Under the pieces are notes generated by a model that saw only the letters and a program-made list of their open reading frames with translations, ran no database searches and had not been told where the DNA came from. A DNA stretch of 64,000 bases from Natronobeatus ordinarius (GTDB lineage Archaea > Halobacteriota > Halobacteria > Halobacteriales > Natrialbaceae): contig NZ_CP101456.1 in NCBI RefSeq assembly GCF_024362485.1, forward strand, positions 1,984,001 through 2,048,000, written 5' to 3'. A program made the translations under genes and the position numbers. Each line of letters begins with the position of its first letter. Within the stretch, counting starts at the first letter, position 1. Below, piece after piece: positions 1-64,000 of the stretch.

Positions 1-2
1 AG

Positions 3-173
3 TATTTTCTCCAGAAGTGGAACTATGATGCGTTCAAAGCGGACCGGTATTCCTGGCTTGAAGGTGGAAGACCGAACTCCGTCACCGACCGAGCGAAGCA
101 GATTTATTTCCAAGATGGCGTGCTCGCTCTGGCACGCCGATCGCTTTCGTTCATCAAGCGACTCTCTGGGTAA
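3..173 (+). CDS. C-terminal 56 residues of an unidentified protein, cut by the window edge
   Basis: An open frame runs from the first bases to a TAA at 171-173 with no start inside the window, so this is the 3' end of a gene that begins upstream. The visible peptide is aromatic and basic at its end (it closes with FIKRLSG) and has no motif I can name. It lies directly upstream of the IS630 element and on the same strand as the glycan genes that follow the element, so it may be another member of the glycan island. That role is inference from position only. Confidence 0.5.
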   Translation, partial: YFLQKWNYDAFKADRYSWLEGGRPNSVTDRAKQIYFQDGVLALARRSLSFIKRLSG

Positions 174-238
174 GCACACTGGTGAGCCCCGGTTGATTCG
201 GGCGATGATGCCCGATCCGTTCGCTGCTATAGTAAAAA

Positions 239-730
239 TTAGAAATAATTGCTCACTTTTGGTATAGAGATCTGGTCAAGAGCTGTATCAATCGCCGTTG
301 TAAGATCGTCGAGTGACTCAAAGAAACGGTTGCTGAGAGCGGCTTGGAGTTGTCTCCAGCACTCCTCGACAGGATTGAGCTCTGGCGAGTACGCCGGTAA
401 CGTGACGAAGTCGAGGTCGTCACGGGCCGCCAGGTCCGTGACGGCCGACGCCTGGAAATACGACGCTCCATCCAGCACGATGAGCAAATCATCTGCAAAT
501 TCTTCGCATAATGCAAGAATGAAATGTTTGGCGTGTTCGGCGGTTACGTACTCTTCGAATCGAGCGAAAAAGCGATCACCGTCTTCGGTGATCGCGCCCA
601 ACAGGCACGTCCAGTCGCGTTGGCCGGATAATTCGACGGCCGGCCGCGTGCCGCGAGGAAACCACGCGGCACGCGGCTCGACTTGCACGGATTTCTTGGT
701 CTGATCGATACAGACTACTGTGGCGTCCAT
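239..730 (-). CDS. IS630 transposase, C-terminal frame (DDE catalytic domain)
   Basis: This 163-residue frame carries all three acidic catalytic residues of the DDE fold: the first Asp in VVCIDQTKK near the N terminus, the second in LIVLDGASYF, and the Glu in YSPELNPVEECW. The last is the typical IS630 motif. It overlaps the upstream frame by 16 bp and is displaced by -1 from it. The ATG at 730 could act as an internal start, but a catalytic domain without the helix-turn-helix would not bind the ends, so production as a frameshift fusion is the more sensible reading. Confidence 0.87.
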   Translation of the reverse strand: MDATVVCIDQTKKSVQVEPRAAWFPRGTRPAVELSGQRDWTCLLGAITEDGDRFFARFEEYVTAEHAKHFILALCEEFADDLLIVLDGASYFQASAVTDLAARDDLDFVTLPAYSPELNPVEECWRQLQAALSNRFFESLDDLTTAIDTALDQISIPKVSNYF

Positions 731-1239
731 CTCCCGCCGCTTTTTTTGAACTCTTCGCGGAAGGTTTCTTGCTCGTCAGCATCAGATTCGGCGGCTGTAC
801 GGCGTGGTTTTTGATAGCTCAATCCCGCTTCTTTGAGTAACCGCCGGCAGCTCGGGATTGAGTACTCGACATCGTAGGTTTCCTCAAGATATTGCTGGAC
901 GAGCGCCGGCGTCCACGCCGGCGCGTCGATCCCGACTTCCTTGGGAGGTTCGTGAACGGTTTGTTCGAATTCTTCCTGCTGTGTTTCTGAGAGCTTCCGG
1001 TTTCTTCCGGAGCGGTGAGCATCAGAAACGGCTTGCTCAAACGGTTCGTCCGTATCGAGTCGCATGAGCCAGCTGTAGATCGTTCTTCGACCGGTGTCGT
1101 GCCACTCTGCAAGTTCGGTCTGCGTAACGCCGTTTTTGTACGCGATCGCCGCTAGTAACCGCTGTGTCGGCTTGTTCTCCTCAACCCTGTCGAGAGCGTC
1201 TTGGAGTTCTTCGACGGAGATCTCGTCGAGATGGTCCAT
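715..1239 (-). CDS. IS630 transposase, N-terminal frame (helix-turn-helix DNA-binding part)
   Basis: This 174-residue frame starts with ATG at 1239. It contains a helix-turn-helix around residues 37-62 (GVTQTELAEWHDTGRRTIY) and a second DNA-binding segment before residue 150, as in IS630 transposases, where these regions bind the terminal repeats. It stops with TAG at 715-717, just after a run of seven adenines (minus strand) at 731-737. The catalytic domain continues in the -1 frame. A -1 slip on the A7 run would join the two frames into one protein of about 330 residues. Alternatively the A run has lost or gained a base and this copy is dead. Confidence 0.85.
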   Translation of the reverse strand: MDHLDEISVEELQDALDRVEENKPTQRLLAAIAYKNGVTQTELAEWHDTGRRTIYSWLMRLDTDEPFEQAVSDAHRSGRNRKLSETQQEEFEQTVHEPPKEVGIDAPAWTPALVQQYLEETYDVEYSIPSCRRLLKEAGLSYQKPRRTAAESDADEQETFREEFKKSGGRWTPQ

Positions 1240-1408
1240 TGACTACAGTAACAATATCTGGGCGGAAAATTCTAACGGTTACTATAGCTGGCTTGATTGT
1301 TTCCGACGCTGGAGCCAGGTTTGTTCTGCTGACTGTTGGAGGTGTAGTGGGGAGTAGGAGTTACAATTCCGGACCGTCTCCTGAAAACGACAATAACTTT
1401 CACCTTCG

Positions 1409-2185
1409 GTGGTGACGACACTCCGCTCTATGCTCCGCCGTACCGCCCGTTCGGTTCTCAAAGCCGGAAACACTCGAGTCGACTTCGCTCGGAGATTCCC
1501 GGACGAACACGACGTGGTGCTTCATTATCACGCGGTCGGCGGCGTTGGCTGGGATAGCATTCCACCGGCGTGGTTTCGGTCCCACCTCGAGTGGCTGACG
1601 AGGCAGTACCGGATCGTCGACTTGCCGGAGATCCTCACTCCCGCTTCCGAAAAACGGATCGTGTTGACGTTCGACGACGGTCTGCAGTGTTTTTACGACA
1701 CAGTGCTTCCACTCGTTCGCGAATACGGGATTCCCGTTACCGTCTACGTGATCGGAGACGCCATACGGGACCGAGAGCCGGATTACATGCCTGTTAAATG
1801 TGAGTTCATGACGCGAGTGCAACTCGACGAGCTCGTCGACGAGCCACTCGTGACGATTGGCAACCACACACGGACCCACGCTCGGTTACCGGCGCTCGAT
1901 CGATACGCCATTGAAGCGGAAGTAAACGGCGGAAAAGAGATAATCGACGCCGAACTCGGTATCGACGTCGATCGGTTCTGCTATCCACACGGGGAATCCG
2001 ATCCCAGGGCTGTCGACGTGGTCAGTGACCGACACGAGACCGCGGTCGTCGGTGGTGACGCCACACCCAAGACGGTTGCCGATCCCTACCTCGTTCCCAG
2101 AACGAGCGGGGCGGTTCCGCCGAGTGAACTTCGCTGGCACGTCCCAGACTTTCCGAAGTGCTGGCCAATTCGGTCTCCCGGCTAA
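1409..2185 (+). CDS. polysaccharide deacetylase (NodB homology domain)
   Basis: The 258-residue product has the metal and catalytic motif TFDDG near residue 89 and the second metal-binding motif NHTRTH near residue 153, followed by FCYPHG near residue 190. These define the carbohydrate esterase 4/NodB fold, which removes N- or O-acetyl groups from polysaccharides. No signal peptide or membrane segment is evident, so it may act on a lipid-linked intermediate on the cytoplasmic side (inference). The chosen start is GTG at 1409; an in-frame ATG at 1430 would trim seven residues. It stands 120 bp right of the IS630 element and heads the run of glycan genes. Confidence 0.85.
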   Translation: MVTTLRSMLRRTARSVLKAGNTRVDFARRFPDEHDVVLHYHAVGGVGWDSIPPAWFRSHLEWLTRQYRIVDLPEILTPASEKRIVLTFDDGLQCFYDTVLPLVREYGIPVTVYVIGDAIRDREPDYMPVKCEFMTRVQLDELVDEPLVTIGNHTRTHARLPALDRYAIEAEVNGGKEIIDAELGIDVDRFCYPHGESDPRAVDVVSDRHETAVVGGDATPKTVADPYLVPRTSGAVPPSELRWHVPDFPKCWPIRSPG

Positions 2186-2326
2186 GGACAGACACCGTGC
2201 GTGGTCGCCCACCACCGCGCTGTCGCCCGTCCAATTCCCAGATCGCGCGTTATCGAACGGGACACAGTCACGAGTACGTAGAATAGTTTAATGGGTACCC
2301 GAGATGGGAATTGAGGCAGAACGCGT

Positions 2327-3244
2327 ATGGATCTCTCTAAAGCCATCGTCTCGATCTCAGAAGAGTTCAAAGCGAAGTCATACGAGGCGAGCAACCACCT
2401 CCCGAAGTCGGTCAGGAGCCCAGCGGGACGGCACGTGCGACCGGCTATTGCAACGGCTTATCGGTCCGTCGTCGACCGCCTAGTACCGTCGACGTGGGAG
2501 ATCACGACGAACGGGCTCACGATGCGGTTTCGGATTTCGAATATTGACGAATACCGACAGTTCAAACGGTTTCCCGAGAAGGACACGTCCTTTCCGTTAC
2601 CAGGAGACCTTCTCAATCAACTCCGATCCGACGACGTCTTCTGGGATATCGGAGCGAACGTCGGGGTCTACACCTGTTTCGCGGCCGCGGCGTTGCCACC
2701 TGGCCAGGTCGTTAGTATCGAACCGAACCCCAACAACGCCGCCCGGATCACCGAAAACCTGCGACTCAACGGATTGACGGCGGATGTCCACCAGCGTGCG
2801 CTAATGGAGGAACCCGGAGAGCTGACCCTCGAGATAACGGACCACGTGGACGCTGGTGCGTACGGACGAATCACCGAAGACCCGTCGTCGGGAATCACCG
2901 TGCAAGGAACGAGCGGTGATCGCCTCGTGGACGCTGGCGTCCCCGCCCCGACTGTCATCAAGATCGACGTCCAGGGAGCAGAATTCGAGGCCCTGCGCGG
3001 CATGGAAAACCTTCTCTCGAGTCCTGACTGTCGGCTCGTTTACGCGGATATCATCACAGCTGACTCGGGTGGCTACTACAAGGGCAAGTCGAACGGGGAT
3101 GCGGAACGGGAATGGCTTGAGGACAGAGGGTTCGAGGTCGAGCGACTGTACGAGTGGGAAGACGGCCATTTCATCCGTGCACAACGGCCCGAGGAAGGAT
3201 CGCGAGACGGTGAACGCGACGCGCTCGAACCCTCGGTCTCGTGA
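2327..3244 (+). CDS. FkbM-family SAM-dependent methyltransferase
   Basis: The 305-residue product contains the SAM-binding motif FWDIGANVGVYT near residue 104, an acidic residue after beta strand 2 (SIEPNPNNA) and the family signature VIKIDVQGAEFEALRGME near residue 210. FkbM proteins O-methylate sugars or related small molecules, and in haloarchaea they are frequent in surface-glycan clusters. The start is ATG at 2327. A TTTAAT box at 2287-2292 lies at a distance that would give a short leader, so the gene may have its own promoter. The sugar substrate cannot be read from the sequence. Confidence 0.87.
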   Translation: MDLSKAIVSISEEFKAKSYEASNHLPKSVRSPAGRHVRPAIATAYRSVVDRLVPSTWEITTNGLTMRFRISNIDEYRQFKRFPEKDTSFPLPGDLLNQLRSDDVFWDIGANVGVYTCFAAAALPPGQVVSIEPNPNNAARITENLRLNGLTADVHQRALMEEPGELTLEITDHVDAGAYGRITEDPSSGITVQGTSGDRLVDAGVPAPTVIKIDVQGAEFEALRGMENLLSSPDCRLVYADIITADSGGYYKGKSNGDAEREWLEDRGFEVERLYEWEDGHFIRAQRPEEGSRDGERDALEPSVS

Positions 3245-3298
3245 CGACCGGCAATACGAGTCGGTTAACTATGAGTAACTGAAGTGGTGGCCACTCCC

Positions 3299-4198
3299 AT
3301 GGTCGACGTCAGCGTCATTACGAACACCTACAATGACGGCCAATACCTCTCCAGGGCGATCCACAGCGTGGCGTGTCAAACGTACGGCAACCTCGAGCAC
3401 CTCATCGTGGACGACGGTTCGACCGACGACACACAGGCAATCCTCGGCCTGTACGACTACGATCACCTGCGTATTATCCGGAAGCCGGAGAACGAGGGAT
3501 TGGCCAGGGCACGGAACACTGGACTCGAGTACGCAGACGGGGCCTACGTCGTCTACCTGGACGCCGACGACGAACTTCTCCCGCAGGCAATCGAAACGCT
3601 CGTAACCCTAATTGAGGCTACCGAGGCGATTGCAGTGTGTCCATCGTACTTTCATATCTGGGACGACGGGACAACCGGCGTCCAGTCATCACCCAATAGA
3701 CAATTAACGGATGGCGATTTTGAAAACCATGGCATGTCCGCCATTGGTGGGTTTGGCGGGACGATGATAGAACAACGAGCGCTGGATGAGATTGGGGGGT
3801 TTGATACGCAATTCAACCACACTGTTGATTTTGATCTCTGTCTCCGACTCATTACCCACGGACCGATGTATGGGACGGACGAGATACTCTACACTTACTA
3901 CCGAGGACATGAGAGTCAGATGTCCTCACAAGATCATCTGGCAGACCGGAAGTTATTTTTGGACCGACATAACTCGAGAATGTCACGGTATTATCGTTCA
4001 AACTGTTACTATGGGCTGGCTTTGGACCATGGGGATAATGGAGACGTTCCCAGTGCAAAACAAAATCTCTTGAAGGCTATTGTTGCCTATCCAGCTAGGA
4101 TACAGTACTACTACTATTTGCTGGCGATATACTTGGGGGGATATGATGTGGCGCGACATCTCCACAATACGATCAGAGACAGAGTCGCTACCGGCTGA
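3299..4198 (+). CDS. glycosyltransferase family 2 (GT-A fold)
   Basis: The first 110 residues form a standard GT-A domain: DVSVITNTYNDG at the N terminus, VDDGSTDDT near residue 40, NEGLARARNTGLEYADG, and the nucleotide-sugar/metal DxD motif in VYLDADDEL near residue 88. It should transfer a sugar from a nucleotide or dolichol-phosphate donor to a growing glycan. ATG at 3299 is preferred because family members begin at this point; GTG at 3284 would add five residues. Base composition drops towards AT-rich after about 3650, within the gene, so its C-terminal half resembles the AT-rich block that follows rather than its upstream neighbours. Confidence 0.87.
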   Translation: MVDVSVITNTYNDGQYLSRAIHSVACQTYGNLEHLIVDDGSTDDTQAILGLYDYDHLRIIRKPENEGLARARNTGLEYADGAYVVYLDADDELLPQAIETLVTLIEATEAIAVCPSYFHIWDDGTTGVQSSPNRQLTDGDFENHGMSAIGGFGGTMIEQRALDEIGGFDTQFNHTVDFDLCLRLITHGPMYGTDEILYTYYRGHESQMSSQDHLADRKLFLDRHNSRMSRYYRSNCYYGLALDHGDNGDVPSAKQNLLKAIVAYPARIQYYYYLLAIYLGGYDVARHLHNTIRDRVATG

Positions 4199-4333
4199 GC
4201 CTGGTTACTGAGATGCTAGACGCCAACTAATTAACTTTCCGACAGTCGTCCATACGACGATGACTAATAATGTTTGACAATTTCAGAATTGAAAACGTTG
4301 TAGCCAAATTATGCCCCCAAGCAAATAGCTTTG

Positions 4334-5515
4334 ATGATTAGTGCTATGGAACGTGATTCTGTTGCTATCGGCCCACTCACAGTATCATTCTCTGACGACC
4401 CGTTCTGCCGTAATATACTGGATACAATGTACGGTGAACTACCGCGGTCGTCGTCTAAACCCGACATAAGAATCACGGGACATGATTGGCGGACAACCGA
4501 GTTACCCCAGAACGAGACGATACAGGCAAGCCAGAAAATTTCGGTTTGCGGTGACGTGCATTATGTCAATGAGGTCCGGTCGTATGGGCTGCCCAAGTCA
4601 CTCGTGGTCGATAGAATCGGCCAGCGTGGATACGCGTTTGAGATTGAAGGTTGGGAAACCGACAGCTTGAATATCGACGTATATTACGACGGTAAACTAT
4701 ATAATTCTGGACTGTATCCGCTTCGCTATCTTCTCAAACTCAAGAATCGATTCTTCGCCGAGTATCAAACCGGTCTCGCGAAGCATTTCGTTCGGTCCGT
4801 GTTCGAACCACTATGGCTAGCCTGGATGAGCAAGAAGGGGTTCGCGTTTTTGCATGCTGCGTCAGTTTCGGTGAACGGGCGTGGTGTGGCCCTCACGGGT
4901 TGGGGTGGAACTGGAAAGACATCGACGACAATCAGATGGATTCAGCAGTCTGACGACATTTCGTTTCTCAGTGACGATTTGGCGATAATCTCTGGCCAGG
5001 GAAAAATATACCCCTATTATCGATCAATCGTGATCTATTCATATAACACTGATAATAGTATATTGTCCAAATCGGTGTTTCTCGACGGGGTGGCTGATCA
5101 ATTGCAGTGGAACTGGCGAGAGAGGCGCTACGACGGAATGGGGGTGGGGCGCAGAGTCCCTCCGGAAGAACTATTCGATGATCAGCTAGGATTGGGAGGT
5201 CCACCGGAATTAGACGTGGCTGTGTATCTTAGCAGGGAAGAACGAGAGCGGTTTACTCATGAGTATTTATCAGCTGAAGAGTTGGCGCAACGGTCAACGG
5301 CAGTAATCCTATTCGAACTCGATTGGCTACTAGAATATAGCGCGACGGTCTGTTCGGCTGGTTCTATAGCGATCTGTCCGCAGGACATTGTCAACGATAT
5401 TGGAAATACATATCGGAAATGCTTTAGAGATGTGAAGACTATATTGTTGCGAACTCCGACAAGTGCTGGTCCAGAAGAGTTGACAGACTATCTCGAAGCG
5501 GAAATATTGGAGTGA
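4334..5515 (+). CDS. HprK-like P-loop kinase domain protein in glycan cluster
   Basis: The roughly 393-residue protein has a Walker A motif LTGWGGTGKTSTT near residue 188, preceded by FLHAASVSVNGRG and followed by FLSDDLAII. This arrangement (a 'stored at home' beta strand before the P-loop, then SDD) is that of HPr kinase/PEP carboxykinase-like proteins. The N-terminal 180 residues are family-specific. No HPr or PTS gene is near, so the substrate is probably not HPr; related proteins occur beside peptide- or sugar-modifying genes. ATG at 4334 is chosen; ATG at 4346 is equally possible. The gene is AT-rich compared with the window average, suggesting transfer. Function is unassigned. Confidence 0.65.
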   Translation: MISAMERDSVAIGPLTVSFSDDPFCRNILDTMYGELPRSSSKPDIRITGHDWRTTELPQNETIQASQKISVCGDVHYVNEVRSYGLPKSLVVDRIGQRGYAFEIEGWETDSLNIDVYYDGKLYNSGLYPLRYLLKLKNRFFAEYQTGLAKHFVRSVFEPLWLAWMSKKGFAFLHAASVSVNGRGVALTGWGGTGKTSTTIRWIQQSDDISFLSDDLAIISGQGKIYPYYRSIVIYSYNTDNSILSKSVFLDGVADQLQWNWRERRYDGMGVGRRVPPEELFDDQLGLGGPPELDVAVYLSREERERFTHEYLSAEELAQRSTAVILFELDWLLEYSATVCSAGSIAICPQDIVNDIGNTYRKCFRDVKTILLRTPTSAGPEELTDYLEAEILE

Positions 5516-5590
5516 TACCAAGTTGACGGCTGTATACCTGCGGCTTCCACTGGTCTCCCGTCACCCGAACCGATCCATCGGCTATTGAAT

Positions 5591-6454
5591 TCAGTCGATC
5601 ACGTCCTGTAGATCGGGATGGCAGGCGTACGATTGAAGCGAAGGGTTCAGTTCGCAGACATCGTCGACCGCGTCGAATTTATCACGGATTCGCTGCCACT
5701 CATGGTGTCTACACAATACATTGGCCGGGATTGAGTCAATACCGAGGATTCTTGCAATAGTAAACCGATGAGTGCCGTCGTTCAAGTAGATTTCACCGTC
5801 TCTCCCAATGACTACGAGGGGTTCGAGACGGGTCCAAAACCACCACGTTGTCTTTCTCTTGTCACACTTCGGAACATTGTGATATCCCTTGAAATTAGGA
5901 CGGTATCCTTCGTCTCGGATCGTGGTAAACAGATTATCCACGTAGTGACACCGAATCTCTCGATAGTCCTCTATATCGGTATATCCCGCTATTGACCCGT
6001 CTGTTTCGATTGTCTCTTTTGCTTGCTCGTAGTATATAGTATCCTCCCATTCACGCCCTTCTTCGAACCGTTGTCGCAACCCAGTATATATCCGTAAATC
6101 GTCCAGAGGTTTGCAGTTTTTTCGGCGATCCCAGGTGCCGCCCTTGATTCGTCCGAGACCCCACAACCACCCACTCCCACGGTTCCAGTGATCAATAGAT
6201 GATGGGTTAATCCAGATCGGCTTGTACGGTTGAGCGGGAGCATCGTACCGAATTCGTTGATATCGATACCGAATTTCTGTTATCAGTGAAAGCGACCTCG
6301 TTCCCTGAAACAGTCCCCGTTGCCGTATTTCTTCTCGAGTCCTATACATAAAATATGTCTTGACCGACCACAACAGCGACACGAGTCCATCGGATCGATA
6401 TCTTCTGAGGGCCTTATGAAAAAGGTGGAGAGCTGCACTCATAGTTCCCAACAT
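5591..6454 (-). CDS. unnamed G-x-H-R (ParB/sulfiredoxin-like) family protein, paralogue 1
   Basis: The 287-residue product shares an ordered motif set with two other genes at 7783-8598 and 8694-9536: a GG(T/D)WD box near residue 106, a DEGY box near residue 183, VVIGRDGEIYLNDGTHRF near residue 219, then IARILGIDSIP, RHHEWQRIRD and a terminal HPDL. The G-x-H-R core resembles the nucleotide-binding motif of the ParB/sulfiredoxin fold, which also includes an ADP-dependent serine kinase; that likeness is my inference. There is no membrane segment. The gene is AT-rich and convergent with the HprK-like kinase. ATG at 6442 is an alternative start. Confidence 0.65.
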   Translation of the reverse strand: MLGTMSAALHLFHKALRRYRSDGLVSLLWSVKTYFMYRTREEIRQRGLFQGTRSLSLITEIRYRYQRIRYDAPAQPYKPIWINPSSIDHWNRGSGWLWGLGRIKGGTWDRRKNCKPLDDLRIYTGLRQRFEEGREWEDTIYYEQAKETIETDGSIAGYTDIEDYREIRCHYVDNLFTTIRDEGYRPNFKGYHNVPKCDKRKTTWWFWTRLEPLVVIGRDGEIYLNDGTHRFTIARILGIDSIPANVLCRHHEWQRIRDKFDAVDDVCELNPSLQSYACHPDLQDVID

Positions 6455-6790
6455 GAGTATGAGTCCAGTACCCGTAAAACACTCTAAACTATATTGATAT
6501 ATTTTCTATCTAATCTAAAATTTAAGATTTGTCTTGGAAAGACCGTCTGTATCTGGTTCGGACCCGTGGCTAAATTGCTTCGCCTATCTATATTCATCTA
6601 GAAACGCCATCTACCAATATATCAGTATAACTTATAAGTGAGAAAAATGGTATCGATGAAGGGAATATATGCCTGTCCGACTAATACAATCAACTACTAT
6701 ATATTTTCTCCAACAGACAGAACACAGTATAATTCGTATTATTTGACTAACTGCATTACAGCTATAGTCCGGGTTGTGGATGCGGAGGTC
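6455..6790 (+). other. AT-rich intergenic region between divergent genes
   Basis: This 336-bp stretch separates paralogue 1 (leftward) from the epimerase (rightward). It is among the most AT-rich sequence in the window, with many TATA-like words such as those near 6490-6510 and 6615-6630, so divergent promoters are likely here, but I cannot single one out. An upstream extension of the epimerase frame runs through it from 6638, but its composition and content are not protein-like. Confidence 0.5.
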
Positions 6791-7714
6791 ATGAGGGCGG
6801 CTGTCACAGGTGGGGCCGGCTTTATCGGCTCACACCTCGCCGAACGGCTGGTCGAACGAGGTGACTCTGTCACGGTCGTCGACGACCTCTCGAGCGGCAA
6901 GCGCGAGTGGGTACCATCGGAAGCTACGTTCGTCGAAGGCGACCTGCTCGAGCGAGAACTCCTCGAGTCGGCCATCCACCCGGAGCTGGACGTCGTGTTC
7001 CACCTCGCCTCTCGGAAAGCCGTGAACGACGACCAACCGCACAGCCAGTTTCGTGAGAATACTCTCATGACGTCGTCGCTCCTGCAGGCGATGCGATCCC
7101 ACGGCGTCGACACCCTCGTGTTCACCTCGTCGTCGACTGTCTACGGCGAGGCGCCGCGGCCGACGCCGGAGGATTACGCGCCGCTCGAGCCGATCAGCGC
7201 CTACGGGGCGAGCAAGCTCGCCTGCGAAGGGTTGCTGGCGACCGCAGCCCACTCACACGGAATGACGGTCCGGAACGTTCGCTTCGCAAACATCGTTGGT
7301 CCGCGACTTCGCGGTGCAGTCGTCCCCGATTTCATCGAGAAGCTCCAGGCAGATCCGGAGACGCTGACGATTCTCGGAAACGGCCGCCAGGAGAAGTCCT
7401 ACATGCACGTCGACGACTGCATCGACGCGATGCTCCACGTTCTCGAGGAGACCACCGGTCCGATGACGTCTGTTAACCTCGGCACGCGAACGACGACGTC
7501 CGTGAATCGGATTGCAGACATCGTCGCCGACGAGATAGGTGTCGATCCGGCATACGAGTATACCGGCGGCGAACGCGGCTGGACGGGCGACATCCCGAAG
7601 ATGCGACTCTCGATCGAGAAACTGGCCGCGCTTGGATGGGAGCCATCGACCGAGAGCGACGCGGCCGTTCGCCAGGCTACTCGAGAGTTGCTGTCGGAAC
7701 CCAGCATCGGCTGA
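6791..7714 (+). CDS. NAD-dependent epimerase/dehydratase (UDP-glucose 4-epimerase type)
   Basis: Starting at ATG 6791, the 307-residue product begins with the Rossmann motif AVTGGAGFIGSH. It continues with VFHLASRKAV, the catalytic serine region TSSSTVYGE and the YxxxK pair in SAYGASKLACEG. This is the extended short-chain dehydrogenase fold that makes nucleotide sugars such as UDP-galactose or UDP-galacturonate. The frame is open to 6638, but the extra 51 codons are AT-rich and unlike the family. A decayed, internally deleted copy of residues about 65-140 lies at 11896-12090. Return to high G+C here marks the end of the AT-rich block. Confidence 0.87.
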   Translation: MRAAVTGGAGFIGSHLAERLVERGDSVTVVDDLSSGKREWVPSEATFVEGDLLERELLESAIHPELDVVFHLASRKAVNDDQPHSQFRENTLMTSSLLQAMRSHGVDTLVFTSSSTVYGEAPRPTPEDYAPLEPISAYGASKLACEGLLATAAHSHGMTVRNVRFANIVGPRLRGAVVPDFIEKLQADPETLTILGNGRQEKSYMHVDDCIDAMLHVLEETTGPMTSVNLGTRTTTSVNRIADIVADEIGVDPAYEYTGGERGWTGDIPKMRLSIEKLAALGWEPSTESDAAVRQATRELLSEPSIG

Positions 7715-7752
7715 CGAAGGCGGTAGCCGTCTGCGGTGTAGCCGCCGCGAAC

Positions 7753-7760
7753 TTTTATAT
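7753..7760 (+). promoter_or_regulatory. TATA box for the gene starting near 7783
   Basis: TTTTATAT stands out in GC-rich flanks, and its centre is about 27 bp before the GTG at 7783. That spacing fits a leaderless haloarchaeal transcript and is the reason for choosing this start over the upstream GTG at 7762. Confidence 0.5.
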
Positions 7761-7782
7761 CGTGAAGCGAAACCGGTCACTC

Positions 7783-8598
7783 GTGGGAGCGCTCTACGGA
7801 GAACGGTATCGACGGCTCGATCCGATATCCGCGACATTCAAACTGTCCAGACGCGTCGCTCTGGATCGATCCGGCTGTGGTGGCGCCACGTACAGACTCT
7901 CTTCGAGGTCAGCAGACTGTCTCTTCAAGACCGTAACCACAGCTACCAGAGCGTACCACCAACTCGTCTCCTCACGAAACTGTGCGGGATACTCCGATGA
8001 GAATCCTTTCAAGCTCATCCCCGTCGATCCGTCGGAGATTACCCATGCATCGCCAGGGACAGACCGCGAGTTCGGCTCTGTCGTCGGCGGTGACTGGGAT
8101 CGATCCACGACCCCGCTGAGCGACAGGCCGCAGTACGTGTTGCTGGAAATGCGGTACGTCGATGGGCTGGCGTGGAGATCCAACGGGATCCAGCGGGTGA
8201 TCGACCAACAGTTCGAGGACGGACACTACTCGGGATGGGAGCGAGACGAGTTCGTCAGTTCTCTCGAGGAAGTCGACGAGTTGTACGCGAACCTCAGGCG
8301 AAACGGCTACCTCACTCAGTACGAACTGCTCGAACGAGGGTACGACGTCTTCGGCGAGAACAACGATGCCGTCCACCCGTATTTCAACGAGGTGGTCGTC
8401 GACATTGGCCGTGACGGACAACTGCTCTGGCGAACCAGAGGACAACATCGATTGTTTCTGGCGAGAGCCCTGGAGATCGATACGATCCCGGCACTGGTCT
8501 GGACGAGACACAATGAGTGGGAACGGACTCGCGAGCAGCGTGTCGATTCCCTTGACCATCCCGACCTGGTCGAACCGTACGGGAATATAACTGGCTGA
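7783..8598 (+). CDS. unnamed G-x-H-R (ParB/sulfiredoxin-like) family protein, paralogue 2
   Basis: The roughly 271-residue product carries the same ordered boxes as its paralogues: VVGGDWD, RRNGYLTQYEL, VVDIGRDGQLLW followed by RGQHRLFLARALEIDTIP, TRHNEWERTREQ and HPDL. The invariant His and Arg of G-x-H-R are present. It has high G+C, unlike the other two copies, so the three genes did not arrive together by one recent event. GTG at 7783 is chosen from the TATA spacing; GTG at 7762, or read-through from the epimerase 69 bp upstream, would add residues. No membrane segment is seen and no function is known to me. Confidence 0.65.
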   Translation: MGALYGERYRRLDPISATFKLSRRVALDRSGCGGATYRLSSRSADCLFKTVTTATRAYHQLVSSRNCAGYSDENPFKLIPVDPSEITHASPGTDREFGSVVGGDWDRSTTPLSDRPQYVLLEMRYVDGLAWRSNGIQRVIDQQFEDGHYSGWERDEFVSSLEEVDELYANLRRNGYLTQYELLERGYDVFGENNDAVHPYFNEVVVDIGRDGQLLWRTRGQHRLFLARALEIDTIPALVWTRHNEWERTREQRVDSLDHPDLVEPYGNITG

Positions 8599-8693
8599 CG
8601 TGAATCTTGCTCCCTCTAGTGATGGGAGTGAGCCGAAAGTTTTAGTTCGACTAACTAGTAAAAGGTGGTGACTTTATTCATCTCCCGTCTCCA

Positions 8694-9536
8694 TTACGTA
8701 TCCAGTCCTATGTCTAGAAGATCTGGATGGTTCGCGTACGAGGTATTGTGAGGTGAAGTAGATCTCACACTATCCTCTCGGTGTTGCATCCACTTCCTGT
8801 GCCGAACGTATACGCCAACGGGAAGCGTATCGATACCCAATATTTTAGCGATTGCGAGCCTGTTTCTACCGTTAACAAAGAGAAGCGTTCCATCACGACC
8901 GACATCTACATTTATTTCCTTCGCAGCGACAGGGTAATTTCCTAATTCAGCTTGAGTTCTGTAGCCTTCTTCTGTTATTTTATCGAATAATAGGTCGATT
9001 TCTTTACATCGTAGTTTGAGACCTGACCGCGTAGAAACTCCTTTCGTCACTAACTGTTCTGCATTGATGAAATCAACACAATGTTGAAACCACTCTGTCT
9101 CTTCCCACGGAGTGTTATTCTGGAAATGATCTTTAAGTGAATTGTAAAAGATACTTTCGGTAAAACGCTCCGCACCACTACGATAGAGTTTGTATCGTGA
9201 CTCGTATACTGGGTCGATATCTTCAGGACCACTTTTATCCCAGTCTCCCCCCATAACTGTCCCTAGCCTGGCATCATTTCCGTAATATGGTGGGAAATTT
9301 CGGCCGGAAAAGTGCTGGATATCCTCTGTTTTCACCAGAAGTGTCTCAAATGGATCCGGTGGGTTGCTGTAATTTTCGAGATCAGTTGGAAGTGGATATT
9401 TTCTTCGGGCATACCACCTCCGATAACTATTCGGCACTATCTGCTTCATCGAAAATCGAAAAACCCCTTTGATAAAGTCAGATACACCCTCTCGTTTTAG
9501 GGTGTACACTCCTTTCGAAATGATTCGGTAAGTCAT
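8694..9536 (-). CDS. unnamed G-x-H-R family protein, paralogue 3, with altered core motif
   Basis: The 280-residue product matches the family boxes: TVMGGDWDKSG near residue 97, EEGYRTQAEL, INVDVGRDGTLLFVNGRNRL, IAKILGIDTLP, VRHRKWMQHRED and NHPDLLDI at the end. The core position that is His in the other two copies is Asn here (GRNR instead of GTHR or GQHR), which may mean loss of catalysis. The gene is AT-rich and convergent with paralogue 2. It lies 70 bp downstream of the start of the ABC exporter gene's 3' side, both pointing left, but the order does not prove an operon. Confidence 0.62.
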   Translation of the reverse strand: MTYRIISKGVYTLKREGVSDFIKGVFRFSMKQIVPNSYRRWYARRKYPLPTDLENYSNPPDPFETLLVKTEDIQHFSGRNFPPYYGNDARLGTVMGGDWDKSGPEDIDPVYESRYKLYRSGAERFTESIFYNSLKDHFQNNTPWEETEWFQHCVDFINAEQLVTKGVSTRSGLKLRCKEIDLLFDKITEEGYRTQAELGNYPVAAKEINVDVGRDGTLLFVNGRNRLAIAKILGIDTLPVGVYVRHRKWMQHREDSVRSTSPHNTSYANHPDLLDIGLDT

Positions 9537-9609
9537 ACATTCTCACCCCTTATTGACCGTGCAAATTCCATGACGAGAAGTGTATCACGCTATTTGCTGA
9601 GAGGATTAT

Positions 9610-11418
9610 TTATCCTGACTGTAACGAATACAGCGAGGAGTACGTATCGGCGTTCGATAACAACTCCTCGTGAGGACCGGCTTCGACGATTCGGCCATCT
9701 TCCATCGTGTAGATTCGATCTGCGTTCGTCACCGTCGAGAGCCGGTGTGCGATCACCAACATCGCGTAGTCCCGTTCCATCGACTCGATTCCACTGTGTA
9801 CCTGCTGCTCGAGCGCGGTATCCAGATCGCTCGTCGCTTCGTCCAGAATCAGCAGGTCTGCGTCTTTCAGTAACGCTCGAGCGATCGCGACCCGCTGGCG
9901 TTGGCCACCGGACAGCTTCACGCCTTGATCGCCGAGGACGGTATCGTACCCGTCCGGCAGGTCCTCGAGGAACTCGGTCACCTGTGCGATCTCACAGGCC
10001 GCTTCGATCTCCGCCTGGGTCGCACCCCGGTTCCCGGCCGTGACGTTTCGCCGAAGCGTTTCGTTGAATACGTGTGGGTCTTGCCTGACGACTGCCACTC
10101 GAGAGCGCCACTCCTGTATGTCAGTGTCGTCGATCGGGACGCCGTCGGCACGAATCTCACCGCGATCGGGTTCGTACAGCCTCGCGAGCAGCGAGGCGAT
10201 CGTCGACTTCCCTGCGCCCGAAGGGCCGACGAACGCGACGAACTCCTCGCGGGTGAACTCGAACGAGACGTCACGCAGCACCGACTCGTCGCTCGAGTCG
10301 TAGCTGAATCGAACGTCGTCGAACTCAATCCGGTCGACCGGCTTCGGAACCGGCCTCGATCCGTCCGTTGGCTCGCGGTTCTGTTCGAGTTCCTCGAGGA
10401 ACTCCTGGGTTCGAACGAGATGTGGGAGTTGACTTTCGAATCGATAAACGTACTTATTCAAGCTACTGACCTTCGGTCCGAGCTGGTACATCGCGAACAG
10501 GAAGACTCCCAGTTCGGCGAGCGTCATCGAGGACAACGTCAATCCGGCGTAGATCAACCCGAAGACGGCTACTGCCGTCATGAGTTGGTAGAAGTTCGTG
10601 ATGGCTGCGTCGTTCCGTTCGATCCTGATCGAGTTTCGTTCGAACTGCTCGATCGATTTCGAGAACCCCGACCGGAGTTCGTCGATCATCCCGAATATTT
10701 TGACTTCTCTGACGCCCTGGGTTCCCGCCTGGGCCTGGCTCTGGATTCCCTCTTTTGCATTCGCAACCTTATCGCCGAGCGAATAGCCGGTGTCGAGGAC
10801 GTGCCTGAACAGCACGGTTATCCCGCCGAGAAAGACCGCCGTGAGAACCGTCAATAGTGGCGAAATGAGCAACGCAATAGTGAGATACATCGCGGCGAGC
10901 AATCCCTGTTCGACACAGCGCAATGCGTACTTGATGACGCTTCCTGCGTACTCTGCTTGCGTGACGATCGCGTTGAGGATATCGTCTGACCCCTCCCGAT
11001 CGTAGTACGAGACATCTGCCTCGATCGCGTGATTGAACGCTTCTTCCTGTAGATAGCGGACGTATTTCGTGACGATCGCTGCACTGAGCCAGTTGACCAG
11101 AAACGAGGTCGTAAATCGGACGGTCATCACGGCCGTGACGCCAGCGATCAGGTAGCCGAGCGTGAACGGGATTCCTACCGTCTCGTACAGCATGAGGAAG
11201 ACCTCGAGGAAGGCGTCGCCGTTCTCGGCCGACTGTTCGCCCTGGGCGACCTCGAGAATCGGCATGATGAACCCGAGGCCGATCCCCTCGAGAAATGCCG
11301 CAACGACGCTCAGCACGACGATTGCGACGGCTAACGGAGGGTGGAATTTCGCAACCCGGTATAACGCCTGTCCTTTCTTGCGCCAGGCGATATCGTCCGT
11401 CGTATCAGTGGGAGACAT
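9610..11418 (-). CDS. ABC exporter, fused permease and ATPase (MsbA/PglK-type)
   Basis: The 602-residue protein has an N-terminal six-helix membrane domain (about residues 25-320) and a C-terminal ATPase. The ATPase has Walker A VGPSGAGKST near residue 396, signature LSGGQRQRVAIARALL near 500, Walker B LLILDEATSDLD and the switch His in IAHRLS near 553. Half-transporters of this layout dimerise and flip lipids or lipid-linked oligosaccharides. Its place between the epimerase and AglB suggests flipping of dolichol-linked glycan (inference). ATG at 11418 gives the usual length; the frame is open to 11472. A second, decayed copy of its ATPase half lies at 17830-18742. Confidence 0.87.
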   Translation of the reverse strand: MSPTDTTDDIAWRKKGQALYRVAKFHPPLAVAIVVLSVVAAFLEGIGLGFIMPILEVAQGEQSAENGDAFLEVFLMLYETVGIPFTLGYLIAGVTAVMTVRFTTSFLVNWLSAAIVTKYVRYLQEEAFNHAIEADVSYYDREGSDDILNAIVTQAEYAGSVIKYALRCVEQGLLAAMYLTIALLISPLLTVLTAVFLGGITVLFRHVLDTGYSLGDKVANAKEGIQSQAQAGTQGVREVKIFGMIDELRSGFSKSIEQFERNSIRIERNDAAITNFYQLMTAVAVFGLIYAGLTLSSMTLAELGVFLFAMYQLGPKVSSLNKYVYRFESQLPHLVRTQEFLEELEQNREPTDGSRPVPKPVDRIEFDDVRFSYDSSDESVLRDVSFEFTREEFVAFVGPSGAGKSTIASLLARLYEPDRGEIRADGVPIDDTDIQEWRSRVAVVRQDPHVFNETLRRNVTAGNRGATQAEIEAACEIAQVTEFLEDLPDGYDTVLGDQGVKLSGGQRQRVAIARALLKDADLLILDEATSDLDTALEQQVHSGIESMERDYAMLVIAHRLSTVTNADRIYTMEDGRIVEAGPHEELLSNADTYSSLYSLQSG

Positions 11419-11615
11419 TGTAGCACAGCAGTGTCGAAGAGTGGTTCTCCCGTCTGTATCAGCAGTCTCCATAAAATCTCGTCGGTCGTTTTAGCGGAGA
11501 AACCAACAGCTAACCCTCGTTTCGACATCGCCCGCGTGTGTACGCAAGTCGCCTCAGTTCAGCGCTCCAAACCGGTTTCGACAGTGATATTGCCACTTGA
11601 GGAACCCTCCGCCGC

Positions 11616-11894
11616 TTACAAGCGACAATTTCCACGACACCTGTTGGTACGAACGATATTCGGCTGGCGAACGACTTCTGGAGGCGGTTCAGTTACGCGC
11701 CAGCCCAGACTTCGTCGCGGAGCCGGAGCCGAGCCGGAGCCGTTCGCGTTCTCGGCGATAGCGGCTTGCTGCTCGTTGACGTTCTCCTGGGAGATGAACT
11801 GGACCTGCTCGAGTTGCGCACCCGCGTGCTGCTCGAGGTCGTTCGCCTGCTGAGCGTCGCAGTCGTAGGAGATCCTCTCGAGTCGGCCGGTCAC
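11616..11894 (-). pseudogene. remnant of a Gln/Asn-rich protein
   Basis: A 92-residue minus-strand frame contains a Gln/Asn/Ala-rich stretch (QFISQENVNEQQAAIAENA) resembling the repeats of secreted Gln/Asn-rich haloarchaeal proteins such as the one encoded at 19191-19565. It has no signal peptide and ends in unrelated low-complexity sequence. It abuts the epimerase fragment, so this 480-bp stretch between the ABC exporter and AglB appears to be gene debris. Homology to the 19191 gene is weak and needs alignment. Confidence 0.35.
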
Positions 11895-11895
11895 C

Positions 11896-12090
11896 TGAGG
11901 TGGACGTCGTCTTTCACCTCGCCTCTCGAACAGCCGTCAACGACGACCGCCCGCACAGCCAGTTTCGTGAGAACGCGCTCATGACGTCGTCGGCCGTCTA
12001 CGGCGAGGCGCCGCGACCGACGCCAGGAGACGACGCGCTGCTCGAGGCGGTCTGCGCGTATAGGACGGGTAAACTCGCGTCCCTCACGAA
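11896..12090 (+). pseudogene. fragment of the nucleotide-sugar epimerase gene
   Basis: About 195 bp match the functional epimerase at 6985-7220 closely, starting at DVVFHLASR and the segment around NDDRPHSQFREN, then jumping to VYGEAPRPTP. About 60 bp are missing at a TCGTCG direct repeat, so slippage or recombination between repeats explains the gap. The match ends soon after the region equivalent to the active-site Tyr, where a TAG-containing stretch follows. No start or NAD-binding motif is present. This is a dead partial second copy. Confidence 0.8.
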
Positions 12091-12339
12091 CGACATATTT
12101 TCCGCCGGTTTCGCCGCGAACGAGCTGTTCTCCGAGTTCGACAGGGGTCGATAATGAAGTACTGAACTCGTCTTTCAAGCGTGTAGGTAGAGGAAAACAA
12201 TAACTGCCTGTCGACAATGGCTCGCGAAAGGTGCACCCACAGCAGACTATACCGGGTCGTCCGACGTCAGACCGGTCACTGACCCGGACGTAGCGTTCTC
12301 CGGGGGTGAAATGATCACGCTGTACACAGAGAGGGGAGG

Positions 12340-14793
12340 ATGGTCGAGGAACAGGATCCCACAACAGTCGCTGATGCGACAACAGCATTCCACGAGGAGT
12401 ACGACGACGGAGTGCATATACTCGAGACACTCCTCACGATCGACTCCGAACACGACACGTGGACCTTCGACGAGCTACCGCTCGGTTCGGGAACGTTCGG
12501 CGAACTCGTCTCACGCGGAATCGTCACGAAGGTCGACGGCGAGTACCGCGTCTCGAGCCGAGAAGGCGTTCGAGCCGGGATCGAAGGTAGGCCAGTTTCA
12601 GTCGAAAACGATCGGAACACCGGACTCGATTTCGCGGTCCCGACCGACCTCGATCGACGCGCCGCTGCTGCGCTAGCCGCCGCGCTCGGCGTGCTGTTTG
12701 CGACGCGAACGCTAATTTATTCGTCAGTGATTCGCGGCGAGCATGTCGTCTCACCGTCGAACGATCCGTACCACTACCGGTACTGGCTGGAGGAACTCCT
12801 CGCAGAGAGCGACGGGATCGTGATAACCGATATGCCGGAGAGGGCGGCCGAGACGAGGCCGCTGACTCACGCCGCGAACTGGCTGTTCGCCACGTTGCTC
12901 GGCGGGGATCAGTGGGCAGCGGACATGGTCGCCGCGTGGTTCCCCGTCGTCGCGACGCTCGCGCTCGGCGTCGTCGTCTACTGGCTCGCCGTGATCGTCA
13001 GCGACGACGCTCGTGTCGGGGTCGTGGCGGTCGTCCTACTAGCGATCACTCCACTGCACGCCGTGTACTCGACTATTGGCTTTCTCGAGCACCGGCCGCA
13101 CCAGTACTTCTGGATCGGCGTGACGATGCTGACGCTCGCGTGGCTGGCCGTCGACCTCGATCAGCGACGGGCCGGAGCACCGACGACGCAAGCGGCGATT
13201 CGCGAGCACCTCCAGCAATCGTGGACGTGGGTGGCCGCCGTCGCGCTGGGTCTCGCCATCGCGTTCTCGGTCCACGCCTGGGGTGGAGGTGTCCTGTTGC
13301 TCGTTCCCGCTGCGGCGTACGTCGCGCTGAAAGTCGCGGTCGACGTCCGGGCCGGCATTCCGCCAGCGTTGGCGAACTTGCCAGTTCTCGTCGGATTGGG
13401 GCTGGGGGCGGTTCTCGCCGCGTTCTTGCACTTCGGCTGGGGGTGGCACGAGGTGTTCACCGCGGCGATCCCGGTGCTTGTGGTCATCGGTGCCGTTGCC
13501 GTCGTCGGACTCGGAGAGTTGTGGCGTCGTCTCGAGTGGCCTGCGTGGGGACTCGTCGGCGTCGAGATTGGTTTCGCTGGTTTCGGCCTCCTCACGTTCC
13601 GATACCTGCGGCCGGGCGACTGGACCAGGCTCGTCGAACGGGCCAGTGACCTGTTTTTCAGAGGAGGAGCAAGGGAGACGACGTCGTTGTTCTCGGTAGA
13701 CCAGGCGATCGTCATCGGACCCCTATCGCAGTTCGGAGTCTGGTTCTACATTGCGCTCTTAGTTCTGGGATGGGCCTGCTGGACCTCTGTTCGGCGCTAT
13801 GCGCCCGGGTGGACGTTACTCTCCGTCTACGGCAGCTTCTGGCTCGTGCTGGCGGCGATCCAGGCTCGCTTCGCCGGGCAGTTGACGATCCCGTTCGCGG
13901 TACTCGGTGGGCTAGGCTTCGTCCACCTGCTCGCGTGGGCGAACGTCGCCCGCGTTCCGGCCCCGCTCCGCGGGTCCGACGAGAATGAATCCGGCGATCG
14001 GAACACACAGACCGCCGCGGCAGACGGTGGGGGCGCCACGGAAGACGAGCAAGCACGCGAACCGAGTTTCGTCGTCCCGGGAGATACCGTGACGCTCGTC
14101 TCGCTCGTCTGGATTTGCTTGCTGATCTTCGGAATGAGCTTGCTGTTTCTCCCGTCGATCGTCGGACAGACGGCGTACAGCGATGGGGAGTTCGAAGCGG
14201 CGATGGCTATCGACGACCACGCCGCGGATGTCGATCGGGAGTACCCGGAGAACTTCGTGCTGAGCAACTGGGGCGATAACCGGATGTACAACTACTTCGT
14301 CAACGAGGAGGCCGATCGGTACGCATACGCCCTCGACAATTTCGAAGCGTTCCAGACCGATGACGATCCGGACGGCTGGTACGAGGAGTTCGAGGAGAGT
14401 CAGGTCGGTTACGTCGTGATGAACGACGAAGACGGAACGTACCCGGAGGAGATTTCGCAGGCGCGGCTCCACGATAACCTCGGAACGGGTGGCGAGGACA
14501 CCGTACCGCTCGAGCACTACCAGGCGATCTACGTCGGCGACGAAGAGACCGCGTTTGCCGTCGTCCCTGGAGCGACGATCACTGCAACCGTCGAACCGGA
14601 AGAGATGGTGTCGATCGAAACCAAGGTGACGGTCTCGGGCGAAACGCTCACGTACGAGCGGGAGGTGACCGCACAACAGGACGGGACGCTGGAAGTGACG
14701 GTTCCCTATCCCGGTGATTACACGGTCGGTGATCGCGACGTTACCGTGTCCGCAGCGGATGTCGAGAACGGTTCGACGATCTCTCTCGAGTGA
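12340..14793 (+). CDS. aglB: AglB/STT3-family oligosaccharyltransferase with N-terminal winged-helix-like domain
   Basis: The 817-residue protein has three parts. Residues 1-90 are soluble and resemble a winged helix (LGSGTFGELVSRGIVTK then GEYRVSSREGVRAGI). Residues about 105-610 hold a dozen or so membrane helices with the luminal acidic motif SNDPYHYRYW near 139. The rest is an extracellular domain. STT3/AglB moves a lipid-linked glycan onto Asn of N-glycosylated proteins such as the S-layer protein. The classical WWDYG motif is not present; the equivalent site appears to be SNWGDNRMYNYF near 644, a form I recall from other haloarchaeal STT3 proteins. The gene sits centrally among glycan genes, flanked by the decayed epimerase and ABC copies. 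Confidence 0.85.
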   Translation: MVEEQDPTTVADATTAFHEEYDDGVHILETLLTIDSEHDTWTFDELPLGSGTFGELVSRGIVTKVDGEYRVSSREGVRAGIEGRPVSVENDRNTGLDFAVPTDLDRRAAAALAAALGVLFATRTLIYSSVIRGEHVVSPSNDPYHYRYWLEELLAESDGIVITDMPERAAETRPLTHAANWLFATLLGGDQWAADMVAAWFPVVATLALGVVVYWLAVIVSDDARVGVVAVVLLAITPLHAVYSTIGFLEHRPHQYFWIGVTMLTLAWLAVDLDQRRAGAPTTQAAIREHLQQSWTWVAAVALGLAIAFSVHAWGGGVLLLVPAAAYVALKVAVDVRAGIPPALANLPVLVGLGLGAVLAAFLHFGWGWHEVFTAAIPVLVVIGAVAVVGLGELWRRLEWPAWGLVGVEIGFAGFGLLTFRYLRPGDWTRLVERASDLFFRGGARETTSLFSVDQAIVIGPLSQFGVWFYIALLVLGWACWTSVRRYAPGWTLLSVYGSFWLVLAAIQARFAGQLTIPFAVLGGLGFVHLLAWANVARVPAPLRGSDENESGDRNTQTAAADGGGATEDEQAREPSFVVPGDTVTLVSLVWICLLIFGMSLLFLPSIVGQTAYSDGEFEAAMAIDDHAADVDREYPENFVLSNWGDNRMYNYFVNEEADRYAYALDNFEAFQTDDDPDGWYEEFEESQVGYVVMNDEDGTYPEEISQARLHDNLGTGGEDTVPLEHYQAIYVGDEETAFAVVPGATITATVEPEEMVSIETKVTVSGETLTYEREVTAQQDGTLEVTVPYPGDYTVGDRDVTVSAADVENGSTISLE

Positions 14794-15180
14794 CGGTGTC
14801 GCCTCTGGTCGGCGTAACGCGTGGCAGGTCTCCTGATGGCTCTGATACCGCCACGGCCGGTATCGTGTGACTATGCGAGATTTCAGCTCGGGCGCTCGTC
14901 GAGTGGGTGACCTGTCCCGCGATGTCGTTACAGCTATGACGACGATTTATCCGGCGAAACCTCGACTTTGGGGGTGAAAATATCGATAGGGGCGGCGAAT
15001 GCCAGCCCGTGGTTCGACGACTTGATCCAGTAAGCACCGGCGTACGAACCGTTTCACCGACTACCGTACGCCCGTTGCATCGAAACGGTATCGTCAGGAT
15101 GACAACTTATCTTCCGATAGTAAACCCCCACGAGAAAACATCAAATAGGCTATATTATCGGCGGATGTGCCACGCAATGA
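14794..15180 (+). other. intergenic region before the sugar transferase
   Basis: This 387-bp stretch has no convincing gene. It ends with a TATA-like word at 15151-15157, listed separately. AT-richer words occur at about 14940-14990. I see no repeat or structured RNA. Confidence 0.5.
15151..15157 (+). promoter_or_regulatory. TATA box of the sugar transferase gene
   Basis: TATATTA at 15151-15157, preceded by the purine-rich CAAATAGGC, has its centre about 27 bp before ATG 15181. That spacing predicts a leaderless transcript. Confidence 0.6.
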
Positions 15181-16617
15181 ATGGTAACAGGCTGGCAGTA
15201 CCGCGCGGTGAGCGTCCTCAGCGTCATCTCCCTGACCGCCGGGGCGGTACTCGTCGCGAACCAGCCGCTCACCCAGTGGGTGTTTACGACCTACGTACCC
15301 CTGTTCAACCGTCTCGAGGTGACCGTCCTGACCGGCGAGTCGCTCTACTGGGCAATCGCACTGACCGTCCTCGCCGTCGCCGGGAGTCTCGTTCCGCTGT
15401 ACAAGCCACAGCCGCGACGCGTCCTCGATACCGTTTTTCTCGCACAGAAGCGCGTCCTCGTCGGTGGCCTCGCACTCGCGACGCTCGGGTATTTCAAATG
15501 GTCACATCGGCTCCCGCGAGCGACGCTCGTGATGACGATCGGAACGCTGGCGGTCGTGATTCCAGCGTGGTTCGTCTGGATCCGTCGTCGGCCACCCAGC
15601 GAGCCCGGACGGACGCTGGTCGTCGGCGACGACCCGGCCCAGATCAGGCAGATCGCCCCGTCGGTACCAGTCTCCGCTCTCGGCTACCTCTGCCCTTCGA
15701 TCGGCACGAGCGCCGTGCGTGAATCTAGCGAGCCTGCTGCAGACGGTGGAATCATCGTTGGTGACGACGCCGATCTCGACTCACAACGGAGTGCGAGCAC
15801 GCTCCCACATCTCGGCGGCCTGTCACGGCTTCGGGACCTGCTCGTCGACTACGACGTCGACACCGTCGTATTGGCATTCCGACACGCCGACCGTGCGGAG
15901 TTCTTCGGCGCATTGAACGCCTGTCACGAACAGGGTGTCGACGCCAAAGTACACCGGGAGTACGCGAACAGCGTGCTAGTTTCGACGGACGAAATGAATG
16001 AACTGGTGGACGTGGATCTCGAGCCGTGGGATCCGCTCGATCACCTGTTCAAACGCGTCTTCGACGTGGTCTTCGCCAGTGTCGGGTTGGCCGCGCTCGC
16101 ACCGCTGATGCTCGGGATCGCGACCGTGATCAAGCTCGACAGTCCCGGACCAGTGCTGTACAGCCAAGAGCGAACCTCTGGATTCGGGGACACTTTCGTC
16201 GTGTACAAATTCCGGACCATGGTCCCCGAAGAGGGCTCCGCCGTCCCGACTGAGGACCACGAAAACGATCGGATCACCCATGCCGGTCAGGTATTGCGGA
16301 AAACACACCTGGACGAACTGCCCCAGCTTTGGTCGATCCTCGTCGGGCAGATGAGCGTCGTCGGTCCGCGGGCCGCGTGGGTCAACGAGGAACAGTTGCT
16401 CGAGCAGGACACTCCCACGTGGCGCAAACGGTGGTTCGTCAAACCGGGACTGACCGGACTGGCACAGATCAACGACGCGAAGAGCACCGATCCGAGCACG
16501 AAGCTTCAGTACGATCTTGAATATATCCGCCAGCAGACGATCTGGTTCGACGTGAAGATCGTGGTCCGTCAGCTCTGGAACGTGTTCGGAGACGTGTACG
16601 AGGTTGTGCGACGATGA
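15181..16617 (+). CDS. polyprenyl-phosphate sugar phosphotransferase (WcaJ/PglC superfamily)
   Basis: The 478-residue protein has about four N-terminal membrane helices (residues 5-140), a linker, and a C-terminal bacterial sugar transferase domain from about residue 280. The domain shows LFKRVFDVVFASVGL, DSPGPVLYSQERTSGFG, VVYKFRTM, THLDELPQLWSILVGQMSVVG with its Arg, and KPGLTGLAQIN. The domain family transfers a sugar-1-phosphate to a polyprenyl (here dolichyl) phosphate and so starts glycan assembly at the membrane. It precedes a family 4 glycosyltransferase with a 4-bp overlap, implying coupled expression. The donor sugar is unknown; GlcNAc-type sugars would be supplied by the glm genes at 44-51 kb. 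Confidence 0.88.
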   Translation: MVTGWQYRAVSVLSVISLTAGAVLVANQPLTQWVFTTYVPLFNRLEVTVLTGESLYWAIALTVLAVAGSLVPLYKPQPRRVLDTVFLAQKRVLVGGLALATLGYFKWSHRLPRATLVMTIGTLAVVIPAWFVWIRRRPPSEPGRTLVVGDDPAQIRQIAPSVPVSALGYLCPSIGTSAVRESSEPAADGGIIVGDDADLDSQRSASTLPHLGGLSRLRDLLVDYDVDTVVLAFRHADRAEFFGALNACHEQGVDAKVHREYANSVLVSTDEMNELVDVDLEPWDPLDHLFKRVFDVVFASVGLAALAPLMLGIATVIKLDSPGPVLYSQERTSGFGDTFVVYKFRTMVPEEGSAVPTEDHENDRITHAGQVLRKTHLDELPQLWSILVGQMSVVGPRAAWVNEEQLLEQDTPTWRKRWFVKPGLTGLAQINDAKSTDPSTKLQYDLEYIRQQTIWFDVKIVVRQLWNVFGDVYEVVRR

Positions 16618-17810
16618 GACGGGCCAGCAGAGATCGTCGACACCGGACAGAGAGGATGCGAATTCTTCGAGTCGCCCAGAAGGTCTATCCGGACGTGAAC
16701 GGTGGCGGACCGTACCACGTTCACGCCATGAGCCGCGATCAGGCAGCGATGGGCCACGACGTCACTGTCCTTACCGTTCGTCAGGATACGAACCTGCCAC
16801 GGATCGAGGAGCGCGACGGGTACACTGTAGTTCGGCAAGATCCGGCGTTCGAACTGCTCGGGAACGACGTCAGTCCTGGCGTCGCTCGGTATCTGTTCGA
16901 TGCGACAGCGTTCGATGTCGTCCACGCCCATTCTCACCTGTATTTCTCGACGAACCTGGCCGCACTGAAGGCCGCACTCAGAGACGTGCCGCTCGCGATC
17001 ACCAACCATGGCCTCTACTCGCAGAACGCCTCCGAGTGGGCGTTCGACCTGTATCTCCGATCGATCGGCCGGTGGACGTTCGACCAGGCCGACGTCGTGT
17101 TTTGCTATACTGAGACCGACAGGGAACGGGTACGGGAGTTCGGCGTCTCGAGCCGAATCGAGGTCGTCTCGAACGGGATCGACACGGAACGGTTCACGCC
17201 AGACGAATCAGAGAGCGAGCCGATCGATCACGACGGCCCCGTGGTGTTATTCGTCGGCCGACTGGTCGAGGGAAAACGGCCGACCGACGCACTCTGTGCC
17301 GTCGCTCAGGTTCGCGAAACGTTCCCGAACGTCGAATTACACTTCTGTGGCGACGGACCGCTTCGGAGTGAGCTGAAATCGATCGCTCGCGACCTCGGCC
17401 TTCGGGACAGTGTCCGGTTTCACGGGCAGGTTCCGTACGACGAGATGCCAGGGGTGTATCGCAGTTCGGACGTGCTGGTCCTTCCGAGCAGGTCCGAGGG
17501 CGTTCCACGAACGGTGTTAGAGGCGATGGCTACCGGGACGCCAGTCGTGACGAGCGATCTCGACCAGCTCACATCAATTGTCGAGAGAGGCGGGCAAACC
17601 GCGACGACAGGGTGCCCGGACGAGTTTGCGAGCGCGCTCGAAGACGAGTTGCTTGATCACACCGTGCGCTCACCGAGGGCAGCGATCGAGGCGGGAGGGT
17701 ACGAGTGGCAGCACACCGTTGATAAAACGACCCGATATCTACGGGAGATCGGGGACCTCCCCGACGGTGAACACCTCGCGGTGGCGAACAACACGAACGA
17801 TTCGTCCTGA
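16614..17810 (+). CDS. glycosyltransferase family 4 (GT-B fold)
   Basis: The product of up to 398 residues has the N-terminal acceptor domain (MRILRVAQKVYPDVNGGG, VHAHSHLYFS) and a C-terminal donor domain beginning at VVLFVGRLVEGKRP. It has the EX7E signature in PSRSEGVPRTVLEAMATG near residue 296. It should add a sugar to the lipid-linked glycan begun by the enzyme encoded just upstream. ATG at 16614 overlaps the upstream stop (ATGA). ATG at 16656 starts exactly at the family's usual MRILRV and may be the true start. Confidence 0.88.
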   Translation: MRRASRDRRHRTERMRILRVAQKVYPDVNGGGPYHVHAMSRDQAAMGHDVTVLTVRQDTNLPRIEERDGYTVVRQDPAFELLGNDVSPGVARYLFDATAFDVVHAHSHLYFSTNLAALKAALRDVPLAITNHGLYSQNASEWAFDLYLRSIGRWTFDQADVVFCYTETDRERVREFGVSSRIEVVSNGIDTERFTPDESESEPIDHDGPVVLFVGRLVEGKRPTDALCAVAQVRETFPNVELHFCGDGPLRSELKSIARDLGLRDSVRFHGQVPYDEMPGVYRSSDVLVLPSRSEGVPRTVLEAMATGTPVVTSDLDQLTSIVERGGQTATTGCPDEFASALEDELLDHTVRSPRAAIEAGGYEWQHTVDKTTRYLREIGDLPDGEHLAVANNTNDSS

Positions 17811-17829
17811 CGATTGGGTCGCTACAGAC

Positions 17830-18742
17830 CTACTGCGACTGCAACGCGTACAGCGACGAGTACGCACTCGGGTTCGACAGCAACTCCTCGTGGGGTCCGG
17901 ACTCCACGATCTCTCCGTCTTCCATCGTGTAGATTCGATCGGCGTTGGTTACCGTCGAGAGCCTGTGAGCAATCACCAGCATCGCGTCGTCTCGGGTCAT
18001 CGATTTGATCTCCTCGTGAGCTCGCTGTTCGAGGGCCGTCTCTATAGTAGCCACTGAACGTCAGTGCACACCTGCTCGCGATCAAGCGGCCAAACTGGCT
18101 TGCGCTGCCAGTTTTGGCCGCTCCACTACAAGCAGTGTGTAACCCGTTTCAGTTGGTACTATAGGCCGCTCGTCGCTTCGTCCAGTATCAGCAAGTCTGC
18201 CTCTTTCAACACACGAGCGATCGCGACCCACCGTCGTTGTCGCCTCCGTGATCATCGAGGACGGGATTTCCCTCGCCTGGTTTCTCGGGAAAAACTCGAT
18301 CACCTGTGGAATTTCACAACCTCCATTGATTTCGGCTTGCATCGCGTCTCGGTTCCTGATGGTCACGTTCCGTCAAAGCGTATCGTTGAAGACGTGCGAG
18401 CCCTGTCTGATGGCGCTCACTCGAGAGCGCTACTCCTGAACGTCGAGATCGGTTCTTGGAATACCGTTGGCTCGAACGTTGCCACGATCGGGTGCGTACA
18501 TTCTGGCGAGCAACGACGCGACCGTCGACGTCCCGGCATTGGGTGGGCCGGCGAACGCGATAACCTCGCGCCGATCGAACCAAAAGGAGACGTCGCGGAG
18601 AACCGTTTCATCGCTCCAAACGTAGCTGAATCAGACGGTGTCGAACTCGATTCGATTGATCGATGTCGGTATTGGCCAGAGCCCCTTAGTCGGTTCGCAG
18701 TTTTACACCGATCGCACAGCCGCCGTGTGATCAGGTTGTATT
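17830..18742 (-). pseudogene. decayed ABC exporter ATPase domain, interrupted by a MITE
   Basis: The minus strand matches the ATPase half of the exporter at 9610-11418 from its stop codon back to the start of that domain. The last 70 codons remain open (H-loop [22 protein letters not shown]). After the 117-bp MITE at 18045-18161 the match continues with frameshifts and stops; the segment equivalent to NRGATQAEIEAACEIAQVTEF is recognisable near 18310-18360. The membrane domain is missing. Similarity fades near 18742. This is a dead partial second copy. Confidence 0.82.
18045..18161. mobile_element. 117-bp IS630-type MITE with internal hairpin
   Basis: The ends read TATAGTAGCCACTGAACG and, inward from the right, TATAGTACCAACTGAAAC (the leading TA is the target site). 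TA flanks both sides (18043-18044 and 18162-18163). Removing the element and one TA gives GTCTCTAGGCCGCTCG, which aligns without a gap to the intact exporter at about 9800-9830, so insertion into this pseudogene is directly visible. Inside, 18085-18098 and 18108-18122 are inverted repeats of 14-15 bp differing by one A, forming a strong hairpin. There is no coding capacity. Confidence 0.82.
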
Positions 18743-19190
18743 GACTTTCAGCGGTTGCTATAGTCGAGGGTAGGCACTTGAGCCGTGTCAACACTCCTCG
18801 GGAAATAACGTCTATTCATCACTAGCTCGGAAATGTCATCACATACTGTGTGTCGTCGGTACAACTACTAGCTGATATTTCGGGGAGGGGGCGGAGAAAG
18901 AAATTCGGATGAACTATTTTCAGGGAGTCAGATAGCATCGTCCTACCAGCAACCGGATATCAACCATTGGAACTGACGATTCAGTCACCGTGAATGAACG
19001 TATTCATTCTGCCTTCTAACCTGCTTATGCTCCCGAAACCGTTCTCTGGGTATAAGTACGGTCCTGTAATGAGATTTGGCCGGGCGACGTGTCACAGCAA
19101 AACGTGTGCAGGAAAGTGGTGGTGTATCACTTCCTGCGACGAGTCACATCGTAATTCGCTGCGTGTGATGCGTCCACCCGGTAAAAAACA
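18743..19190 (+). other. non-coding stretch upstream of the secreted Gln/Asn-rich protein
   Basis: No convincing gene is present. The left border (18731-18749) has a sequence like an IS630-type terminal repeat, read inward as TATAGCAACCGCTGAAAG. A possible promoter word (GGGTATAAGTACGG, 19046-19059) lies about 140 bp before the next gene, which would give an unusually long leader. A frame at 18994-19194 overlaps the next start and looks spurious. Confidence 0.4.
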
Positions 19191-19565
19191 ATGAAACGCA
19201 CAATCGCAATCACATTGGCGGTAGCGATGATCGGCGGGCTCATGTTTATGGGGTTCGCAGGAACGGCAGCGGCACAAGTCAACGAGCCAGTTGACGACGG
19301 AATCAACATCGAAACCGGTGATGCGGTGAACATCGCTGAAGTCAACCAGGGCAACTTCAACCAGCAAGTAGGTACCGCAACTGCTGACGCAACTACGGTC
19401 AGCGATAAGAACTACAAGTCCAGCACGTCCGCTAGCGCATCTGTGAGCCAGAGCCAGGATGTCGGCCAGTCCAACACGGCAATAGTTGACCAGGACGCTA
19501 ACACTGGCATCTCTATCGGTGACATCGACATCGGCATCGGCGACCCGGTCAACAACCAGACGTAA
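19191..19565 (+). CDS. small secreted Gln/Asn/Ser-rich protein
   Basis: The 124-residue product opens with a typical Sec signal peptide: KR, a hydrophobic core of about 18 residues and the cleavage site AAA-QV near residue 26. The mature 98 residues are acidic and rich in Asn, Gln, Ser, Ala and Thr, with imperfect repeats such as VNQGNFNQQVGTATADATT and VSQSQDVGQSNTAIVDQDAN. Alternating Gln/Asn repeats are reminiscent of curlin-like or adhesive surface proteins, but the link is only compositional. It is next to glycan genes, so it could be a cell-surface protein. No Cys and no anchor are present. Confidence 0.65.
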   Translation: MKRTIAITLAVAMIGGLMFMGFAGTAAAQVNEPVDDGINIETGDAVNIAEVNQGNFNQQVGTATADATTVSDKNYKSSTSASASVSQSQDVGQSNTAIVDQDANTGISIGDIDIGIGDPVNNQT

Positions 19566-20035
19566 CTGACGCGCAGCTATCGAATGGTATCGGTGTTCCC
19601 GATACACTTCGACCGTCATTTTATTTTTCGAATGTAGGTTGCTGTACAACCAATAGCTCACACTCAACGATTGCTATAGCTGTGAACGGGTCGGCAACTC
19701 GCTCGGATCCGAGATCGATCACGACGCGCCGAAGCGGACACCTGACACCCTACGTCTCGGAGTGACCTACTCGAGGCATCGCTGACGAGATTCTTTCTGT
19801 CGCGGCCCGTTTCGTCGTGTTCGAGCGAACGATTACTGGTCGAATATCGGAGAAACGTGTCCGCCGATTGAAGGCCAGACTCGTTGTCGGACAGATTGAC
19901 GGGGAACTGTCAGTGGCAATTGACTCACCAGTACGTACCGCACTCACAAACCGACGACCAGGAATCAACGACCGCGGAAACCGGCCAGTCAATCGAGGTC
20001 GACATCGACGAGGAGGAAGACGAATACTTCGATTC
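19566..20035. other. 470 bp with no supported gene
   Basis: The stretch contains a second isolated IS630-like end at about 19655-19673 (inward reading TATAGCAATCGTTGAGTG). Frames crossing into 20036 are shadows of larC. An acidic segment (IEVDIDEEEDEYF) encoded near 19995-20030 could be debris of a former gene, but it has no start or stop of its own that makes sense. Confidence 0.4.
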
Positions 20036-21415
20036 TCAATCCGACCGATTGGCCAGGGTAGCTCGCTCCGCTCGCCAGATGATGTCGCGAACGGGCTCGC
20101 CGGTCTTTCGTCCGATCGCCGCCGCGTCGTCGTACTCCGCGCTCACGTCGTACACCTCGCCGTCGGCGTCGCTCGCCACTTTCACCGCCACCTCGTAGCG
20201 CTTCCCGTCAACCTCGAGCGCCACCGTCTCGAACTCCCTGTTCGCAATCCAGCGGTGGGTTACGCCAGCGTCCCGAACCCCGAGCGTGCCCGTCTCCTCG
20301 GCGAGGCGCCGCGCCACCCGCTGGCGATCCTCGGGCTTGCAGATCACCTTCACGAGGTGGCCCGGCCGGGATTTCTTCATCGTCGCAGGGAGGATCGAGA
20401 CGTCCCGCGCACCGACCTCGGCGAGTGTCTCCTGCAGGCCGCCGAGCACCTCCGGCGTCGCGTCGTCGAGGTTCGTCTCGAGGACGGCGATGTCGTCGCT
20501 CACGAGCCCGCCCGTGGTTTCACCAACGAGCGCGCGCAACACGTTCGGGTGTGGGTCGAGGTCGTAGCCGCCCGCGCCGTAGCCCGACGACTCGAGCGAG
20601 AGCGCAGGCAGCGTCTCGACGCCGTCGGCGACGTGGGCCAGGATGGCCGCCCCCGTCGGCGTGAGCAGTTCCTTCTCGACGGGGCCGCCGGTGAGCGTCC
20701 AGTCGGCTCGCTCGGCGAGCTCGACGACTGCGGGCGTCGGGACGGGGTACTCGCCGTGGCTCATGCCCACGGTCCCGCCGCCGGTCGACAGCGGCGTGGT
20801 CACGACGCGTTCGGGCTCGAGGTCGGCGAGCAACAGGCTCGCGCCGACGACGTCCGCGATGGCGTCGTCCGCGCCGACCTCGTGGAAGTGGGTCTCCTCG
20901 AGGTCGTAGCCGTGGACGCTCGCCTCGGCCTCCCCGAGCAGTTCGAAGATGGCGAGGGCGTCGCGCTCGACCGCAGCCGGGAGTCCCATCTCCTCGACGA
21001 TCTCGACGACCTCGAGGTAGCTCCGGTGGGGGCCGTGGCCCTCGGCGTGGACGTGATCGTGGTCGTCGTGGTCGCCGTGCTCGTGCGCGGGGTCGTGATG
21101 GTGGTCGTGGTCGTCGTCGCCGTCGTTGTGGTCGTGCGCGTGCGTCTGGTCGTCGTGGTGATGATCGCGGTCGTGGTGGCGATCGTGGTGATGGCCGTGG
21201 TCGTGATCGCGAGCGTCGTTCCCCTCGTCGGTCAACAGCACGTCGACGGTCGTCGACTCGATCCCGCACTTGACCGTCGTTCCGATCCGGTACTCGAGTT
21301 CGAGTGCGTCCTCGACGGAGGCGAGTGCGTCGGGGTCGGCTCCGGCGTCGAGTAGCGAGGCGAGGATCATGTCGCCGCTCGCGCCCATGCGTCCGTCGAA
21401 CGCCAGTAATCGCAT
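20036..21415 (-). CDS. larC: LarC-like nickel insertion protein (DUF111) with long His-rich insert
   Basis: From ATG 21415 the 459-residue product begins with RLLAFDGRMGASGDM, the family's N-terminal motif, and continues with THFHEVGADDAIADVVG, TGGGTVGMSHGEYPVP and TPTGAAIL. LarC inserts nickel into the pincer cofactor of lactate racemase, or a related cofactor. Residues about 68-127 are almost only His and Asp (for instance HDHGHHHDRHHD), which should bind several metal ions; His-rich stretches occur in the family, but this one is long. No larA, larB or larE is in the window. The frame is open to 21472, but the upstream part is not conserved-looking. Confidence 0.88.
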   Translation of the reverse strand: MRLLAFDGRMGASGDMILASLLDAGADPDALASVEDALELEYRIGTTVKCGIESTTVDVLLTDEGNDARDHDHGHHHDRHHDRDHHHDDQTHAHDHNDGDDDHDHHHDPAHEHGDHDDHDHVHAEGHGPHRSYLEVVEIVEEMGLPAAVERDALAIFELLGEAEASVHGYDLEETHFHEVGADDAIADVVGASLLLADLEPERVVTTPLSTGGGTVGMSHGEYPVPTPAVVELAERADWTLTGGPVEKELLTPTGAAILAHVADGVETLPALSLESSGYGAGGYDLDPHPNVLRALVGETTGGLVSDDIAVLETNLDDATPEVLGGLQETLAEVGARDVSILPATMKKSRPGHLVKVICKPEDRQRVARRLAEETGTLGVRDAGVTHRWIANREFETVALEVDGKRYEVAVKVASDADGEVYDVSAEYDDAAAIGRKTGEPVRDIIWRAERATLANRSD

Positions 21416-21617
21416 ACCTACCACGCCGGTAGGAGGGAACAAAAACCCACCTGTGTCGGGCGAAACGTCCACGAGATCGGCCGGCGCCGGTGACTCTATA
21501 TACCTCCGCCCCTGACCGTATTATGATAGTATCTAGCATGGTGGGGAAACTGAACGCTTGCAAAAAGTCTATCCGCCCCCGAACCGGAGGTAGGAACATC
21601 GCCGTCCATCTGCAATC

Positions 21618-23849
21618 ATGAACGAAGTCCAACTGGAGGTCGCGAAGGCGTACCCGAACGACTCGGGTCGCGGTATCGCCCGACTCGATCCGGACACGCT
21701 GCTCCACCTGAAGCTGAGTCCGGGTGACATTATCGAGATCGAAGGTGCCGATAGCACCGCCGCGAAGGTGTGGCGGGCGGATCGGCAGGACTGGAACACC
21801 GACACGGTCCGCATCGACGGCTTCACCCGACAGAACGCCGACGTCGGGATCGGCGAGCGGGTGACGATCCGCAAAGCCGAGGCGACGAAAGCCGAACAGC
21901 TGGTGCTCGCGCCACCCGAAGAGGCGTCGGTCCAGTTCGGCTCCGACGCCGCCGGGATGGTGAAACGTCAGATCCTCAAGCGGCCGGTCGTCGGCCGAGA
22001 CATCGTTCCCGTGATGAGTTCGACGAACCATCCGTTCATGCGCTCGCCCGGCCAGGCGATCCCGCTGATCGCCGTCGAGACCGAGCCCGAGGGCGTCGTA
22101 CTCATCACCGAGGACACGGACGTCGAACTGCGCGAAGAACCGATCTCGGGCTACGAGAAGACCGGCGGCGGGATCACCTACGAGGACATCGGCGGCTTAC
22201 AGGGTGAGATCCAGCGCGTCCGCGAGATGGTCGAGCTGCCGATGAAACACCCCCAGATCTTCAAGAAATTGGGGATCGAACCGCCACAGGGTGTCCTGCT
22301 CCACGGCCCGCCGGGCACCGGCAAGACGCTGCTGGCGAAAGCCGTCGCCAACGAAACCTCCGCGAGTTTCTTCTCGATCGCCGGCCCGGAGATCATCTCG
22401 AAGTACTACGGCGAGTCCGAACAACAGCTGCGAGAGATCTTCGAGGATGCGAGCGAGGAGTCGCCGTCGATCATCTTCATCGACGAACTCGACTCGATCG
22501 CCCCCAAACGCGAGGACGTCACCGGCGAAGTGGAGCGCCGGGTCGTCGCCCAGCTGCTCACGATGATGGACGGCTTAGAGGCCCGTGGGCAGGTGATCGT
22601 CATCGCGGCGACCAACCGCGTCGACAGCGTCGATCCCGCGCTGCGCCGACCCGGCCGATTCGACCGCGAGATCGAGATCGGCGTCCCCGACGAGGTTGGT
22701 AGGGAAGAAATTCTCCAGATCCACACCCGTGGAATGCCCCTCTCTGACGACGTCAACCTCCCACACCTCGCAGACGAGACCCACGGCTTCGTCGGTGCGG
22801 ACATCGAGAGCCTGACGAAGGAGGCGGCGATGAAAGCCCTGCGGCGCTACCTGCCGGAGATCGATCTCGACGAAGAGGACATCCCGCCGAGCCTGATCGA
22901 CCGGATGATCGTCAAGCGCGAGGACTTCCGGGGCGCGCTCGCCGAGGTCGAGCCGTCGGCGATGCGGGAGGTGCTCGTCGAGCTGCCGAAGATCACCTGG
23001 AACGACGTCGGCGGTCTTCACGAAGCCAAAGAGCAGGTCCAAGAGTCAGTCGAGTGGCCGTTGACCAGGCCGGAGAAGTTCCAGCGGATGGGCATCGATC
23101 CGCCGGCCGGCGTCCTCCTCTACGGCCCGCCGGGCACCGGCAAGACGCTGATGGCGAAAGCCGTCGCCAACGAGACCAACGCCAACTTCATCTCCGTGCG
23201 CGGCCCGCAACTGCTCAGCAAGTGGGTCGGCGAGTCCGAGAAGGCGATCCGCCAGACGTTCCGGAAGGCCCGGCAGGTTTCCCCGACGGTGATCTTCTTC
23301 GACGAGCTCGACTCGCTCGCCCCCGGCCGGGGCGGCGACGTCGGTTCGAACGTCTCCGAGCGCGTCGTCAACCAGCTACTGACGGAACTCGACGGACTCG
23401 AGGAGATGGGCGACGTCATGGTCATCGGTGCGACCAACCGTCCGGACATGATCGACCCCGCCCTGCTCCGGTCGGGTCGGTTCGATCGCCTCGTGATGAT
23501 CGGCGAACCCGACACCGAAGGCCGCGAGCGCATCCTCGAGATCCACACCGAGGACATGCCGCTCGCCGCCGACGTCAGCCTCCGAGAGATCGCCGAGATC
23601 ACCGAGGGCTACGTGGGATCCGACCTCGAGTCGATCGCCCGCGAGGCGGCCATCGAAGCGCTGCGCGAGGACGCCGACGCCGACGAAGTCGAGATGCGTC
23701 ACTTCCGGAAGGCCTTAGAGAACGTCCGGCCGACGATCACCGACGACATCCTCGAGTACTACGAACAGATCAAAGAGGAGTTCAAGGGCGGCTCGAGGGC
23801 CGTCGAGCCCGGCACCGGCCGTCGTGGTAGCCGAATCGGATTCCAGTAA
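21618..23849 (+). CDS. cdc48: Cdc48/VAT-type AAA+ ATPase
   Basis: The 743-residue protein has the Cdc48 N domain ([18 protein letters not shown], then GDIIEIEG) and two AAA domains. Domain 1 has Walker [10 protein letters not shown] near residue 229 and Walker [10 protein letters not shown] near 285. Domain 2 has YGPPGTGKT near 505 and VIFFDELDS near 557. Both have arginine-finger segments (RRPGRFDRE and LRSGRFDRL). The archaeal enzyme unfolds proteins and feeds the proteasome. It ends in a flexible Gly/Arg tail. The gene is single and diverges from larC over about 200 bp containing AT-rich words. Confidence 0.96.
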
Positions 23850-23863
23850 TCCAGTAACTCGAC

Positions 23864-23881
23864 CGGGTCGAATTCGACCCG
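23864..23881. repeat. 18-bp perfect palindrome just after cdc48
   Basis: CGGGTCGAATTCGACCCG reads the same on both strands and begins 14 bp after the cdc48 stop codon. It may form a hairpin at the transcript's 3' end or be a protein-binding site. No T-run follows directly. Confidence 0.55.
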
Positions 23882-24154
23882 CCGCTCTCCACTGGCTCTC
23901 ACGGCAATTTATCACTTCTGTTACGGGGTTCGTACCGACCGTTCGATCGATCATCCTTCCTGTCTGATGGTGATTGTTAACACAGTTCGACTCGGTGGCT
24001 GAGAGAGGATCGTAAATCGTCTCGAGCGCGTTCGAACCGTCGTAGACTCGTCTTGAGAATCGATTATTCGAGTGAATCGTCGGAAATCCCTCGAAACGCT
24101 CGGGGGAGTATATGTGACGGTCGTCGGTTACTATGACACGTTACAGGTATACCC

Positions 24155-24433
24155 ATGGCCAGCCCCCCTGCGACTCACGACCGTCGGACGTCATCGACCC
24201 GCGATGGGCCGTCGAACGCCCGCGAATCGGACGGCAGAATGCTCGAACGAGTGTCACCGACACTCGCAAAACCCGTCCGCGTTGCGAGCTTCTGGACGGC
24301 GATCGTGTTACCGTTTCTGTACGTGCCACTGCTCGCGACGGGACTGTCGGACTCGGCCGAGACGCTCACGTTTCTCGGGTTGCTCGCGTTGAACCTCCTC
24401 GCCCTCTACGTCGGACACTCGTACCGACGCTGA
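24155..24433 (+). CDS. small membrane protein, two predicted helices
   Basis: The 92-residue product has a polar N terminus (to about residue 40) and two hydrophobic segments, FWTAIVLPFLYVPLLATGL and TLTFLGLLALNLLALYVG, ending in a short basic tail. I do not recognise a named family, though small proteins of this layout are common in haloarchaea. ATG 24155 is preceded by a TATATG word at 24109-24114. It follows cdc48 after a 305-bp gap that otherwise holds only the palindrome. Confidence 0.6.
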   Translation: MASPPATHDRRTSSTRDGPSNARESDGRMLERVSPTLAKPVRVASFWTAIVLPFLYVPLLATGLSDSAETLTFLGLLALNLLALYVGHSYRR

Positions 24434-24497
24434 CGCCCGGTCGCCCTTCGCGGCGGATCCCGTTCACCACAATCGTGTTGGCGTTTCGCCGACGTCC

Positions 24498-24689
24498 TCA
24501 CCAGGCTGTAGTCACCACGACGTAACAGCCGACGCCGAGGAGCAACAGGGTGTAAAACTGGAGCCAGGACCAGCTGGCGGTCAACGCGAGGAGCGTCACC
24601 AGCACGGTCCAGAGACCGATCGCGGCGACGTCGGCGAGGACTCGCCAGGCGTTCGTTGCGACCGATCGGAGCGTGCGTGCGTGGCTCAT
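24498..24689 (-). CDS. small membrane protein downstream of a Tat-exported protein
   Basis: From ATG 24689 the frame gives 63 residues: a basic N terminus, then two hydrophobic segments (IGLWTVLVTLLALTASWSW and FYTLLLLGVGCYVVVTTAW). It starts 2 bp after the stop of the Tat-exported protein upstream, so the two are probably one transcript. No family is recognised. A longer frame to 24767 exists but overlaps the upstream gene. Confidence 0.55.
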   Translation of the reverse strand: MSHARTLRSVATNAWRVLADVAAIGLWTVLVTLLALTASWSWLQFYTLLLLGVGCYVVVTTAW

Positions 24690-24691
24690 CG

Positions 24692-25861
24692 TTAGAAGTG
24701 GTAGCCGTGTGTATCGGTCAGCTGGTAGGCGGCCGTTCCCCAGATGTAGTTCTGTCCCGGCCACCACGTCCGAGCGTTGTTGAACCCGGCGACGAGAACG
24801 CCGTCGTCCGGTAGCTCGGGGTCGTCGTAGTAGCTTACCGAGCCGCTGTCGCCGTCGGTCATATCCCGCTCGTCACCCCACCGGAGCTGACCGCGTCGGC
24901 AGAACTCCTCGGTGAGACAGGTGAACGCGTCGATCCCCTGAATATCGCCCGTCGTGTGTCCCGTCATCGCCCCGACCTTCTCGAGCGATTCACCGCGGGC
25001 GACGAGATCCGCCAGCCCCCACCGGGTGAGCTGACCGTAGACCTGCAAGTCACGCGGCCCGGAGATGGTGCTGTCGGGAACGTAGCCGGGAACCGGTTCG
25101 ACGGTGACGACGTCTTCGGTTCGGTAGCTGTGACGAACTCGACCGATCGTCGACCGGCCGCCGTCTGTCATCGGAAGGACGAGCGGTTCACCCTCGGGAT
25201 CGGCGACCCCGGGGTAGGCGTGGTACGCGGTCGTGAAGTACACCTGTCCGTCGGTCGGCTCGTAGAGACCCGGCGCGAGCGTCGCCACGCTGGTTCCTGC
25301 CTCGCAGCCGACGCCACCGGGGATCCGGCCGCCAGCCACCGAATCGAGGAGTCTGGGCTCCACGTCGTCTGATCTGATCCCATCGTCGAGTTCCTCGAGC
25401 CGTTCGATCGCCTCTACGTCGTAGGTGACGCCGTCGATGAGCGTCTCGAGGGTATCGATCGCGCGGTCGGCGCCGGAGGTAGTAACCTGTACCGTGATTT
25501 CGGCGCCACCCGACTGGTAGTCACCCGGGACGACCGAACTGCCGAGATAGCCGGCGATGCGGGTCCGAGAGAGGAGTTCGTTCAGCTCGAACGCTTTCGT
25601 GACCGACGCGTGCCACTCGGCTGGGACCGTCTTCGTTCGCCTCTCGATCGACCACGGATCGTTTCGATCGGCTCGAACCAGGGCGGTCGTGACGGTCTGC
25701 TCTCCGTCGGCACCGAGGACGTCACCGACGCCGAGGAGTCGGGCGGATCCGAGTGCACAGCCCGACAGTGCCGCCGCTCGAAGGAATTCCCGCCGACTTC
25801 GTCCGGTCGGGACGCTATCGCCGAGGGTTGTGAAAGGCGTCGAGTCGTCGGATGAAGACAT
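24692..25861 (-). CDS. Tat-exported protein with trypsin-fold protease-like motifs
   Basis: The 389-residue product has a twin-arginine signal, SRREFLRAAALSG, near residue 22 and an Ala/Gly-rich hydrophobic stretch. Late in the sequence it contains DGDSGSVSYYDD, the nucleophile motif (GDSG) of trypsin-like S1 proteases, and WWPGQNYIWGTAAYQL, similar to the end of such domains. A candidate His lies in YFTTAYHAYPG. Assignment of the Asp is unclear, so protease activity is inference. The N-terminal half may be a pro-region or a separate domain. The downstream small membrane protein is probably co-transcribed. Confidence 0.6.
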   Translation of the reverse strand: MSSSDDSTPFTTLGDSVPTGRSRREFLRAAALSGCALGSARLLGVGDVLGADGEQTVTTALVRADRNDPWSIERRTKTVPAEWHASVTKAFELNELLSRTRIAGYLGSSVVPGDYQSGGAEITVQVTTSGADRAIDTLETLIDGVTYDVEAIERLEELDDGIRSDDVEPRLLDSVAGGRIPGGVGCEAGTSVATLAPGLYEPTDGQVYFTTAYHAYPGVADPEGEPLVLPMTDGGRSTIGRVRHSYRTEDVVTVEPVPGYVPDSTISGPRDLQVYGQLTRWGLADLVARGESLEKVGAMTGHTTGDIQGIDAFTCLTEEFCRRGQLRWGDERDMTDGDSGSVSYYDDPELPDDGVLVAGFNNARTWWPGQNYIWGTAAYQLTDTHGYHF

Positions 25862-26512
25862 GTGAATCGCGATCGAGACCGTCGCTCAGCCGTCCGTCTC
25901 GAGAGGGATACCGACGATGGATCCAGTCGAGGTACTCTGGTTGACGGCACCAGGGTGAAAGACGATTCGGCTTGCATTTCACGCCATTGATAATGGGCCT
26001 CGTACCGCCGTCGCCTGCGTGCCACCACTACATCGAGACGCCCGCGCCCGTTCTCTCGGACTCGAGTCGAGCGCCCGAGCCAGCTATCAGCCAACGTATA
26101 AGATGAGTGATGCGATACGACGATACCAGCTCGCTGTATCCGACCGGACGATTCTGTAATCCGATCTGACAGCACCTGCATCGACTTCGCCGTCGGCCGT
26201 CGCTCCGGGAGACGACCCAGACCGACGGAGGGGACCGACGAACTGACTTAATGACTGGACGAATGAACCTGAGCACTGGTAGCGTCGTCTCTCCCAGACA
26301 CGTGTGTCTCCGTGCAGGTGACCACGGGGACACTGACGTCCGGATCGGAGGCAGTCGTCGACGTCGGTACCGGCGCTGCCCCCCTGGTTCCCGCCTCTCT
26401 CCACCCTCATCACCCCTCTCCGGTGTCACACGCCACCGGATTTCGGGCTGCGTTCCCCACACCGCTCGAGAGTTCCGAAACCGAACGAGAGCGACGCCAC
26501 GACGAGCCGCCG
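25862..26512. other. 650 bp without a supported gene
   Basis: Frames in this stretch are shadows or low-complexity Arg/Ser-rich translations typical of wrong-frame haloarchaeal DNA. No repeat, IS end or hairpin was evident. The promoter of the Tat protein gene should lie near 25870-25960. Confidence 0.45.
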
Positions 26513-27022
26513 TTACTGCCCGTCGAACGTCCACGTCGTCTCGACGTCGACGCCACCGACCAGCGTCTGGTACACGACGCAGTATCGTTCTGCGTACCGC
26601 TCGAGGGCGTCCGCCGTCTCCGCCTCGAGCTCGCCGTGGACGGTGTACTCGAGTTCGATCTCCTCGAAGCCGACCGGGACGTCCGCGTCGATACCGAGCG
26701 TGCCTCGGAGGTCGAGATCGCCGCTGACGTCGGTTTCGATCTCGGCGTCCACGCCGAAGGCGTCGGCGACCGCCTGTGCGGTGAGCTGTGCACACGCCGC
26801 CAGCGAGCCGAGCAGCAGATCGCCCGAGCAGGCGCCCGTTCCCGGGCCGGCTGCGCCCTCGTGGAGTTCGGCCTCGTAGATCGCCCGCCCGATGTCGACG
26901 CTACAGGAGCGGACGTCGTCCTGTTGTTCGCCCGTCGCCGTCAGCGTGATCGTCGCCGCCGCTGGGTTCTCCTCGTACTCGGCTTTCAACGGCTCCTGGT
27001 CGGTCTGCAGGTCTCGAGACAT
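26513..27022 (-). CDS. OsmC-family peroxiredoxin-like protein
   Basis: From ATG 27022 the product is 169 residues, the usual OsmC length. It contains a conserved Cys in TGACSGDLLLGSLAACAQL and the second at the C-terminal RYCVVYQTL segment. OsmC/Ohr proteins reduce organic hydroperoxides with two Cys residues in the cytoplasm. Family members in archaea are often uncharacterised. It is a single gene, divergent from the membrane protein at 27300. Confidence 0.82.
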   Translation of the reverse strand: MSRDLQTDQEPLKAEYEENPAAATITLTATGEQQDDVRSCSVDIGRAIYEAELHEGAAGPGTGACSGDLLLGSLAACAQLTAQAVADAFGVDAEIETDVSGDLDLRGTLGIDADVPVGFEEIELEYTVHGELEAETADALERYAERYCVVYQTLVGGVDVETTWTFDGQ

Positions 27023-27299
27023 GGTACCAGCATAGTAGTCGGCTCGTCGGCATAGTTCTGTGGGAGAACGCTCACGACGGCTCCGGCTCACCGACGACGC
27101 GAGTCGGTCCCACGGGACGAACCGCGACGGTACGGGGCTCTTACCGTCCGGTCGTCGATCGGTAACGACCGTGTTACGGTCAGACAGGGGCGTCTACGGC
27201 TACCATAACAATGGGACCGGTTCCGGTACGCCGTGGTGCGGTGGCACACGCCACCACTCCCCTGTGGACGGCGACCGGTTCGACCCCGGTCGGGAGCGT

Positions 27300-27659
27300 A
27301 TGGGTCTCGACGCGAATCGCGGACACTGGTACCAGCGGGTCGACCAGGAACTCGAGGCGATGGGCGACCTCGAGTGGACGCTCTGGATCGTCGTCGCCGT
27401 CGCGCTGGTCGGCGACGTGGTGACGACGTTCGTCGGGTTACACCTCGGGTTAGCCGAGTCGAACCCGATCGCCCGGGCAGCGATAAACGGCTGGGGACTC
27501 GTCGGGATGCTCGTGTTGAAAGCGTTCGCCGTTGGCGTCGCGCTCTGCTGCCGGCCGCTGTTGCCACGGGAGTTTCAGCTCGTCGTCCCCGCGGGGCTCG
27601 CCGTTCCGTGGCTGGTGGCCGTCGTCATCAACCTCGTCATGATCTCGACGGCGCTGTGA
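27300..27659 (+). CDS. small membrane protein (DUF5658-like)
   Basis: The 119-residue product from ATG 27300 has a polar N terminus and three hydrophobic segments: WTLWIVVAVALVGDVVTTFV, GLVGMLVLKAFAVGVALCC and VPWLVAVVINLVMISTAL. The first contains the pattern DVVTTFVGLHLGLAESNP, which I associate with the DUF5658 family of haloarchaea. No role is known. The frame is open upstream to 27060, but the composition there is not protein-like. Confidence 0.62.
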   Translation: MGLDANRGHWYQRVDQELEAMGDLEWTLWIVVAVALVGDVVTTFVGLHLGLAESNPIARAAINGWGLVGMLVLKAFAVGVALCCRPLLPREFQLVVPAGLAVPWLVAVVINLVMISTAL

Positions 27660-27858
27660 GTGAGCTGGACGGGCGCTCGAGTGGTGGAGGGTACCTTGTA
27701 ACAACTGTCGATCATGTTCGCGTTCGCTATAGCGGCGCTATCTCTCAAAAACAGCGTGCTGAATACGGGGTCGTATCCAATGTGGCGGATTTGTTTCACC
27801 TATGGCTTTTCGGAAGACCCGAATGCACCACAGAAGTAGTGTGGGTGGAAATCACCGC

Positions 27859-28701
27859 TTAGTCCACGTCGCTGATGAAGGACAGCACCTCGTCGGTAAA
27901 GCGGTCTGGTGCGACGAGATGCGCTGCGTGCCCATGCCCATCGAAGGTAGCGAGTCGACTGTTCGGTAACGTGTCGTGGAGTTCCTCAGCACTCTCTTTG
28001 AGCCACCCGCTCTCACTCCCGACGGGAAGTAACGTCGGCGTAGAGAGGTCTTCGAACGGTGTGAGATCCCGCTCTCGCTTGTCCGCACCCGCTTCTAACT
28101 CGGGCAAGAGTGTTTGATGGAACGTCTCCACGTACCGGTCCCATATCGGTGCCGAGCGAATCGCGTCGAGTTCGTCCGGCGCGAATTGGGCAACGTCGTC
28201 GAGGAAGAGTGTGAGCGCCTGCTCGTTCTGCCCCGCTTCTAACAAAGCCATCATCTCTTCGCTCGTCTCAGCTATGCGGGCTACAGCCTCGTCGGAGACG
28301 ATGGGAGGCTCGTAGAGGATCACACTCCGTAGATTGTCGATTCGCGGGGCCGCACCCAGTGCAACGAGCGCGCCATAGGAATGGCCGATGAGCGTCACTG
28401 GGTCGTCGATCGACTCGACGACCGCGACCACGTCGTCGAACTGTGGTTCTGGTTTCCCACTGTACTCGTCAGGGGACCTGCTGTCGCCGTGATACCGTCG
28501 GTCCATGGCGTGGACCGTGGTGTGTTCCGCGAACGTCGAACGGACGTCGCTGAGTTCCCAGATCTCGCGATCGACGACGGACCCGTGAACGAGGACGGAC
28601 GGTAGCCCACTTCCCGACCGCTCGTACACGATTTCAGTCCCATCGGCGGACGTCACTGTCGCTATCTCTTTGTCTTCATCCGTATCTATTGTTTCGGACA
28701 T
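27859..28701 (-). CDS. alpha/beta hydrolase
   Basis: The 280-residue product has the oxyanion segment VLVHGSVVD, the nucleophile elbow LIGHSYGALVAL near residue 110, and a candidate His near FDGHGHAAHL at the C terminus. It is a typical soluble alpha/beta hydrolase; the substrate is unknown. ATG at 28701 is preferred over GTG at 28713. G+C is a little lower than in surrounding core genes. It stands alone, next to the IS200/IS605-type relic. Confidence 0.8.
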   Translation of the reverse strand: MSETIDTDEDKEIATVTSADGTEIVYERSGSGLPSVLVHGSVVDREIWELSDVRSTFAEHTTVHAMDRRYHGDSRSPDEYSGKPEPQFDDVVAVVESIDDPVTLIGHSYGALVALGAAPRIDNLRSVILYEPPIVSDEAVARIAETSEEMMALLEAGQNEQALTLFLDDVAQFAPDELDAIRSAPIWDRYVETFHQTLLPELEAGADKRERDLTPFEDLSTPTLLPVGSESGWLKESAEELHDTLPNSRLATFDGHGHAAHLVAPDRFTDEVLSFISDVD

Positions 28702-28927
28702 GTGGCTTCTCACCCGATGGTTTACAATGTGGATTAGTCACATAGTTGCAACTGATGACGGATCTGCAGAGGCTACACAAAACCCAGTCGGTGAGTGACA
28801 GGACTGCCAATTCGACGCAGATCACTCGGACCAAGCGAAGTCGATTTGCTGCATCCAACCGCTGTATTCTGCGGACCGATTTTGACAGGTAACGAGACTG
28901 CTGGCGGTCACAGAGGTGCAAGGAGGA

Positions 28928-28955
28928 AGCCCACGACTTTAGTCGTGGGAGGAAT
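28928..28955 (+). mobile_element. solitary IS200/IS605-type right-end hairpin
   Basis: CCCACGACT, TT, AGTCGTGGG at 28930-28949 forms a 9-bp stem with a two-base loop, set in the context GAAG...AGGAATC. This is the conserved 3' end of many archaeal IS200/IS605 and IS1341-type (TnpB) elements, where it forms the end of the guide RNA and is recognised by TnpA. No tnpA or tnpB frame is found in the 370 bp around it, so it is a relic or a non-autonomous end. Recognition of the motif is from memory. Confidence 0.6.
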
Positions 28956-29071
28956 CCGCCTGCGGTAACTGCCTCTCCTGTCCTGACCGCTCTAGCGCTT
29001 TGCCAAGCTTGCTCTGCAGAGTCGAATCCGTCGCCGAAAGCCGGTTCGACCAGCCGACGCTTGGCGGAGTA

Positions 29072-29974
29072 CTAGACGAGTACTCGCTCGAGATCCACCA
29101 CCGTCCCCGTCTCCGCCTCTGGATCGCCGACGAGCCGACCCAGGCAGACGGCCGCGCCGTCGGGGGTGTAGCAGGCGACGAGCGAGCCCCGATCGACGGC
29201 GGGGACCTCGAGCACGCCCGGCGCGTAGACGGGGGCGCCGTTCGCGACCTCCCTGGCTGCGCTCTCGGCGATCGTCACGTCCGGGAGTTCCTCGAGGATC
29301 CGTTCGCCGGGGTCGACCACCTCGTAGAGGCGCGTGGGGTCGTCGTCCTCGAGCCAGTAGGCGAGGGCGTCGAGTAAGTCGGTGGCGGCGTGGAGGTCGC
29401 GGTCGTCGAACGGCTCGGTGGCGGTTCGTCGGAGGTCGCCCATGTGTGCGCCCGTGCCGAGCGCCAGTCCGAGGTCGTGACAGAGCTTGCGGACGTAGGT
29501 ACCACTCTCACAGCGGATCCGCAACAGGGCCTTCCGGTCGGTCGTCTCGAGTACCTCGAGGTCGTGGATCTCGCGGGTCCGGAGCCGGCGGGAGACGGCA
29601 CTCTTTCGTGGGGGTTTCTGGTAGACCTCGCCCTCGAACTCGGCGGCGACGGCCGCGACGTCCGTCGGGACCGGGCCGTGACACTCGAGGACGGCGACGT
29701 ACTCTTTTTCGCCCTCGAGGAAGGCGGGAGCGAGTCGGGTCGCGTCGCCGAGCATGACCGGGAGACAGCCCGTCACCTTGGGGTCGAGCGTTCCCGCGTG
29801 GGCGGCCCGGTCGATCGGCTCGGCGTCAGCCGACTCGAGGGCGTCGGCGACCGAATCGCGGAGCCAGCCGCTGACCTGATGCGAGGAGGGCCCCGGCGGT
29901 TTGTCGAGGTTGACGACGCCGAAGCTGAGGAGGTCGGCCGGCGATCGGTCGTCGGGTGGGCCACGGAGCACCAT
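29072..29974 (-). CDS. truB: archaeal TruB/Cbf5 RNA pseudouridine synthase
   Basis: The 300-residue protein has NLDKPPGPSSHQV, then the catalytic Asp in HAGTLDPKVTG near residue 63. It continues with YQKPPRKSAVSRRLRTREI, SGTYVRKLCHDLG and a C-terminal PUA domain (about residues 220-300). In archaea this enzyme is the catalytic subunit of H/ACA RNPs and also makes tRNA Psi55. Its ATG overlaps the stop of cmk by one base, the standard cmk-truB arrangement of archaeal genomes. Confidence 0.94.
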   Translation of the reverse strand: MVLRGPPDDRSPADLLSFGVVNLDKPPGPSSHQVSGWLRDSVADALESADAEPIDRAAHAGTLDPKVTGCLPVMLGDATRLAPAFLEGEKEYVAVLECHGPVPTDVAAVAAEFEGEVYQKPPRKSAVSRRLRTREIHDLEVLETTDRKALLRIRCESGTYVRKLCHDLGLALGTGAHMGDLRRTATEPFDDRDLHAATDLLDALAYWLEDDDPTRLYEVVDPGERILEELPDVTIAESAAREVANGAPVYAPGVLEVPAVDRGSLVACYTPDGAAVCLGRLVGDPEAETGTVVDLERVLV

Positions 29975-30549
29975 CAGAACTCGTAGTCGATCGTGACGGG
30001 AGTCTTGCCCTCGTCGCCGTCGGGGTCGTACTCCTCGACGGCCGTGACGAACATGTCGAGGACGGCGTCGGGCTCCCAGCGAGCGGTGTTCACCGAGAGG
30101 TCGTAGATCGTCAGGTCGCGGATGTCGATGCCGTAGTACTCCTCGTAGCGCTGGACCTCGCTCGCCTCGCGGGCCCGGGTCTCCTCGGTCGCCCGAATGG
30201 GGTCTTTCTCCTCGCGTTCGGCGATCCGCTCGCCACGGACCGAGGCGGGGGCATCGAGCCAGAACCGGAAGTCAGCCTGGTCGCCCGCGAGCCAGCCGGC
30301 GAGCCGCGACTCGAGGACGAGGTCGTCCTCGCGGATCGCGATCTCGCGCAGCCGCCGGTCGAGGTCGCGGTCGATCTCGTCGTTCTCCTCGGCCAGCTTG
30401 TTGAACTCGAGTGGGGTGTAGCCGCGCTCGTCGGCGAGTTGGCGGAAGATGTCGCCGCCACTGACGTGCTCTACGTCGAACCGGTCGGCGAGCAACGCCG
30501 CCGTGGTGCTCTTCCCGCTACCCGGCGGGCCGGAGACGGTGAGTAACAT
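29974..30549 (-). CDS. cmk: archaeal cytidylate kinase
   Basis: The 191-residue protein begins with the P-loop [11 protein letters not shown] and has the archaeal CMP-kinase pattern [21 protein letters not shown], a basic lid region ([22 protein letters not shown]) and VLESRLAGW. It phosphorylates CMP/dCMP. It overlaps truB by one base and is upstream of it in the same transcript. Confidence 0.93.
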
Positions 30550-30609
30550 ATCCGACCTCCGACTGCACAGCTAAAAGGGGTTTTGAATTGCCAATCGGCC
30601 GCAACGGGA

Positions 30610-31371
30610 TCACACCGAGCGAACGCCGGGTGTGAGGTGGCGGTCGACGGCCCCACGAACCCGACCGAGAGTCACTGGATCGTCGCTCGGGCGGCCGACG
30701 CTCACGGCGTCCGCGCCGTAGGCGGCGTACTCGCGGACGGTCGCCTCGTCGCGAACGCCGTTGTTGGCGATCACGAACAGCTCGGTCGCGTCGGCGACGT
30801 CGGCGATCACGGATTCTGAATCCATCGCGTCGACGTGGACGAACGACGCGCCCGCGGCCTCGAGGCCACGAGCGAGGGCGGGGAGGTCGACGCCGGGGAC
30901 CTCCGCCCGCACTTTTACCCCGACGGTCGCGCCCGTCGCGGCCGCAGTGTTGACGTACCGACACAGTCGCGGGCCGTCCCGCAGGAGCGACTCGCCACAG
31001 CCGACGGTACAGAGTTCGTCCTGTCGGCAGTGGGCGTTGATCTCGAGGAGCGCGTCCCGTCGCCGACAGATCTCGGCGGCCTCCCGAATTGGCTCGGCCG
31101 TCGTGGCGCGGACGTTGAACCCCGGCCGAATCGGGACGTCTTCGAGGGCGGCGAGCTGTTGGTCGACGAACGCGAGGGGATCGGGTGGGAGAAATTCGTC
31201 GCGGCCGCGGGCGACCAGCCGACGGGCAGCGGTGCGAGCTTCGGCGTCGAGGGCGATGCCGCCGAGAAACGCCGAGCCAGCGTACGTGGCGCCGTCGCGG
31301 GCCCACGACGCGTCCGACTGCCCGCTGAGGCTCGCCAGCGCGAGTGGAGGTGAGAAAGACGTCGATGGCAT
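30610..31371 (-). CDS. tRNA-dihydrouridine synthase-like flavoenzyme
   Basis: The 253-residue product looks like a TIM-barrel flavoprotein of the dihydrouridine/dihydroorotate family. It has LEINAHCRQDELCTVGCGESL with clustered Cys near residue 135, GVKVRAEVPGVD, then the phosphate-binding end IANNGVRDEATVREYAAYGADAVSVGR. In haloarchaea this gene is usually beside cofD, as here (3 bp after its stop). Homologues are annotated as tRNA-dihydrouridine synthase, but a metabolic dihydropyrimidine role cannot be excluded. Confidence 0.78.
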   Translation of the reverse strand: MPSTSFSPPLALASLSGQSDASWARDGATYAGSAFLGGIALDAEARTAARRLVARGRDEFLPPDPLAFVDQQLAALEDVPIRPGFNVRATTAEPIREAAEICRRRDALLEINAHCRQDELCTVGCGESLLRDGPRLCRYVNTAAATGATVGVKVRAEVPGVDLPALARGLEAAGASFVHVDAMDSESVIADVADATELFVIANNGVRDEATVREYAAYGADAVSVGRPSDDPVTLGRVRGAVDRHLTPGVRSV

Positions 31372-31374
31372 CGG

Positions 31375-32367
31375 TCAGTCGATCAGGTCGATCGCGTCCT
31401 CGATGGCCTCGACGACGCGGGCGGCGTCCTCGCTGTCGTCGATGGAGATGTCGGTCCGGACGGTCGGCCGATCGAACTCCGTCTCGTCTTCCTCGTCGAT
31501 GACGAACGCGTCCGCGAAGGGATAGGCGGTGGCGAGTCCCGCGGTACTCGGCTCCGCGCCGACGGCCCCCATGAGATCGCTTACGGGGCCCGAGAAGGGT
31601 TCGTCGCCGACGAACGGCGAAACCGCGACGACGTTCGTCCGGGCGAGTTCCGCGCCGACGCCGGGGAGTGCGAGCATCGGGCCGATGCTCGTCACCGGGT
31701 TCGACGGACCGATCACGACGGTGTCGGCGAGCGCCTCGAGCACTCCTGGTGCGGGTTCTGCCTGCGAGGAGCCGCGGAACTCGACCTGGTCGACGGCGGG
31801 TTCACCCCCACGACCGACCCAGTACTCCTGGAAGTGCATCACGCCGCGGTCGGTGTGGAGGAGACTGGCGACGGGGTCGTCGCTCATCGGCAGGAGGTCG
31901 ACCGGCAATCCGAACGCGTCCGCGAGGATGGCCGTCACCTCGCTCAGCGGCTTGCCCTCGTCGAGGAGGCTCGTCCGGGTGAGGTGGACCGCGCGGTCGC
32001 GGTCACCGATCGTCATGAACTCGGCGACGCCGGAGAACCGACGCCAGCGCGAAATCTCGCGCCCCTCCGTCTGCTGATCCTCGGGGAGGTATCGCGGCCC
32101 CTCGGGGAGATCCGCCGCTTCGGCGATGTCCATCAGCGCGTCGTGCGTTCGGTGGGTGTCGCCGTCGATTCCCCACCACTGTTCGCGGTCGAGGACGCCA
32201 CCACCCTGGAAGAGAACGGTATCGACGTCCGGCGAGACGAACAGCCCACCCAGTTCGATGTCGTCGCCAGTGTTCGCGACGATGGTAATCTCCTCCGGTG
32301 AAAACGCAGCCCCAGCGCCATCTAACAGTTTCGGCGTTCCCGTGCCCCCGGAGAGGAACGTGACCAT
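31375..32367 (-). CDS. cofD: 2-phospho-L-lactate transferase CofD (F420 biosynthesis)
   Basis: The 330-residue product begins with [17 protein letters not shown], the CofD nucleotide-binding loop, followed by [21 protein letters not shown] and later [20 protein letters not shown]. CofD joins the lactyl-phosphate unit to Fo to make F420-0. Start at ATG 32367; GTG at 32382 is in frame. It is followed by the dihydrouridine synthase-like gene at 3 bp, so they form an operon. Confidence 0.94.
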
Positions 32368-32517
32368 ACCTCCAACTCTCACCGGGGGTACTTAATCCCT
32401 TCTCGGTCCCGACCGAGCCGCGGCGGCTCTCGATTCGAGAGGGTTCCTCGGCAGCCTTCGCCGAGGGTTGATATCCAAACGAGGAAGTACTTCATCCGAA
32501 CTGTGCATAGATGGAGT

Positions 32518-33336
32518 ATGCCAACAGTGATCAATGGCGACGTCGCCCTTCAGTACGAAGTCGACGGGCCAGCGCACGGCGAGCCCGTCGCCCTCGTCGA
32601 AGGACTCGGCTACGGGAAGTGGATGTGGCGCTGGCAACGTGAGGCGCTCTCGGACGCCTACCGCGTGATCGTGCCGGACAACCGAGGAACCGGCGACTCC
32701 GATGCACCCGACGGCCCGTACACGATCCGCGACATGGCCGCCGACCTCGAGGCCGTGCTCGCCGACATCGGCGTCGACCGGGCACACGTCGTCGGTGCGA
32801 GCATGGGTGGGATGATCGCCCAGCGGTACGCCCTCGAGTACGACCGGGCCGCGACGCTCTCCCTACTGTGTACGACTCCCGGCGGACCAGATGCGGTTCC
32901 GGTTCCCGAGGAGACCCTGGATCGAATGTTCGCCGTTCCCGAGGACGCCGACGAACGGGAGACGATCCGTCACCGGATGGCCCCGGCGGTTTCGGACGCC
33001 TTCTACGAGGAGTGCCCGGACCTCCTCGAGCGGATCGTCGACTGGCGCCTCGAGATGGACGCGAGCGAGGCGGCACGAGCGGCGCAAGGGGCGGCCGTCC
33101 AGGCGTTCGACGCGAGCGACGAACTCGGGGGCCTCGAGACCCCGACGCTGCTCCTCCACGGCACGGCCGACCGGGTGGTCCCGGTCGAGAACACCCGACT
33201 GCTCGCCGAGGCGCTCCCGAACGCCCGCCTCGAGCTTCTCGAGGGCGGCCACCACCTGTGTTTCATCGAGAGCGCCTCGTGGGTGAACGACCACCTCCTG
33301 CACTTTCTGTCTGGCCGTCCGCTGGAGGCAGTATGA
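32518..33336 (+). CDS. alpha/beta hydrolase, coupled to an acyl-CoA synthetase
   Basis: From ATG 32518 the product is 272 residues, with NRGTGDSDAPDGPYTI, the nucleophile elbow VGASMGGMIAQ near residue 93, the Asp in LLHGTADRVVP and the His in LEGGHHLCF near the end. The full Ser-Asp-His triad is visible. Its stop overlaps the start of the acyl-CoA synthetase (ATGA), so the two probably act on the same acid or ester, but the substrate is unknown. Confidence 0.85.
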   Translation: MPTVINGDVALQYEVDGPAHGEPVALVEGLGYGKWMWRWQREALSDAYRVIVPDNRGTGDSDAPDGPYTIRDMAADLEAVLADIGVDRAHVVGASMGGMIAQRYALEYDRAATLSLLCTTPGGPDAVPVPEETLDRMFAVPEDADERETIRHRMAPAVSDAFYEECPDLLERIVDWRLEMDASEAARAAQGAAVQAFDASDELGGLETPTLLLHGTADRVVPVENTRLLAEALPNARLELLEGGHHLCFIESASWVNDHLLHFLSGRPLEAV

Positions 33337-34979
33337 ACTGGGGAGCCCCCGAGTACGACTGGGTCGGCGACTGGAGCGCCCGACGGGCGTCGCTCTCGCC
33401 GGACCGGACGGCCGTGATCGACGAGACGGCCGGGCAGCGGTACAGCTACGGCGACCTCGAGCGACGGGCGAACCGGACGGCCCGACTGCTCGAGGAATAC
33501 GGCGTCGCCGAGGGCGAACGCGTCGCGTTGGTCTCACGAAATCGAGCCGAGGCGTTCGATCTCTTCTTCGCGACCGGGAAGACCGGCGGCGTGCTCGCGC
33601 CGCTGTCCTACCGCCTCGCGCCGCCGGAACTCGCCGCGTTGCTCGACCTCGTCGACCCCCGGCTGCTGATCATCGAGTCGCCACACGTCGAACGCGTCGA
33701 GCACGCGATCGCCCGGGCCGACGTCGAGCCGGCGGTGCTCGAACTCGAGACGGCCGACCCTGCCGGCGGCTGGCCGACGTACGCCGACGCCGTCTCCGCC
33801 GACGACTCGCCCGTCGAGAAGCGGCCGCGGTCGCTCGAGGACCCACACCTCCTCTTGCACACCGGCGGTTCGACGGGAACGCCGAAGGAGACGACGATCA
33901 CACACGGCTCGATCTACTGGAACTCGTTCAACACGATCACGGCGTGGGGGCTGCGCCCGGACGACGTCACGCCGATGGTGTTCCCGGTCTTCCACACCGG
34001 CGGCTGGAACGTGCTCACGCTCCCGATGTTCAACGTGGGCGGGACGCTGGTCATCGACCGCGAGGTCGAACCCGACCGCATCCTCGAGCAGGTCGAGCGC
34101 CGCGGGGCGACCGTGCTCGTCGCGGTGCCGGCCGTGCTGCGGGCGATGGCTACCCACGAGGAGTGGGAGCGAGCAGATCTCTCGAGCCTGCGGTTCGTCA
34201 AGAGCGGCGGCGGCCCCTGTCGGGACGCGATCGTCCGCGCCTGGCGTGACCGCGGCGTCGACTTCTCTCAGGGCTACGGCCTCACCGAGATCGGACCGAA
34301 CAACTTCGCCATGCCGGACGAGTACGATCCTGCCAAGGTCGCGAGCGTCGGCAAGCCGGTGCTCCACGCCGACGCACGGATCGTCGACGACGACGGAACC
34401 GAACTCGAGTCCGGCGAGATCGGCGAACTCGAACTGACGGGCCCCCACGCGGCCGACGGCTACTGGCGCAACCCCGAGGCGACGGCGGAGACGTTCGGCG
34501 ACGGGACCGAGGGCGACAGCGAGCCGGACGTGAGCGCGGACGACGAGAGATCCGCCGCCGGGTGGGTCTCGACTGGTGACCTCGCCAGGGTCGACGACGA
34601 CGGCTTCTATCACATCGAGGGACGCAAGAAGAACATGTTCATCAGCGGCGGCGAGAACGTCTATCCCCCGGAGGTCGAAGACGAGATCGCAGATCACCCG
34701 GCCGTCGCAGAAGTGATCGTCGTCCCCGTTCCCGACGAGCAGTGGGGAACCGTCGGCAAAGCCGTGGTCGAACTCGCAACCGGATGGGAAGCCGGCGCAA
34801 GCGACGGCGACGAGCGGGACGTACTGACACTCACCGCGCTCGAGGCGTTCCTCGACGAGCGACTCGCCCGGTTCAAGATCCCGAAGTACCTCGCGTTCGT
34901 CGACGAAATGCCGGAAAGCGGCCCCTCGAAGATCGATCGTGCCGCCATCGAAGACCGGTTCGGCGGGATAGACCCATGA
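33333..34979 (+). CDS. acyl-CoA synthetase (ANL superfamily AMP-forming ligase)
   Basis: The 548-residue product has the ATP-binding loop HTGGSTGTPKETTITH near residue 175, the A5 motif SQGYGLTEIGPNNF, STGDLARVDDDGFYHIEGRKKNM, and GGENVYPPEVEDE. The C-terminal lysine motif reads SGPSKIDRAAIED, two residues longer than the usual TGK form, but the Lys is present. It activates a carboxylic acid to its CoA thioester. A 30-residue acidic insert lies near residue 400. ATG at 33333 overlaps the upstream stop. Confidence 0.88.
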   Translation: MNWGAPEYDWVGDWSARRASLSPDRTAVIDETAGQRYSYGDLERRANRTARLLEEYGVAEGERVALVSRNRAEAFDLFFATGKTGGVLAPLSYRLAPPELAALLDLVDPRLLIIESPHVERVEHAIARADVEPAVLELETADPAGGWPTYADAVSADDSPVEKRPRSLEDPHLLLHTGGSTGTPKETTITHGSIYWNSFNTITAWGLRPDDVTPMVFPVFHTGGWNVLTLPMFNVGGTLVIDREVEPDRILEQVERRGATVLVAVPAVLRAMATHEEWERADLSSLRFVKSGGGPCRDAIVRAWRDRGVDFSQGYGLTEIGPNNFAMPDEYDPAKVASVGKPVLHADARIVDDDGTELESGEIGELELTGPHAADGYWRNPEATAETFGDGTEGDSEPDVSADDERSAAGWVSTGDLARVDDDGFYHIEGRKKNMFISGGENVYPPEVEDEIADHPAVAEVIVVPVPDEQWGTVGKAVVELATGWEAGASDGDERDVLTLTALEAFLDERLARFKIPKYLAFVDEMPESGPSKIDRAAIEDRFGGIDP

Positions 34980-35055
34980 GCGACGTTGTGTATCCAGGGT
35001 CGACTCTCACAATAATTGCCAAACAGCTATGTTGGTTGGTTTGCAATAACACACC

Positions 35056-35757
35056 ATGATCGACCTCACGATGGACATGGAGCAGTACGATTGTCCGTTC
35101 ATCGATACGACGGACGATCACGACGTCTCCTTTCGAGCCGTCCAGTGGCACTTCGACGGGCGAGCCCGACAACTCGAGACGCGAATGATCGTCGAGGGCA
35201 CGGACCGGGAGGGTCTCGAATCGGGGCTCTCGACGTTGCAGGCGCACTCGAACATGCGCCAGTGTGAGCTCTTCAAAAAGCGAGACGAGACGGCCCTCAT
35301 CCGGACGACGATCGAGGAGACGAACGCCATGCGCGTGATTCGGGACAACGGGGGCTACGTCACCGGCCCGTTCTACATCGAAGACGGCCGCGAGCGCTGG
35401 GAGATCGGCTTCGACGAGGACCGGAGCGCGAACGACGCGCTCGCCGACCTCGAGCGCAACAACGAGTTCACCGTCGAGTCCCGCGACGCGTTCGAACTCG
35501 ACGACATGTTCGACTTACTCGACAACGCTGACGCCGCGACCCGCCTGCTCGAGGGCTGTCGAATCCTTTCCGAGGTCGAACGCGAGACGCTCGAGGTCGC
35601 CGCCCGGAAGGGCTACTTCGACCAGCCCCGCGGCGCCACCCTCCAGATGCTCGCCAACGAGTTCGACGTCTCCGATACGGCCGTCTCGAAGAACGTCCGC
35701 CGGGCCGAGCGGAAGGTGCTCAAGCGGGTCGTCGAAGCACTCGAGTCGATGGACTGA
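35056..35757 (+). CDS. bacterio-opsin activator-type HTH-10 transcription regulator
   Basis: The 233-residue protein has a sensing N-terminal domain (residues 1-160) and a C-terminal helix-turn-helix. The latter opens with LSEVERETLEVAARKGYFDQPRG and contains LANEFDVSDTAVSKNVRRAERKVL, the HTH-10 pattern of haloarchaeal Bat-like regulators. Between the upstream synthetase and this gene, CAAAC and GTTTG boxes (35019-35044) form an imperfect inverted repeat that may be an operator. The target is unknown. Confidence 0.85.
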   Translation: MIDLTMDMEQYDCPFIDTTDDHDVSFRAVQWHFDGRARQLETRMIVEGTDREGLESGLSTLQAHSNMRQCELFKKRDETALIRTTIEETNAMRVIRDNGGYVTGPFYIEDGRERWEIGFDEDRSANDALADLERNNEFTVESRDAFELDDMFDLLDNADAATRLLEGCRILSEVERETLEVAARKGYFDQPRGATLQMLANEFDVSDTAVSKNVRRAERKVLKRVVEALESMD

Positions 35758-35761
35758 CGGC

Positions 35762-36004
35762 TCACGTTCGTAACTCCGCGTCGACCGCGGCCCGAACGAC
35801 TCGGGCGAGGCCGAGGACGGCGATGAAACAGCCGGCGACGACGATGCCGGCGAAGAGGACGACCCCGAGAGCAGTCGCGCCGAACTCCGAGATGGCGAGC
35901 AACGGGGTGGCAAAGCGATAGCCGAAGAAGACGACGAGGACACCCACGGCGATGCGGACCGCCCCGCCCCAGTAGGCGCCGTACTCTTCGGGAGACAGTT
36001 CCAT
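35762..36004 (-). CDS. small membrane protein, two predicted helices
   Basis: The 80-residue product from ATG 36004 begins with MELSPEEYGAYWGGAVRI and has two hydrophobic segments (VGVLVVFFGYRFATPLL and LGVVLFAGIVVAGCFIAVLG). It ends 4 bp from the end of the regulator gene on the opposite strand. No family name is recognised, but the tight spacing between neighbours and biased composition argue that it is real. Confidence 0.62.
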   Translation of the reverse strand: MELSPEEYGAYWGGAVRIAVGVLVVFFGYRFATPLLAISEFGATALGVVLFAGIVVAGCFIAVLGLARVVRAAVDAELRT

Positions 36005-36060
36005 GCGCCGAGGTGTGCACCCCGTCGTCAAAACGTTTTCACTCTCGAACGCCCTCGAGT

Positions 36061-36897
36061 TCACTCCCGGAGGCCGTCCCGAAGCATCCGCGAGATCCGC
36101 GCCCCCGTCCGTCGCTCGAGGCGGTCGGCCTCGAACAGTTCCCGGGCGCTCGAGACGGCCACCTCGTCGACCGCGAAGGTGAGGCCGGGGTACTCGACGT
36201 GGGTGAGCACGAGTGGCTCGGGCGGGGCGGGCGCGATTCCCTCGTGACCGGGCAGCGGGTCGGGCGAGAGCGCGCGGTCGACCTTCTCGAGCGGTTCGTC
36301 GCCGACGCCGATCGCGTGGGCGAGCGAGACGAGTCGCCGAACGAGTTCGCGCGCGAAGCCCCCGGCGGTGACGGTCACCACGAGATAGTCGCCGTCGCGC
36401 GTCGCCGAGAGGTCGGGGTCGCGCTCGGTGTTGTGGTCGTCGGGCGTGAAGTTGTGGAAGTCGGCGGGGCCGGAGAGTGACTCGAGGGCGGCAGCGAAGC
36501 GGTCGTCGTCGATACCGTCGGCGAACGCCGTCGCCTCGTCCGCGGGCGGCGCGTAGAGGTGATAGATGTACGTTCGACGAACGGCGTGATGAGTCGCGTG
36601 GAAATCGTCGGGCGCCTCGGCGCTCGCCCACACCTGGATCGACGGCGGGAGCGCGGCGCTTGCCGCCCGCGGGGTGAGCCAGTCGGGGGCCTCGAGGGTG
36701 ATCGTCTGGCAGGTCGCGGAGACGCCCGCGTCGGTTCGGCCGGCGGCGGCGTACCCCGCGGGTTTTCCCGCGTCCGCCGCCAGTACCTCGAGATCACGCA
36801 GACCGTCGAAGATCGCGTCCTCGACGGTCGGGACGTCGGGCTGGCGCTGGTAGCCGTAGTACGGCGTGCCGTCGTAGGCGACCCGGAACGCTCGCAT
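36061..36897 (-). CDS. truA: tRNA pseudouridine synthase TruA
   Basis: From ATG 36897 the 278-residue product begins RVAYDGTPYYGYQRQ and carries the catalytic Asp in AAGRTDAGVSA near residue 57, then HHAVRRTYIYHLY and DFHNFT. TruA makes pseudouridine at positions 38-40 of tRNAs. The open frame extends to 37209, but that part overlaps the sulfatase gene's start and is not conserved-looking. Confidence 0.93.
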   Translation of the reverse strand: MRAFRVAYDGTPYYGYQRQPDVPTVEDAIFDGLRDLEVLAADAGKPAGYAAAGRTDAGVSATCQTITLEAPDWLTPRAASAALPPSIQVWASAEAPDDFHATHHAVRRTYIYHLYAPPADEATAFADGIDDDRFAAALESLSGPADFHNFTPDDHNTERDPDLSATRDGDYLVVTVTAGGFARELVRRLVSLAHAIGVGDEPLEKVDRALSPDPLPGHEGIAPAPPEPLVLTHVEYPGLTFAVDEVAVSSARELFEADRLERRTGARISRMLRDGLRE

Positions 36898-37045
36898 CGG
36901 CTCGATGCAGGGGCGGCGGCCTGTTATACTATTCGTTGAACCATCAGTGACGTCGAATTTGCCAGCCTGGGGTGGAGAATATGGTGAATGCCCTGCATAC
37001 TCCGGGCGGGTGATCTTCTCCGGGAGGGGTGGACGTGCAGACGAC

Positions 37046-38533
37046 ATGAGCGAGTCCAACGGGCGTGAGCGAGAGTCACATGAACCCGTGCAGAACGTCG
37101 TCCTCGTCGTGCTCGACACCGCTCGAGCGAGGAGCGTGAGCGAGCGAACGATGCCGACGCTGTCGGCGCTGGCCGAGGAGGGGACGGCGTTCGAACGGGC
37201 GTTCGCCACGGCGCCGTGGACGCTGCCCTCTCACGCGTCGCTGTTCACCGGCACGTACACGTCAGAACACGGCGCTCACGGCGGTCACACCTACCTCGAC
37301 GACTCGGTTCGGACCGTCGCGGAGGCGTTCGCCGACGCGGGCTACGAGACGATCGGCGTCTCGAACAACACCTGGATCACCGAGGAGTTCGGCTACGACC
37401 GCGGCTTCGACGAGCTTCGTCGGGGCTGGCAGTACCTCCAGTCCGACGTCGACATGGGAACCGTCGTCCGGGCCGAACACCTCGGCTGGAAGCTCGAGGC
37501 GCTGCGCGACCGGCTCTTCGAGGGGAACCCGTTCGTCAACGTGGCCAACTTACTCTACAGCGAGCTGATCCAGCCACAGGGCGACGACGGGGCCGCCCGG
37601 GCGACCGACTGGATCGTCGACTGGCTGGGCGAGCGCGACGACGACAGCCCCTTCTTCCTGTTCTGTAACTACCTCGAGCCCCACGTCGAGTACGATCCGC
37701 CGCGGGCGCACGCCGAGCGCTTCCTCCCCGACGACGCGAGCTACGAGGAAGCCAGGGCGATCAGACAGGACCCACGCGCCTACGACTGTGGAGACTACGA
37801 GCTCGACGAGCGTGACTTCCGGCTCCTCCGGGCGCTCTACCGGGGCGAACTCGCCTACGTCGACGACCAGCTCGGGCGACTCCGGCGCGCACTCGAGGAG
37901 CACGGCCAGTGGGAGAATACCGTACTCGTCGTCTGTGGCGACCACGGCGAGAATGTCGGCGAGCACGGCTTTTTCGGCCACCAGTACAACCTCTACGACA
38001 CGCTATTGCACGTCCCGCTCGTCTGTCACGGCGGCCCGTTTACCGGCGGCGGCCGACGGACGGAGCTCGTCCAGCTGCTCGACCTCCCGGAGACGCTCCT
38101 CGACGCGGTCGACATCGAGGACCCCGAGCTGCGCGAGCAGAGCCGCGGCCGGTCGCTGCACCCGGCCGCGAGCCACGAGCCCCGCGACGCCGTCTTCGCG
38201 GAGTACGTCTCCCCTCAGCCCGCGATCGAGCGACTCGAGGATCGCTTCGGCGACCTGCCCGAGCGCGTCTACGCGTTCGATCGGAAGTTGAGGGCGATCC
38301 GAACGACGGAGTACAAGTACGTGACCGGCGACGATGGCTTCGAACGCCTCCACCGCGTCACGACCGACCCGCTCGAGCGAACCGATCTCGCGACCGAGGA
38401 GCCGGAGACGGCGGCCCGGCTCGGCGAGCGGCTCGCCGAGCAGTTCGCGGGGCTCGAGGAAGCGACACACACGGGGGACGTCGCGATGCGTGCCTCGACG
38501 GCGGAGCGGCTCGCGGACCTCGGCTACCTCTGA
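37046..38533 (+). CDS. sulfatase/alkaline-phosphatase-superfamily hydrolase or phosphotransferase
   Basis: The 495-residue product begins VVLVVLDTARARSV (metal Asp) and has APWTLPSHASLFTGTYTSEHGAH near residue 60, then CGDHGENVGEHGFFGHQYN near 300. These are the metal and nucleophile sites of the superfamily. The residue at the sulfatase formylglycine position (Cys or Ser) appears to be Thr, so a phosphodiesterase or phosphotransferase is more likely than a true sulfatase. There is no signal peptide. It opens the 37-43.7 kb envelope cluster. Confidence 0.8.
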   Translation: MSESNGRERESHEPVQNVVLVVLDTARARSVSERTMPTLSALAEEGTAFERAFATAPWTLPSHASLFTGTYTSEHGAHGGHTYLDDSVRTVAEAFADAGYETIGVSNNTWITEEFGYDRGFDELRRGWQYLQSDVDMGTVVRAEHLGWKLEALRDRLFEGNPFVNVANLLYSELIQPQGDDGAARATDWIVDWLGERDDDSPFFLFCNYLEPHVEYDPPRAHAERFLPDDASYEEARAIRQDPRAYDCGDYELDERDFRLLRALYRGELAYVDDQLGRLRRALEEHGQWENTVLVVCGDHGENVGEHGFFGHQYNLYDTLLHVPLVCHGGPFTGGGRRTELVQLLDLPETLLDAVDIEDPELREQSRGRSLHPAASHEPRDAVFAEYVSPQPAIERLEDRFGDLPERVYAFDRKLRAIRTTEYKYVTGDDGFERLHRVTTDPLERTDLATEEPETAARLGERLAEQFAGLEEATHTGDVAMRASTAERLADLGYL

Positions 38534-38594
38534 TCGCGGCACCCTCACTGCGTCGGCACGCACTTCTTTGCCGCTCGAGTCCGAACTCCCGGCC

Positions 38595-39737
38595 ATGCAC
38601 GTCGTGGTCCTCGGAGCGGGATACGCCGGACTGACGCTCACGCGGCTGCTCGAGCGCGATCTCCCCGACGACGTCGCGCTCACGCTCGTCGACGAGTCGC
38701 CCGATCACCTGGTCCAGCACGAACTCCACCGGGTGATCCGCCGGCCGGGGCTGGCCGACGACATCACAGTGTCGCTGACCGACGCGGTCGATCGCGCGAC
38801 GGTTCGGGTCGCCCGCGTCGAGGACGTCGACACCGACGAGCGGACGGTCTTCCTCTCGGATGGTTCGCTCTCCTACGACGTCGGGGCAATCTGTATCGGC
38901 GCCGAGACGGCCTTCTACGGCCTCGAGGGCGTCCGCGAACACGCCATCGCGCTCAAACGCCTCGAGCACGCCGCCCGGATTCGGTCGGCTGCCCTCGAGG
39001 CGTTCGGTCGGTCCGACCCGCGGCTCGTCGTCGGCGGCGCCGGCCTCTCCGGAGTCCAGGTAGCGGGCGAACTCGCCGAACTCGCCCGCGAAGAGGGGGC
39101 GACGGCGCAGGTGACGCTCCTCGAGCAGTTCGACGACGTGGCGCCGAACTTCCCGTCGAACTTCAGGCGGGCGGTTCGGCGCGCACTCGAGAACGCCGGC
39201 GTCGTCGTCCGGACGGGAACGACGGTGACTGACGCCGACGAGGCGAGCGTCGTCCTCGAGGGGGACGAACAGCTCCCCGCGGACGTCTTCGTCTGGACCG
39301 GCGGCATCCGCGGTCCCGACGCGCTCGAGGGCGCGCGTCCGTCCGTCAGAGGCGACCTTCGGCTGACTGACCGGACGTTCGCGCTGGGAGACGCCGCGCG
39401 CGTGGTCGACGCGAACGGCGAGCCCGTCCCCGCGAGCGCCCAGACGGCGGTCCGGCAGGCGCGAACCGTCGCCGAGAACGTCTCGCGACTCGTCGAGTAC
39501 GACCGCGAGGGTGGCGTCTTCGAACCGCGACTCGAGAGCTACACGTTCGACTCGCCGGGCTGGCTCGTGAGCGTGGGCAACGACGCCGTCGCCCAGCTCG
39601 GCCCCGCGGTCCTCACCGGCCGGGCCGCCACCGCCCTCAAGACGACCGTCGGTGCCGGCTACCTCTCCTCTGTCGGCGCGATCCGCAACGCGGCCGATCT
39701 CGTCCAGGAAGAGCTCCGCTTTGCCGGGGGACGGTAA
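38595..39737 (+). CDS. NDH-2-like FAD-dependent oxidoreductase
   Basis: The 380-residue protein starts with the FAD-binding motif VVVLGAGYAGL, has a second dinucleotide motif VVGGAGLSGVQVAGELAEL near residue 147, and the FAD-ribityl motif FALGDAARV near 262. Layout and length match type II NADH dehydrogenases and sulfide:quinone reductase relatives. The C terminus (VGAGYLSSVGAIRNA) could be the membrane-associating part. The electron acceptor is probably menaquinone (inference). Confidence 0.82.
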   Translation: MHVVVLGAGYAGLTLTRLLERDLPDDVALTLVDESPDHLVQHELHRVIRRPGLADDITVSLTDAVDRATVRVARVEDVDTDERTVFLSDGSLSYDVGAICIGAETAFYGLEGVREHAIALKRLEHAARIRSAALEAFGRSDPRLVVGGAGLSGVQVAGELAELAREEGATAQVTLLEQFDDVAPNFPSNFRRAVRRALENAGVVVRTGTTVTDADEASVVLEGDEQLPADVFVWTGGIRGPDALEGARPSVRGDLRLTDRTFALGDAARVVDANGEPVPASAQTAVRQARTVAENVSRLVEYDREGGVFEPRLESYTFDSPGWLVSVGNDAVAQLGPAVLTGRAATALKTTVGAGYLSSVGAIRNAADLVQEELRFAGGR

Positions 39738-39746
39738 GCGGGACGG

Positions 39747-40850
39747 TCACCGTCCTCGAGTCACCGCCTCGATCGTCTCGCGTCCGAGAGCCCGGTGAAC
39801 CGGCAGGGCAACGACGTGTCGCGAGAGGTGCCTCGCGGTCGCGTAGGCGGGGTCCTCGAGCACGTCGCCCGGCAAGCGGGGCCAGGTGTAGGCGTCGTCG
39901 ACGCCGGCGCGCTCGAGGGCAGCGAGGAACGTGCGCGGGTCGTCGGCGTAGACGGGACACACCTGGGGGCAGATCCCGTCCGGCAGCTCGGCGAACAGCG
40001 GTCGGACGTCGCCGCGACGCTCGAGGGCGCGCTGCCAGGCCCGGTACTGTCCCCGCCGCGTTCGTCGAACGGCGGCCGGGTCGACGGTCTCGAGAATCTG
40101 GACGGCGAGTTTCGACATGCGGACCTTCGACGCCTCGTAGCGGCCGTCGGGGGTCGACGTCGGCTCGCCGTCGCCCCTCGAGACCAGGGCGTCGACGGCC
40201 GGGTGGGTCTCGAGGACGTCGGTCGCGACCGACTTGAGGAGGTATCGGTAGTCGTCGACACCGATGCGGTCGTTCGTGCCGGTGAACCGGGACGGCTCGA
40301 ACGCGTCCTCGACGGCCGGGTTGGTGAGGTAGAGAAGTGCGCCGTTCGGCACCGGAAAGAGCTTGTGGAGACTCGTCAGTCCGAGGTCGCCTCGAGTCCC
40401 TAGAAGCGTGCCCTCGTCGACGGAGCAGGCGGCGTGGGCGTTGTCGTCGACGTGATAACAGCCCCAGTCGTCGGCGATCGCCGCGAGCTCGTCGAGTCCG
40501 GGCTGGGGGAATCCGAAGTAGTTGACTGAGGTCACGGCGACCGTGTCGTCGTCGATCCGACCGTCGAGGTCAGTGTGGTCGGGAGCGAGCCGGTCGGTCA
40601 CTGCGTAGAACCGGGCCTCGAGCTCGAGGTCGCGGATCGGTTCGACGACGGCATCGGGGAGGTAGGCGGGGACGAGCACGTTCTCGCCCGGTTCGGCGAT
40701 CGTCGCGAGCCCGTCCCGGAGGGCGGCCTTCCCGGAGCCGTAGAACCGATACCGGTCGGTGTACGCCGCGACGAACGGCTCGAGTCCCCGCGGTTCCGGC
40801 CGCGAATCGAGCACCGAGCGGGTCAGGAGGGTGGCCGTCCCGCCGATCAT
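39747..40850 (-). CDS. DegT/DnrJ/EryC1-type PLP-dependent enzyme
   Basis: The 367-residue product has the fold-type I pattern YGSGKAALRDGL, ENVLVPAYLPDAVVEP, YHVDDNAHAACS and the PLP lysine in TSLHKLFPVPNGALL near residue 175. Members aminate or dehydrate nucleotide-linked sugars or related carbonyl compounds. It diverges from the phosphodiesterase gene at 41076 and belongs to the same envelope cluster by position. Substrate unknown. Confidence 0.83.
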   Translation of the reverse strand: MIGGTATLLTRSVLDSRPEPRGLEPFVAAYTDRYRFYGSGKAALRDGLATIAEPGENVLVPAYLPDAVVEPIRDLELEARFYAVTDRLAPDHTDLDGRIDDDTVAVTSVNYFGFPQPGLDELAAIADDWGCYHVDDNAHAACSVDEGTLLGTRGDLGLTSLHKLFPVPNGALLYLTNPAVEDAFEPSRFTGTNDRIGVDDYRYLLKSVATDVLETHPAVDALVSRGDGEPTSTPDGRYEASKVRMSKLAVQILETVDPAAVRRTRRGQYRAWQRALERRGDVRPLFAELPDGICPQVCPVYADDPRTFLAALERAGVDDAYTWPRLPGDVLEDPAYATARHLSRHVVALPVHRALGRETIEAVTRGR

Positions 40851-41075
40851 CGATCCGATAAGCGGCGGCTGCCAGTCGTAGACGGTCCGGACATGACCGT
40901 CCGTATGAACGATCAGCCCTTAGTGATGTGGTGGTTACCGACTCGAGCGATCGAACAGGCAGCCATTACGGGCCGGTCGATCACGACGAGATCGAAACAG
41001 TGTCGAAAACGAAGGCGTCGCTTATCCGGCTGTGGATATCGAATAACAAAGCGGACAACGGTGGACCCTTCACCC

Positions 41076-42695
41076 ATGACCGACTCCGACGGCGACCGCA
41101 GGCTCCTCGTCGTCGGTCTCGACGCCGGCTGTCTCCCCGTTCTCCAGCCGCTGTTCGAGGCCGGCGAAATCCCGACGCTGTGTCGGCTGTTCGACCGCGG
41201 CGCGAGCGGCCCACTCGAGTCGCAGATCCCTCCGTGGACGGCGAGTGCCTGGCCGTCGATCTACACGGGGAAGAACCCCGGAAAACACGGCGTCTACGAC
41301 TTTCTGACGTTCGACGGCTACGACTGGGACGTCGTGAACGCGACGCACGTGCGCGAACGACCCGTCTGGGAACTGCTCAGCGACCACGGCATCACGAGCG
41401 TCGTCGTGAACGTCCCCGTCACGCACCCACCGCGGGAGTTCGATGGGGCGTTGATTCCGGGCATGACTGCCCCCGAGGAACCCGAGTGTCACCCCGAGGG
41501 GCTCCTCGAGGAGGTGAACGCCGCCTGTGGCGGCTATCGCGTCTACCCGCAGAGCGGTCCCGAACCCGAGCACTCGATTGAGGGCTACGAGCGGACGATC
41601 GAACTGCGGGGGGAGGCGTTCCGGTACCTGCTCGAGCGCTTCTCGCCCCAGTTTGGCTTCGTCCAGTTCCAGCAGACCGACTCGGTGTTCCACGAACGGC
41701 CCGGCGACGAGGAGGCGGTCGAGGCCGTTTATCGTGCGGTCGACCGCGAACTCGAGGCAACGCTCGAGGCGTTCGAGCCCGAGAACGTTCTCGTCGTCAG
41801 CGACCACGGCATCGGTCCCGTCGAGGGCCACGAGCTCCGGGTGAACGAGCTCTTCCGCGAGGCGGGCTATCTCGAGGCGAAAAGCGGCGGCGAGGGAATG
41901 CCCACCTGGTCGCGGGCCTGGGAGAACGACCTCGTCGAGGGCGAGGACGCCGGTGAGCACGAGCCGTCGGCGCTCGAGCGGGCGATGGAGGCTGCGGCGA
42001 AAGTCGGGATCACGACGCAGCGGGTCGCGGCGGCGCTCGACCTCGTCGGACTGAAAGAGCCGATCGGTCGGCGGGTGCCGAACGACGTGATCCGGGCGGC
42101 CGCAGAGCAAGTCGACTTCCCCGAGTCGAAGGCGTACGTCCGCTCGAAGAGCGAACTCGGCGTCCGCATCAACCTCGAGGGACGCGAGCCCGACGGCCAG
42201 GTGTCGCCCGAGGAGTACGACGCGTTCCGCGCCGAGCTGATCGAGACGCTCTCGGCGGTTCGGACGCCCGACGGCGAGCCCTTTTTCGAGGACGTCGCCC
42301 CGCGCGAGCGGTACTTCGAGGGGCCGGAACTCGAGGCTGCACCCGACGTCGTGACGGTGCCTGCGGCGTTCGACAACGCGATCGTCGCGGAGCTAGCCGG
42401 CGAGCGATTCGGCGAGCCGGTCGAGCCCTGGAACCACAAACGGACGGGCGTCGTCGCCGCGACCGGGAGCGACGTGAACGAAGACGCGACGCTCACGGGG
42501 GCGACGATCTTCGACGTCGCGCCGACGATCTGTTCGCTGTTCGGGGTGCCGATCGACGCGGCGATGGACGGCGACCCGCTCCCGCTCGTGGAGCCGAGCG
42601 AGCGGCGAGCGTACCCGTCCTACGAACCCGGCCGAACGGTCGCGACCGACGACGCCGTCGTCGAGGATCGCCTCTCGGACCTGGGGTACCTCTAA
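41076..42695 (+). CDS. type I phosphodiesterase/nucleotide pyrophosphatase-family protein
   Basis: From ATG 41076 the 539-residue product opens LLVVGLDAGCLPVL (metal Asp), with PPWTASAWPSIYTGKNPGKHGVYDF near residue 50 (nucleophile region) and VVSDHGIGPVEGHELRVNE near 245 (metal Asp-His). Such enzymes in haloarchaea often act on phosphodiesters of lipids or nucleotide sugars. It is 1 bp from the FemAB-like gene downstream, so they are one operon. The frame is open to 40575, but the upstream part overlaps the DegT gene antisense. Confidence 0.85.
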   Translation: MTDSDGDRRLLVVGLDAGCLPVLQPLFEAGEIPTLCRLFDRGASGPLESQIPPWTASAWPSIYTGKNPGKHGVYDFLTFDGYDWDVVNATHVRERPVWELLSDHGITSVVVNVPVTHPPREFDGALIPGMTAPEEPECHPEGLLEEVNAACGGYRVYPQSGPEPEHSIEGYERTIELRGEAFRYLLERFSPQFGFVQFQQTDSVFHERPGDEEAVEAVYRAVDRELEATLEAFEPENVLVVSDHGIGPVEGHELRVNELFREAGYLEAKSGGEGMPTWSRAWENDLVEGEDAGEHEPSALERAMEAAAKVGITTQRVAAALDLVGLKEPIGRRVPNDVIRAAAEQVDFPESKAYVRSKSELGVRINLEGREPDGQVSPEEYDAFRAELIETLSAVRTPDGEPFFEDVAPRERYFEGPELEAAPDVVTVPAAFDNAIVAELAGERFGEPVEPWNHKRTGVVAATGSDVNEDATLTGATIFDVAPTICSLFGVPIDAAMDGDPLPLVEPSERRAYPSYEPGRTVATDDAVVEDRLSDLGYL

Positions 42696-42696
42696 A

Positions 42697-43707
42697 ATGA
42701 GTATCGAGATCTCCGCCCTCGACCTCGACGCCGATCGCGAGGAGTGGAACCGATACGTCGAGCGCGGCGAGCGAACCAACCCCTTCTACCGGGCGGAGGC
42801 CCTCGCGATCCAGGCCGACGACACCGACACGACGCCGCACCTGCTGGCGGGTTTTAAAGGACAGGAAGCGGTCGGGCTCTTTCCCGTCTTCGAGTACCAC
42901 AAGGGCCCGATCACGGGTGCGTTCTCGCCCGCGCCGTACTCGTGGTCGGTCTATCTCGGCCCGACGCTGTTGAACGTCGACAAACTCAAACAGCGCAAGG
43001 CCGACCGCCGTACTCGACGCTTTCTCGAGGGCTGTCTCGAGTGGATCGACGCGGAACTCTCGCCCGTCTACACGAAGTTCGTCGCCGCCGAGTTCGACGA
43101 CGTCCGGCCGTTCACCTGGAACGACTACGAGGTCACGCCGGGGTACACCTACGTCGTCGACCTCGAGGGGACGGAAGACGAGCTTTTGAAGCGGTTCAGC
43201 AGCGACGCCCGGAGCAACGTCCGCAACGCCGCCGAGGAGGCGTACGTCGTCGAAGAGGGCGACGGCGACGACGTCGAACGCATCGTCGAACAGGTGCAGG
43301 CGCGCTATGCGAGTCAGGACCGTCCCTTCCACATGAGCCAGGCGTTCGCCCGATCGCTGTACGACGCCCTCCCCGCCGGGAGCATTCGACCGTACGTCTG
43401 TCGCGTCGACGGCGAGTTCCTCGGCGGCATCGTAGTCGTCGAGTCGTCCACCACGCGGTATCGGTGGCAAGGCGGGGTCAAACCCGATGCCGACGTCGAC
43501 CTCTCGATCAACGATCTGCTCGACTGGTACGTCATGCGCGACGGCCTGCGAGCCGGCCTCGAGCGCTACGACCTCGTCGGCGCGGGCGTCCCGAGCATCA
43601 ACCGCTACAAGGCGAAGTTCAACCCCCGACTCGAGACCCACTACACGATCACGTCGGGCGCGTTCGGCCTCGACGTGCTGATCGACCGCTACCGAAAGCT
43701 CAGGTGA
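42697..43707 (+). CDS. FemAB/GNAT-fold acyltransferase
   Basis: The 336-residue product has the double-GNAT layout of FemAB-like proteins: an N-terminal half with NPFYRAEAL and FPVFEYHKG, and a C-terminal half with FSSDARSNVRNAAEE, YRWQGGVKPDADVDLSINDLL and GVPSINRYKAKFNP. FemAB enzymes attach amino acids from aminoacyl-tRNA; haloarchaeal relatives sit in envelope-glycan clusters and may N-acylate an amino sugar. A DegT aminotransferase next door would provide the amino group (inference). The ATG begins directly after the upstream stop. Confidence 0.83.
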   Translation: MSIEISALDLDADREEWNRYVERGERTNPFYRAEALAIQADDTDTTPHLLAGFKGQEAVGLFPVFEYHKGPITGAFSPAPYSWSVYLGPTLLNVDKLKQRKADRRTRRFLEGCLEWIDAELSPVYTKFVAAEFDDVRPFTWNDYEVTPGYTYVVDLEGTEDELLKRFSSDARSNVRNAAEEAYVVEEGDGDDVERIVEQVQARYASQDRPFHMSQAFARSLYDALPAGSIRPYVCRVDGEFLGGIVVVESSTTRYRWQGGVKPDADVDLSINDLLDWYVMRDGLRAGLERYDLVGAGVPSINRYKAKFNPRLETHYTITSGAFGLDVLIDRYRKLR

Positions 43708-43711
43708 GGCG

Positions 43712-43972
43712 TCACTCGGCGATGCGGTAGATCGACCGCCGGGCGTCCTCGAGGCTGACGCGACTGCTCACCAGCCCGTGTTCTTCGAGAACTCCTACGG
43801 CGTACCTGACGGTTCGCGAGCAGAGGCGCGACTCGCGTGCGATCTCTTCCTGGGTCATCTCGCCCTCGTGCTCGAGGACCGTGTAGACGAGTTTGGCACT
43901 CGGGGAGAGGGCCTCGATCCCCGTCTCCGCGTCGGAGTCGGCGACTCCCGAGTCGGTTCGTGTCGCGCACAT
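43712..43972 (-). CDS. winged-helix transcription regulator (MarR-like)
   Basis: The 86-residue product from ATG 43972 has LSPSAKLVYTVLEHEGEMTQ then EEIARESRLCSRTVRYAVGVLEEHGLVSSR, a complete winged helix. It ends with a basic wing and IYRIAE. Small proteins of this kind regulate neighbouring genes. It converges with the FemAB gene and is divergent from glmM over about 185 bp, so either could be its target. ATG at 44014 would add 14 residues. Confidence 0.78.
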   Translation of the reverse strand: MCATRTDSGVADSDAETGIEALSPSAKLVYTVLEHEGEMTQEEIARESRLCSRTVRYAVGVLEEHGLVSSRVSLEDARRSIYRIAE

Positions 43973-44157
43973 GCTTCCACCGCCAGCTTGGCGTTGCGTG
44001 CATAAGTACGGCATAGATCGTTCAGAAAGATAGGGTGTGTCTACCGCTCTCGGCGCTGAGATGTCGCCGATTGCGGCTCCTCGAGCAACCCCGTGCGCTT
44101 CCGTGAGGCGACGATAATCCACACATACTAACCCTCCTGCCGTGGTGAGTGTCGCGT

Positions 44158-45471
44158 ATGTTTGGAACGAGCGGTATCCGTGGTCCGGTGGGGCGTGAGG
44201 TCACCGGCGAACTCGCGCTGTCGGTCGGCCGCGCAGTCGCCTCCGACGGCTACGAGCGCGTCGTCGTCGGTCGCGACGTCCGAGAGAGCGGCGCGCTGCT
44301 GACCGACGCACTCACCGCCGGGCTCAGAGAGTGTGGCGCGGACGTCCTCGAGATCGGCGTCGAGGCGACGCCGACGGTCGCCCGCGCCGTCGAGTACGTC
44401 GAGGCCGACGCCGGCGTCGTCGTCACGGCCTCGCACAACCCGCCCGCCGACAACGGGATCAAGCTCTGGAATCCCTCGGGGAAGGCGTTCGGACCCGATC
44501 AGCGCGAGTCGATCTCAGCACGCGTGCGGGAGGGCGACTACGACCTACAGCCGTGGGACGCCCTCGGGTCGCGTCGCCGACGGGACGGGGCACGGACCCA
44601 CCACGAGGCCGCACTTCGCGAGGCGGTGTCGATCGAGGAGCCCCTGAGCGTCGTCGTCGACGTCGGCAACGGCGCCGGATCGATCACCGCTCGCGTTCTG
44701 CACGACCTCGGCTGTGAGGTCAGGACGCTGAACGGCCAGCCCGACGGCCGATTTCCCGGTCGGCCGAGCGAGCCCACGGCGGAGACGCTCGAGACGCTCG
44801 CGACCGTCCTCGAGGGGACGGACGCCGACGTGGGGGTTGCTCACGACGGCGACGCGGACCGGATGGTGGCCGTCGACGAGACGGGGACGTTCGTCCCGAA
44901 GGACGTCCTGCTCGCGCTGTTCGCCCGGGAGGCCGCGGGCGACGGCGACCGGGTGGCCGCCCCCGTCGACACGAGCCTCGCCGTCGACGACGCGCTGGCC
45001 GCAGTCGGCGCGTCGCTCACGCGGACGCGGGTAGGCGACGTCTACGTCGCCGAGCGCGCCACCCGCGAGGACGTCGTCTTCGGCGGGGAGCCAAGCGGCG
45101 CCTGGATCTGGCCGGACGAAACGCTCTGCCCCGACGGCCCGCTCGCCGCGTGCAAGCTCGTCGAACTCGTCGCCGACCGGGGGCCGCTCTCGTCGCTCGT
45201 CGCGACGGTCGAGACCTACCCCATCCGCCGCACGTCGATCGAACTCGAGGACAAGGCCGGCGTGATGAATCGGGTTCGCGAGGACGTCGGGGAGCGGTAC
45301 GACGACGTCGACACCTTAGACGGCGTGCGCGTCGACGCCGGCGACGGCTGGTTCCTGCTCCGGGCGAGCGGGACCCAGCCGCTCGTGCGCGTCACGGCCG
45401 AGGCACGGGACGAGGCTCGCGCCGCGGCGCTGTTCGAGGAGGCGCGCGAACTGGTGACCGAAACGGCGTAA
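44158..45471 (+). CDS. glmM: phosphoglucosamine mutase GlmM
   Basis: Starting at ATG 44158, the 437-residue product opens with FGTSGIRGPVG and has the phosphoserine loop VVTASHNPPADNGIK near residue 90, the metal loop AHDGDADRM near 235, the sugar-binding loop FGGEPSGAWIW and the C-terminal phosphate site RASGTQPLVRVT. It interconverts glucosamine-6- and -1-phosphate. Archaeal members can also act on other sugars. GTG 44149 is in frame. GlmU-like and GlmS genes follow on the same strand at 46168 and 49718. Confidence 0.92.
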   Translation: MFGTSGIRGPVGREVTGELALSVGRAVASDGYERVVVGRDVRESGALLTDALTAGLRECGADVLEIGVEATPTVARAVEYVEADAGVVVTASHNPPADNGIKLWNPSGKAFGPDQRESISARVREGDYDLQPWDALGSRRRRDGARTHHEAALREAVSIEEPLSVVVDVGNGAGSITARVLHDLGCEVRTLNGQPDGRFPGRPSEPTAETLETLATVLEGTDADVGVAHDGDADRMVAVDETGTFVPKDVLLALFAREAAGDGDRVAAPVDTSLAVDDALAAVGASLTRTRVGDVYVAERATREDVVFGGEPSGAWIWPDETLCPDGPLAACKLVELVADRGPLSSLVATVETYPIRRTSIELEDKAGVMNRVREDVGERYDDVDTLDGVRVDAGDGWFLLRASGTQPLVRVTAEARDEARAAALFEEARELVTETA

Positions 45472-45532
45472 GTGGTCCCGAAAAGCCGTACCGGGATCGG
45501 CTGGCTGGCAGTGGAGGGCCGAGAAGAACGAG

Positions 45533-45742
45533 TTATCGAGCGTCTTCGGGGATGAAATCGGAGGTCTTCATTTCACGGTAGGTCGAACACTCGGGGCAGG
45601 CGTGAACGACGTCGCGGTTGTCTCCGAAGACGCGCGCGAACTGTCGGGTGACCTGGTTCCCGCAGGTCACACAGCGGGGCGAACTCGTTTGCTGGCGGGA
45701 CGTCATCGGCGTCCACTTCGCGTCGGTTGGTTCCGTCGACAT
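45533..45742 (-). CDS. small zinc-ribbon protein
   Basis: The 69-residue product contains CVTCGNQVTRQFARVFGDN followed by ACPECSTYREM. The four Cys pairs should bind one zinc. Small proteins of this pattern are very common in haloarchaea (the DUF7563 type, from memory). The ATG at 45742 fits a leaderless transcript from the TATA box at 45766-45777; ATG 45706 would give a shorter protein. It converges with glmM. Confidence 0.75.
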   Translation of the reverse strand: MSTEPTDAKWTPMTSRQQTSSPRCVTCGNQVTRQFARVFGDNRDVVHACPECSTYREMKTSDFIPEDAR

Positions 45743-45765
45743 CGTCAACGGATTGCCACAGTACA

Positions 45766-45777
45766 CTATTTACTATA
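45766..45777 (-). promoter_or_regulatory. TATA box of the zinc-ribbon gene
   Basis: On the minus strand TATAGTAAATAG is centred about 30 bp before ATG 45742, implying a leaderless transcript. It resembles the start of IS630 ends, but the similarity stops after TATAGTAA. Confidence 0.55.
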
Positions 45778-46129
45778 GGCTGCATAACACCGTTCGCCCG
45801 CGACGGGAACGCGACGTTATGGCCGAACGAGAGCCCACACGTTCGACTCCTCGATCACAGTCACGTCCGGTAGAAATTCAGGATTTCGATACAGTAACGA
45901 GTGATTTCACGCCCCTCGAGCGACGACAGGCGGTCGTTTCTGTCGGCGCGACGGGGACGTTCGTCGGGCGGTCGACCCGTCGGTGCACGATCGGTCGGCA
46001 TCGTCGGCCTCGAGCCGACAGAAGCGTCGTCGGATTTCGTCGCTCGACAGGAGGCCCGAAATCGAGCGGGGAGAGCTGGCGGCGGTACGCGAGAGGCGAA
46101 CACGACAACGCCGCTTGCCGTACCATCCG
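45778..46129. other. 350 bp without a supported gene
   Basis: A frame open from 45618 to 46196 and a start at 45820 give a peptide that soon becomes Arg/Gly-rich in the manner of wrong-frame sequence. I see nothing else here. Confidence 0.4.
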
Positions 46130-46138
46130 TATATTTAT
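46130..46138 (+). promoter_or_regulatory. TATA box of the GlmU-like gene
   Basis: TATATTTAT is centred 34 bp before ATG 46168, giving a leader of only several bases. It supports the start at 46168 over the longer frame from 45901. Confidence 0.6.
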
Positions 46139-46167
46139 CCGACCAGCCAGGATATCGACCGGTAGCA

Positions 46168-47349
46168 ATGAAGGCCGTCGTGCTCGCCGCAGGTGAAGGT
46201 ACGCGCATTCGACCGCTGTCTACGGCTCTCCCGAAGCCGATGCTCCCCGTTTCCGATCGACCGCTGGTCGCTCACACCGTCGACGCAGCCGTCGACGCCG
46301 GTGCGTCCGAAATCGTCCTCGTGATCGGCTACGAAGCCGAAGCCGTTCGCGAGTACTTCGGCGAAGTGTATCGGGGCGTCCCGGTTTCCTACGCCGTCCA
46401 GGACGAACAGGCCGGGACTGCCCATGCGGTGAACGTCGCCAGCGAGCACCTCGAGGGGCCGTTCGTCGTGCTCAACGGCGACAACCTCTACGATCCGGAC
46501 GCCATCGCGCGGCTGTTCGCCGAGTGTCCGGCCATCTGTGCGATCGAGGTCGACGAGCCCAGTAATTACGGCGTGCTCAGTACCGCCGACGGAACGGTCA
46601 CTGACGTCGTCGAGAAGCCAGCCGACCCGCCGACGAACCTCGCCAACGCCGGCGCCTACGCCTTCCCCGCCGAGGCGCGCGACTGGCTCGAGGTGCCCGC
46701 CAGCGAGCGCGGCGAGCACGAGATCACCGACGTCGTCGCCCGCGTGATCGAGGAGTACGCCGTCTCCCCGATCACCTTCGAGCGCTGGCTCGACGTCGGC
46801 CGGCCGTGGGAGTTGCTCGAGGCCAACGAGTGGAAACTCGGCGAACTCGAGCGACGGATCGACGGCGACGTGAGCGAGGACGCGACGCTCGAGGGGACCG
46901 TCGTCGTCGAGGAAGGGGCCACGATCAAGTCGGGCGTCGTGATCGAGGGACCGGCGCTGATCCGTTCGGGGGCGACCGTCGGGCCGAACGCCTACGTCAG
47001 GGGCGCGACGCTGGTCGACGAGGGGGCGAAAATTGGTCACGCCGTCGAGGTGAAAAACAGCGTTCTCTCGGCGGGCGCGACGGTCGGTCACCTCTCGTAC
47101 GTCGGCGACAGCATCCTGGGCCGGGACGTCAACTTCGGTGCGGGAACGACGGTCGCGAACTTACGCCACGACGACGCGTCCGTGCAGTTCACCGTCAAGG
47201 GCGAGCGCGTCTCGACCGGCCGACGCAAGTTCGGCGTCGTCGCCGGCGACGGCGTCAAGACGGGGATCAACACGAGTCTGACGCCGGGGCTGCGACTCGA
47301 GGCCGGCGCGACGACCGACCCAGGGGAACCCGTCGATCGGGATCGGTAA
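46168..47349 (+). CDS. glmU: GlmU-like nucleotidyltransferase/acetyltransferase
   Basis: The 393-residue product has an N-terminal nucleotidyltransferase domain, with VLAAGEGTRIRPLSTALPKPML at the start and VLNGDNLYD near residue 106. The C-terminal left-handed beta helix of hexapeptide repeats runs from about residue 240 (GATIKSGVVIEGPALI, GAKIGHAVEVKNSVL). Archaeal two-domain enzymes of this class acetylate glucosamine-1-phosphate and couple it to UTP, giving UDP-GlcNAc; related enzymes are dTTP-sugar transferases. Its position between glmM and glmS supports the GlmU role. Confidence 0.9.
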   Translation: MKAVVLAAGEGTRIRPLSTALPKPMLPVSDRPLVAHTVDAAVDAGASEIVLVIGYEAEAVREYFGEVYRGVPVSYAVQDEQAGTAHAVNVASEHLEGPFVVLNGDNLYDPDAIARLFAECPAICAIEVDEPSNYGVLSTADGTVTDVVEKPADPPTNLANAGAYAFPAEARDWLEVPASERGEHEITDVVARVIEEYAVSPITFERWLDVGRPWELLEANEWKLGELERRIDGDVSEDATLEGTVVVEEGATIKSGVVIEGPALIRSGATVGPNAYVRGATLVDEGAKIGHAVEVKNSVLSAGATVGHLSYVGDSILGRDVNFGAGTTVANLRHDDASVQFTVKGERVSTGRRKFGVVAGDGVKTGINTSLTPGLRLEAGATTDPGEPVDRDR

Positions 47350-47365
47350 TCGGCTGGTGCCCTCG

Positions 47366-47800
47366 TCACGACCTTCGAGTCGACGGCGGCTCGCTCAGTC
47401 CGGTGTTACAGTAGGTACACGTCCGCGCCGCCGGGTCGTTCGGTGCACCACAGTCCGGGCAGTTTCTCCGCCTCGGGGAACTCGAGCCGGCCTCGGGACG
47501 TGCCGTGACCGGCGCGCCGCAATGGGTGCAGTAGTTGGCCCGCCACTCGTCCTGGTCCGTTCGCTCGGTCTCGTAGGCGTCGACGTCGACCTCCGACCCG
47601 CAGTTTGCACAGTACGCGTCGAGGACTTCGTGACGTCGACGCCGTTGGCGATAGACCTGGACGAACCCGACGGCGAGCATCGTTCCGAACACCACCCATC
47701 CGATTGGCCCCATCGCGAGGATCCACCCCCCTACCAGGAAGACGACGAAAAGGAGGCCGATGAGTTGCAGGGCGATTCGCAGGGACATGCCGAAACCCAT
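47366..47800 (-). CDS. membrane protein with double zinc ribbon
   Basis: The 144-residue product has two hydrophobic segments near the N terminus (LIGLLFVVFLVGGWILAM and IGWVVFGTMLAVGFVQVY), a basic turn (RQRRRR), then three CxxC knuckles: YCANCGSEV, YCTHCGAPV and NCPDCGAPNDPAARTCTYCNTGL. The cytoplasmic zinc domain is anchored to the membrane by the helices. The role is unknown. It converges with the GlmU-like gene, with 16 bp between. Confidence 0.75.
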   Translation of the reverse strand: MGFGMSLRIALQLIGLLFVVFLVGGWILAMGPIGWVVFGTMLAVGFVQVYRQRRRRHEVLDAYCANCGSEVDVDAYETERTDQDEWRANYCTHCGAPVTARPEAGSSSPRRRNCPDCGAPNDPAARTCTYCNTGLSEPPSTRRS

Positions 47801-47984
47801 CTGATGTCTGTCAATAAGTCTTTTGGTGGGCTGCCACCGCATCCGCGGACGCTGATCGGCGCTTGTATCACTTCGGTCCGAACCCACCGGTGGGCGGTTG
47901 ATGGCGCCGGCTGACACTCCGCCGAGAGAGACCGTCAACGCGGCCTGAAAAAGGCGTTTACCGCATGCTCCCGTCGGAGCGGGT

Positions 47985-48539
47985 ATGCAGCGACGTGACT
48001 TCCTCGCGGGGCTCGGAGCGACCGTCGCGGCCGGCGGGCTCGCCGGGTGCATCGGCACCGCCGCAGAACACGCCACTCGAGCCGACGCCGATCCGGACGA
48101 CGCGAACGATTCCGAGACGGATACCGACGAATCGGCCGAATCCGGCGTCGAGATCGAGCCGCCGTTCGAGACGGACGCCGACGAGCCGTTCGAGCGATAC
48201 CTGGTCGGCGACGTCGACGAGCGCCCCGATCGAGCGCCCGATCACGTCGTCTTCGTCCGAAACGCGGCCGACGACGAGCGATCGATCGCGCTCGCCGTCA
48301 GCGCCGACGACGGCGACCTCGAGCGAAGCGAGGCGCTGCCGCCGGACGAGTACCTCGAGATCGCCGTCGCCGACCCAGCTCCCGTATCGGTCGTCGTCGA
48401 ATCCGACGGCGCGATGGCCCGGACGGAGACTGGCAGCGCCGACGGCGGCTGTTCGCTGACGGTCGTGACGATCAGTGACGGTGGCGTGCGGACGGAAGCA
48501 CGGTCGACGGCGGCGCCCTGTACGGCGCTTGACCGCTGA
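47985..48539 (+). CDS. Tat-dependent lipoprotein
   Basis: The 184-residue product has a twin-arginine signal and lipobox at the N terminus (RRDFLAGLG, then GGLAGC), so Cys21 should be lipidated on the outer face. Then comes a long acidic linker (residues 28-60, Asp/Glu-rich) and a beta-rich domain (VFVRNAADDERSIALAV). I recognise no enzymatic motif. It converges with the methylmalonyl-CoA epimerase gene. Confidence 0.78.
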   Translation: MQRRDFLAGLGATVAAGGLAGCIGTAAEHATRADADPDDANDSETDTDESAESGVEIEPPFETDADEPFERYLVGDVDERPDRAPDHVVFVRNAADDERSIALAVSADDGDLERSEALPPDEYLEIAVADPAPVSVVVESDGAMARTETGSADGGCSLTVVTISDGGVRTEARSTAAPCTALDR

Positions 48540-48542
48540 CGG

Positions 48543-48926
48543 TCAGTGCTCGACGAACTCGAGTAAGATCCCGCCGGTCGACTTCGGGTGTAAGAAGGCG
48601 ACGGTGTGGCCCCACGCGCCGGGGCGTCCTTCCTCGTCGACGAGGTCGATGCCCAGTTCGCGCGCCCGCTCGAGGGCGGCGTCGACGTCGTCGGTGGCGA
48701 GCGCGAGGTGGTGGATGCCCGGCCCGTTCGACTCGAGGTAGCGGGCGATCGTGCCGTCCTCGAGGGGCTCGAGCAGTTCGAAGTAGCCGTTGCCACAGTC
48801 GAGGAAGACGACGCGCATCCCGTCGAACTCCTCTTCGTGGGCGACCTCGAGGCCGAAGAGGTCGGTGAACAGGTCGGCCAGTGCCGTGGCATCGTCGGTA
48901 GCGATGCCCGCGTGGTCGAAGTGCAT
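48543..48926 (-). CDS. mce: methylmalonyl-CoA epimerase (VOC superfamily)
   Basis: The 127-residue product has two VOC halves: FDHAGIATDDATALADLF with the first metal His, and GIHHLALATDDVDAALERA with the second, plus HPKSTGGILLEFVEH at the end with the Glu ligand. It interconverts methylmalonyl-CoA epimers, linking propionyl-CoA to succinyl-CoA. The mutase genes are not in the window. A 49-codon gene lies 20 bp upstream on the same strand. Confidence 0.88.
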   Translation of the reverse strand: MHFDHAGIATDDATALADLFTDLFGLEVAHEEEFDGMRVVFLDCGNGYFELLEPLEDGTIARYLESNGPGIHHLALATDDVDAALERARELGIDLVDEEGRPGAWGHTVAFLHPKSTGGILLEFVEH

Positions 48927-48945
48927 GGTCGACTCGAGACACCTC

Positions 48946-49095
48946 TCACGAAAAATACCTCCGTTCTGCGTCGTTCAGCCGTGTCGCGAGCCCCCGGACG
49001 GTCTCGAGGGCTTGGCGGCACGACTCCTCGTCCAGCGAGAGACCGTGTTTCGCGGCCAGCCGGCCGATTGTCTCGGGTGAGTGCTCGTCGAGCAT
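48946..49095 (-). CDS. 49-residue helical protein upstream of mce
   Basis: A frame from ATG 49095 to TGA 48946 encodes MLDEHSPETIGRLAAKHGL, then SLDEESCRQALETVRGLAT, and ends RRYFS. The pattern is amphipathic helices with acidic surface, as in real haloarchaeal proteins, and it resembles the small GatC/AtzG-like helical partners of amidases. The gene ends 19 bp before mce's ATG on the same strand, suggesting co-transcription. The similarity is only by eye. Confidence 0.5.
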   Translation of the reverse strand: MLDEHSPETIGRLAAKHGLSLDEESCRQALETVRGLATRLNDAERRYFS

Positions 49096-49717
49096 ACCGG
49101 GACTGTGCTACCTCGAGTCACATGCATGTGCTAGCCAAGCGCGGGACGTTTCGGATCCGGAATTTATCCGCTTTCGAGAACGGTCGTGTAAGCACCGCCG
49201 AACGTCGTGTTCGTACTCGTTTCCCATCGTTCGGCTGACCGTACGATCCACGACAGTACCGTTTGGAGCGCGTACTGCGTGTGGTGTTGACGTTCCGCCC
49301 ATCGCACCGGCACGCAGGTGCGGAAAAGTCAACGTTCGTTTCGTTATCGCACCCACTATAGCGCATTCTCCCCTCGATACGGCAGTACGGGTGACGAATG
49401 TCGCTGCCGTGTTATACCGAGACTACGGCCATCGTTAGCCCGTCTATAGTAATGGGTCGGGCGACTCTGAGTGCTATCATGTTCGTCCAGCGTTTTCAGT
49501 CTCGAACGGACCTCTCGGACGACCGATCGACCGCGTCGCGGGGGCTGGCAGTGTGGGGTGTGGCGACGTCACACCCCGTCGATAGCGACGCGTTCGGATC
49601 GCGTTCGACCGGCGGTGCGCTCAGGTCGGATTCGACCGCCGACTCTTCGCCCTCCAGCTTCAGCTCGACCAATTTCGGGACCGGTCGAAACCGGGTGCTA
49701 ATCGGGGTGAACGGCTG
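49096..49717. other. 620 bp upstream of glmS without a supported gene
   Basis: Frames here look like wrong-frame translations. One notable feature is the hairpin at 49555-49577 (GGGGTGTG, seven-base loop, CACACCCC), about 140 bp before the glmS ATG. TATA-like words occur at 49347 and 49442, but neither has the right spacing to glmS. Confidence 0.45.
49555..49577 (+). promoter_or_regulatory. 8-bp perfect hairpin in the glmS upstream region
   Basis: GGGGTGTG and CACACCCC flank the loop GCGACGT. It may be an operator or a structure in the 5' leader of glmS; nothing in the sequence distinguishes the two. It does not resemble the bacterial glmS ribozyme. Confidence 0.35.
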
Positions 49718-51532
49718 ATGTGTGGAATCATCGGTCACGTCGGGAACGGCGATGCGATCGACACCTTGCTCACCGGCCTCGAGAACCTCGAGTACCGTGG
49801 CTACGACTCCGCGGGCGTCGCCGTTCAGAACGGGTCGGGAATCGAGATCCAGAAACGCTCCGGCCGGGTTTCCGAGCTAAAGGCGTCGATCGAGGACCGA
49901 CCGCTCCGGGGACGGGTCGGTATCGGCCACACCCGGTGGAGTACGCACGGCCCGCCGACCGACGAGAACGCTCACCCGCACACCGACTCGACCGAGGACG
50001 TCGCGGTCGTCCACAACGGCATCATCGAGAACTACGCCGAGCTCAAAGAACGGCTCTCGGCGCGGGGCCACGAGTTCACGAGCGACACCGACACCGAGGT
50101 CATCCCACACCTCATCCAGCAGTACGTAGACGAAGGCTACGGGAACGAGGCGGCCTTCCGGCGCGCGGTCGAGGAACTCGAGGGGAGCTACGCCATCGCC
50201 GTGATGCTGTCGGGCGAACACACCCTCTACGCCGCCCGCCAGGGCTCGCCGCTGGTCGTCGGCGTCGAGGGCGAGGAGTTCTTCCTCGCCAGCGACGTCC
50301 CCGCCTTCCTCGAGTACACCGACACCGTCGCCTACTTAGAAGACGGCGACGTCGCGATCGTCGACCCCGACGGCGTCGAGTTCACCGACCTCGAGGGCGA
50401 TTCCGTCGACCGGGACCTGGAGACCGTCGACTGGGACCCCGAACAGACGGGGAAAGGCGAGTACGACCACTTCATGCTCAAGGAGATCGACGAGCAGCCG
50501 ACCTCGCTCGCCCAGACCATCGAGGGGCGGATCGATCCCGAACGCGGGGCGATCGACCTCGAGGGATTCGAGCCCGGCACGTTCGAGGACGTCTCGTCCG
50601 TCCAGCTGATCGCCTGTGGGACGTCTTACCATGCAGCACTCTACGGCTCGCTCGTGTTGAACGCCGCCGGCGTCTCCGCCCGAGCGCTGTTAGCCAACGA
50701 GTACAGCGTCTGTGCGCCACCGGTCGACGAGGAGACGCTCGTGATCGCGGTCAGCCAGAGCGGCGAGACTGCAGACACCCTCTCGGCGCTCCGGCAGGCG
50801 ACCGAGGAGGGCGCCCGGACGCTGACGGTGACGAACGTCGTCGGCTCCACGGCGGCCCGCCAGGCCGACGACTCCGTGCTCATCCGCGCTGGTCCGGAGA
50901 TCGGCGTCGCCGCGACGAAGACGTTCTCCTCGCAGGCCGTCGTCCTCGAACTCCTCGCCCACCGGCTCACCCGGGACGTCGTCGGCGAGACTCCCTACGA
51001 CCTCGAGTCGTACCTCCCCGCACTCGCCCGCCTCCCCCAGCAGGTCGACGACGTGCTCGAGGAGAGTGACGCTGAACGGATCGCCCGCCACTACCGTGAC
51101 CACGAGTCGTACTTCTTCATCGGCCGCGGACTCGGCTATCCCGTCGCGCTCGAGGGGGCGCTGAAGTTCAAAGAGATCACCTACGAACACGCCGAGGGCT
51201 TCGCCTCGGGCGAGCTCAAACACGGCCCGCTGGCGCTCGTGACGCCCAAGACGCCCGTGTTCGCGATCTTCACCGGTCAGGAAGACGAGCGGACGCTGAA
51301 GAACGCCGAGGAAGCCAGCACCCGCGGGGCACCGGTCGTCGCGATCTGTCCGGACGGCCACCGCGCGACCGAGATCGCCGACGCCCACCTCGAGATCCCC
51401 GACACCGAGCCGGAACTCGCGGGGCTGCTCGCGAACGTCCAGCTCCAGCTGGTCTCCTACCACGCCGCGGACCTGCTCGGCCGGCCGATCGACAAGCCGC
51501 GCAACCTGGCGAAGAGCGTCACGGTGGAGTGA
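49718..51532 (+). CDS. glmS: glutamine-fructose-6-phosphate aminotransferase GlmS
   Basis: The 604-residue product starts MCGIIGHVG, with Cys2 as the nucleophile of the N-terminal glutamine amidohydrolase domain (residues 1-230; GHTRWSTHG, HNGIIENY). Two SIS domains follow with CGTSYHAALYG near residue 300 and SQSGETADT near 344, then GRGLGYPVALEGALKFKEITYEHAEGF and the C-terminal loop KPRNLAKSVTVE. The enzyme commits fructose-6-phosphate to amino-sugar synthesis. GlmM and GlmU are encoded 4-6 kb upstream. Confidence 0.96.
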   Translation: MCGIIGHVGNGDAIDTLLTGLENLEYRGYDSAGVAVQNGSGIEIQKRSGRVSELKASIEDRPLRGRVGIGHTRWSTHGPPTDENAHPHTDSTEDVAVVHNGIIENYAELKERLSARGHEFTSDTDTEVIPHLIQQYVDEGYGNEAAFRRAVEELEGSYAIAVMLSGEHTLYAARQGSPLVVGVEGEEFFLASDVPAFLEYTDTVAYLEDGDVAIVDPDGVEFTDLEGDSVDRDLETVDWDPEQTGKGEYDHFMLKEIDEQPTSLAQTIEGRIDPERGAIDLEGFEPGTFEDVSSVQLIACGTSYHAALYGSLVLNAAGVSARALLANEYSVCAPPVDEETLVIAVSQSGETADTLSALRQATEEGARTLTVTNVVGSTAARQADDSVLIRAGPEIGVAATKTFSSQAVVLELLAHRLTRDVVGETPYDLESYLPALARLPQQVDDVLEESDAERIARHYRDHESYFFIGRGLGYPVALEGALKFKEITYEHAEGFASGELKHGPLALVTPKTPVFAIFTGQEDERTLKNAEEASTRGAPVVAICPDGHRATEIADAHLEIPDTEPELAGLLANVQLQLVSYHAADLLGRPIDKPRNLAKSVTVE

Positions 51533-51581
51533 TAGCCCGCTCGAATCCTCGAGCGAGGCCGCGTTCGCGCCGGTGGAACCA

Positions 51582-52472
51582 CTACGCTACGGGGAGAGAA
51601 AGCACGAGCAGCCCGATCCCGGCTCCCCCGGCGAGGACGCCGACGGCCGTTGCCAGTCGTGGGCCCCACGAGACGAGGCGCTCGAGCGAGAGTACCACCG
51701 TGATGATCGCCATCCAGAGGACGTTCATCGATCCGACGACGACCATGAGTCCCATCAGTGCCCAGCAACAGCCGATGCAGAAGACGCTAAACCGGCCGCT
51801 CAAACGGATCGCACCCGAGACGCCGGGGCGGTGGTGGGCCGTGAGAAATCCCAGCGGCGATCGACAGTAATCAAGACACTGCTGTTTGTACGGCGAAACC
51901 TGGTACGACCCCAGCACCAGTAACGACGCACCGAGGAGAAGCGCTTCGTTGCCGGCCGCGATGGGGGCGATCGGGACGAACCAGTTCACCAGGAGCGGCA
52001 CGATACCGGTGAGTCCCCACACCACCGCGTACGTCCCCATGAACGCGCCGAGTTTCGGGAGTCGTTCGGTGGTCGGTGCGTCTCGGAGCGTCCCCTCGTA
52101 CAGTCGGAACAGGGGAATCGTCGACGGGTACATCATCGCGATCATCATGACGCCCCACATGAGCAGGTAGAGCCCGATCCCGGAGACGCCGTTCGCCAGC
52201 GCCATCGCCTCGGGAACGCCGGGATCGGTCATCGCCATCGCGGATTCGCCCGTGCCGTGGTCGTGTGTACTGTGGTCGTGCGTGCTGTGGTCGTGCGTGC
52301 TGTGGTCGTGCGTGCCGTGGTCGCTTGCACCGTGATCGTGGCTCTCGCCGCCCGGCATCGGGAGCCAGTGGTTGACCAGGGTGAGCCAGGCGAACACCGA
52401 CGCCGTGAACGCGACGAGGACGGCTATCGGGAGCCGTCCGAGTCGCCGACCGTGTGGATGGGGCTCGGCCAT
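51582..52472 (-). CDS. DUF2182 integral membrane protein with His-rich repeats
   Basis: The 296-residue protein has an N-terminal helix, an outside loop made of THDHS repeats (residues 45-75), then at least five more helices including GVMMIAMMYPSTIPLF and FCIGCCWALMGLMV. These last two are the family's metal-like motifs (MMxAMMxPS and CxGCCW). DUF2182 proteins are predicted metal-binding membrane proteins. It lies 12 bp after the DUF1326 gene on the same strand, a known pairing, so the two are a likely unit. Confidence 0.83.
   Translation of the reverse strand: MAEPHPHGRRLGRLPIAVLVAFTASVFAWLTLVNHWLPMPGGESHDHGASDHGTHDHSTHDHSTHDHSTHDHGTGESAMAMTDPGVPEAMALANGVSGIGLYLLMWGVMMIAMMYPSTIPLFRLYEGTLRDAPTTERLPKLGAFMGTYAVVWGLTGIVPLLVNWFVPIAPIAAGNEALLLGASLLVLGSYQVSPYKQQCLDYCRSPLGFLTAHHRPGVSGAIRLSGRFSVFCIGCCWALMGLMVVVGSMNVLWMAIITVVLSLERLVSWGPRLATAVGVLAGGAGIGLLVLSLPVA
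52251..52340. repeat. six 15-bp tandem repeats encoding THDHS
   Basis: The units start at 52251, 52266, 52281, 52296, 52311 and 52326, with consensus CGTGCTGTGGTCGTG. The third and fourth are identical. They encode the His/Asp repeats of the DUF2182 protein. Copy number should vary between strains by slippage. Confidence 0.85.
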
Positions 52473-52484
52473 CGTTCCCCGTGG

Positions 52485-53108
52485 TCACCCGTTTCCGTAC
52501 TCGAACTCGCCGAGGTAGGCGTTGTTTCCGGACACGTCCCAGGAGAACTGCTCGTCGTAGGAAACGGTTGCCGTCGAGGACGTCCCGGTCGTTGCCCGTT
52601 CCGTCGGCGGCGTGAGCGGGTGGGGTGAAACCTCCCCGGGGACGTCTCCGAATCCCTCGAGTGTGTCGAGTTCGACCGTCACGACGTCACCGGCTGCCAT
52701 CGAGACGCGTCCGTCTTCGGCCGAGTAAGTGATCGGCACGCGACTGACGGCTTTCACCTCGTCGACGAGGTCGGCGACGGCGCCCAGTAGGCCGCCAGCT
52801 CGACCCAGGAAGATGGATTCGAGCGCCTCGGTCTGTTCTGCAGTCGCCGCCTCGTCGATGAGGACCACGGTGTCCCAGCCACCCTCGAGGAGGACGCCCT
52901 GTTCGTACAGGAGGAGGCCGACGGTGAGGCCGCTCACGTCTGCATCACCGTACGACCCGTCCTCGATGTGCCAGAACAACGCCCCGGTACAGACGCCGTC
53001 GTCCGGGAGTTCGAAGTAGAGGCACTGACACGGCGGCGCACAGTTGCACGCTTCGAAGAACTCACCCGCGATCGTCCAGTCTGGAACGTCGTCGATGTCG
53101 TCTGTCAT
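52485..53108 (-). CDS. DUF1326-family protein
   Basis: The 207-residue product from ATG 53108 has the Cys cluster EACNCAPPCQCLYF near residue 20, which is the hallmark of DUF1326, and a beta-rich body (GLTVGLLLYEQGVLLEGGWDTVV). The Cys cluster probably binds metal. It is followed by the DUF2182 gene at 12 bp; the two families co-occur in many genomes. No signal peptide is seen, so it is probably cytoplasmic. Function unknown. Confidence 0.82.
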   Translation of the reverse strand: MTDDIDDVPDWTIAGEFFEACNCAPPCQCLYFELPDDGVCTGALFWHIEDGSYGDADVSGLTVGLLLYEQGVLLEGGWDTVVLIDEAATAEQTEALESIFLGRAGGLLGAVADLVDEVKAVSRVPITYSAEDGRVSMAAGDVVTVELDTLEGFGDVPGEVSPHPLTPPTERATTGTSSTATVSYDEQFSWDVSGNNAYLGEFEYGNG

Positions 53109-53413
53109 GGATTCACGTCGCCTCTCGTCGATCGACGGCTGGTACGAAAATGTACGTAACTGGTGCGGTTTTCGCAGTTGCCGACGACGTTGCAATGCGT
53201 GACCGACCGGTAGCCGCTGTGGGCGCCACACCTGGTACCGTCTCACCACCGCAGTCAGCGATCCCACGATCCTGTACTGGATTGTCTGTCAGTGTCTGCC
53301 CTCGACGCTCGAGTACCGGCGTCGCTCGTCGGCCGTGGCCGGTGCTCGCCCGCACGGCGTGTGCCGATCTCCGTTCCCAAGCACAATCGTCGCCGCGTCT
53401 CGTCGGACCGACG
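53109..53413. other. 305 bp without a supported gene
   Basis: The segment upstream of the DUF1326 gene holds only an AT-richer patch around 53145-53155 that may be its promoter. No other structure was seen. Confidence 0.45.
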
Positions 53414-54478
53414 TCAGGAGTCGCTCGAGCGGGACAGCGGCGGCAGCCGTTCGCGCTCGACGCCCTCGAGGTCGAGGACGAATCCGTGGCCGAACGCCGT
53501 CGCTGGCGTCCGATATCCCGCCGGGGCCTCCCCTGCCAGCACCCGCGTTGCGGCGCTCACGATCGCGTCGGCCGTCAGCGCGTACGTATTCGGCGTTCGA
53601 ACGCGGGCCCGTTCGATCCGGTCGTCGACGCACACCTCGGCCTGGATCGTCGGCCGCCCCGTTTCCCGTTCGGCCTCGTCCGGCCCCTCGGCGACCGCGT
53701 CGACGAGCCGCTCGAGGCCGCGTCTGACCGGGCGGGTGGCGAGGACGGGCTCGAACGGGCGGCCGACGGCCATCGTCCGGATCAGCGGCCAGGGGAGGTC
53801 GATGTAGGTCGCGATCGTCCCGATGCCGGTGCTGTGGTAGGCGGTGACGACGTCGCCGAGGGGGACCGCGACGGTCGCCGTCGGTCCCGAGCCGAAGTCG
53901 AACGCGCGGGTGTCGGCCGCCGTCGGCACGCGCAGCAGCTTCCCGTTCCGGCGGATCACGCCACCGTCGCCAACGTTCCGAAGGCCCGTCCGGAGCGTTC
54001 CTGCCGTGAGCGAGCCCCAGCCACTGATCCCGACCGCGAGGCTCTCAGCCGACGGGAACGTCTCGTGGAGGAAGGCGGCCAGACAGTCCGAGGGCGTGAC
54101 GTCGAAGCCGACGCCCGGCAGGAGCGTCACCCCTGCTTCGGTGGCCGCCTCGTCGAGTCTCGCCAGGGCGGCGAGCACGTCCACCTCGCCCGTGACGTCG
54201 AGATAGTCCGTCCCGGCCTCGAGACACGCCTCGACCATCGGCGAAGCGGTGTCGACGAACGGCCCGGCGCAGTTGCACACGGCGTCGAAGTCGCCGACGT
54301 GCTCGTCCGCGTCCTCGAGGTCGAACGCCCGCCACTCGAGGCCGAGTTCGTCGGCCTGGTCACGAACTCGGTCCCGGTTCCGGCCCGCGAGGACGGGTGC
54401 GCCACCCCTCGAGACCGCTTCCCGCGCGACCAGGCGGCCGGTGTAGCCGTACGAGCCGTAGACCAGAAGGTCGTCCAT
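53414..54478 (-). CDS. saccharopine dehydrogenase-like reductase
   Basis: The 354-residue product from ATG 54478 starts DLLVYGSYGYTGRLVAREAV, the dinucleotide-binding motif of the family, followed by LAGRNRDRV, CNCAGPFVDTA and DYLDVTGEVDVL. Close relatives are the trans-acting enoyl reductases, which reduce double bonds in polyketide or lipid precursors; haloarchaeal members are uncharacterised. It diverges from nothing and starts 96 bp downstream of the DnaJ-like gene on the same strand. Confidence 0.8.
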   Translation of the reverse strand: MDDLLVYGSYGYTGRLVAREAVSRGGAPVLAGRNRDRVRDQADELGLEWRAFDLEDADEHVGDFDAVCNCAGPFVDTASPMVEACLEAGTDYLDVTGEVDVLAALARLDEAATEAGVTLLPGVGFDVTPSDCLAAFLHETFPSAESLAVGISGWGSLTAGTLRTGLRNVGDGGVIRRNGKLLRVPTAADTRAFDFGSGPTATVAVPLGDVVTAYHSTGIGTIATYIDLPWPLIRTMAVGRPFEPVLATRPVRRGLERLVDAVAEGPDEAERETGRPTIQAEVCVDDRIERARVRTPNTYALTADAIVSAATRVLAGEAPAGYRTPATAFGHGFVLDLEGVERERLPPLSRSSDS

Positions 54479-54574
54479 GGAACACCGTTCGACTGTCACG
54501 ACCGAAAACGTTCCTGACTCGTCCGCACGAGCGCTCGCGCCGTTCCCGAGGCGACGACCCACGCTCGAGCGCCC

Positions 54575-55864
54575 CTACCGACCGACCCGCTTTCGAACCT
54601 GCACCCTGATCGGCAGCCCGAACGCGCCAGCCAGGGGGAGGACGACGAAAGCGACGAGGTCGGTCGGGAGCGACGCGTAGCCGACCACGCCGGCCACGAG
54701 CGCGACCAGCGGGGCACAGACAGCGACCACGTAGCCGTACGACGGCGCCCAGCCCGGGAGCTGGCGGGTTCGGTAGACGATCACGCCGAACAGAAGCGGC
54801 AAGAGGACGATCCCGGTGAGCAGCGGACCGCCGCCGGCGAAACTCGTCGCCCCGAGCGCGAGCGCGATCACGATCGTCTCGTCGAAGGTGATCGGCCCCC
54901 ACGTGTCCCGCCGCCAGAGGAGGCGTGCGCTGAGCACGAGGAGCAACGACGTGGCGACGGCACCCGCGAGGACGACGTACCACGCAAGCGGCGACAGCGG
55001 CAACGCCACGGGTTCGGCGGTCGCGACGAACTCCGCCGGCACGTCGATGCCGTAACGGCTCTCCGACAGCACCGCCCAAATGGCCGCCGGGGCGACGCCG
55101 ACAGCGGCGAGCTCGGCGCCGAGCGTCCGCAGCGAGGCCGCGTTCTCCAGCCCGAAGTGAACGAGCCCAGTGAGGTAAGTCAGCGCCGCGAGCCAGATCA
55201 GCGGCCACGCGAAGTTCTTGCCGTGCCACCACTGGACGAACGCCTCGAGCGAGGTGCGCCCACCGGCCGACGACGACCGGCGTTCGCTCGTCGCGGTGCT
55301 CGCCGTTCGAGTCGCGCGACCGTCACCCGTCGCCGTCCCCGTTGCGGTACGCGACGACGTGGACGTCCCCGTTGCGGTACGCGACGACGTGGCTGTTCCC
55401 GTTGCCCCGGCCGCGTGTGCTTCCGAGGCAGTGTCTCTCGAACTCGACGCGCCAGCCGAACTCGCATCGCGCGTGGCACTCGAGCGCGACTGGCTGCTCG
55501 TGGCCTCCGTGGTCCGTGAGTCGGTGCCCGCCCGTTCGCTCGTCGACGTCGACGTCGACGTCGACCGATCGGTTACTGCGTCGTCTTCGTCGGTCGGCTC
55601 GCGTCGCCAGAGGTCGGCCGACGGGAGCCCGGAGGTCCGTTTCGAGACGTACGCTGCGTGGCCGAGTCGGTCGTACGCCTGGCGCTCGACCGGATCGCCC
55701 AAGATGTCGTAGGCCTTCTTGAGAACGGTAAACTGGGCCTGTGCGCGATCGTCGTCGTTGAGATCGGGATGATAGATACGGACCTGCGTTCGAAACGCCT
55801 CCTTGATTTCCTCCTGGGTGGCGTCCGGGGGAACGTCGAGCAGGTCGTAGAAGTCATCTGTCAT
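54575..55864 (-). CDS. membrane protein with N-terminal J domain
   Basis: The 429-residue protein has a J domain at residues 3-70 with the HPD motif in RIYHPDLNDDD, then a Ser/Thr/Ala-rich linker (residues 95-205) built from repeats such as GTATSSRTAT. Six or so membrane helices fill the C-terminal half (for example LAWYVVLAGAVATSLLLVL). The J domain would recruit a DnaK-type chaperone to the membrane. There is no zinc-finger or substrate domain of DnaJ proper. Haloarchaeal genomes often carry such fusions. Confidence 0.8.
   Translation of the reverse strand: MTDDFYDLLDVPPDATQEEIKEAFRTQVRIYHPDLNDDDRAQAQFTVLKKAYDILGDPVERQAYDRLGHAAYVSKRTSGLPSADLWRREPTDEDDAVTDRSTSTSTSTSERAGTDSRTTEATSSQSRSSATRDASSAGASSSRDTASEAHAAGATGTATSSRTATGTSTSSRTATGTATGDGRATRTASTATSERRSSSAGGRTSLEAFVQWWHGKNFAWPLIWLAALTYLTGLVHFGLENAASLRTLGAELAAVGVAPAAIWAVLSESRYGIDVPAEFVATAEPVALPLSPLAWYVVLAGAVATSLLLVLSARLLWRRDTWGPITFDETIVIALALGATSFAGGGPLLTGIVLLPLLFGVIVYRTRQLPGWAPSYGYVVAVCAPLVALVAGVVGYASLPTDLVAFVVLPLAGAFGLPIRVQVRKRVGR
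55337..55396. repeat. two tandem 30-bp repeats in the J-domain protein linker
   Basis: Units 55337-55366 and 55367-55396 share CCCCGTTGCGGTACGCGACG and differ only at the end (GGACGT versus GGCTGT). They encode TATGTSTSSR-type linker repeats. Confidence 0.8.
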
Positions 55865-55972
55865 AATGGTCGTCGAGCGCGTCGTCTTGCCCGGAAGTAC
55901 GCATACGGGGACTATAATTTCAATGTTTCCGATGACTCGTGGGGCCGTGTCACCCTCGAGAGACGACCGCGG

Positions 55973-57232
55973 TCAGGGGAAGTCCTCGAGTGAGGTCTGT
56001 CCGCTGACTCGCTCCTCTCGGTTCCGGTCGACCGTCGTCCCATTCCTATTCGGGGTCGTTTCGCCCGACGTGACGTCCGACCAGCCGTCCAGCCGGCTCT
56101 GATCGGCCGCATCGAACTCGAGGTTGGCGAGCCGAACGCCGAGTTTCCGCACACGACGGGTGGCGAACTCCTCGAAGAGCTCGAGCGCGAGCTCCGTGAC
56201 GAGGTCGGGGTCGTCGACGGGGCCGGAGAGCGACCGTTCGCGCGTGTGCACGTCGTACGGCGGCGTGACGGCTTTCACCCCGACGGTCCGGTAGAGGGCG
56301 CCCTCTCGACGCGCCCGGTCGGCGACCGCGGCGGCGAGCGTCTCGACCCGCTCGCGTTTCGGGCCTGGCTCCTCGACGGCTGCGTCGAACGCCGACTCAC
56401 GCGAGAAGCTCTTCGGTCGGCCCCTCGGCTCGACTTGCCGATCGTCCTCGCCGCGGGCGCGGTCGTACAGCTCCCGGCCCCGCTCACCGAATCGTTCTGT
56501 GAGCTGTCGCGGATCGGCGTCGGCGACGTCGGCCGCCGTCTCGAGGCCCATCCCCCGAAGCTCGCGGGCGGTGACGGGACCGACGCCGTGGAGCAGTTCG
56601 ACCTCGAGGGGCGCCAGGAACGACCGAACCTCCCCCGGCCGAACGACGGTGAGGCCGTCTGGCTTCTCGAAGTCGCTCGCGATCTTCGCCGCGCTCATCG
56701 TTGGCGCGACGCCGACGCTCACGGTGACGCCGACCTCGCGGCGGATGCGGTCTTTGACGTGGCGGGCGAAGCCGTCGGCGACCGTCCACGCCGTTCGCTC
56801 GGTGACGTCGAGGTAGGCCTCGTCGATGCTCACCTCGCGGACGACGTCGGCGCAGTCGTGGAGAATCTCCCTGACCCCGGCCGCGACGTCCTTGTAATAC
56901 TCTCTGTCGACGGGCCGGTAGTGGCCGGTCTCCTCGAGCGTGAGATCGGGGTCGTCCGCGACGTCGACGCGACGAGGCAGCCGCTCGAGCGCCTGCGAGA
57001 TCGGCTGGGCGCTCTCGACGCCGAATTCGCGGGCCTCGTAGCTCGCCGTGGCGACCGCGCCGACCGTCTCGCCGGGTTCGTACCCCATGCCGACGACGAC
57101 GGGCTCACCCTCGAGGTCGGGCTCGCGGAGGCGCTCACAGGAGGCGTAGAAGCAGTCGGCGTCGACGTGGAGGACGATGCGATCCTCGCCGTCCTCACGG
57201 TCGACGCCCGGGAGCTGTGGCCCGTCAGACAT
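55973..57232 (-). CDS. dinB: Y-family DNA polymerase IV with C-terminal PIP box
   Basis: The 419-residue product has HVDADCFYASCERLREPDL with the first metal Asp, GAVATASYEAREFGV, VSIDEAYLDVTE with the catalytic Asp-Glu, SVGVAPTMSAAKIASDFEKPDG, and a helix-hairpin-helix thumb (LLHGVGPVTARELRGMG). It ends with QTSLEDFP, a sliding-clamp (PCNA) binding box. The enzyme does translesion synthesis. It is a single gene; the start ATG 57232 gives a normal N terminus. Confidence 0.93.
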   Translation of the reverse strand: MSDGPQLPGVDREDGEDRIVLHVDADCFYASCERLREPDLEGEPVVVGMGYEPGETVGAVATASYEAREFGVESAQPISQALERLPRRVDVADDPDLTLEETGHYRPVDREYYKDVAAGVREILHDCADVVREVSIDEAYLDVTERTAWTVADGFARHVKDRIRREVGVTVSVGVAPTMSAAKIASDFEKPDGLTVVRPGEVRSFLAPLEVELLHGVGPVTARELRGMGLETAADVADADPRQLTERFGERGRELYDRARGEDDRQVEPRGRPKSFSRESAFDAAVEEPGPKRERVETLAAAVADRARREGALYRTVGVKAVTPPYDVHTRERSLSGPVDDPDLVTELALELFEEFATRRVRKLGVRLANLEFDAADQSRLDGWSDVTSGETTPNRNGTTVDRNREERVSGQTSLEDFP

Positions 57233-57544
57233 ACGCTACTCGAGGCTTCGTGCGAGCGGACGTGAACGTTGCGTCCGAGCCGTCCGCGCAGTGAGATCGC
57301 GCTGCCGGGCACCGACCAGTCGTTCCACGACCACGTCGCCCATCAAGTGAACGGACACTCCGATCAGTACAGAGCACAGTTGTGGCGGCGACACTCGGTC
57401 CCGACGGGTGTTGTCAAGGTTGGTCTGCTGACTATAGAGAGTGTATGCACCAGAACGACTCCGTTTCGTTCACGCCAAATTCGGTGACCAATCAGACTAC
57501 TGAATTCGAATGTATCGGATACGTCTCTGCCCAGAAAGAGGACT
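57233..57544. other. 310 bp without a supported gene
   Basis: The DNA becomes AT-richer towards 57480, the border of the patch carrying two small membrane proteins. No gene or repeat was recognised. Confidence 0.4.
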
Positions 57545-57853
57545 TCACACTCGAGATACAAACGGATCTCGTTCTTTCCACACGGCATAGAGTCCGTAGA
57601 ACATTGCGCTCATAAATCCAATTAACAGCAAAATCGCACTGATCATTCCGGCTGGCTGGGGGAACGAAACAAGGGTACCTTGTTCAAGCCCAATCAATAC
57701 TCGGTAACTAAACCACAGTACAAACGCCGGTAGAAAGTACCGCCCACCACGATTCGTATCGGTGATTTTGGATGCAATCAAGAGAATACAAATCCCGATC
57801 ACTGGAATAAGCAGACTGATAACGTTTTGTCCCCCTCCAAACCATTCTATCAT
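57545..57853 (-). CDS. small membrane protein, AT-rich
   Basis: The 102-residue product has three hydrophobic segments: VISLLIPVIGICILLIA, YFLPAFVLWFSYRVLIG and MISAILLLIGFMSAMFYGLY. The pattern is clean and membrane-like. The codon use is AT-rich, clearly different from the neighbouring core genes, which suggests recent acquisition. No family is recognised. The similar small membrane gene at 58171-58431 shares orientation and composition. Confidence 0.6.
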   Translation of the reverse strand: MIEWFGGGQNVISLLIPVIGICILLIASKITDTNRGGRYFLPAFVLWFSYRVLIGLEQGTLVSFPQPAGMISAILLLIGFMSAMFYGLYAVWKERDPFVSRV

Positions 57854-57980
57854 TGAGTAGGTAGTTATGTTTCAAGAGCTTGTTTCTTCGGTTCTCTGTC
57901 CGGAAAACATAAACTCGTAACCTGTTCTGACCGAGCACCATCCTCGCAAGGCACGTTGTATCTCGTGGCGCGTTCGCGCC

Positions 57981-58043
57981 CTGTATCTCGCACGCTTCGC
58001 TCAACCTGTCCAGTAGCTGTCAGACAGCGCGTGCAAGATACAG
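57981..58043. repeat. inverted repeat with 15-bp arms between two small membrane genes
   Basis: CTGTATCTCGCACGC (57981-57995) and GCGTGCAAGATACAG (58029-58043) pair at 14 of 15 positions around a 33-base loop. Just left of it GGCGCG, TT, CGCGCC (57967-57980) forms a second perfect hairpin, and a further TGTATCTCG copy is at about 57957. The cluster could be a structured RNA, an element end or a binding site. Confidence 0.55.
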
Positions 58044-58170
58044 AGAATGAGTTTAGCACAACGACTGCGTTTGTTACACGTCGAAATCGATGATCCATCC
58101 GCTCGCTACACGTTCGAGCGGGGCGCTGAATACGGTATCGATAGGCAGAATCCACCCTAAACCACTGTCG

Positions 58171-58431
58171 TCAAATACCAAATCTGGAAGTAGCCATCGA
58201 AAAAAGGGAGACACCGAAGCCGACGATCATACACAGGATGCCGAGCAGCTGGATGATATCCCTTACATTGTCGGATAATGCACTCTCATCGAGCATCATA
58301 CTATAGTGGAGCAGTGCTGCTGGCCATCGAAAGCAGACGAATCCGACAAAAAATAGTAAGAGCCCGGCACCGACGTTCATAAATATGGGTATACCCCTAT
58401 CAGTATGAGTTTTTATTATCGCCTTCAGCAT
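58171..58431 (-). CDS. small membrane protein, AT-rich
   Basis: The 86-residue product begins MLKAIIKTHTDRGIPIF and has two long hydrophobic segments (VGAGLLLFFVGFVCFRWP and IIQLLGILCMIVGFGVSLFS). Composition is AT-rich like the 57545 gene. A TATA-type promoter may lie to the right at 58432-58460. No family is recognised. The gene diverges from gamma-glutamyltransferase. Confidence 0.55.
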   Translation of the reverse strand: MLKAIIKTHTDRGIPIFMNVGAGLLLFFVGFVCFRWPAALLHYSMMLDESALSDNVRDIIQLLGILCMIVGFGVSLFSMATSRFGI

Positions 58432-58525
58432 TCAATTCGAACGTAGAACGGACACGACAGCCGAGTATCACACCTCCCCTGCCTCGAGGGCCGCGTTTTA
58501 GACACTCCTCTTCGAACCGGTGGGT

Positions 58526-60187
58526 ATGGACTACGACCTCGACCGATTCGACTCGAGGCGCTCGACCGTCTACGCCAACCGCGGGATGGTTGCGACCAGC
58601 CAGCCCCTCGCGGCGGAAGCCGGCCTCGAAATCCTGCGGACCGGCGGCAACGCCTTCGACGCAGCCGTCGCGACGGCCGCCGCGCTCAACGTCGTCGAGC
58701 CCACCTCCACGGGGCTGGGCGGCGACGTCTTCGCGCTCTACCGCACCGCCGACGGCGAGGTCGGCGCGATGCGCGCCTGCGGGGGCGCACCCGCTGACGC
58801 GACGATCGAGAACGTGAAACGCGCCCTCGAGACGGCCGACGACCCCTCGGCGTACTACCCTGAATCCCGCGGCTACGCCGTCGACGAGGCGACGGGCGCC
58901 GACGACCTCGAGATGCCCTTCCTCGGCCCGCACGCAGTCACCGTTCCGGGCACCGCCCGCGGCTGGGAGACGACCGTCGAGGAACTCGGTCGGCTGAGCC
59001 TAGGCGACGTGCTCGAACCTGCGATCGAGTACGCCCTCGAGGGCTACCCCGTCTCGGAGGCCATCTCTTATTACTGGCAGGGGGCGACCGAGCTCTTTAG
59101 CGACGAACACGCCCGCGAAGCGTACCTGTTCGACGGCGAGGCTCCGGAGCCGGGCCAGACGGTGCGACTGCCCCGACTCGGCGAGTCCATACAACTGATC
59201 GCCGAAGCGGGCGCAGACGTCGTCTACGAGGGCGAGATCGCCGAGGCAATCGCCGAAGCCGTCCAGTCGAAGGGTGGCTTTCTGACCGTCGAGGACCTCG
59301 CGGCGTTCGAACCCGAGTTCCTCGAGCCCGTGAGCACCACCTACAACGGCGCGGAGATTTTCGAACTGCCGCCGAACAACCAGGGGCTGATCGCGCTCGA
59401 GGCGCTGAACATCGCAGAAGAGATCGGCGCGGGCGAGCATCCCTACGACTCGCCCGAACGAGTCCACGCCTTCGCCGAGGCGATGAAGCTGGCGTTCGTC
59501 GACGGCCACCACTACGTCACTGACCCCGAGTACGAGGAGATCCCACCCCTCGGCTCGAAGGCGTACGCCAGAGAGCGCGCGACGGCGATCGGCGACTCGC
59601 CGATCCGCGATCCCGAAGTCGGCGTCCCGACGCGCGCGGCGGAGGATGCTGACACCGTCTTGCTGACCGTCGGCGACGCGGAGGGCAACCTCGTCTCGTA
59701 CATCAACTCCCGCTTCGCGGGTTTCGGCAGCGGGCTCGTCGCGGGCGAGACCGGCATCGCCCTGCAAAACCGTGGCGCGTCGTTCTCGCTCGATCCCGAC
59801 CACCCGAATCGACTCGAGCCGGGCAAGCGGCCGTTCCACACCCTCGTGCCGGCGATCGCCCGACTCGACGCCGACGACTGGGCGGCGTTCGGCGTCATGG
59901 GTGGCTACATGCAACCCCAGGGCCACGTCCAGGTGCTCTCGAACCTGATCGACTACGGGATGAGCGAGCAGGCGGCCCTCGACGCGCCCCGATGGCGCTA
60001 CCGCGAGGACGGCGCCCTCGGCGTTGAGGAACGACTGCCGAACGCCGCTGCGCTCGCCAGACGAGGACACGACGTGCGCGTCCTCCCGCCGACGCTGTTC
60101 GGCGGCGCTCAGCTCGTCCGCCGGCGAGAGAAGACGCTGTCGGGTGCCACCGAGCCACGGAAGGACGGAAACGTCGTGGGCTACTGA
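58526..60187 (+). CDS. ggt: gamma-glutamyltransferase family protein
   Basis: The 553-residue product starts with FDSRRSTVYANRGMVATSQPLA, and has GGNAFDAAVATAAALNVVEP, STGLGGDVFALY and the catalytic region in DADTVLLTVGDAEGNLVSYI near residue 375. In this family the precursor self-cleaves before a Thr; the candidate is the Thr of ADT. The enzyme transfers or hydrolyses gamma-glutamyl groups. Haloarchaea mainly use gamma-glutamylcysteine as thiol, a plausible substrate. No signal peptide is present. GTG 58520 is in frame but ATG 58526 is preferred. Confidence 0.87.
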   Translation: MDYDLDRFDSRRSTVYANRGMVATSQPLAAEAGLEILRTGGNAFDAAVATAAALNVVEPTSTGLGGDVFALYRTADGEVGAMRACGGAPADATIENVKRALETADDPSAYYPESRGYAVDEATGADDLEMPFLGPHAVTVPGTARGWETTVEELGRLSLGDVLEPAIEYALEGYPVSEAISYYWQGATELFSDEHAREAYLFDGEAPEPGQTVRLPRLGESIQLIAEAGADVVYEGEIAEAIAEAVQSKGGFLTVEDLAAFEPEFLEPVSTTYNGAEIFELPPNNQGLIALEALNIAEEIGAGEHPYDSPERVHAFAEAMKLAFVDGHHYVTDPEYEEIPPLGSKAYARERATAIGDSPIRDPEVGVPTRAAEDADTVLLTVGDAEGNLVSYINSRFAGFGSGLVAGETGIALQNRGASFSLDPDHPNRLEPGKRPFHTLVPAIARLDADDWAAFGVMGGYMQPQGHVQVLSNLIDYGMSEQAALDAPRWRYREDGALGVEERLPNAAALARRGHDVRVLPPTLFGGAQLVRRREKTLSGATEPRKDGNVVGY

Positions 60188-60229
60188 GTCGCACTCGAGC
60201 CCTCGTCCGATTCCATCGAGGAGTTCGAC

Positions 60230-60323
60230 GGCGTCACTGGTTCCCGTCTTTGGACGACCAGACGGTCGACGACACGACCGACGACCAGTCCGGCGGCGTC
60301 ACCGGTTCCCGTCTTCAACGACC
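60230..60323. repeat. two near-identical 30-bp direct repeats at the 3' end of the DUF6517-type gene
   Basis: The segments 60230-60259 and 60295-60323 share GGCGTCAC(T/C)GGTTCCCGTCTT and the following ACGACC. The second copy includes the last codons and stop of the lipoprotein gene; the first looks like a duplicated tail beyond it. Confidence 0.6.
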
Positions 60324-60946
60324 GCCTCCGCGAGTTCGCGGACGTTTTCCTCCTCTTCGAACGCCACCTGCTCAGGGTAGACGCCGATGGTTACGAACAG
60401 GTCGTCATCGGTCTCGACGGCCTCGGTAACGTGGAGGGCGACCTCGAGTGGCGAGCCGTCGAAGGCCGCGTCGGCGGTGAACTGAGACTGCGTCGTCGAT
60501 TGCTCGAGGATCGTCACCGTCTCGTCGGCTTCGTGGCTGACGTCGCCGACGTCGTCGTAGTTGCTCGCGACCAGCTCGACGAGCTCGGCGGTCGACATCT
60601 CTTCGACGGGGTTGACGTTCCGTCCCACGACCCCGATCTTCGGGGTCGTGAGGACGGCGAACACTGCGGCGCGCTGGCTGCCAAGCGGCCCGAGGTTGAC
60701 AGCTTTCTCGTGGTCGGTCATGTGGTTTCGAACGACGATCCGCTCGGAGTAGCCCAGAGCGCCGACGTCCTCCTCGACGGCGAGTTCCTCGACGGCCGTG
60801 CGCTCGTATCCCGTCTCCTCGAGCGCCGTGGCGTCGACGCCGCCCGGCGACGCCTCGTGTTCGTCGAATCCGACGACCCCGAGACAGCCAGCCAGTCCGG
60901 CGAGAGTGAGACTTCCGACGCTCGCGACGACCGCTCGACGGTTCAT
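60299..60946 (-). CDS. lipoprotein, DUF6517-like
   Basis: The 215-residue product has a signal with two Arg (NRRAVVASVGSLTLAGLAGC) and a lipobox, so Cys21 is probably lipidated outside the cell. The rest is acidic and beta/alpha mixed (ERIVVRNHMTDHEKAVNLG, VFAVLTTPKIGVVGRNVNP). I associate it with the haloarchaeal DUF6517 family. Function unknown. A second lipoprotein gene lies 60 bp upstream on the same strand. Confidence 0.72.
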   Translation of the reverse strand: MNRRAVVASVGSLTLAGLAGCLGVVGFDEHEASPGGVDATALEETGYERTAVEELAVEEDVGALGYSERIVVRNHMTDHEKAVNLGPLGSQRAAVFAVLTTPKIGVVGRNVNPVEEMSTAELVELVASNYDDVGDVSHEADETVTILEQSTTQSQFTADAAFDGSPLEVALHVTEAVETDDDLFVTIGVYPEQVAFEEEENVRELAEAVVEDGNR

Positions 60947-61006
60947 GTTCTCTCAGAACACACGTTCGTTCATAAGTGTTCGTCGGCCGGGAGACAGTCG
61001 TGACGG

Positions 61007-61459
61007 TCAACTGCTCTCGCGCTCTCGCTGCTGGACGTCGACCTCGAGGCCGTCGTCCTGGAGCCGAATCAGAACGATCCGAGTCTCCGGCGTGATCTCG
61101 ACTTCCTCGAGCTCCTCGACGTCGTCCTCGTCGAACTCCTCGTCGCCGAAGTCCGACCCGAGCGCGCCCTCTAGTTTGATGACTCGCAGGCGTTGTTCGA
61201 CCGGTGAGAGGTGCTCCGGGATAACGCGCTCACCCGGTGTGATAGAAAAGCCCTGGTCGTAGCTCTGGCGGCCCGACTCGACCTCGTGGGCCACCAGGTA
61301 GACGTTGTGGTACTCGTTGCCCTCGTTGTAGATCTCGATGGGGACCGGACTCTGAAGGAAGCCTTCGGCCAGCTGCTGAACGTTCCCCACGCAGCCAGCC
61401 AGCCCCACCGCTGCGAGCGCACTGGCGGATCCGAGTACCGTGCGACGATTCACAAACAT
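61007..61459 (-). CDS. small lipoprotein
   Basis: The 150-residue product has an N-terminal signal with NRR and lipobox LAGC (VLGSASALAAVGLAGC). The mature part has a beta-sandwich-like start (VPIEIYNEGNEYHNVYLVAH) and a very acidic tract (residues about 105-130), ending in basic QRERESS. No family is recognised. It is upstream of the DUF6517-like gene in the same direction and probably shares its transcript. Confidence 0.68.
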   Translation of the reverse strand: MFVNRRTVLGSASALAAVGLAGCVGNVQQLAEGFLQSPVPIEIYNEGNEYHNVYLVAHEVESGRQSYDQGFSITPGERVIPEHLSPVEQRLRVIKLEGALGSDFGDEEFDEDDVEELEEVEITPETRIVLIRLQDDGLEVDVQQRERESS

Positions 61460-61613
61460 TGCTCGGTGTCGAACGACCGTATGTGTTACCTTTCTCGACG
61501 ACCGCCGACGCTGGGGTGATCGCTCGAATACGTTCTCACGATGGTTGGAGGCTCGTACCGGTGATCGACTCCTCGAGACGACGATCCTTAGTAAACCGTC
61601 CCAGCCGACAGTC

Positions 61614-63116
61614 TCACTCGCCCTTCGGCGAGTAGTTCGGCGCCTCGTCGGTGATGACGACGTCGTGGGCGTGTCCCTCGGCCTGGCCGGCCGAGGAGAC
61701 CCGGACGAACTCCGAACGCTCCTTGAACTCTGGGATCGTTCCGGCGCCGACGTACCCCATCCCCGACTGCATGCCGCCGGCGAGCTGGTGGAGCTCGGAC
61801 CGGAGCGTTCCCTTGTACGGCGTGGCGGCCTCGACGCCCTCGGGGACGTAGTCCTCGTCGTCCTCGGGATCCTCCTTGAGATACCGATCCGCGTCGCCCG
61901 ACTTCATCGCGCCGACGCTCCCCATGCCGCGATACTGCTTGTACTTCTTGCCGTTCATCGTGACGACCCGACCGGGGGCCTCGTCGGTCCCCGCGAAGTA
62001 CGATCCGAGCATGACGGCGTCCGCACCGGCCGCAATCGCCTTGATCGCGTCGCCGGAGTAGCGAATGCCGCCGTCGGCGATCACCGGCACGTCGTGTTCT
62101 GCCGCGACGTCGGCGACCTGAGCGACCGCCGTGATCTGGGGCATCCCAGCCCCCGAGACGACCCGCGTCGTACAGATCGAGCCCGGACCGATTCCGACCT
62201 TGATGCCGTCGGCGAAGTCGACGAGGTCGGCAGCCGCCTCTCGCGTGCCGACGTTGCCGACGACGACGTCCGCGTCGACCTCCGATTTGATCTCGCGAGC
62301 CCCGTCGATCACGTTCAGGTTGTGCGCGTGCGCGGTGTCGATGAAAAGCACGTCGGCACCCGCCTCGTCGGCTGCACGCGCACGATCTAGCTCGAACGGG
62401 CTGACGGCGACGCCACAGCGAAGTCGCCCCGCCTCGTCTCGAGCGGCCTGTTTGTACTCCCGACGCTGGAGGATGCCCTGCATCGTGACCAGGCCGACGA
62501 GCAGTTTCTCCTCGTCGACGACCGGGACCCGTTCGATCTTGTGCTCGTACATCATGTCGAACGCCTCGCGGGCGTCGACGTCCTCGGGTGCCGTGATGAC
62601 CTCGTCGGTCATCGCCGCCGTCACCGGGTCGTCCTCGTTGACCTCGAGGTGTGGGCGGATGTCCGTACTCGAGATGATCCCCAGCACCTCCCCGCGGGTG
62701 TTGACGACGGGCGCGCCGCCGACGCCTTCCCGGATCATCATTTCATCGACCTCCGTGACCGTCATTTCGGGATCGGCCGTGACGACCGACTCGAGTGGGA
62801 TGATCAGTTCGTCGGCGCTCTTGACGCGTTCGATCTCCTCGACCATCTGGTCGATCGTCATGTTCCGGTGGATGACGCCGAGGCCGCCGTGGCGGGCCAT
62901 CGCGATCGCCATCCCGCTCTCGGTGACGGTGTCCATCGCCGCCGAGAGGATGGGGACCGAGACCTCGACGGTCGTCGAGACGCGCGAGGTGAGGTCCGCC
63001 TCGTCGGGTTCGACCCGGCTCTCTTTCGGTCGTAACAGGACGTCGTCGAACGTCAGCGCTTCCGGTACCTGGAGTTTCGAAGAATAGGGCTCGTGCTCGG
63101 GAACGTCGTTCGCCAT
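61614..63116 (-). CDS. guaB: inosine-5'-monophosphate dehydrogenase
   Basis: From ATG 63116 the 500-residue product has the IMPDH N terminus (ALTFDDVLLRPKESRV), two CBS domains at about residues 95-220, and the catalytic Cys in GIGPGSICTTRVVSG near residue 310. It continues with PVIADGGIRYSGDA and YRGMGSVGAM. It oxidises IMP to XMP, the first step to GMP. The frame is open upstream to 63314, but that segment is low-complexity repeats. It is a single gene. Confidence 0.95.
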   Translation of the reverse strand: MANDVPEHEPYSSKLQVPEALTFDDVLLRPKESRVEPDEADLTSRVSTTVEVSVPILSAAMDTVTESGMAIAMARHGGLGVIHRNMTIDQMVEEIERVKSADELIIPLESVVTADPEMTVTEVDEMMIREGVGGAPVVNTRGEVLGIISSTDIRPHLEVNEDDPVTAAMTDEVITAPEDVDAREAFDMMYEHKIERVPVVDEEKLLVGLVTMQGILQRREYKQAARDEAGRLRCGVAVSPFELDRARAADEAGADVLFIDTAHAHNLNVIDGAREIKSEVDADVVVGNVGTREAAADLVDFADGIKVGIGPGSICTTRVVSGAGMPQITAVAQVADVAAEHDVPVIADGGIRYSGDAIKAIAAGADAVMLGSYFAGTDEAPGRVVTMNGKKYKQYRGMGSVGAMKSGDADRYLKEDPEDDEDYVPEGVEAATPYKGTLRSELHQLAGGMQSGMGYVGAGTIPEFKERSEFVRVSSAGQAEGHAHDVVITDEAPNYSPKGE

Positions 63117-63273
63117 GTAAACCGTCGGACGGCGTGCGGGAAAAACGTTGCGAGACGGACCGTCCCGTGGGAGCGATCCGCTCGCCCGGCCCCACTCCTC
63201 ATCGTGCCGCGTGTCTCCACCCTCGCCATGCCGCGTGTCTCTGCCCTCGCCGTGTGCCCCCACTTCCCACGCA

Positions 63274-63282
63274 ATATTTATT
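63274..63282 (+). promoter_or_regulatory. TATA box of the 65-residue protein gene
   Basis: ATATTTATT is centred about 29 bp before ATG 63307, so the transcript is probably leaderless. It is the clearest TATA word in this part of the window. Confidence 0.62.
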
Positions 63283-63306
63283 GTCAAACGAGTACTCGAA
63301 CCTGTC

Positions 63307-63504
63307 ATGAGCACTGTGAATGCCAGTGAGGCCCGGATTGCCGGTCAGACGAGCGACGACTTCGTCACCGCGTTCAACTTCGGGAACTTCACATTCACAG
63401 TGCAGGCTTTTAAACGGTCGCTCGACTGGCTCGTCTCGGGCCAGCCCGTGTCGGACCGTTCGTCTCACCACCTGTCGGCCCAGGGGGACGGCCATCGTTC
63501 GTAA
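63307..63504 (+). CDS. 65-residue protein of unknown function
   Basis: The short product opens MSTVNASEARIAGQTSDDFV, has an aromatic-rich centre (AFNFGNFTFTVQAFKRSLDWL) and a polar tail. No membrane segment or metal site is seen. The leaderless promoter and the next gene only 3 bp downstream suggest a real gene expressed with it. Confidence 0.6.
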   Translation: MSTVNASEARIAGQTSDDFVTAFNFGNFTFTVQAFKRSLDWLVSGQPVSDRSSHHLSAQGDGHRS

Positions 63505-63507
63505 CCG

Positions 63508-64000
63508 ATGAGCACGTCACAGCACCCGGTCGCCCTTCGTCTCGAGCGGTTAGTCGGCGGTGACGCCAAGCTACTCGCACTCGTGATGGGGCTGCCCCTG
63601 ATCGACGGTATCTTTCCCGCACTCATCCTCGCGGGCGCGCTCGACGATCCCGTCGGCGCGTTCCAGGTCGGCCTGCTCATCTTCGGCGGGAGCGCCACCG
63701 TCGCGGTGATCCTCGCGGACATGGAGGGTACGCCCCGCGAACAGGCGGCGATCGTCCTCCTCGTTGGGCTGCCGTTGATCGTCCTCGCCGCCGTCCAGGC
63801 CGCGCTGGCACCCGCCATCGAGAGCGTTCTCGCCATCGACACCTTCAAACGGTTCGCCGCCGTCGTCATCGCCGCCATCGCCGCCAAAACGGCGAGCGCG
63901 ACCGTCGGCGAGTACCTGCCGAGCCCCGGCGTCATCATCGTCCTCGGCCTCGTCGCCAGTCTCGAGCCCGCCGGCGCATCGTTCGCCCTGCTCGAGGACC
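63508..64000 (+). CDS. DUF5794-like membrane protein, cut by the window edge
   Basis: The visible 164 residues have several hydrophobic segments (ALVMGLPLIDGIFPALILAGAL, FQVGLLIFGGSATVAVILAD and IVLLVGLPLIVLAAVQAAL), with KRFAAVVIAAIAAKTAS and GVIIVLGLVASL later. I associate it with the haloarchaeal DUF5794 family. It starts 3 bp after the previous stop. The C terminus lies outside the window. No function is known. Confidence 0.7.
   Translation, partial: MSTSQHPVALRLERLVGGDAKLLALVMGLPLIDGIFPALILAGALDDPVGAFQVGLLIFGGSATVAVILADMEGTPREQAAIVLLVGLPLIVLAAVQAALAPAIESVLAIDTFKRFAAVVIAAIAAKTASATVGEYLPSPGVIIVLGLVASLEPAGASFALLED

Follow-up and report, generated by a model that had tools for sequence, protein, structure and literature searches.

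A ParB/sulfiredoxin-fold protein family of surface-glycan loci in archaea and bacteria: candidate glycan kinases, fused in some members to a WbdD-type methyltransferase

Results

The window, a stretch of 64,000 nucleotides from Natronobeatus ordinarius, carries on its forward strand a polysaccharide deacetylase (1409..2185; Pfam PF01522, E 9.9e-23) and an FkbM-family methyltransferase (2327..3244; TIGR01444, E 1.9e-29) of the same glycan island, a family 2 glycosyltransferase (3284..4198; PF00535, E 4e-37) and an HprK-related P-loop protein of 393 amino acids (4334..5515), the open reading frame of which is preceded by an in-frame TTG at 4331. Three members of an unnamed family follow, P0002 (5591..6454, reverse strand, 287 amino acids), P0001 (7783..8598, forward strand, 271 amino acids, GTG start) and P0003 (8694..9536, reverse strand, 280 amino acids), with an NAD-dependent sugar epimerase/dehydratase (6638..7714, forward strand; PF01370, E 4.5e-54) located between P0002 and P0001. 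P0003 is directly preceded, on its own strand, by an MsbA/PglK-type ABC exporter (9610..11472; MsbA_lipidA E 3.5e-113, PglK E 7e-58), the orthologues of which adjoin P0003 relatives in other haloarchaea (loci L049, L050, L053, L055, L064 and L096). A large membrane protein (12340..14793, forward strand) was read by eye as an oligosaccharyltransferase of the AglB type, which would set a context of N-glycosylation; a full-length homologue of this protein shares locus L047 with a family member. Assignment to a defence system was rejected, PADLOC giving only a chance-level match to a type II methyltransferase.

The coordinates and open frames of all three family genes were confirmed, in agreement with the original prediction of three full-length paralogues of one family. 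The alignment showed the predicted order of boxes, GG(T/D)WD, (E/N)GY, GRDG, L-x-ID-x-(I/L)-P, RHxxW and HPDL, in each of them, P0002 reading GGTWD, RHHEW and HPDL, and both P0001 and P0003 reading GGDWD. The proposed G-x-H-R core is present in two of the three, as GTHR in P0002 and GQHR in P0001, but P0003 reads G-R-N-R, with N in place of H. Among 68 family members, position 225 (P0003 numbering) is occupied by H in 51 and by N in 17, and G223 and R226 on either side of it are invariant (68/68); G216 and H246 are also kept in all 68, and W99, D100 and W144 in 66. P0001 is without the near-invariant T147 and forms a very long branch in the tree, suggesting from its sequence a fast-evolving or decaying copy.

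Matches of the family profile in numerous other haloarchaeal genomes, at E 1e-40 to 1e-63, are far beyond chance. Members are present in 116 of 292 haloarchaeal genomes (about 40%), in Asgard archaea and in many bacterial phyla, the distant bacterial members being under-sampled in the locus search, for which a narrower alignment was used. The family lies outside all Pfam and NCBIfam models, the annotated relatives found are designated 'hypothetical protein', and no description of it was found in the literature searched on ParB/sulfiredoxin with glycans or methyltransferases, or on ParB with haloarchaeal glycosylation. The family, present in both archaea and bacteria, is undescribed. Pfam matches of single members or off the core (FTP, DUF3845, Mus7 and others) were judged as chance, and PDB matches to a UDP-diacylglucosamine hydrolase and to a designed-type binding protein, each from a single member or outside the core, as spurious. 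In the tree, the three copies of the window sit in three separate clades, that of P0002 being its own, starred clade with one Halovenus and one Verrucomicrobiota member. The copies are therefore not recent duplicates, and a recent local triplication is ruled out; the tree supports the suggestion of variants to the extent that the three are distinct and not redundant copies.

The HprK-like protein (4334..5515) carries a P-loop, GWGGTGKT, and a DD, indicating that its HPr-kinase-like features are real, but they are weak, since all matches fall below the curated cut-offs: the best, NCBIfam HprK_rel_B, is at E 4.6e-6 (26 bits against a cut-off of 200), and Pfam Hpr_kinase_C at E 0.0046. It was originally proposed that this protein and the three paralogues constitute one dedicated modification system, and an HprK-like gene is indeed present, as is a related epimerase, in both family-bearing glycan loci of the N. 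ordinarius genome. The pairing is, however, limited to these two loci. Relatives of the HprK-like protein occur in 28 of the 292 haloarchaeal genomes and coincide with the family in 8 against 11 expected (Fisher p 0.23), no better than chance. In 78 other named loci, the neighbourhood of the family revealed no HprK-like gene. The protein is judged to be a neighbour and not a conserved partner, and a single system of this composition is very improbable.

The predicted link to glycan genes, in contrast to this pairing, was borne out by the neighbourhood survey. A glycosyltransferase, flippase or AglB homologue was located within 6.5 kb at 28 of 56 family loci, against 1 of 20 random haloarchaeal loci (p 3e-4), and a Pfam census of the family-flanking genes against a control also supports the glycan context.

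The AlphaFold2 model of P0003 (pLDDT 84.6, pTM 0.83) showed a ParB/Srx core split by a helical insertion, which lies between Boxes I and II; the chain ends about 35 residues past the core, and neither an HTH nor a dimerisation domain follows the core. The PDB matches listed by Foldseek for this model are sulfiredoxins, ParB/Noc/KorB/PadC, SerK, SbnI and the uncharacterised 2hwj, with local rmsd of 2.4–2.6 (2.5 to SerK, 2.4 to SbnI) and E-values of 0.02–1, which are weak owing to the shortness of the common core. Weak resemblance in sequence to proteins of this fold is seen in some members: NCBIfam SbnI was matched by 6 of the 68 (best E 3.6e-4) and SerK by one (E 0.0086), all partial and far below cut-off, P0002 against SbnI being sub-threshold (E 0.13), and a phage ParB-like nuclease family by 11 of the 68 (best E 1.3e-5). 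Based on the model, the PDB matches and these similarities, the guess of a ParB/Srx fold proved right, and the family as a whole is predicted to have it. No match to PF02195 was detected at E 0.05 among the 68 members, so that a PF02195 search is not expected to find the family. A role in partition or DNA binding was rejected for the lack of both HTH and PF02195. The SerK family, searched in 148 genomes of the phylum, yielded no sequence to align.

In at least 12 bacterial and Asgard members, a class I methyltransferase is fused at the C terminus, giving, in the bacterial forms, proteins of 420–450 amino acids with both predicted activities in one chain; the window members are stand-alone proteins of 271–287 amino acids without this domain. 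The model of a fused member (pLDDT 92.4, pTM 0.88) consists of the ParB/Srx-like N-terminal part of the family and the methyltransferase at the end, with no eukaryotic-type kinase domain and no coiled-coil ruler evident, and its five best PDB matches in Foldseek are all WbdD (E 3e-9 to 3e-8). For the methyltransferase domain alone, WbdD ranked first in PDB by hmmsearch (E 2.4e-6), ahead of other class I methyltransferases only by roughly a factor of ten in sequence E-value. The phosphate-site residues H132 and H133 of WbdD align with an FHH of the family (H95 in 13/14, H96 in 11/14), a His pair that occurs as well in methyltransferases whose substrate is not a phosphate (PMC3482155); the more telling R203 lies beyond the alignment, and an invariant Arg is present further on (R166 of A10, 14/14). 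The WbdD-type methyltransferase is a better-supported recurrent partner than the HprK-like protein, in bacteria and Asgard archaea. The analogy with WbdD had been proposed before the Foldseek comparison. A search for the fused protein in phage genomes gave no match.

Fusion loci contain flippases and many GT4s, and no ABC-2/Wzt families are among their 25 commonest; with no coiled-coil ruler in the model, chain-length control in the style of WbdD is not implied. Among the fetched loci, L047 alone combines a stand-alone haloarchaeal copy with a nearby, separate methyltransferase of the WbdD kind, and methylation is therefore not general in such copies. A second fusion, on a viral contig (locus L038), involves a different type of methyltransferase (Methyltransf_24).

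Discussion

Sulfiredoxin is an enzyme without a DNA-binding domain that binds ATP/ADP through the ParB/Srx fold for its phosphoryl chemistry. SerK and SbnI, also of known enzymatic role and without such a domain, do the same (PMC12704722, PMC5120207). WbdD is the kinase-methyltransferase that caps the E. coli O9a O-antigen with methyl-phosphate, its methyltransferase acting on a sugar phosphate (PMC3482155), and in the fused forms the ParB/Srx domain takes the place that the kinase has in WbdD. We propose, with an even chance of being correct, that the family are ParB/Srx-fold kinases phosphorylating surface glycans, with methyl-capping in the fused forms. These enzymes of surface-glycan assembly would bind the nucleotide at the G-x-[HN]-R box, hold the acceptor in the helical insertion that splits the core, and phosphorylate a sugar in a lipid-linked glycan, or else a closely tied small acceptor. 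The neighbouring ABC exporter or flippase would then export the phosphorylated product and the oligosaccharyltransferase would transfer it, and divergent copies may serve different acceptors. In the fused forms of bacteria and Asgard archaea, the WbdD-like methyltransferase would methylate the new phosphate, leading to a methyl-phosphate cap or decoration, and we infer that stand-alone archaeal forms share the phosphorylation chemistry.

Counting against the kinase reading, the hhalign alignment with SerK does not reach Box I or the catalytic acid E30 of that enzyme, for which GDWD is a putative counterpart by box order. The replacement of H by N in the GxHR box of a quarter of the members, P0003 included, also counts against a kinase. 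It favours instead a regulator of the glycan machinery that binds nucleotide as a switch or scaffold but transfers no phosphate, like a CTP-gated ParB without DNA, and many divergent ParB-fold proteins do bind CTP, ATP or GTP as switches (PMC12704722). This reading is unlikely, however, in view of the lack of an HTH or dimerisation domain past the core, the fusion to two different types of methyltransferase, which looks like an active site, and the near-invariant D100, W144, T147 and H246, which also look like an active site outside the nucleotide box.

A free amino-acid kinase near SerK/SbnI, making O-phosphoserine or a comparable small phosphate ester for use in building glycans, would agree with these two being the nearest named families by sequence. 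The similarity is, however, limited to the DGxHR region: hhalign to SerK aligned the DGHHR box alone (P 0.0024). The strong clustering with glycosyltransferases and flippases and the fused WbdD-like methyltransferase, pointing to a phosphorylated sugar, also speak against such a kinase, which we regard as quite improbable.

Haloarchaeal glycans often contain uronic acids, and sulfiredoxin activates a sulfinate with ATP. On this precedent, the ParB/Srx domain might activate a sugar carboxylate or similar group with ATP for further modification, leaving no stable phosphate. The flanking-gene census shows, however, no recurrent ligase or acceptor domain next to the family, and the substrate of the WbdD methyltransferase is a sugar phosphate (PMC3482155); carboxylate activation appears slightly less probable even than the amino-acid kinase.

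For the proposed glycan kinase, two unrelated kinase folds are already known in the formation of methylphosphate terminators (WbdD, PMC3482155; Klebsiella O7 ORF6, PMC11231755). That ParB/Srx is a third kinase fold in methyl-phosphate capping, in archaea and bacteria, with the haloarchaeal stand-alone copies as acceptor-specific glycan phosphorylators, is a tentative proposal that we hold at somewhat less than even confidence. If it is true, an unnamed family becomes a testable glycan-modifying enzyme, the ParB/sulfiredoxin fold gains a new activity, and phosphate or methyl-phosphate is predicted on surface glycans where it has perhaps never been sought. For the fused bacterial forms, a single assay could test both predicted activities.

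Among known systems, the fused forms resemble WbdD in that one chain holds both a putative kinase and a methyltransferase of the WbdD kind, in the aligned FHH pair and in their location within glycan clusters. The domain order is, however, reversed in the fused forms, the kinase fold is unrelated, that of WbdD being eukaryotic-type, no coiled-coil ruler was seen, and the window proteins are without the methyltransferase. Klebsiella O7 ORF6 likewise has a previously unannotated kinase domain beside a methyltransferase, giving methyl-phosphate, but this kinase resembles the aminoglycoside-type kinase AmiN and not the ParB/Srx domain of the family (PMC11231755). The free serine kinases SbnI and SerK share the fold core, the DG-x-H-R box and the lack of an HTH; unlike these, the family has the helical insertion that separates Box I from Box II, the GDWD, WxxT and RHxxW motifs and the glycan context. 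The ParB-CTPase fold proteins surveyed with PF02195 share the fold and the nucleotide box (PMC12704722). Sulfiredoxin gave the best Foldseek PDB matches of P0003; unlike sulfiredoxin, the window copies have a GxxR box without cysteine, an extra insertion and a different genomic context.

Distribution and fold of the family

The three paralogues P0002 (5591-6454, minus strand), P0001 (7783-8598, plus strand) and P0003 (8694-9536, minus strand) belong to a real, widespread and unnamed family, of which the fold is firm and the activity plausible and testable. No model in Pfam or NCBIfam matched the family above cut-off, PADLOC gave no relevant match, and its annotated plasmid matches are all "hypothetical protein". 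Of 292 genomes in the class, 116 contain the family, frequently in multiple copies. Named genomes, when scanned, yielded 78 loci, the hosts being archaea (haloarchaea, Nanohaloarchaea and Lokiarchaeota) and bacteria (Planctomycetes, Verrucomicrobia, Nealsonbacteria, WOR-3, Desulfobacterales, several Proteobacteria and Halanaerobiales). The motifs listed in the original prediction are all present in the predicted order, except that P0003 carries GRNR instead of GxHR. Among 68 members, G216, G223, R226 and H246 (P0003 numbering) are invariant, P70, G97, W99, D100 and W144 are near-invariant, and position 225 is occupied by H in 51 members and by N in the other 17.

An AlphaFold2 model of P0003, built with 68 sequences (pTM 0.83, pLDDT 84.6), was compared with PDB by Foldseek, and the matches listed were sulfiredoxins, ParB, Noc, KorB, PadC, Spo0J, SerK and SbnI, together with one uncharacterised protein (2hwj). 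The E-values are modest (0.02-1) because the common core covers only 65-100 of 280 residues; in P0003 a helical insertion, about 100 residues long, separates the first strands of this ParB/Srx core (66-95) from its GxxR box (223-226). The sequence libraries, in which the NCBIfam SbnI model was matched by 6 of the 68 members (best 3.6e-4), the SerK family by one and the phage ParB-like nuclease family by 11 (best 1.3e-5), agree with the structural matches, and the ParB/Srx fold originally guessed holds. None of the 68 members matched PF02195 at E 0.05, so that a survey of the ParB-CTPase fold published in 2025, with PF02195 as its search model (PMC12704722), is not expected to have found the family. 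The hhalign alignment with SerK, the sequence of which was checked against PDB entries including E30 mutants, was limited to the DGHHR box and did not extend to E30.

In about 22 of 79 loci a further family copy lies no more than 6 kb away, and clustered copies were detected in 16 haloarchaeal genomes among the matches listed. As judged from the tree, the three window copies look like gathered divergent variants, each in its own supported clade; these three separate clades contradict a local triplication.

Short divergent members are carried by the IMG/VR viral contigs L038 (4992-6353), L040, L041 and L043. One short match (query 108-276, 34.5% identity) recurs in three halophilic archaea, a Halorubrum lacusprofundi plasmid, Halobacterium sp. 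DL1 and archaeon DL31 (NZ_KX906370, CP007061 and CP002989), suggesting a common mobile segment.

Association with glycan genes

In the haloarchaeal source genome (4.2 Mb; window start 1,984,001), the glycan island spans window positions 1409 to about 16,600, including the genes for polysaccharide deacetylase, FkbM methyltransferase, GT2, the HprK-like protein (4334-5515, plus strand) and P0002, and onward sugar epimerase, P0001, P0003 and an MsbA/PglK-type ABC exporter. The same island contains an AglB oligosaccharyltransferase, as read by eye, and a likely sugar transferase. The predicted glycan link holds beyond this island: a GT2, GT4, flippase or AglB homologue was detected within 6.5 kb in 28 of 56 family loci versus 1 of 20 control stretches placed arbitrarily in haloarchaeal genomes (p 3e-4), a comparison somewhat biased by query proteins taken in part from family loci and by the presence of bacterial loci among the family loci. 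Flippases, GT1 and GT2 families lead the Pfam census of directly flanking genes and are absent from the control top 25. Orthologues of the ABC exporter next to P0003 adjoin family members in six other loci, in varying relative orientation.

An epimerase gene remnant lies at 11869-12078 (identity to 6954-7221 of 85% and 80% in its two stretches), and P0001, P0003 and the ABC gene are thus flanked by intact and broken copies of one gene. Partial stretches at 17837-18662, with 79% and 71% identity to the ABC exporter gene (9617-10340), are probably its remnant. The G+C content of the HprK-like, P0002 and P0003 genes (4331-6454, 8694-9536) is 0.44-0.49, that of the window 0.633, which suggests that these genes are foreign. 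Two overlapping ORFs, by eye an IS630-type transposase, lie at the island's left edge (239-1239, minus strand).

Tandem overlapping family gene pairs (L116:9881-11196, L117:9791-11202 and L118:9881-11196; Marivita and an alphaproteobacterial MAG) lie in a cell-wall/division cluster near by-eye murC, murG, ftsW and murD; in Roseivivax (L110), one copy adjoins murD.

The HprK-like protein

The relationship of this P-loop protein to HprK is by low score only. At a second glycan locus of the same genome, L007, a family member is accompanied by GT4, a related epimerase and a paralogue of the HprK-like protein (27% identity), and this repetition makes the pairing look meaningful within the source genome. 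The proposal that the HprK-like protein and the family form one system was not upheld: the HprK-like gene is present in 28 of 292 genomes, of which 8 also have the family versus 11 expected, and no locus examined beyond these two shows the pairing.

In L007, a truncated second family copy (11072-11209, 81-aa open frame) adjoins the intact one on the opposite strand, close to an IS66 transposase. A 575-aa protein (8404-10128), also adjoining the family member, is by eye nucleotidyltransferase-like at its N-terminus and has no match in Pfam or NCBIfam.

Methyltransferase fusions and the proposed activity

A class I methyltransferase is fused at the C terminus of all Lokiarchaeal members and, in the branch outside the haloarchaeal clade, of most bacterial ones; the viral member in L038 is independently fused to an enzyme of the Methyltransf_24 type. 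The analogy to WbdD, the kinase-methyltransferase of E. coli O9a, was stated before the structural and profile tests of the fused form. For the model of one fused member, L070 (pLDDT 92.4, pTM 0.88), the top five PDB matches are all WbdD entries, and a profile of the methyltransferase domain only gave WbdD first (E 2.4e-6; runner-up 1.6e-5). The same alignment sets the family FHH on WbdD H132/H133, required for sugar-phosphate methylation (PMC3482155), and stops short of WbdD R203, of which an invariant Arg close to the C terminus of the fused methyltransferase could be the counterpart.

The fold, the invariant nucleotide box, the glycan context and the fusion are computed results. In the mechanism proposed, the family protein would bind nucleotide and transfer a phosphoryl group to glycan, and fused forms would methylate the new glycan phosphate. 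Methylation should not be taken for granted in the window, because its copies carry no methyltransferase domain and a separate WbdD-like methyltransferase lies nearby in only one haloarchaeal locus examined (L047). Fusion loci contain flippases and many GT4 enzymes; ABC-2/Wzt families are not among their 25 commonest, so that "decoration or capping" is a safer description than chain-length control. Replacement of the kinase has a precedent in the Klebsiella O7 terminator, in which an unannotated kinase with a different fold adjoins a methyltransferase, as in the fusions (PMC11231755).
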